A stretch of DNA of 22,153 nt, taken from IMG/VR virus record IMGVR_UViG_3300025012_000944, positions 1 to 22,153 of that record. The stretch is one strand, 5' to 3'. The position numbers and the translations under genes were made by a program. Below the pieces are notes generated by a model. The model was not told the origin of the DNA, did no database searches, and saw nothing but the letters and a program-made list of their open reading frames with translations. Position 1 is the first letter of the stretch; the number at the start of each line of letters is the position of its first letter. This DNA comes from a virus. Positions 1 through 22,153 of this stretch are shown one piece after another.

Positions 1-75
1 ATGAATCTCACCCACTGTTTTCGACGGATCGATCGACGTGGTTTCGAGGTAGAGACCGTTCTTCTTACTGGACAT
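1..75 (-). CDS. Small conserved phage protein, N-terminal fragment (runs off left edge)
   Basis: Reading leftward from ATG at 75 the frame is open for 25 codons to the edge and begins MSSKKNGLYLETTSIDPSKT. A GAAGG Shine-Dalgarno lies about 7 bases before the ATG, and the start lies 11 bases inside the end of the preceding gene, matching the coupled style of this operon. The pattern LETTxIxPxKTVGEI resembles the start of a small uncharacterised phage protein commonly found near recombination genes; that comparison is from memory. No function is known to me. The C-terminal part is outside the window. Confidence 0.6.
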   Translation of the reverse strand, partial: MSSKKNGLYLETTSIDPSKTVGEIH

Positions 76-388
76 CACGGCCTTCGTTCTTCCGTTCGGC
101 GACCGCCGCGTCGTGGGCGGACATCCGCTCGTTCCAATTTCGCACTACCACCGCGATTGGAATCGACGAGTCAAATTCATTTAATGCACGGATTGATTCT
201 AAGACCCATTCGATGGCTTTGCGCCACTCGATGACACGGAATTCGGCAATCTCCTTCTCACATTCCCGCACGGATTGTCTGTCGGCCATATCATCACCTG
301 CCAGAAAATGGACGGCCAGTTCGCATTCCATATCCGTCGGCGTCCGGTCCATTCCCGGAATGATCCGGGGATCGGGTGTGGTCGTCAT
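65..388 (-). CDS. Hypothetical phage protein, 107 aa
   Basis: Start ATG at 388 is preceded by AGAGGACATC, a good ribosome binding site, and overlaps the stop of the upstream gene as ATGA. The protein is acidic and helical in the middle (RECEKEIAEFRVIEWRKAIE, about residues 41-60), with no signal peptide, membrane segment or recognisable motif. It ends with a TAA at 65-67. It belongs to the block of small genes downstream of the recombination module. Function unknown; real on coding organisation alone. Confidence 0.65.
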   Translation of the reverse strand: MTTTPDPRIIPGMDRTPTDMECELAVHFLAGDDMADRQSVRECEKEIAEFRVIEWRKAIEWVLESIRALNEFDSSIPIAVVVRNWNERMSAHDAAVAERKNEGRDVQ

Positions 389-630
389 GATGTCCTCTTT
401 TTCGTCTTACGTTTTGCCGTGTTCTTTCTGATCGCCTGTAATGTTCGTGGGATATCCATGAAGTTAGGGCAGTTTAGCATCAGGTTGAGATCTTGCAGCT
501 CATCACGGATGTCCATGAGGAGAGCCAGTGTAATGGTTGTCGTAGAGTATGTATGTCCGCTTGGCCCATGGCCCGGTTCACGCAGCAACCAGTCTACATT
601 TTTGTGTCGCTCGTTCATCGGGATGGTCAT
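385..630 (-). CDS. Hypothetical phage protein, 81 aa
   Basis: The frame is open further upstream, but the ATG at 630 has a near-perfect Shine-Dalgarno (GGAGGACAAA) directly before it, so I chose it. An ATG at 660 that overlaps the previous stop as ATGA is the alternative, and would add ten residues. The product has a helical middle (MDIRDELQDLNLMLNCPNF) and a very basic C-terminus ending KRKTKKRTS, which could contact nucleic acid; that is inference. No known domain recognised. Confidence 0.6.
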   Translation of the reverse strand: MTIPMNERHKNVDWLLREPGHGPSGHTYSTTTITLALLMDIRDELQDLNLMLNCPNFMDIPRTLQAIRKNTAKRKTKKRTS

Positions 631-656
631 TTTGTCCTCCGAGTAGCACTTGGGGA

Positions 657-872
657 TCATGGGACATCCAGTCTGTTCTTCAGGCCCGCTGTCCCGCCGT
701 TCGTTTCTGCGGCTGGTACTACTAACGCCTCGTCGATTTCGGCTGACATCTCGTCGTACATCGTTACAATCCAATCAGCGGACCCCAGATGATCGTCACT
801 TGCTTCGTGGACAATCCGCTGGTTCCACTCCGCCCGCCGTTCGTCGCTCATAGGTTCGCGTGGCTCGCTCAT
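657..872 (-). CDS. Hypothetical phage protein, 71 aa
   Basis: ATG at 872 overlaps the exonuclease stop as ATGA and has GGAGGTAACGCC upstream, so it is preferred over the longer open frame that starts at 935. The protein is acidic and soluble, with the segment DWIVTMYDEMSAEIDEAL probably helical. Nothing in it identifies a function. It is directly coupled to the exonuclease gene, so it may be co-expressed with the recombination proteins. Confidence 0.6.
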   Translation of the reverse strand: MSEPREPMSDERRAEWNQRIVHEASDDHLGSADWIVTMYDEMSAEIDEALVVPAAETNGGTAGLKNRLDVP

Positions 873-1537
873 GGCGTTACCTCCTGGGAGACATCGGACC
901 AACTGACTTTCTTCGGCGCTTCGGCGGGTGTGCAACCGAGCGCGATCATCTTCTCTTTAGCTTCGGCCAGTTGAGCGGTGAATGCATCGAGCGCCGCGTC
1001 TAACGCAGCGATGAACTTCTCATCTCGGTAGCACCGGACACAGACCCTGGGCATGACGGGATTGTAGCTGACAAGATCCCACCACTCGCGCCCCGTCACC
1101 AGAAGCGCCCCTTGCACCTGGCAGCGGTGATCCTCATCCATCGAACCGAGCAAATAGCCGACATGGACCTTGGCTGAGGGGTTCTTGATTTCGAGTCCGC
1201 CGTTCTCTCCTACCAACCGGTCCGGGGAGCATCCCGCAAGACGATCATCCCGCAAACAGAAGCCAACAAGATCGGTTGTGATGTCCTCTCTCATCTCGTA
1301 CCAACTGACCGCCTCATCTTCCAGCTCGGTGCCGCGTTCCATAAACTGACTGGTATAGTCATCAAGGGGGGTTCCGAGAATCCATTCGGCGATCAATTCG
1401 TGGATGTAGCCCGTAGCCGATGCCGACGGCTTCATGGTCTTCGGGGTCAGTATCCGGTGGAACTGGGAGGCGGTCGGAATTCCGATTCTCGCTTGCAGCC
1501 ATTCGGGGCTACCCTGGAGCATATCGAGCCGGATCAT
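869..1537 (-). CDS. YqaJ/lambda-exonuclease-family recombinase nuclease
   Basis: A 222-aa protein of the phage YqaJ/RecB-like nuclease family, which degrades one strand of double-stranded DNA ends to leave single-stranded tails for annealing. Visible family features: the opening QGSPEWLQARIGIPTAS (8-24), GTELEDEAV (69-77), then the metal-binding core GCSPDRLVGENGGLEIKNP (102-120), with D106, E116 and K118 as the expected D...ExK catalytic residues, followed by the conserved QVQGALLVTG (140-149). Length is normal for the family. AAGGAGG precedes ATG 1537, which overlaps the ERF gene stop as ATGA. Being coupled to an annealing protein gene is the usual arrangement of two-component phage recombination (Red/SynExo type) systems. 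Confidence 0.88.
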   Translation of the reverse strand: MIRLDMLQGSPEWLQARIGIPTASQFHRILTPKTMKPSASATGYIHELIAEWILGTPLDDYTSQFMERGTELEDEAVSWYEMREDITTDLVGFCLRDDRLAGCSPDRLVGENGGLEIKNPSAKVHVGYLLGSMDEDHRCQVQGALLVTGREWWDLVSYNPVMPRVCVRCYRDEKFIAALDAALDAFTAQLAEAKEKMIALGCTPAEAPKKVSWSDVSQEVTP

Positions 1538-2310
1538 TGAGCCTCCTTCCGGCGGCGTTTTTCTTCGAGCATCGAAATCGCCTTCCGCAGATCGGATTGC
1601 AGAATGTCTTCGACCTTTTCGACCGCCATGAATTTCAAGAACCGCAGCCGATCCGCCCCAACTTCTGTCAATAGCGATTCGAGGTTTGCGAGTTGCCCCT
1701 TATTGAGCTGGTCCGGCGGTGCGGGTGCCCCGTCCGTATCGTCTGGGGCGCACGCCGTCAGACCCAAGACCTGAATCATGGATTGACGCATTCCGTAGCT
1801 CAGCGCCGATCCAGATCTCTGTGATCCACTCAGGTCCGCCTTGGTATCCACCCCTGAAGTGAAGGATGAACTGAAGCTATGCCCGTTCGCGTGCCGCAAT
1901 GTGCAGGTGTACTCCATGTCGTCATTCTTGTCGCTGACCCTGTGGCTGTCCCATGAATATGAGATTGTCAGTTCCCGGAGAATTGGACGGACGATTTTGA
2001 TGATCTCCGGCAGTTCGGCGTACTGGTAGGAATACAGCTTGACACCGGCTTTAGTAACAGTCGCCGTCCGATTTTTTGGTATCAGGGGGCACTTGTCTTG
2101 GAACTCTGCCATTGCCACTGCGAATTCCCCCGCCGCCCGCCGCGCCTCAACTCGTTCATGGAGTTCGACCAGCTTCCCCATGACTTCAACAACGCCCGCC
2201 GCTGATTCCCCTCCCAGCTTGGAGATGGTGAGTTGCATCAGAGATGAAATCGATGGTTCCTCGTCGCGCACCATCACGGCGGTTGCGGCCTGTCCGGTGA
2301 ATGCGTTCAT
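1534..2310 (-). CDS. ERF-family single-strand annealing protein
   Basis: A 258-aa protein. The core resembles the ERF superfamily of phage annealing recombinases: VAMAEFQDKCPLIPKN followed by a lysine-rich strand, YSYQYAELPEIIKIVRPIL, then LRHANGH and a segment rich in G, S and T before SALSYGMRQSMIQVLGL, which matches the family's typical Y-AR/MR-x-LLxxLGL ending. The C-terminal tail (about 205-258) is charged, as expected for a flexible partner-binding tail. ATG 2310 overlaps the ATPase stop as ATGA and has GGAGGTGGTGG upstream; the open frame to 2370 adds an arginine/glycine-rich stretch that is simply ATPase-gene DNA read out of frame. Role: annealing complementary single strands produced by the downstream exonuclease. 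Confidence 0.85.
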   Translation of the reverse strand: MNAFTGQAATAVMVRDEEPSISSLMQLTISKLGGESAAGVVEVMGKLVELHERVEARRAAGEFAVAMAEFQDKCPLIPKNRTATVTKAGVKLYSYQYAELPEIIKIVRPILRELTISYSWDSHRVSDKNDDMEYTCTLRHANGHSFSSSFTSGVDTKADLSGSQRSGSALSYGMRQSMIQVLGLTACAPDDTDGAPAPPDQLNKGQLANLESLLTEVGADRLRFLKFMAVEKVEDILQSDLRKAISMLEEKRRRKEAQ

Positions 2311-3605
2311 GCGCCCACCACCTCCCCGTCCTCGATCACCACGGTCGCATCCGCGCGATTGCCGACGCACTCGATCCAGACTTGATACTCCTTCTCCTGC
2401 GCCATTGCCCAGACGATCCCGAGGCTCGTTTCGTCCAGAAGCGACCCGTCCGTGATTCGCACGACGCGGAGCTTGGGGTTCATCGCCATCGCCATCGCCA
2501 ACGACACCCGGAGTTGTTCGGCAGATGAGAGTTGATCGAAGAGGATGCCGTTGAACGATACGTCGCCCTCGGCAAACGAGAGTCCGTCCACCGGGAATGT
2601 TGCCGCCGCGAGCGCCGATTCCTTCATATCGTCGAGGGTCTGGATCTCGGTCGAAAGCTCATCGGCTTCGGCGGTCACGGCTCCGAGCCGCTGGACTTTC
2701 AGAGCGTAGTCCGCAGCCTTGGAAATCCTGGTATTGAGGTTATGCGCGTCCGCGATCTGCGCGTCGATGGCCGTCATGTCGGGCGTCTCCAGCGCCGCGA
2801 TTGCCTGCTTGCACCCGGAGATCCGTTCATCGGCAACCGCGAGTTGCTTTTCGTTCTCCGCGATCTGACGCTTCGCGTCTTCGATGGACACTCGGAGCAG
2901 GCCGGCGGCTTGCACCTCTGCATTAAACTCCCGGCGAATCCGCTCATTGCTGTCGATGACCGCTTGCATCCGGTTTTTGGCGGTCACCAGTGCTCCCACA
3001 TTCACCGGCGCGGTCGGCAGATCGGTCTCTGGTTCGACGACCTCCCGCAATTCCCCGGTCAGGTCCCGCTTGCGTTGGTTGACGCCCGTGCGCCGGTCGA
3101 ACGCCTCTTTGCGTTTGGCCGCGTGTGCCATCAAATTCAGGCCGATCTTCACCAGCGACAGCAGTGTTTCCAACCGTTGCGCGGGTTTCATGCGCGAGAA
3201 TTCCAGGGGATCAAATGTCAGCCGCCCGAGAAGATCATTGAGGATGGTCTGCGGTTGGTCTTGGCGGACGCCCTTACGCCGCACTTCCAGCGTGTTCCCC
3301 TTGGCGCTGATCGTTCGCGTTGCGACGAATTCGCCGAGGTCTACCGTCGCGACGGCCTTTGTCTGTCCGTGTCGGATCGGGTCCTTCGGTACGGCGTCCG
3401 CGCCCCCGAGCGCCCACATGATCGAATCGAGAACGCTGGTCTTGCCCTCACCGTTGTTGCCGGCGACAATCACCAGCGGCGCGCCCGGTTTCGGCGTGAT
3501 GTCCACCGCTTTGAGTTTCTTGACGTTCTGCGCCTGGAGGCGGACGATCCTGAATCCGCTGCCGTTCTCCGGCGGTGAATTTGCTATTGACTGATCGGTC
3601 CCCAT
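2307..3605 (-). CDS. SMC/RecN-like ATPase, ABC-type, with coiled coil
   Basis: A 432-aa protein. Walker A is GNNGEGKT (49-56), after the beta-strand FRIVRLQAQNVKKLK typical of SMC/RecF/Rad50 heads. A Q-loop region follows, then heptad-like helical stretches (about 210-335) forming a short coiled coil. The C-terminal head half has an ABC signature-like LSSAEQLRVSLAMAMAMNP (359-377) and a Walker B-like strand ending near D386, with acidic E392 just after. Much shorter than true SMC proteins (over 1000 aa), but typical for ATPases encoded beside phage recombinases. Likely role: DNA-end or recombination ATPase assisting the ERF/exonuclease pair (inference from context). ATG 3605 has GGAAGGTAATC before it. 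Confidence 0.8.
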   Translation of the reverse strand: MGTDQSIANSPPENGSGFRIVRLQAQNVKKLKAVDITPKPGAPLVIVAGNNGEGKTSVLDSIMWALGGADAVPKDPIRHGQTKAVATVDLGEFVATRTISAKGNTLEVRRKGVRQDQPQTILNDLLGRLTFDPLEFSRMKPAQRLETLLSLVKIGLNLMAHAAKRKEAFDRRTGVNQRKRDLTGELREVVEPETDLPTAPVNVGALVTAKNRMQAVIDSNERIRREFNAEVQAAGLLRVSIEDAKRQIAENEKQLAVADERISGCKQAIAALETPDMTAIDAQIADAHNLNTRISKAADYALKVQRLGAVTAEADELSTEIQTLDDMKESALAAATFPVDGLSFAEGDVSFNGILFDQLSSAEQLRVSLAMAMAMNPKLRVVRITDGSLLDETSLGIVWAMAQEKEYQVWIECVGNRADATVVIEDGEVVGA

Positions 3606-3649
3606 GATTACCTTCCTCTCGGTTGTTCTTGTGTTGAGGCGCCGGTCCC

Positions 3650-3838
3650 TTACATGGTGACTGGCGTCTCTTCTTTTTTGGATTTTTCGTCCTGGAATTG
3701 CGCGATGATGTACGCGCCAATCCCCAATGCGTCGATGGAGACGGCAACCGGGTGATCACTCGAATAGGTGCCTGCCCCGTTGTAGATGACGTAGCCATTC
3801 GACACTCGCTCGATGGTGATGACAGTCTTGTCGTTCAT
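3650..3838 (-). CDS. Hypothetical phage protein, 62 aa
   Basis: Begins MNDKTVITIERVSNGYVIYN at 3838 with AGAGGAAGAACAA upstream; an earlier in-frame methionine at 3892 lacks a good site and overlaps the neighbour. The N-terminal half alternates hydrophobic residues like a small beta hairpin and contains YVIYNGAGTYSSD; a helix (DALGIGAYIIAQFQDEKSKK) follows. This arrangement (short beta pair, then a helix) is frequent in small phage early proteins of unknown role. The gene lies just upstream of the ATPase gene. Confidence 0.6.
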   Translation of the reverse strand: MNDKTVITIERVSNGYVIYNGAGTYSSDHPVAVSIDALGIGAYIIAQFQDEKSKKEETPVTM

Positions 3839-3881
3839 TTGTTCTTCCTCTCTTGCCCCGGCGTTGTGGTCGGGGCTTCGG

Positions 3882-4082
3882 TTATCCGCCAATTCTCATC
3901 AGTCCCGGAAACCCGGTCACAACCCACCGCACGATGTGGTAGATCATGAACCCGCCGAACAACGCCGCGATCGCGCGGGGTAAATAGACCACGATGACCT
4001 GCCGAACATGCGAGCGATTCAGCCGCTCGCAACTCTGGCAGTGACAGATCGTATGATTATGCGCGAGTCTGAGCGTGGTCAT
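3882..4082 (-). CDS. Small membrane protein with His/Cys-rich N-terminus, 66 aa
   Basis: ATG 4082 overlaps the stop of the gene before it as ATGA and has AAGGAA about 8 bases upstream. Residues 8-18 read HNHTICHCQSC, a cluster of histidines and cysteines that could bind a metal. About residues 28-55 (VIVVYLPRAIAALFGGFMIY and following) form one or two hydrophobic segments, so the protein is probably membrane-anchored. No family recognised. Position among early genes hints at a host-takeover or exclusion role, but that is speculation. Confidence 0.55.
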   Translation of the reverse strand: MTTLRLAHNHTICHCQSCERLNRSHVRQVIVVYLPRAIAALFGGFMIYHIVRWVVTGFPGLMRIGG

Positions 4083-4327
4083 ACGTTTATTCCTTGTGGT
4101 TCCAACGCCATGTCGCCATCCGCCGTCCGGCGGCAGAAACCCACGGTCTCTTCGATGAGACCGCTCGCAATCAGGCGTAACCAGACGGCCTCGACGGTTG
4201 CGGGGTGGTATTTATGTCTATCTGCGGCCCCCTGCTTGACAGTCCCGGATCGCATGAATGCGGCGCGTGTCGATTCCGGGACGCACGCGAGGACCGCGCT
4301 TTCGGGTCTGGTGAGAGTTCGCATCAT
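4079..4327 (-). CDS. Hypothetical protein, possibly small winged-helix, 82 aa
   Basis: ATG 4327 overlaps the previous stop as ATGA and is preceded by GAAGG. The segment TVEAVWLRLIASGLIEETVG followed by CRRTADGDMAL has the look of a recognition helix and wing found in small phage regulators (VW..L...GLIE......RTA.G), but the similarity is loose. No membrane segment. It might bind DNA; the confidence in that role is low, while the gene itself is likely real because of the overlaps on both sides. Confidence 0.6.
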   Translation of the reverse strand: MMRTLTRPESAVLACVPESTRAAFMRSGTVKQGAADRHKYHPATVEAVWLRLIASGLIEETVGFCRRTADGDMALEPQGINV

Positions 4328-4809
4328 TCGCCTTCACTTTCTGAGCCATCGTCATCATCATCATCCGCATCGCCACCAAGCGGCAGTTGTTCCTGCATCT
4401 CGTGAGCATCCATTTTTTCAGTCTCAACAATTTCGCCCGTATCGACGCGGCTGGTGGTCTTCCAGCCATTCTTCGGCGCGTGCATTTCGGTAATGCATTC
4501 GATGTCCCGCATTTCGTAGCCCTTGTTTACGGCCTGCGAAAGCAAAGTGATGTGACTCTCGGCCGATCCGATCTTGGCCTTATAGGTGGCCTTGATGCTG
4601 TCGAGTTCAGAGTCGAGGGTCGCAACTCGCTCGATGTTCTGTGCGAGTGCCTTACTCTGGTCAACGATCTCATTCTGCTTGAAATCATAGCGTAGCCAGC
4701 GCTTGGACTTGATGATCGGCGTTTTTGTCGGCTCCTTCTTGGATTCGATGGTAATCTCGGGCATTGGCGCAACTTCCGGCTCGATTTTCGCTTCGTTCGT
4801 TTTCGGCAT
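4324..4809 (-). CDS. Uncharacterised phage coiled-coil protein with acidic tail, 161 aa
   Basis: Start MPKTNEAK at 4809 behind AGGAGG; the frame open to 5025 overlaps the neighbouring gene and has no good site. Residues 1-40 are lysine/proline/glutamate rich and likely disordered. About 45-95 form a helix (IVDQSKALAQNIERVATLDS... KIGSAESHITLLSQAV). Then comes NKGYEMRDIECITEM, a turn with PKNG, and RVDTGEIVETEKMDAHEMQ, ending in a run of six aspartates and SESEGE. A helix followed by GYE.R..C and R.DTGE.V....M is a pattern I know from frequent, uncharacterised phage proteins in recombination regions. Function unknown. Confidence 0.65.
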   Translation of the reverse strand: MPKTNEAKIEPEVAPMPEITIESKKEPTKTPIIKSKRWLRYDFKQNEIVDQSKALAQNIERVATLDSELDSIKATYKAKIGSAESHITLLSQAVNKGYEMRDIECITEMHAPKNGWKTTSRVDTGEIVETEKMDAHEMQEQLPLGGDADDDDDDGSESEGE

Positions 4810-4843
4810 AGCCCTCCTGTTTGCGGCAATAGTGCCGCGTGGA

Positions 4844-5041
4844 TTACTTCGGGTCGATTGGCTGCATGTGCTCCTGCGCCACCGTGACCAGAGCCTTGAT
4901 GCGCGTTGAGATCTGCGAGTAGGTGGAGCAGACGGCTCCGCTGGTAGCGATGATCGCCTTGTCGAGGTTGTAATCGACGACCTGGCAGATGATTCGGAAT
5001 CCGCCAGTCTCAGCCGACACTTCAATTTCGAGTTGCCTCAT
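4844..5041 (-). CDS. Hypothetical phage protein, 65 aa
   Basis: Starts MRQLEIEVSAETGGFRIICQ at 5041 behind AAAGGAGG, which decides against the longer frame from 5089. Predicted as a small alpha/beta fold: beta strands at the N-terminus, then the helix ISTRIKALVTVAQEHMQ. No known motif. It is followed 35 bases later by the acidic coiled-coil gene. Function unknown. Confidence 0.6.
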   Translation of the reverse strand: MRQLEIEVSAETGGFRIICQVVDYNLDKAIIATSGAVCSTYSQISTRIKALVTVAQEHMQPIDPK

Positions 5042-5150
5042 CCATCCTCCTTTTCGATTCCCCGGCAAGCGGGGCAGATTCGGTGTCATTTGCTATCGCC
5101 GGTTCCTACGGCTCCCCGCCCGCCGGGTTGTTTGTCGTCAGTACGCTATC

Positions 5151-5306
5151 CTATGCGGTGACTTCGCCCGCGACCGCTGGCGCTTGTTGCCGGGGGCTCA
5201 ACTCCGGCGATTTGATCCTGATGGCCTTTGGCACACGGCCCACCGATGATCCAAGCGTGATTGTGTCCGGTGGCATACCCTCCATCTTAGGGTTCAGGTT
5301 ATTCAT
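5151..5306 (-). CDS. Possible small protein, 51 aa
   Basis: Open frame starting MNNLNPKMEGMPPDTITLGS and ending in TAG at 5151-5153. Its ATG overlaps, as ATGA, a TGA at 5303-5305 that closes the frame of the preceding gene's possible extension, the same junction type used across this operon. The site before it (GTGGGGGC) is weak. The protein is proline-rich and shows no domain. It fills an otherwise unexplained 300-base space between two clear genes. Plausible, not certain; plus-strand frames here look like shadows. Confidence 0.4.
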   Translation of the reverse strand: MNNLNPKMEGMPPDTITLGSSVGRVPKAIRIKSPELSPRQQAPAVAGEVTA

Positions 5307-5362
5307 GCAAGCCCCCACTTTGCCATGATCTGGAGGATTTCTGCCACGTCAGGCTTCAGGGG
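5303..5362 (-). other. In-frame 19-codon extension after TGA of the 63-aa gene
   Basis: After the TGA at 5363-5365 the same frame stays open for 19 codons (PLKPDVAEILQIMAKWGLA) to a second TGA at 5303-5305, which overlaps the next ATG as ATGA. The encoded sequence looks like a normal helix. It may be stop readthrough, a point nonsense change or sequencing error in a gene once ending at 5303, or a tiny GTG-started frame (GTG at 5347). Confidence 0.35.
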
Positions 5363-5554
5363 TCAGAGATAGATGTCTGCGCCCAGTTCCTCCAGTTTGG
5401 CGACGAGTTCTGGCTGAGTCGTGAGGTACTCGTGGAGAGCTATCGTTCGTTCCAGCAGCACGCTCCGCACTGCAATTTCCTCGGTGAATTGTTCGATAAT
5501 AGATTTCTTCTTAATTGGCCCGACTGGCTCGGTGGGAACCGCATTCTCATTCAT
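5363..5554 (-). CDS. Hypothetical phage protein, 63 aa
   Basis: ATG 5554 has AGAAGGAGACATC upstream. The protein has a proline-containing N-terminus (MNENAVPTEPVGPIKKK) and a long helix, IIEQFTEEIAVRSVLLER... ELVAKLEELGADIYL. It is the first gene after the tRNA and hairpin region, so it opens the early gene block proper. Function unknown. The TGA stop is followed by an in-frame extension described separately. Confidence 0.6.
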   Translation of the reverse strand: MNENAVPTEPVGPIKKKSIIEQFTEEIAVRSVLLERTIALHEYLTTQPELVAKLEELGADIYL

Positions 5555-5607
5555 GATGTCTCCTTCTGGTTAGGGTTGTATCCGTTGTTTCCGCTGAATT
5601 CCTGGGG

Positions 5608-5671
5608 GCCGGGCGCACCAGTGCGGGCGCGCCCGGCTGGACCATCGCATGTGCGCTACCCGGAGTAGCGC
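5608..5671 (-). other. Two strong hairpins between tRNA and first early gene
   Basis: In the leftward transcript, GCGCTAC/GTAGCGC (5653-5671, 7 bp, 5-base loop) is followed by GCCGGGCGC/GCGCCCGGC (5608-5637, 9 bp, 12-base loop). No U-run follows either, so they are not classical terminators. They lie between the tRNA 3' end and the Shine-Dalgarno of the 63-aa gene. They could stop exonuclease decay, mark processing, or regulate translation; the role is unknown. Confidence 0.55.
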
Positions 5672-5689
5672 TGCGAAGGACGAAAACTG

Positions 5690-5762
5690 AACCCCCGGTG
5701 GGAATCGAACCCGCTGCCATCGGCTTAGAAAGCCGCTGCTCTTCCATGTGAGCTCCGGGGGT
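5690..5762 (-). tRNA. tRNA-Arg, anticodon UCU
   Basis: Reading leftward: acceptor ACCCCCG pairs fully with CGGGGGT; D stem GCTC/GAGC with an 8-base loop; anticodon stem 4 bp plus a G-A mismatch at the outer pair, around loop TTTCTAA, giving anticodon TCT (reads AGA); variable region TGGCA; T arm GCGGG-TTCGATT-CCCAC with one C-A mismatch. Position 8 is G rather than the usual U and no CCA is encoded. It is a phage-type tRNA, about 73 bases, in the same direction as the flanking genes, so it is probably cut from the leftward transcript. A partly decayed or divergent tRNA is possible because of the mismatches. Confidence 0.85.
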
Positions 5763-5771
5763 GTTTTGGGA

Positions 5772-5803
5772 CGCGGGGAAAAGGAGGGGCCTCAAACCCC
5801 GCG
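5772..5803 (-). other. Hairpin upstream of the tRNA
   Basis: CGCGGGG at 5797-5803 (minus-strand reading) can pair with CCCCGCG at 5772-5778 across an 18-base loop, just before the 5' end of the tRNA. No U-run follows, so it is not an obvious terminator. It may help processing of the tRNA. The interval 5763-5854 otherwise shows no gene. Confidence 0.35.
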
Positions 5804-5854
5804 CCCGTTCGGCCGCAGTGAAAACGCAGGAATCCACGCAGCCTAAAGTATTGA

Positions 5855-6097
5855 TCACCACAGATCCTTTTCTTTGACGTCCAATCCCATCGACCGCAGC
5901 CCCGCGAGAATCGCGTCTTTTTGCTCCGCGGTCGGCTCTTGACCCTTGGCGATTGCGTAGAGTGTGCCATGACTCATGTTGCTGGCAACAGCAACATCAC
6001 GCCAGAGAATGCGTCTCCAATTTGGCATCGTGTGGGTTCGCAACCATGCCCACAATTTCGATGGGGCCTCGATTTCATGTTCATGGTGTTTTGGCAT
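5855..6097 (-). CDS. Helix-turn-helix DNA-binding protein, 80 aa
   Basis: The segment WRDVAVASNMSHGTLYAIAK (about 33-52) fits a lambda Cro/XRE-like helix-turn-helix: an alanine-containing first helix, a turn around NMS, and a recognition helix GTLYAIAKG. It is followed by EPTAEQKDAILAGLRSMGLD, a helix typical of such small repressors. The N-terminus is histidine-rich (MPKHHEHEIE). ATG 6097 has AAGGAG and GAGGAC upstream and sits about 18 bases downstream of the predicted transcription start. It is the first gene behind the minus-strand promoter, and a dyad lies inside that promoter, so it probably controls its own promoter and the early genes. Whether it acts as repressor or activator cannot be told. 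Confidence 0.75.
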   Translation of the reverse strand: MPKHHEHEIEAPSKLWAWLRTHTMPNWRRILWRDVAVASNMSHGTLYAIAKGQEPTAEQKDAILAGLRSMGLDVKEKDLW

Positions 6098-6121
6098 GTG
6101 TCCTCATTCTCCTTGTCGTCA

Positions 6122-6150
6122 TTTATACGAGTGTCTATACACGTGTGCAA
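6122..6150 (-). promoter_or_regulatory. Sigma70-type promoter for leftward early genes
   Basis: On the minus strand TTGCAC (6150-6145) and TATAAA (6127-6122) are 17 bases apart, optimal spacing and close to consensus. The expected transcript start is near 6115, giving a short leader with AAGGAG before the helix-turn-helix gene at 6097. It probably drives that gene, the tRNA and the recombination block. Confidence 0.65.
6131..6142. promoter_or_regulatory. Possible operator dyad in promoter spacer
   Basis: GTGTCTATACAC has GTGT/ACAC half-sites around a 4-base centre and lies between the -35 and -10 boxes, with a second palindrome ACACGTGT (6139-6146) overlapping it. This is a classic place for a repressor to block polymerase. 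The likely binder is the helix-turn-helix protein encoded just downstream; not proven. Confidence 0.4.
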
Positions 6151-6230
6151 GGAAAATCTTCACCCCGTCTGAAAATAAATCCGGCCGGCATCCGGCAATC
6201 CGGCACGCGGGTTGCTATGCGAAATAAAGC

Positions 6231-6259
6231 TTGACCGCTGGTGGGCCTCGACTTAGATT
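6231..6259 (+). promoter_or_regulatory. Promoter-like sequence facing right
   Basis: TTGACC (6231-6236) and TAGATT (6254-6259) are separated by exactly 17 bases on the plus strand, matching 5 of 6 and 4 of 6 consensus positions. It is divergent to the leftward promoter 80 bases away. No plus-strand gene follows; a hairpin with a U-rich tail does. Confidence 0.45.
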
Positions 6260-6265
6260 CAAAGA

Positions 6266-6341
6266 GAATCGCCCTCCTATCCCTTTTGGCGGTGTTGATT
6301 CAGTTTTCGGACGGTCCAGTTACAGCTGGGCCGTTCTCTTT
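6266..6341 (+). ncRNA. Candidate small RNA between rightward promoter and terminator
   Basis: If the rightward promoter is used, a transcript of about 75 bases would start near 6266 and end at the hairpin with UCUUU tail at 6337-6341. It contains no credible reading frame with a ribosome binding site. It could be a regulatory RNA, or simply a short transcript stopped before it runs antisense into the late genes. Evidence is the promoter and terminator only. Confidence 0.35.
6309..6341 (+). terminator. Intrinsic terminator-like hairpin, plus strand
   Basis: GGACGGTCCAG (6309-6319) pairs with CTGGGCCGTTC (6326-6336) around the loop TTACAG, followed by TCTTT. In plus-strand RNA all eleven positions pair, two of them G-U; in minus-strand RNA the same two would be C-A mismatches. 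That asymmetry suggests the structure acts on the plus strand. Confidence 0.5.
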
Positions 6342-6354
6342 GCAGAATGACATC

Positions 6355-6372
6355 TGGGGGGCAGGACTCGAA
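6355..6372 (-). other. tRNA 3'-end-like segment, possible attachment core
   Basis: Directly after the lysozyme-like gene's stop, the minus strand reads TTCGAGTCCTGCCCCCCA, which looks like a tRNA T-loop followed by a T-stem half and an acceptor strand. The rest of a tRNA is absent: the preceding bases do not pair as a T stem. Such fragments occur at phage attachment sites within host tRNA genes. No integrase is visible, so this could be chance. Confidence 0.25.
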
Positions 6373-6846
6373 TCAGACATCAATATGGGTTTCCCATGGC
6401 AGCCCATACCGCTTCCAGTCGAGCATGAACTGTTGCCGCCGGGCTTCGACACCGCTACAATTGTAGTGCTCAAACCAGTACGCGGCCATATCCTCCAGAT
6501 CGGTCGGATCGGGAAGTGGCGGGGGAGCAACGTAATATCGCAGCCGCGCCACCAGAATCGACAAGTCCAGGTCCCACTCCAATTGATCAGCCGTTACTCC
6601 CAGCAATCGCGGGAACTGGTCCTCGTATTTCCCCCGCAGCCATTCGAAGGTCGGCGGTTCAATCTGAAAGATCCCAAGCGCTGGGCCATTAACTTGCCGC
6701 AGAAATGTGCCGAATCCGCTCTCATGGGCCGCTGTGCCTAACAGCAAGACAACCGCCGAATCAGAGTACAGCGGCAAACCGCTGGCCGCGTGATGCTGAA
6801 GGCGCCGTCTCAGCAAGTCGTCGAACTGGCGCAGATCGTAGCTCAT
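6373..6846 (-). CDS. Lysozyme-like transglycosylase (phage)
   Basis: A 157-aa protein. LLLGTAAHESGFGTFLRQ (34-51) with E42 as likely catalytic glutamate, then GPALGIFQIEPPTFEWLRG (54-72), VARLRYYVAP (99-108) and AAYWFEHYN (121-129), make the lysozyme-like fold pattern E..., G.xGIFQ, and a late helix with Y/W-x-x-x-YN. This matches a common phage virion or endolysin transglycosylase family that cleaves the glycan strands of peptidoglycan. No signal peptide or membrane segment, so it acts in the virion or needs a holin. ATG 6846 overlaps the previous stop as ATGA; the frame open to 6894 just extends into the neighbour. It is the last gene of the late string. Confidence 0.75.
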   Translation of the reverse strand: MSYDLRQFDDLLRRRLQHHAASGLPLYSDSAVVLLLGTAAHESGFGTFLRQVNGPALGIFQIEPPTFEWLRGKYEDQFPRLLGVTADQLEWDLDLSILVARLRYYVAPPPLPDPTDLEDMAAYWFEHYNCSGVEARRQQFMLDWKRYGLPWETHIDV

Positions 6847-6980
6847 TTGTGTTTTTTCCGGGTGACCGGGTTTTTGGAATGTTTTGCGTTCCAAATCTTC
6901 GCGGCCTTTGTCTTGGCAGCGTCTTCACTCATTCCTTTTTCAATAAAGGCATCTCTCATTCGCTCGTATCCCTTTGGCAT
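6843..6980 (-). CDS. Small conserved phage protein, 45 aa
   Basis: Starts MPKGYERMRDAFIEKGMSED at 6980 behind AGGAGGCGCA and ends with ATGA at the lysozyme start. It continues with KTKAAKIWNAKHSKNP and ends in basic residues (VTRKKHK). The pattern MPKGYERMRD..F...GMS...AKTKAAKIWNA..P is one I recognise from many phage genomes as a small protein of unknown function. The preceding gene's stop codon overlaps its Shine-Dalgarno. Confidence 0.7.
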   Translation of the reverse strand: MPKGYERMRDAFIEKGMSEDAAKTKAAKIWNAKHSKNPVTRKKHK

Positions 6981-6988
6981 TGCGCCTC

Positions 6989-9283
6989 CTATGGAAGCAG
7001 ACTTAACAGTGTTGTTGTTGCTCCGTTAGCCGGGACAAATATCTGCTGGTACGTGACCGGCTGAACCAGGTTCGAGTGTTCGATCTTGATATCGTAACTT
7101 GTTGTCGATCCGACGCCTCCAACATACAATGAATCGTTGCCGTAAATTGACGCTTCCCACAAACCCGATGAATTAGCCCTCGCAACAATCCGGCCCGGCA
7201 CAATGGCGGTTGTGCTGGTATACGCTCCCATGCTTCCTACTAACGTAATGGTGACTGTGGCATAAGGCAGGGTATTGCCTCCAGCATCCCGCGGTGTGTC
7301 GTAAAGTGTCGTCTTCTGCGTGCCGGGAGATGTTGCACCCGGAACAAGATCGTAACCAGGAATCGAATCCATCCCAGCAGTTGCCCCGGCAGACGTCGTA
7401 AAGGTACGCAGTGGGAAAAGATAGCCGCCGTAGTCGGCAAGCGCCTTGTACGTGGTGGAAGCATCTGTGTTGAAAATCGCATACCCGGAGGCATTTGTTG
7501 TCAGAATAAAAGGGCTGGTCAGCGTCATCGCACTATTTTGAAGCGTGATCTTTGCCCCGGAAATTCGTGTGTCAGCTCCAGACGTATCGACGACATAAAG
7601 ACTTTCCGGTTTGTCGCCCGTTCCCGCAGATGATCCGCCCGGATTGGCAATGTAACGCAGAGTGGCCGCCACAGAATCAGAACCATTGCCCGCCGCAATG
7701 CCCCACGCTTTGCGGCCAATAATCCGGCTGGTAGTCGCTGAATCCAGCCCCGTTCCCGATGGGCTTGTGATGACTGAATCAACATGACGCACATACAACA
7801 CCGTGTCATCGGGTTTGATGTTGACGCTGTTGGCTGTGCCCGCGACTGCCACATAGAGCACGGTATCCACATGCCGGACGTAGAGGACCGTGTCGTCGGC
7901 TTTGACTCCTACGTCATTGGTGACACTCGTTGTCGTCGTGGCCAGCGTAACCAGACTGACCGTGTCAGCGGCTTTGATGTTGGCCAGATACACCGAGTCT
8001 GCCGTCCGTTTATAGAGCACGCCCCCCTGAATGTACTTGCCGGATGTGCTGTCCCATACCCAGCGCCGGATCATCAGCGAGTCGATGCTGGAAGCGCTCC
8101 CAGTCGAAGCCCATGTCTGTGTGTCGAGTGAATCATGCAGTTCGCGGAGAGCACCGCCAACAGTCGTGTCCGGTAGAGACGCATTAGCCGAATGTTTCGC
8201 CAGAGAATCAGCAGCCACCCCGTAGGCGGCATCCGAAAGAGAGTATCCTGTTTTCGCCGTGACGCTCGCCACCGATCCGTTCACATTGCCCAGGACAGTC
8301 GTAATCGTGTCGGTCGAGGCGATGTTGTTGACATTGAGAACTACCGCGATTGTGTCCGGGGATTTAACTCCCACGTCATTCGTCACTGATCCCACCGATC
8401 CGGACAGATTCCCCGTGATATTCCCCGTCATGTTGAACGTTTGAGAAGCGGCAAGCGTTTTCGCCGTCCCGGAATCCGCACGAATAGCGATCATCTTTTT
8501 AGCGTCATTGGCAAATGTGGCGGAGTCGATTGCGGCATCAGCAATTGAAGCACTAGTGATCGCCCCCGTTTGAAACGATGAGGACTGAATCGCATTAGAA
8601 CCCACATAATTAACTTGCGCCACCGTCCCAGCAATGTTCCCCTTCACGTAGGCAGAATCATTGTTGGTCACATAGGTAGGATTGTTAAGGGAATCACCCA
8701 TCGAACCAGCGGTAAAGGCCGCGCCGAATGATGTTCCCCACGTCTTGTTGGCGGCGCTGGCCGAGGCGTTTGCGCTGTCAGAAGCAGCCCACCGGCTGCT
8801 GACCGCCGCGTCCAGCCGGGCCAGGGCCGTATTCAGTAATGTGTCCAGCACCTGGAACGTGCCCCGGATTCCAAAGGGCGGGTTGCTGAGCTTCAACGAT
8901 GAATCACGGGCGACCACGATGTAACTGTAATTCCCCATGCGCCCTATGCCGTCGATGTTGGAAATCTGGTCAGTGTAACTCGCGGCAATGACAGACCCGT
9001 ACCGCCGCACCAGATCAACCTTGCCGCCTTCGCTTGATACGTCCAGCGCGAAGTTGTCGCTGTAACAAGAATCGCCGTTCGGGTAGTGGATGATAATGTA
9101 GGCGGAGTCCAAAGTCGTGTCGATGGCTACCGTGTTATACCCCGCCGAGTCCCACAGTTGAATGATAATCGGCAGCAGACTGTCCGCCGGAGTCAAACCT
9201 GTTGTGGCATTCCGGACAATTTGCGCCCGCGCACTTCCCGCCACGCACAGCGCCACCGCCAGCAACACCAGAATCCGCTTCAT
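6989..9283 (-). CDS. Large secreted repeat protein, fibre- or surface-like, 764 aa
   Basis: MKRILVLLAVALCVAGSARA is a clean Sec signal peptide with likely cleavage at ARA|Q. ATG 9283 overlaps the previous stop as ATGA with GGGGGATAC upstream; an in-frame ATG at 9295 would add four residues. The mature protein is rich in S, T, D and A and beta-prone. It contains repeated motifs NDVGVK..DT and DDTVLYVRHVD (about 452-502, with a diverged copy near 297-309) and stretches like GAITSASIADAAIDSATFA. Two Ig- or carboxypeptidase-regulatory-like segments are near the C-terminus (ITLQNSAMTLTSPFILTTNA, then TVTITLVGSMGAYTST). Function unknown; possibly exported adhesive or shielding protein, or a fibre domain. 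A phage-encoded protein of this type with a signal peptide is unusual. Confidence 0.7.
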   Translation of the reverse strand: MKRILVLLAVALCVAGSARAQIVRNATTGLTPADSLLPIIIQLWDSAGYNTVAIDTTLDSAYIIIHYPNGDSCYSDNFALDVSSEGGKVDLVRRYGSVIAASYTDQISNIDGIGRMGNYSYIVVARDSSLKLSNPPFGIRGTFQVLDTLLNTALARLDAAVSSRWAASDSANASASAANKTWGTSFGAAFTAGSMGDSLNNPTYVTNNDSAYVKGNIAGTVAQVNYVGSNAIQSSSFQTGAITSASIADAAIDSATFANDAKKMIAIRADSGTAKTLAASQTFNMTGNITGNLSGSVGSVTNDVGVKSPDTIAVVLNVNNIASTDTITTVLGNVNGSVASVTAKTGYSLSDAAYGVAADSLAKHSANASLPDTTVGGALRELHDSLDTQTWASTGSASSIDSLMIRRWVWDSTSGKYIQGGVLYKRTADSVYLANIKAADTVSLVTLATTTTSVTNDVGVKADDTVLYVRHVDTVLYVAVAGTANSVNIKPDDTVLYVRHVDSVITSPSGTGLDSATTSRIIGRKAWGIAAGNGSDSVAATLRYIANPGGSSAGTGDKPESLYVVDTSGADTRISGAKITLQNSAMTLTSPFILTTNASGYAIFNTDASTTYKALADYGGYLFPLRTFTTSAGATAGMDSIPGYDLVPGATSPGTQKTTLYDTPRDAGGNTLPYATVTITLVGSMGAYTSTTAIVPGRIVARANSSGLWEASIYGNDSLYVGGVGSTTSYDIKIEHSNLVQPVTYQQIFVPANGATTTLLSLLP
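7779..7928 (-). repeat. Internal repeats coding DDTVLYVRHVD motifs
   Basis: Within the 764-aa gene the protein motif DDTVLYVRHVDTV and its near copy DDTVLYVRHVDSV are 28 residues apart. NDVGVK precedes the first copy, and a related NDVGVKSPDTI occurs near 8355-8392. The DNA copies differ at many third positions, so they are old, selected repeats rather than recent duplications. Confidence 0.6.
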
Positions 9284-11220
9284 TGTATCCCCCATGCAAT
9301 TCTGACCGAATCGGTCTTGCTGCTGGGCACATCTGCGTAGCGTCCACCCTCCACGATGATTGTGCGATACTCCACAGAATCTGCCGATCCAACCTGCTGT
9401 CTCCGCCGCCTGCCAGAAACGGCGGCCCCCCCTGCCGGTATATGATAGATTGCAAAAACAGAGTTTCGGCGGTACCCGGCAGTTGCCGGCCATGATGGTG
9501 ATGATGGCCAAGACCCGTATGTGTGAGTAACTCCCGACGCACTGTCCGTATCTGCGAGTCCAGTGGTCGCATAAATCCAATACGAGTTGACTCCCGACGC
9601 CTGAATACAGATCGCGTACCACGTGCCTGCCGTGATGCTGGCATTCAGGTACGATGCCGTGATTTTCCGCGTGTGGGTTGTTGTGCCATGGGTGAAGCGG
9701 GGAGCCGAATCAATCGCCGCCGTGCCTCGCCACGGATAAATCGCACAGGCAAACGTCTGGGTGGCGTCAGCTAACACCCACGCACCAATGCTGTCCACCA
9801 CACCGCTGTATTCAGGCGTGAATCGTGAGGCATCCATACGCTCCAGCAAACTGTAGACATTGGCCGCATCGCCATCGTATCCGAATGTGACTGGCTCGCC
9901 GGCATTCACCGTATAGAAACAGTAAATCAGCCACCAGTCCTTTGCACCGACAAAAGTGCCTGTCAGCGCCGGACACGCCGATGTATATGTGTCGCCAATA
10001 TCCGACATTGATGAATCGGCCACGCTTGCGCCCTTATTGAGACTGACTGTTCCTCCGGTGACATTACCCCATATATTGAGCCAGTAATTCGTGCCCGCTG
10101 TAACAGCGGCGCTCATCCCCGTGAAGGTGTACCAGGTGTCATTGACCCCGAAAGGGATCAGTTTTTCCGTCGCGCATCCGCCCGTGACCAGTGTCCATGC
10201 CCCCCAATTGCGCAATGAGGGAGTGACGTTATGATCCGCAATGCCGCAGTCCAGCATCGCGGCCATGCTGTCCACCGTTCCCGATGTTGGCGGACTGGCC
10301 TTTATTCCGTAGGGAACACCTTCAATGTTCGCACCACCTGAAACGGTTCCGGTATCGTGCCCGAATTTTACATCGTGATACAAAGAGCCGGGAGGCAGAG
10401 CCGCCGTTTGCGCCGGGCTGAACGCCTCAAAGAAAAACGGATTGCCGCCGATCAGCGCCACGCGCTTCCAGACAGGAATCGCCGTCACTGTGTCCGCCAT
10501 GGTGATGATGGACGGTGGCAACACCCAGATGCGCTCATTGCCGCTACGAAGATCGAACCAGCCCGATGTCATGCGGCCGCTAGCTGTCTGTGTAAATTCT
10601 CCCTGCCGGTCGCGCCATGCCGCCACTCCGAGCGAATCGGCGTCAATGCGATGCACGGTCGCAAGCAGCCGGTTGGCCCAAGGCGTCAGTTTGGCGAGCG
10701 AATCACGCGCCGCCTGCGTGAACTCCCATTCCAGTTTGCTCAGCTGGAGAATCTTCGGATTGTTGCGCGCCCGCAGGTTGGCGCCGTAGAAAATCCCCCA
10801 AAATGTCACGACGTTACCGGCTGCCGTCACGCTGTCGGGATCGGCAGCCGCCAGGACGTTGTAGCTGGAGTCCAGCGTGTTGAACTTGACCAGCTGAGGC
10901 GGTCTGATGCCGAGCCAGTGCATGTCGCGGCGCACATAAAAGGCTCCCGTGGAATCGGTGTAAACGGCGTCCCGGCCATTGTCCGACCGCCATACTTTTG
11001 ACTGGCCGGCCAGCACCCATTCGTCCTTGTAGGATGACCACCTGCCGTCAGGGTTCTGGTAATTGAGGACCGGCGCCCCCATTGGTCCGAATGCCTGATG
11101 AATCTTGCTGGTCGCCGAGTCATACCAGGATGCGGCTCCGGTCGGAACCGGGGCAGCCCATGCCGCCCCGCTGTATAACAGCAGAGCGGCCACCACGCAA
11201 AACCTCAGAAGTTTATTCAT
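9280..11220 (-). CDS. Large secreted beta-rich protein, 646 aa
   Basis: ATG 11220 gives MNKLLRFCVVAALLLYSGAA followed by WAAPVPTG, a Sec signal peptide with probable cleavage at AWA|A. GGAG lies 5-6 bases before the ATG. The gene overlaps the stop of the upstream gene by 8 bases. The mature part has many W, Y and D-S pairs. Residues about 315-440 and 474-600 look like two copies of one beta-sandwich: each opens with SGxVDSxxA and later has A-A/S-V/I-TAGT-x-Y (TAGTNYWLNIW and TAGTWYAICIQ). A basic RRRRQQVG patch lies near 610. No known enzyme motif recognised. Candidate exported surface or receptor-binding protein. Confidence 0.65.
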   Translation of the reverse strand: MNKLLRFCVVAALLLYSGAAWAAPVPTGAASWYDSATSKIHQAFGPMGAPVLNYQNPDGRWSSYKDEWVLAGQSKVWRSDNGRDAVYTDSTGAFYVRRDMHWLGIRPPQLVKFNTLDSSYNVLAAADPDSVTAAGNVVTFWGIFYGANLRARNNPKILQLSKLEWEFTQAARDSLAKLTPWANRLLATVHRIDADSLGVAAWRDRQGEFTQTASGRMTSGWFDLRSGNERIWVLPPSIITMADTVTAIPVWKRVALIGGNPFFFEAFSPAQTAALPPGSLYHDVKFGHDTGTVSGGANIEGVPYGIKASPPTSGTVDSMAAMLDCGIADHNVTPSLRNWGAWTLVTGGCATEKLIPFGVNDTWYTFTGMSAAVTAGTNYWLNIWGNVTGGTVSLNKGASVADSSMSDIGDTYTSACPALTGTFVGAKDWWLIYCFYTVNAGEPVTFGYDGDAANVYSLLERMDASRFTPEYSGVVDSIGAWVLADATQTFACAIYPWRGTAAIDSAPRFTHGTTTHTRKITASYLNASITAGTWYAICIQASGVNSYWIYATTGLADTDSASGVTHTYGSWPSSPSWPATAGYRRNSVFAIYHIPAGGAAVSGRRRRQQVGSADSVEYRTIIVEGGRYADVPSSKTDSVRIAWGIQ

Positions 11221-11545
11221 CACAACTCCACACCGTGTCGAAAACGCGAAAGTCGGGGATCACGACTGGTATTGGCATCGGAGGAGCTTCTGTCGTGTCG
11301 ATTCTGACGATATGCCCCCTGTTTAGAGGGATCGTGTGGAGATACCACTGCTGCCTCAGTTTCATCCTGTCTTGAATTGCCACACAAGAATCGGCCGGCA
11401 CTACGTAGTCGCTTTTCCATTCTGTCCTTCTGATGGAATCTGCCACGAGGTAAGACGTTGACACACGATTGGTTATTGATGTCGTATCAACGCCCAGCGA
11501 CATCAGCACTGCCATGACAATTGCGCGAATAGAGTCTGGAGTCAT
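11213..11545 (-). CDS. Hypothetical protein, 110 aa
   Basis: ATG 11545 overlaps the previous stop as ATGA, with GGGGAG 7 bases upstream; the frame open to 11578 lies inside the preceding gene. Residues 1-20 (MTPDSIRAIVMAVLMSLGVD) contain a hydrophobic helix but lack the basic start of a signal peptide. The centre (DYVVPADSCVAIQDRMKLRQ) is mixed, and the C-terminus is rich in proline (APPMPIPVVIPDF). It lies between two genes for exported proteins. Function unknown. Confidence 0.6.
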   Translation of the reverse strand: MTPDSIRAIVMAVLMSLGVDTTSITNRVSTSYLVADSIRRTEWKSDYVVPADSCVAIQDRMKLRQQWYLHTIPLNRGHIVRIDTTEAPPMPIPVVIPDFRVFDTVWSCDE

Positions 11546-12090
11546 GGATGACTCCCCGGCCAGAGCTTGCCCAGCCATTCATCGCAGTAGAGCGCAAATC
11601 CCAGCCCCACGCCTGCCGACTCGATCTTCCCCGGCTCGTTCTGAAAGACCTTGGCGCCGAGGAACACCATCGACTGATCCGAGATGTGCAAATTCGCCGC
11701 AACCCCGGTAATCAGCCCCCAGTCCTTGTCGCCAGCATCCCCAGCGGCGATCTTGTTCGCGCCGCCGACTTCATAGATCATGTCCAGCCGGTCCCAGCCC
11801 AGGATATTGTGCTCGATCCACAGCCCGGACAAGCCGAATGATGCTGGCGGCTGTCCTTCGATCCTGAGCGCCCGCGCCAGAACGGCCACGTGCGCCGATC
11901 CGATCCTGAGTATCCGGTAGGACACCCCGGCGTCCAGCCAGAGATCCCCAGCGTGCGGCCCCCGGACGATGGTAATCACCGTCGAGTTGACAGCAATCTT
12001 TGACTCCTCCGCCGGAACCGGCGTGTAGTACTGCGCCAGCGCCAGTGAGGGCAACAGGCACAGAATGAGAATTGCACCAATTCGTTTCAT
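11542..12090 (-). CDS. Secreted protein, possibly small outer-membrane barrel, 182 aa
   Basis: MKRIGAILILCLLPSLALAQ is a signal peptide, cleaved near LALA|Q. AGGAGG precedes ATG 12090, which overlaps the metalloprotease-like gene stop as ATGA. The mature part alternates hydrophobic and polar residues in several strands (AGDLWLDAGVSYRILRIG, GLITGVAANLHISDQSMVFL, GKIESAGVGLGFALYCDEWL), as in small outer-membrane beta barrels or beta-sandwiches. No family recognised. The phage context makes an outer-membrane or periplasmic role during infection possible. Confidence 0.6.
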   Translation of the reverse strand: MKRIGAILILCLLPSLALAQYYTPVPAEESKIAVNSTVITIVRGPHAGDLWLDAGVSYRILRIGSAHVAVLARALRIEGQPPASFGLSGLWIEHNILGWDRLDMIYEVGGANKIAAGDAGDKDWGLITGVAANLHISDQSMVFLGAKVFQNEPGKIESAGVGLGFALYCDEWLGKLWPGSHP

Positions 12091-12563
12091 GTTTTTCCTC
12101 CTCGATGAACTGGTTTTGGACCCGTCTTAACATTTCCTACAGTAGCAGGCCAGTAAAATGATTTTGGCAAAAGAGCCATCACGACATTGGTGATTCGCTG
12201 TGTCTGGCGTTCCCGTACGCGCTCCCATTCGTTATTGACCAGTCCCCATGCTCCTATTTTCTTGTCAGGAATCCGCTGAATTGAACAATGATAAAGAGGG
12301 TCCGTCAGAGCATGGCACAGTTCATGGCACAAAATGTTGCAGATCGTCCAGTAGTGCTTATTTCTCCAGTGTTTTTGCACTATGCCAGCCACTTTTACGG
12401 TGATGTCAAGATAGGTATTGTCCACATCGCAAGTCGCCGCAGCATTCTCGTAATCCGGTATAGCTCCCTTGAAGAAAACAATGTCCAGCGCATATTCCCC
12501 AAGGAAGAGTTCGGTTCTCAGAGCCTGAGCCAGTTTGCGAATATAGGCTTGATACCTGATCAC
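12087..12563 (-). CDS. Small HExxH metalloprotease-like protein
   Basis: GTG 12563 overlaps the stop before it as GTGA and has AAGGAG upstream, so it is preferred over the longer ATG start at 12590. The 158-aa product has HELCH (80-84) in the helix ICNILCHELCHALTDPLY, an HExxH zinc site, and a glutamate-rich helix NNEWERVRERQTQRITNV (110-127) that can supply the third ligand, as in SprT-like or phage minimal metallopeptidases. No signal peptide. The target is unknown; the position beside lysis and envelope genes suggests virion processing or envelope attack, which is inference. Confidence 0.6.
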   Translation of the reverse strand: MIRYQAYIRKLAQALRTELFLGEYALDIVFFKGAIPDYENAAATCDVDNTYLDITVKVAGIVQKHWRNKHYWTICNILCHELCHALTDPLYHCSIQRIPDKKIGAWGLVNNEWERVRERQTQRITNVVMALLPKSFYWPATVGNVKTGPKPVHRGGKT

Positions 12564-13108
12564 GCTTCTCCTTCCTGAACCACTGCCCAATCCGGCATGT
12601 TCACAAAGTAGGCCGGATCAATCGCTTGCATTGTAAACTTCGCCCCGCCGTTGGTTAGCACTTCGGCGGCCCCCGTACCGCACACAAAATACTTCTTTGC
12701 CCGATCTCCAAAGACCCGAAAGTTGCGCGTTAGAAATCCCAGAAGTGCCGACAAACCGAAGTCCAGATTGTCGCCCATGTCGTATGCCGACCCCACAAGG
12801 GCATACGCCTTGGCGTACAGAGCATTCTCGTTCAGGTCACCACGGTATCGGCATACCTTGTATCGCCCCTTGACCTCTGCCATGTACCCAAATCTCGCCT
12901 TGGGATACGTGACCTCGAAGAACCCTGGAGCCAGCACTACACGTACATGCGTCGGCTTGTAATCGCTCTGTGGCCCCCACTTGGCTTTCTGGTACTTGTG
13001 AATCGCCGCATAGAAGATCGGCAGCAACCAGTACTTCGGCGGCCACCAGCGGAACTCCCCGTAGGTCAGGATCACGTCGCCGGGCATGAGCTTGCTGGCA
13101 TCGATCAT
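12560..13108 (-). CDS. Permuted NlpC/P60-like cysteine hydrolase
   Basis: A 182-aa protein with the layout of the YiiX/YebB-type circularly permuted NlpC/P60 family: MPGDVILTYGEF (8-19), then THVRVVLAPGFFEVT (53-67) carrying histidine H54, and later FVCGTGAAEVLT (141-152) with C143 as nucleophile. Enzymes of this fold cleave peptide or ester bonds, often in peptidoglycan or lipids. The middle contains several aromatic and hydrophobic patches, and FGLSALLGFLTRNFR. ATG 13108 overlaps the upstream stop as ATGA; no clear Shine-Dalgarno, so coupling probably provides initiation. A lysis or virion-entry role is likely from context. Confidence 0.6.
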   Translation of the reverse strand: MIDASKLMPGDVILTYGEFRWWPPKYWLLPIFYAAIHKYQKAKWGPQSDYKPTHVRVVLAPGFFEVTYPKARFGYMAEVKGRYKVCRYRGDLNENALYAKAYALVGSAYDMGDNLDFGLSALLGFLTRNFRVFGDRAKKYFVCGTGAAEVLTNGGAKFTMQAIDPAYFVNMPDWAVVQEGEA

Positions 13109-13317
13109 GGCTGTGCCGGTGGCTCTGATGGCGTCGAGTTGTAAATCTTGTTGAGTCCGCTCGATACCAGCGGCCCGCCGAACACGAATGCCAGTGCCTT
13201 CAAAATCATGTCCTCATTCACGGCCAGCTTGCCGAAAATCACCAGTGCTGTCCCGCAGATCATGGCGACAATCGCAATGAGCGCCGTGGTCTTATCCTGT
13301 AGAAGTGTCTTGAGCAT
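13105..13317 (-). CDS. Small two-helix membrane protein, holin candidate
   Basis: ATG 13317 lies behind AGGAGGACAGTG and shares one base with the previous stop (TGATG). The 70-aa product has two hydrophobic helices, TTALIAIVAMICGTALVIFG (about 10-29) and MILKALAFVFGGPLVSSGL (about 37-55), with a short charged turn and a proline-rich C-terminus. Size, two-helix layout and the position just before hydrolase genes fit a holin or antiholin. No sequence match is claimed. Confidence 0.55.
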   Translation of the reverse strand: MLKTLLQDKTTALIAIVAMICGTALVIFGKLAVNEDMILKALAFVFGGPLVSSGLNKIYNSTPSEPPAQP

Positions 13318-13640
13318 CACTGTCCTCCTGTTGTGTCCGCCGGGATCGACGGCCACAGATACTCTGGAATCTGATTGTGCCGCAGCAAAAGGTCAATCTT
13401 CTTTTCGATCATTTGCTGCCACTGGTTGTCAACAGCCCCGATCGTGTTCAGCCGGGAGATCGACGAATCGTGCAAGTTGACCTGTACCTTCACTTCTTTG
13501 AGCGCTTCGAGAATGGCAACGTTGCCCTCGCTGATTCTGGCCTGTGTCCCGGTGTACATCAAAAGCCCCACCGTGACTGCCGCTGGCCCCAGGATCCCTG
13601 CCACCCACTTCCACACCCCGTTGCTCTTCTCTTTCGTCAT
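13317..13640 (-). CDS. Membrane-anchored coiled-coil protein, lysis-cassette candidate
   Basis: The 107-aa product has basic residues, one transmembrane helix (VWKWVAGILGPAAVTVGLLMY, about 9-29) and then a helical part with heptad-like spacing (GNVAILEALKEVKVQVNLHDS... QWQQMIEKKIDLLLRH). This is the layout of some i-spanin- or hemolysin XhlA-like phage proteins. ATG 13640 follows GGAGACAGCAC. It lies 10 bases downstream of the 1255-aa gene and is coupled to the two-helix membrane protein gene. Function inferred from layout only. Confidence 0.55.
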   Translation of the reverse strand: MTKEKSNGVWKWVAGILGPAAVTVGLLMYTGTQARISEGNVAILEALKEVKVQVNLHDSSISRLNTIGAVDNQWQQMIEKKIDLLLRHNQIPEYLWPSIPADTTGGQ

Positions 13641-13650
13641 GTGCTGTCTC

Positions 13651-16600
13651 CTACTGATACGTCTCTTTTACACGAATGTCTGAAATGGCCTCGTCTGTGA
13701 TTTTGCGCCCGGCAGCCATGCGTTTCTGATCATTGAGCATCGGATATTGGTGTCTATACTTGTTCCACTCGTCACGAATCCGGTATGCCTTGGCTTTGTT
13801 CCCGCCCCAATAGGCGCGGCGGGCCGCAGAAAGACGCTGCTTATAGACGTACTCGCTTTGGGCGGATTCGGTCTTGTCGCTTCGCATCTGGCTTGATGCC
13901 TGATAACCGAAGGTGCCCAGGACAGCAACAGCATCCGAACCCAATTCACCCAGATGGTTCTTCCAATCGAGTTCCGCTTTTTGTTTTTCGCTGCCAAAAA
14001 GCTCCTTCCCGCCTCGTGCGGCCTCTTGAAAAAGAATACTCCCGCCACGAGTAATGTCACTCAAAAGAACCGGTGTAATCTCGAATGCCGCCCCCTCGTA
14101 GATTTTTGGCAGCACCAGCGCCGGGTTGTCTTCGTCGATCCAGCCAAGGTCTGAAATCATTCCCAGCGTCCCGATCACCGCATAGCGATTCGCAATTTGC
14201 TGCCAGAAAGGATCGTCAGCCCGGAACTTGTGTTTGCCTGAAATCATCTCCTGCACCTTATCTTTCGCTCTCAGTGCAATATCTCCACCAAGAAGACCAC
14301 CGGCCGCCAGGCGAGCAAGAGGAAAAACGTTCCCCTTTTTGATCTCATTCCACATCATGTCACGCGAGAGAATTGTCTGCTTGTACACAAATCGCTTGAG
14401 AACCCCCAGCCAGCGCGTATTCGGCATGTTCAAAAACTTCGGTTCAACAGCAGCATCGGGATGGAGTTGTAACTCATTGGCATATTTCTGAGTCATCTTG
14501 ATAAAATCTGACTGTTCGATAGCCTTGGTGTAATCCATCCCAAATCGCTCTTGCAATTTCGTTCGTGCCCAATCCCGGCGCAGTTTGCCAATTGGAGTTG
14601 CCAGCACATCATCGGAAAGATTGGCGATTCGGTGGAGATCACGGGCAAAGACCTCGCCAGTCGCACCAGTCACATAATCCAGGGCCCGGTTTGCAAAGCT
14701 AAAAAACTGAGTCGTCGGGATGTAAGACCACGGCCCGGCAGAACCATAGCTGCCCATCATCTTGCGGAAAGCCGATGTCCCAACTGTTCCAGTTCTCCGT
14801 AGCAAGGCACGCTCTACTGGGTGCAGGGCTTTCCAAGTTCCCTGTGCTACGCGGACCAGCCCCGCATCCGGGATTATCGAAATCAACGGTTGTGTCACCT
14901 GAATCATTGGTGCCCAGCCCGCACCAATCTTCACACCATAAGTCGCATTAGCCCAAATCCTTGACGCCTTATGAGCCCCATAGCTGATTGGATGGCTGCG
15001 ATCCACAACTCCCATCATCACATCAGACAGGTCCCGAAGCATAGCCCCTTCTCTGGGATCAGCTTTTTCAACACGGGCAATGATGTCTGCCAAACGCCCT
15101 CGTGCAGGTCCAAAGTGATTGACCTCAGCTAACGTCCTCGACCACTCTCCAATGTAACGACCCGTAAGAATGGCAGGATTTGTCTCAAGAAAATAGTCGG
15201 GCATTCTCCTTGTGCGCGGAAACTCAACACCCGTTCGCCGGAACATCTGATTCGATGATTCATCCGCCAGCATTCTCAACGCTTGCCCTGTCGTTTTTGC
15301 TGCCTTCGCGTCAATGAGAGCCTTCACAGCATCTTGCGTAGATTGCTTCATCGACTTGAGGTCTTCAGACGTTTTGTTCAGGTAATTGTCGATCCAAGCA
15401 ATGTTCCCACTCTGACCTTGGGTCTTAGCTGCGCCTCGTGCGGCGTCCACAGCCCCACCAACATCATCCCAAATCTTCTCAAGGATGTCCAGCTTCCAGC
15501 GCTGGGGACCAGTGCGAAGGAAATCTTCACTCATTTTGAAGGGGACAGTCGTACCATCGGCCTTCAACATGGTCACACCAGCATCTTCAAGTGCTTGCCC
15601 CATCTTGATGTACAATGCCCGCACTTCCGGCCGGGCCATCCATTCTTCCATAGTGAACACTTTGGTGCCAGTCCATTTCCGTTGCAAAGCGGGACCAGGT
15701 CCAGGGCGCTGTAACAAAGAACCAACCCCCCGAAAATCCTCACCGATATTACCAGCGTACTGGTTAGCCTCCATGTTCATTGCCTGCAATTCCGCAACCG
15801 CCGCCTTTGCCTCTGGAATCGTCAGACGCTTGCCAAACTGAGTCATAACCGCAAAGATACGCGGTTGTCTGGCGATTCGCCTTTTCATCCATCCCTGAAC
15901 ATCAATTTCGGCAACACCAGCAGGCGTAGCGGAAATTTCTGGAACAACAGTATGCGGATGCGCCGATTCCAAAATCGACGGTTCATTTGCCGCCTTGAAC
16001 TTCTCATCCAAAATCTTCGATTCAGTAAACTGCCCAGACCTGAGAAACGGCTGATAACGCGGTGGTTTCGGTGGTTTCCCCGAAGTAACATCATAGCCGT
16101 TCGCCCCCTTCAACCGGGCAATGAAATCCATAAAATTGCCTTCAGGAGCGGTTCCCATCGTCCGCGGGGGTACATCGCCTTCAAAAAAACGGGATTCGCC
16201 ACCAAGCGGACCTGCCGTCTCCGAAAACTCCGGCCCACCGTACTGAGCACTCTCCACGGCCCTTTCTTCGGGGATCCGGCCCCGGCCATAGAGCTTCGGT
16301 TTCGTGAAGAACTGCCCCTCCCCTACAGGCCCAGCCACCTCGCCCTTCGTTCCAGCCATGCCAATCAAACGAGATGGGTCTGTAATTGGCTGGCCAGACG
16401 GCGGAGGCGTCTCTACACTGGTCGTCAAGCTCCTAGTAGGCACATTGGGGGGGGGGGCGGGTTCTGCCCTTGATTTAGCAATATCACCGTAGATGTCTGT
16501 CCCAGTACGGTAGGCAAGGTCCGCAGCTTCGGCTTCGGCAAAGGCTTTCGCTTCGGCAAAGGCTTTCGCTTCGGCTTCGGCAAAGGCTTTCGCTTCGGCT

Positions 16601-17418
16601 TCGGCAAAGGCTTTCGCTTCGGCTTCGGCAAAGGCTTTCGCTTCGGCTACTTCAAACTTCGCTATTGCCGATGCCGCCTTGTACTTTTTGATGGTTTTGA
16701 CTGAAACATGGGTCAAGCCACCTACGATTAGCGCTGCGAAAACCGCCCCCAATGGGTCTTCAAAGAGAGCGTTCTGGGCCAAGCGCTTTTGTTCCTGCTC
16801 CTCTTTTGTCCCTGCCGGAACTGATGCTTTCCAGAGAAGCATTGCCTGATGGGGCACAAACTCCAGCAATGCCTCCATCGTGCCCGATGGATCTCGCAGC
16901 ATAGCCTCTGGAAGTTGGGCCAGCGCCGGGTACATATCCATCAGGCCCGCCGCGGCGTTCTTTATCAGTCCAAATCCGGTTTCGGCCAGAGACATATCGG
17001 CAGTGGCCTTTTGCCTGAATTGCCCCACTGTGCCAGACACCACTTCTGCGGCAGTGCCCAGTGCCGCCACCGGACCCGCAAGCCCCGATCGTGCAACATG
17101 CGGATTCAGATTCAGTTCGCTCATCTTCTGCATGAACATCTGGAATGGGTTTTCTTGCGGCGTTTCTGTGCTTGGTACAACCGCTGGCGATTCTGTCCTC
17201 ACTCCCGCAACCGACGTACTTGATGCTGGCTCTGGCGTAAATGCAGCCGCATTGAAAGGGTCAACGTCTTCCGCCGTCATCAACCCGCTTTCGATCAATG
17301 CTCGTCCAACCGGATCGTTCAGACGAGACGAAGACGGCAACCCGCGAGGCATGTCCTTAAAATCATAGATGGACACAGGCATATCTGAGAAATCGTATGG
17401 ATCAACACGAGTTGGCAT
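13651..17418 (-). CDS. Very large internal virion/ejection-type protein, 1255 aa
   Basis: The N-terminus has a duplicated acidic motif (YDFSDMP, YDFKDMP). A hydrophobic stretch (GAVFAALIVGGLTHVSV) lies near residue 230. Repeats of AKAFAEAE follow at about 260-298, then a proline run coded by a C11 tract at about 321-324, and a disordered G/P-rich region to about 480. The C-terminal half is long and helical, with segments such as KIGAGWAPMIQVTQPLISII and TTQFFSFANRALDYVTGATG reminiscent of large polyvalent phage proteins (LPD type) and of DNA-ejection proteins. No enzymatic motif is certain. ATG 17418 follows the previous stop by two bases with no clear Shine-Dalgarno, suggesting reinitiation. 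Ejected virion protein is the best guess. Confidence 0.6.
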   Translation of the reverse strand: MPTRVDPYDFSDMPVSIYDFKDMPRGLPSSSRLNDPVGRALIESGLMTAEDVDPFNAAAFTPEPASSTSVAGVRTESPAVVPSTETPQENPFQMFMQKMSELNLNPHVARSGLAGPVAALGTAAEVVSGTVGQFRQKATADMSLAETGFGLIKNAAAGLMDMYPALAQLPEAMLRDPSGTMEALLEFVPHQAMLLWKASVPAGTKEEQEQKRLAQNALFEDPLGAVFAALIVGGLTHVSVKTIKKYKAASAIAKFEVAEAKAFAEAEAKAFAEAEAKAFAEAEAKAFAEAKAFAEAEAADLAYRTGTDIYGDIAKSRAEPAPPPNVPTRSLTTSVETPPPSGQPITDPSRLIGMAGTKGEVAGPVGEGQFFTKPKLYGRGRIPEERAVESAQYGGPEFSETAGPLGGESRFFEGDVPPRTMGTAPEGNFMDFIARLKGANGYDVTSGKPPKPPRYQPFLRSGQFTESKILDEKFKAANEPSILESAHPHTVVPEISATPAGVAEIDVQGWMKRRIARQPRIFAVMTQFGKRLTIPEAKAAVAELQAMNMEANQYAGNIGEDFRGVGSLLQRPGPGPALQRKWTGTKVFTMEEWMARPEVRALYIKMGQALEDAGVTMLKADGTTVPFKMSEDFLRTGPQRWKLDILEKIWDDVGGAVDAARGAAKTQGQSGNIAWIDNYLNKTSEDLKSMKQSTQDAVKALIDAKAAKTTGQALRMLADESSNQMFRRTGVEFPRTRRMPDYFLETNPAILTGRYIGEWSRTLAEVNHFGPARGRLADIIARVEKADPREGAMLRDLSDVMMGVVDRSHPISYGAHKASRIWANATYGVKIGAGWAPMIQVTQPLISIIPDAGLVRVAQGTWKALHPVERALLRRTGTVGTSAFRKMMGSYGSAGPWSYIPTTQFFSFANRALDYVTGATGEVFARDLHRIANLSDDVLATPIGKLRRDWARTKLQERFGMDYTKAIEQSDFIKMTQKYANELQLHPDAAVEPKFLNMPNTRWLGVLKRFVYKQTILSRDMMWNEIKKGNVFPLARLAAGGLLGGDIALRAKDKVQEMISGKHKFRADDPFWQQIANRYAVIGTLGMISDLGWIDEDNPALVLPKIYEGAAFEITPVLLSDITRGGSILFQEAARGGKELFGSEKQKAELDWKNHLGELGSDAVAVLGTFGYQASSQMRSDKTESAQSEYVYKQRLSAARRAYWGGNKAKAYRIRDEWNKYRHQYPMLNDQKRMAAGRKITDEAISDIRVKETYQ
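16447..16457. repeat. Eleven-base G homopolymer inside coding region
   Basis: An uninterrupted run of eleven G on the plus strand (C on the coding strand) codes part of a proline run in the 1255-aa gene. Slippage by one or two bases would shift the frame and truncate the protein at about one quarter of its length. It could be a phase-variable site or a place prone to sequencing error. Confidence 0.8.
16526..16639 (-). repeat. Tandem 24-bp repeats, one unit shortened to 18 bp
   Basis: Five units: four of 24 bp built on gcttcggcttcggcaaaggc plus tttc, and one of 18 bp at 16550-16567 that lacks one 6-bp gcttcg step. Units are otherwise identical. They encode AKAFAEAE repeats in the 1255-aa protein. 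The near-perfect identity means recent expansion by slippage; all changes keep the frame. Confidence 0.9.
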
Positions 17419-17420
17419 GG

Positions 17421-18794
17421 CTATGGCACTTGAACAGGAGTAGTTACTCCAGCCTCTAATTCCTTGATAATCTCATCAACGGTCAGACCCAACTGACCAA
17501 GCCGAATCGTCCACATTCCACGATTAGCCTGAACATCTTGAGCCGTAAAGCCCGAATTCCGAATCCCTTCAACCGCAGAGCGAAGACGATCTTCACTCGG
17601 CCGGTCCATCTCCGTCTTCAACTCTGGCGACAACACAGAAACAGAATCCTCAGCAGGTTCATTCATCCAATCCTCACTCGATGAATCCCCGGACACGATT
17701 GCATCAACTGCCTTGGGCTTGAACCGCCTCTCGACTGCCCGGAAAATGTTGCTGCGGACAATCGGGTCACTGATATTGTTATCGCTGCGCTTTTTGTTTC
17801 CCTCAGCATCCCAAAGCATCTTCTTTTTCTTGAGTTCGGCGTAGTATTCGTTCATCATCGCCGAACCTTCTTTGGTCGTGGTGGCGCCTTCAGGAATTAG
17901 CGACTCCGGCACAGATACCGGTAGTTGCGTTGCACCCATACCAAGAGTGACAGCACCCGTCGTATCCGATGCTGCTTCAAAATCGCTCAACTGACTGCGC
18001 TGCGTCAGTTTCTCCATTGTCCCGGCGGCTTGTTTCCCCGCCTCTGGCGAAAGCAAATCCCCGGATTGGATACCACCGGGAGCAGCCTCGGCTTCTGGTG
18101 GCTGCACAAGTGCCAAGATGTCATTCACTTCTTGAACCGTCAGCCCATTGGTTTCGGCGGCAGCCGCAAGACCGCTGGCGGCAAATTTCTCTTGTGGAGT
18201 GCGCCCCTGTTCAGCGCCCCATTGATCAAGCATGTCGATAAACCGCTGGGCACTTGGTTTGACAACCGGGGCTTTTTCACCTGCTGGGGTTGGGGTCTTT
18301 TCCTCGAACGCCGACACGTCTTTCAATATCTGATCACCAATAGCCTTGCCTCCAAGATTCTCGGCCCGTGCATCGAGAGAGCGAATCCTGCCCATAATCG
18401 GCCTGCGCTCCGCTGAAGTTTGCGCCTGCCAAAACTGGTCGACCAATGCGTCACGCTGGTCATGGACTTGCCCAAGTAATTTCCGGTTTTCACCTTCCAG
18501 CGCAGCCTGATCAAGCGATTGATCACTCCGGCGATTCTCTGCCCGCTGCTCGCTGCCCCGTGTCACTTGCTCCTCATACTCACGCGCTTCCTTCGTCCGT
18601 TGCTCCCCATAGGCGCGGGCCTCGGCGGTCTTCTTCTCCTCTGCGGCCGTTTTTTTCTTCTGCATCACAAACGGCTGGATCATCTCAATGAACTTTTCAA
18701 ACCCGGATGGCTGTTTAAGCTGTTCACCAATGTTCTGCTGGCGAAAAAGCCCTGTCAGTTTAGTCCGATACGATGCAATGTTAATCCCAGTCAT
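17421..18794 (-). CDS. Coiled-coil virion-associated protein candidate, 457 aa
   Basis: Residues about 44-115 are rich in K, E, A, R and Q (KKKTAAEEKKTAEARAYGEQ and following) and predicted coiled coil. The middle (160-300) is alanine- and proline-rich. The C-terminal part has helical segments (ISDPIVRSNIFRAVERRFK; EDRLRSAVEGIRNSGFTAQD) ending GLTVDEIIKELEAG. No enzyme motif. It lies between two large helical proteins, with only a 15-base gap to the gene before and 2 bases to the next, as expected for a set of internal virion proteins. ATG 18794 has only a weak site (GGATGA). Confidence 0.55.
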   Translation of the reverse strand: MTGINIASYRTKLTGLFRQQNIGEQLKQPSGFEKFIEMIQPFVMQKKKTAAEEKKTAEARAYGEQRTKEAREYEEQVTRGSEQRAENRRSDQSLDQAALEGENRKLLGQVHDQRDALVDQFWQAQTSAERRPIMGRIRSLDARAENLGGKAIGDQILKDVSAFEEKTPTPAGEKAPVVKPSAQRFIDMLDQWGAEQGRTPQEKFAASGLAAAAETNGLTVQEVNDILALVQPPEAEAAPGGIQSGDLLSPEAGKQAAGTMEKLTQRSQLSDFEAASDTTGAVTLGMGATQLPVSVPESLIPEGATTTKEGSAMMNEYYAELKKKKMLWDAEGNKKRSDNNISDPIVRSNIFRAVERRFKPKAVDAIVSGDSSSEDWMNEPAEDSVSVLSPELKTEMDRPSEDRLRSAVEGIRNSGFTAQDVQANRGMWTIRLGQLGLTVDEIIKELEAGVTTPVQVP

Positions 18795-18809
18795 AATATC
18801 ATCCGTTCA

Positions 18810-21290
18810 TTAAAGAAGCAGCATCGCAAAGAGACCTATCGCCTGCCACATGCCGGCATTCGCATTGGCATCGCCAGCCCGCCGGTTGGCATCTATTTGC
18901 CCCTCAAGACCAGCTTCGATTTTGGCCAAATCAACCTGATATCCCATCTGCGCCATCCATTTCTGCAAACCAAGAGACGCTTCGCTGATATCCATTTCCC
19001 GGCCACTGAGCATTGCCGTTAGTTGCAGCTTGCTGATTCCAAGACGTTCTTCCAAATCACGGTCTGCCGTTTTCTGAATAACGTCATTCGCTTCCTGGAT
19101 CAATGCAAGTTGCTGACTGTTATCCACCCTGATCGCCTCAAGACTCAACTGCCCCGTCTGAAGCGCATGCATGAACGCCTGATCCTCAACCTTCACGAGG
19201 TACTCAGCCTCGAACTCCCGCTTGGCTTCCGCCAGTTTGTCTTTATCCAGCCCAAAGGTTTTTTCAAACTGATCAACCGCCGCCTTGAATTTCTCGGTGT
19301 CCAGACCAAACGTGTCGGCAAACTGTTTCTTAATTTCCTCGAACTTGGCTTCATCCAGCCCGAATGATTTATCATACTGGCGAACAGCTTCTCCAAACTT
19401 CGCCTGATCCAATCCAAACGTTTGGGCGAACTCGTTAGCTCGCGCAGCGGAATCTTGCTGTTTCTGAACGATATCAGCAATGCCGAGTGTTTCTTGAAGC
19501 GTAGCCAGCCGCTGTTGCATCGAGTATCCCTGGGCGTTCTTCAAATTCTCGATCGAGAGTCCTGCCGCCGCCAGCGCATTCCGTGTATTCTCTGAGCGAA
19601 TCCGCGCCTGTTCCGCCGCAATCATCGACTTTTTCTGAAACTCACCGTAAACAAGCGCTTTGGCAGCATCAGATCCCAGACCAATACCCCGCGCCGACAG
19701 AGCAGACAACGCCGACGCCATCGCTTCATCAGCATCACGCTCGATCACCGCCCGCTGCTCCGGCGTCAGTTCCGGCGACTGTTTCATAATACTGTCAAGA
19801 AGCTCCTGTGTCAGTCCCGTGGGAACATCGTTTGGAGTAACACCAACACCATTCTTGATCTTGTTCAGCAAGTCCCCGAAGTCGGTCCCGGCCGTAGTCG
19901 CCTCCGTCCCGCCGCCAGTGCTGCCGCCATCAGCAACAGGAACTCCACCGCCGCCCGCCGCCTGATTGGGATCGGTCACTGATGCCATTTGAGTTCCTGC
20001 CGCTGCGGGCACAGCCAATGACGCTGTCATTTCTGCATTGATCTTGCCCACTGCAATCATGTCACCCTTGGCAACCGCCTCCTGTAACTGTCTGCCCAAA
20101 TCCCCCATCTTCTTTATTTTCTCCTGTTGCGGATCCACTGCCGGTAACGCCGTTTGCTGCTGACTGCCCGCAGCAATTTCATCCGCAGCGCTCTGAGCAT
20201 CCGATTGACCCGTGGTCGCATCACCTGTAACCAGCCCAGTTTGATCGGTTGCCGTCGTCCCGCCGCCCGATGCTTCACGTTCCGCAGCAGAAAGAACCGG
20301 TGGTGTCCAGCCACTCCCGCCGCCATTACCACCAAACACCGATAAATACTGGCTCATTGCAGCATTGACCGCTGCTTGCGCCGCTCCGGTTCCCTGGTCA
20401 CCGGCCTGGGCTGCCGCCAGCATGGCCAGTGCATCTTTGAGAGCCTGATCAGCTGCGAGTTGGGCTGGCGTTTTAGTTGGTATTGGCGTTTCGCTATCGG
20501 GGTCTGTGGGATTGGGATCCGGATCCTCACGTGCCGGATCATAAATCGTTGAGCCGTCCCCAGGTTGACCATTTGAGGTGGTCCAAAAACTGTCAATCAA
20601 GGACTGTTGCCGGTTTCGAAGATCGGCGAATTGCTTACGGTAAAGATCTGCCAGCCCCCCCCGCCTCATCTCAGGAATTGTAAGGTCCTGACTTCGGGCC
20701 TCCCTTGCTAACGATTCAGCTTCAGCCCGCAGAGCATCCCATTGCATCATAAAATCATAATCATTCCGCAATTCATTAGGTGCTGAGAACCATGCCCATT
20801 CTGCATCCATGCCGGGAATTTCATAACGCTTGGGGGGCTGCATCCTGATTTCTCCCCAAAGCATAGAGTTGTATCCTCGCGGGGTGGTGTCCGATTCTGG
20901 TACTGCAACCGGTTTCCCCCCCTGACCCTCATCTATCGCTTCGAGATCCGGCGGAGGGCTCTCGGGCGTGGTGCCGGTATCCATAGTCGTCTCGGTGATG
21001 ACTGGTTTCCCCGAACCGCCCGCATCAAGACCCTTGGCCTCCGGCAGCCCGGACTTAGGCGTCAGTTCCACTATGCCGGTGGCAATCTCTCCGGCTGCCC
21101 CAGCGGCCGGCACGGCATTCCCGGCAGGCAGTGCCGTTGCCGTCCCCGAAGTTTTTGCGGCTGGCACAACACTGGGAACGGACGCTGTCCCAGAAGCAAT
21201 CTCGGCCGCCGCGCCGGATGCCGCTGCTTTTTTCTTCTTAAACCGCTCCCGCGCTTCGTACTCTGCCTGTGAAATCCCTGCTTTGGGCAT
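18810..21290 (-). CDS. Large helical virion/ejection-type protein, 826 aa
   Basis: ATG 21290 (MPKAGISQAEYEARERFKKK) follows GGAGAAGGTGAC and lies 11 bases after the previous stop; the frame open to 21356 is inside the neighbour. Residues 20-150 are low-complexity (A, G, T, P). A structured part follows, YNSMLWGEIRMQPPKRYEIP and later, then another low-complexity stretch rich in G, A and T (about 300-480). From about 510 it is continuously helical, including four 18-residue repeats opening FGLD (625-696). It ends in a hydrophobic stretch (MWQAIGLFAMLLL), like internal virion proteins that insert into membranes during DNA ejection. No enzyme domain recognised; assignment is by layout. Confidence 0.6.
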   Translation of the reverse strand: MPKAGISQAEYEARERFKKKKAAASGAAAEIASGTASVPSVVPAAKTSGTATALPAGNAVPAAGAAGEIATGIVELTPKSGLPEAKGLDAGGSGKPVITETTMDTGTTPESPPPDLEAIDEGQGGKPVAVPESDTTPRGYNSMLWGEIRMQPPKRYEIPGMDAEWAWFSAPNELRNDYDFMMQWDALRAEAESLAREARSQDLTIPEMRRGGLADLYRKQFADLRNRQQSLIDSFWTTSNGQPGDGSTIYDPAREDPDPNPTDPDSETPIPTKTPAQLAADQALKDALAMLAAAQAGDQGTGAAQAAVNAAMSQYLSVFGGNGGGSGWTPPVLSAAEREASGGGTTATDQTGLVTGDATTGQSDAQSAADEIAAGSQQQTALPAVDPQQEKIKKMGDLGRQLQEAVAKGDMIAVGKINAEMTASLAVPAAAGTQMASVTDPNQAAGGGGVPVADGGSTGGGTEATTAGTDFGDLLNKIKNGVGVTPNDVPTGLTQELLDSIMKQSPELTPEQRAVIERDADEAMASALSALSARGIGLGSDAAKALVYGEFQKKSMIAAEQARIRSENTRNALAAAGLSIENLKNAQGYSMQQRLATLQETLGIADIVQKQQDSAARANEFAQTFGLDQAKFGEAVRQYDKSFGLDEAKFEEIKKQFADTFGLDTEKFKAAVDQFEKTFGLDKDKLAEAKREFEAEYLVKVEDQAFMHALQTGQLSLEAIRVDNSQQLALIQEANDVIQKTADRDLEERLGISKLQLTAMLSGREMDISEASLGLQKWMAQMGYQVDLAKIEAGLEGQIDANRRAGDANANAGMWQAIGLFAMLLL
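19203..19418 (-). repeat. Four 54-bp units coding 18-aa FGLD helical repeats
   Basis: Consecutive units begin FGLDQAKF, FGLDEAKF, FGLDTEKF and FGLDKDKL, each followed by a charged helix ending near Q/R-F/Y-D/E. Spacing is 18 residues. DNA identity between copies is moderate, so the repeat is maintained by selection on the protein. Fits a helical rod or coiled-coil segment. Confidence 0.8.
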
Positions 21291-21301
21291 GTCACCTTCT
21301 C

Positions 21302-22153
21302 CTAAAGAATCCGCATCACCATCCAGTAGATGCGCAAGTCGTATGTCCCGTTCCAAAGTTTATGAACTGCAAAGGAGGAGTCGGTCAGTAAATAGCCGGT
21401 TGTGAGGTTCCCGCAAACAGTAAGCGAGTCGTACACATTGCCGGTCGGGCCATACCAGATGTCGGCCACGTTATTGTAGCCAATCGGTGTAATGAACACG
21501 GCATAAGTATACTGGTTCACATAGTGCTGAACGATACCAGCAGCATTCTTGATGATAACGGTATCGAGGGTTTGCGATGCCGGCAGCACCGCTGTCCCCG
21601 CCTGGACTCTTGGCCTAAGAGCAATGCTGGCCGTATCCATGGCCAGATATGCCTCGCTGTACGCAGCGTTCGCTGTGTTCCGAACGGTCAGCAGAGAATC
21701 GTTGATCTCCGCCTGCGTAGCTCTCGTGGTAAATGACAGAGTGCCCACACCGTTTGTCGATACCACCTGCCCGCTGTTTCCATCCGCACCCGGAAGAACA
21801 AAGAGCTTGCTTGCGCTGAGAGAGGCCGGAGCCTCAAGACCGATGTAACTGGTTCCGTTGGACGGTTTCTCGCGGAAGTACAATTGGCCTGGGCCGTTAT
21901 CATTCAAGTCCCGAATCACCACGATTCCGGTGCCAACCTCCAGATAGAGATCCCCATCGCCGTTATGAGATCTTATAGTATCAGTATTGACCCGCCTGAC
22001 TGTGATATTGTTGCCCGTATTCCACAATCCCAAGCTGGCCGTGTCGTCGTAGAGATTGATCCGGGCATAGGCGATATTGGCCGTGTCGCGGGCCTTGGTG
22101 GCTTTCCACAATCCCTGACTGGCCGTATCGTCATAGAGACTCGCGCTTGCCAG
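21302..22153 (-). CDS. Fibre/appendage-like protein, C-terminal part (starts beyond right edge)
   Basis: The frame is open to the right edge and has no convincing start, so it continues outside. About 283 residues are visible. It opens with two repeat units carrying LYDDTAS-x-GLW, 28 residues apart, and a third diverged version (NTANAAYSEAYLAMDTASIA) further on. The rest is beta-rich (GDLYLEVGTGIVVIRDLNDN; GQVVSTNGVGTLSFTTRA), typical of trimeric fibre or head-decoration proteins, then a domain with YVNQYTYAVFITPIGYNNVA. It ends 11 bases before the 826-aa gene. Probably a tail fibre or similar appendage; it lacks known catalytic motifs. Confidence 0.6.
   Translation of the reverse strand: MASASLYDDTASQGLWKATKARDTANIAYARINLYDDTASLGLWNTGNNITVRRVNTDTIRSHNGDGDLYLEVGTGIVVIRDLNDNGPGQLYFREKPSNGTSYIGLEAPASLSASKLFVLPGADGNSGQVVSTNGVGTLSFTTRATQAEINDSLLTVRNTANAAYSEAYLAMDTASIALRPRVQAGTAVLPASQTLDTVIIKNAAGIVQHYVNQYTYAVFITPIGYNNVADIWYGPTGNVYDSLTVCGNLTTGYLLTDSSFAVHKLWNGTYDLRIYWMVMRIL
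22021..22153 (-). repeat. 84-bp coding repeat, second copy cut by window edge
   Basis: TCCACAATCC occurs at 22021 and again at 22105, and the following ~45 bases are similar (ggccgtgtcgtcgtagaga against ggccgtatcgtcatagaga). The unit is 84 bp, 28 codons. More copies may lie beyond the edge. Confidence 0.7.

Follow-up and report, generated by a model that had tools for sequence, protein, structure and literature searches.

The small RNAs OOP of phage lambda and sar of phage P22 are transcribed against neighbouring genes. With lengths of 77 nt for OOP and 68/69 nt for sar, as given in passages of PMC12197685, they are similar in size to the RNA predicted here. For phage PAK_P4, the same passages report an RNA that is antisense to the endolysin gene. 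Excerpts of PMC4933390 describe two RNAs of phage PAK_P3, sRNA1 and sRNA2, which are intergenic, about 100 nt long and expressed late; the sRNA1 region measures 200 bp. In sX13 and in RNAs of S. aureus, as described in parts of PMC3771888, UCCC or other C-rich loops pair with G-rich start regions.

Here, we analyzed the junction between the late and early genes of an uncultured phage, where a plus-strand promoter-like pair is followed by two predicted hairpins. Judging from the DNA itself, the best single reading, which we hold tentatively and with somewhat less than even confidence, is that the junction encodes a phage small RNA of about 76–78 nt on the plus strand.

The phage and its late–early junction

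The window, that is, the DNA analyzed, is the whole 22,153-base virus record IMGVR_UViG_3300025012_000944. The record closest to it is IMGVR_UViG_3300025314_000044 (41,323 bases), with a match of 99.5% across 18,269 bases. The first 140 bases of this 41-kb record are repeated by its last 140 at 98.6%, and contig L015 spans its end and its start; because of the end repeat and the bridging contig, the phage genome is read as closed, with a length of about 41.2 kb. The gene content (terminase, portal, helicase, RecE-like, Erf) is that of a tailed phage. All window genes in our own gene set lie on the minus strand. In the 41-kb record, clamp-loader-like and ArdC-like anti-restriction genes (L014 3686-5070, minus) oppose the terminase and portal genes, so the genome is not one-stranded overall. 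A tyrosine integrase was not found in the five records of this phage that were searched, which include fragments (the control was positive in 14 of 14 cases); the record of one distant contig, L010, carries such a gene.

Two nearly identical phages are told apart by a swapped module with RecE, Erf and AAA genes (121-3884 in the window, compared with L005, L006 and L019). Between 3885 and 11400, the window differs from the 41-kb record at 29 positions, all clustered at 3888-4017, the edge of this module. By eye, three proteins of the late region (9280-11223, 11542-12090 and a gene starting at about 9283, minus strand) have Sec signal peptide-like starts, e.g. MKRIGAILILCLLPSLALAQ, which are unusual among phage virion-region proteins. 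These proteins had no family match; the query for the third began at 9229, without that stretch.

The 275-nt junction separates an endolysin-like gene, the last late gene, from a regulator-like gene, the first early gene, both on the minus strand. The former is called endolysin-like because it belongs to PHROG 3108 and because, in a listing of 30 of its 140 homologues, six are annotated as endolysin or lytic transglycosylase, at identities of no more than 41%; it had no match in PDB, Pfam or NCBIfam. Its start overlaps, in an ATGA, a 45-aa gene (MPKGYERMRDAFIEKGM..., 6843-6980, minus), for which there were weak PHROG and NCBIfam matches only. A single-sequence model of the regulator-like protein is all helix (mean pLDDT 75.7). 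Among the 50 of its 190 fold matches that were listed, XRE/lambda-repressor-like and LacI-family DNA-binding proteins predominate (best E 0.43). By sequence, the protein matched no family at E 0.01; there were weak TetR-repressor matches only (E 0.33 or worse), and the best PHROG match had an E of 0.2. Going by the modeled fold, this 80-aa protein is likely a regulator. Between the two hexamers of its promoter-like site lies an imperfect palindrome, GTGTCTATACAC (6131-6142, 10 of 12 positions), a possible operator. The regulator-like gene is followed by a tRNA-Arg (5689-5762). After this tRNA lies the most stable contiguous hairpin in the window (5608-5637, minus, −27.5 kcal/mol), without a U-tract.

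Other candidates at the junction were considered and rejected. An open frame on the plus strand (6241-6741) has no visible ribosome site and no Pfam match and is mostly antisense to the endolysin-like gene. After the AGGAGG at 6271-6276 on the minus strand, the only codons to start from are ATT, 3 bases on, and TTG, 10 bases on, and no gene was placed there. A stretch after the endolysin-like gene that by eye resembled a tRNA 3' end was dropped as an integration site, its T-stem being unpaired.

Two other contigs that share the junction were found and are identical to the window there (the two of them over 6200-6400, L003 also over 6090-6420), and a comparison of paired substitutions therefore yields nothing for either strand. 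Viral contigs were searched with five proteins (endolysin-like, internal-virion, terminase, portal and regulator) and with two hairpin patterns; all hits were contigs of this same phage. The AAA protein brought up a contig of the same phage plus five more distant ones (L007-L011), which share little besides AAA (gene 4079 in L010, and a weak match to gene 9280 in L008, E 0.004) and from which the junction genes are absent. In the genome collection, the terminase gave five pattern matches with no relative among them, and a 20-base loop pattern gave no match. Among phage records, the internal-virion protein had no match and the portal protein two weak ones; the junction itself matched nothing in the phage records. 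A plasmid search returned 17 records, all through query positions 152-225 only, i.e., the tRNA. In Rfam, no family reached its gathering score at the junction, and in the window only the tRNA (there at 5690-5762) did; the RsaE model (RF01820) scored 21.8 bits (E 0.5) against a cut-off of 79 bits. A literature search on convergent phage terminators gave no match.

Promoter-like pair and predicted hairpins

The features of the junction and its surroundings are collected in Table 1. The promoter-like hexamers, TTGACC (6231-6236) and TAGATT (6254-6259), are present with the 17-nt spacing given in the initial annotation of this DNA. The site diverges, as had also been noted, from a regulator promoter-like site on the minus strand (6150-6122), which is itself only an 8/12 match. 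The start of the RNA was assumed to be G6266, from the usual six-base spacing after the −10 box, and this base is also where the 5' hairpin, P2, begins. An RNA from G6266 to 6341 would be 76 nt long, in agreement with the transcript of about 75 bases proposed earlier. In P2, the bases of the loop UAUCCCUUUU (6278-6287) are predicted to be mostly unpaired. The stem of the second hairpin, P3, starts 50 nt past the end of the −10 box, the distance originally described; the UCUUU of that description follows at 6337-6341, and its two G-U pairs correspond to an alternative drawing of P3 with 11 pairs, two of them G-U, and a 6-nt loop. P3 was present in 16 of 16 folds tried with different ends and P2 in part of them: P2 refolds in transcripts running from 6231 to 6341 or 6345, and from 6241 to 6341.

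Table 1. Positions of the junction, its flanking genes and the elements of the predicted RNA.
Feature	Position	Strand	Description
Noncoding junction	6098..6372	none	275 nt, longest gap in the window (our gene set)
Endolysin-like gene	6373..6846	minus	PHROG 3108, family of unknown function
Regulator-like protein, 80 aa	5855..6097	minus	predicted all-helix
Regulator promoter-like site	6122..6150	minus	TTGCAC-17-TATAAA, 8/12 consensus matches
Sigma-70-type promoter-like pair	6231..6259	plus	TTGACC-17-TAGATT, 9/12 matches
5' hairpin (P2)	6266..6301	plus	fold −8.6 kcal/mol alone; begins at assumed start G6266
Linker	6302..6308	plus	AGUUUUC, single-stranded in the fold
Terminator-like hairpin (P3)	6309..6336	plus	12 pairs, 3 G-U, loop UACA, −19.3 kcal/mol
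U-rich tail	6337..6342	plus	UCUUUG, short; poor for an intrinsic terminator
9-base perfect inverted repeat	6260..6342	none	CAAAGAGAA (6260-6268) / TTCTCTTTG (6334-6342), flanks the hairpins

A layout of a 5' hairpin, a linker and a strong hairpin is common among bacterial small RNAs, and a 5' hairpin that starts at G6266 and carries the UAUCCCUUUU loop is in keeping with a small RNA of two hairpins and about 76 nt. What the sequence gives is the elements, the distances between them and a predicted fold; from these we infer how such an RNA would be made, where it would start and end, and what it might target. Transcription by host RNA polymerase would begin at G6266; the transcript would form the 5' hairpin, displaying the pyrimidine-rich loop, and then a short U-rich linker; transcription would stop at the hairpin 6309-6336; and the RNA would act in trans, its loop pairing with purine-rich sites close to where translation of phage or host messengers begins.

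The stop is a weak point of this anatomy. A terminator scan omits P3, whose stem has −19.3 kcal/mol and whose tail UCUUUG fails the scan's U-tract rule, and the terminator score of P3 ranged from −9.7 to +15.2 depending on the variant of the formula. P3 could also be a terminator and nothing else, which would halt plus-strand transcripts of any start before they reach the endolysin-like gene and leave an RNA without a task. Its location ahead of the 3' end of that minus-strand gene at 6373 and its clearly higher stability on the plus strand would suit this role. However, the U-tract is weak and, as the genes that we placed in the window are all on the minus strand, no plus-strand unit there needs a stop, the two opposite genes of the 41-kb record being far off; we consider this explanation quite improbable.

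Besides a small RNA, the initial annotation had suggested an early-terminated antisense transcript that protects the late genes. The anatomy is compatible with a small plus-strand RNA, and the joint arrangement of promoter and hairpin is rare in shuffled sequence (see below), but protection of the late genes is unsupported as it was put: since the predicted RNA stops at about 6341, 32 nt short of where the late gene ends (6373), it is antisense to no placed gene. It would be antisense only to a possible 3' untranslated region of the late messenger, and protection would require read-through. Such read-through is the substance of a related explanation, in which a weak stop lets some plus-strand transcripts enter the endolysin-like gene and delay its expression. 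The weak tail and a promoter aimed at the 3' end of this gene point in that direction, and the antisense RNA over the PAK_P4 endolysin gene, as reported in the passages of PMC12197685, offers a precedent; as a strong hairpin stands in the way, we give it a slim chance.

Fold strength, strand bias and the role of chance

The bases of P3 fold to −19.3 kcal/mol on the plus strand and to −10.8 kcal/mol on the minus strand, which bears out the plus-strand preference that was first noticed. This asymmetry comes from the G-U pairs and alone is no evidence of selection. The G-U argument by itself is weak, since hairpins with G-U pairs that are picked for their stability as RNA always lose those pairs on the opposite strand. 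When the whole 275-nt gap was folded, the plus strand had a z of −3.65 (0 of 200 shuffles as good) and the minus strand a z of −1.47 (14 of 200). A 90-nt window from 6271 gave z −3.03 on plus and +0.11 on minus, and the neighbouring one from 6241 gave +1.48 on plus. The 90-nt window from 6271 ranks 13th among 736 plus-strand windows, 12 having a better z; fold strength at the junction, compared across the whole window, is not exceptional.

Over 6255-6350 the two strands are closer to each other, with z values of −2.77 (plus) and −2.27 (minus), and for each of them 4 of 200 shuffles were as good. The minus-strand fold uses the outer 9-base repeat, which could close a larger three-way fold in longer transcripts of either strand and of which six of the nine bases of the 5' arm lie upstream of the assumed start. 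The repeat might close a structure near the late messenger's 3' end or act at the level of the DNA, and the minus-strand fold does beat its shuffles. The plus strand nevertheless folds better (−33.6 compared with −27.4), and a 9-base repeat of this kind is expected about 6 times per 22 kb and about 0.07 times in the gap, assuming equal base use and about 70 spacings. A minus-strand or DNA element therefore seems to us a very slim prospect.

The main rival to a small RNA is chance: a weak promoter match may happen to stand beside a chance hairpin in the spacer between late and early genes, with no RNA made. Promoter-like sites of this kind occur at chance density (4 found in 4000-9000 on both strands, 2.9 expected); the poor U-tract and the rank of the fold among the plus-strand windows also fit. 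P3 is third by energy among the 99 contiguous stems of at least 8 pairs in the window. Of the top eight stems by stability, six sit within genes that we placed, so that strong stems can arise without a task as terminator or RNA. When one strand of the whole window was shuffled 60 times, 8 of the shuffles held a stem as stable as P3 (mean 0.22 per 22 kb); since these shuffles span the entire 22 kb, a stem of this strength is improbable in any given 275-nt gap.

The joint arrangement was defined as a promoter and a T-tailed hairpin with 40–130 nt from the assumed start to the end of the hairpin. In 400 one-strand shuffles, it occurred in none at −19 kcal/mol or better and in one at −15 kcal/mol; at looser cut-offs, its frequency rose to 1.25% (−12 kcal/mol) and 2.75% (−10 kcal/mol). 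Seven further stretches of phage DNA (91,028 nt in total, two of the stretches from this same phage) held no instance on either strand. These figures overstate the rarity, because the thresholds were set after the case had been seen and the tail rule was lenient (5 T in 8 bases, with the count allowed to start up to 3 bases within the stem). The promoter-plus-hairpin arrangement is real and somewhat unlikely, and we regard chance as an unlikely, if serious, explanation for it.

In favor of a small RNA are thus the rare joint arrangement, the third-strongest stem in the longest gap, the plus-biased fold and a start that is the first base of P2. Against it are the chance-level promoter, the poor tail, the refolding of P2, the lack of an Rfam family and, as described below, a paired CUCC and pyrimidine tracts that are common. 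The predicted ends, 6266 and 6337-6343, are precise enough for testing. If true, a checked case at the late–early junction of an environmental phage would extend the known phage RNAs; if the RNA is not made, the locus would caution against calling promoter-plus-hairpin pairs small RNAs.

Candidate targets and comparison with known RNAs

Among the 26 start regions listed, some of which are alternative starts of one gene, Erf had the strongest pairing, at −12.8 kcal/mol; the start region of the regulator paired at −8.5 kcal/mol. On the coding strand, 12 or more of the 14 loop bases are matched at eight non-self sites when G-U is counted. One site, 6963-6976, in the first codons of the 45-aa gene, matches 12 of 14 loop bases, 9 of them consecutive, and 60 of 2204 windows pair equally well or better. 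Pairing of the loop with start sites is not discriminating, and no target is claimed. The CUCC that adjoins the loop resembles an anti-ribosome-site motif, and three of its four bases are mostly paired. Counting this one, the plus strand has 19 similar pyrimidine tracts and the minus strand has 4; those on the plus strand are probably the reverse of purine-rich stretches in the coding strand. A more specific proposal, that the loop of an RNA made at the late–early junction pairs with purine-rich start sites of phage or host and so times a switch from late to early (or host) translation, is in our judgment very improbable.

The predicted RNA resembles OOP and sar in being short and phage-encoded. 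It differs in that OOP and sar pair with the cII and ant messengers, whereas the predicted RNA covers no placed gene: complementarity of the OOP/sar type is missing, as 6266-6341 overlaps none of the minus-strand genes that we drew in the window. As for sar, a complement may be encoded in trans. With sRNA1 and sRNA2 of PAK_P3, as far as the excerpts describe them, it shares a place in an intergenic gap; those RNAs of a virulent phage were seen by RNA sequencing, whereas the one here is predicted only. In shape, it is like the C-rich-loop RNAs in the parts of the literature cited above (sX13, the S. aureus RNAs with UCCC loops, and RsaE), in that a stem-loop would expose UCCC in a pyrimidine loop. 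By the same parts, sX13 has three C-rich loops, compared with one in the predicted RNA, which also falls below the cut-off of the RsaE model (21.8 compared with 79 bits). By this analysis, the predicted RNA belongs to no tested family and would work, if at all, like the known phage RNAs and C-rich-loop RNAs.
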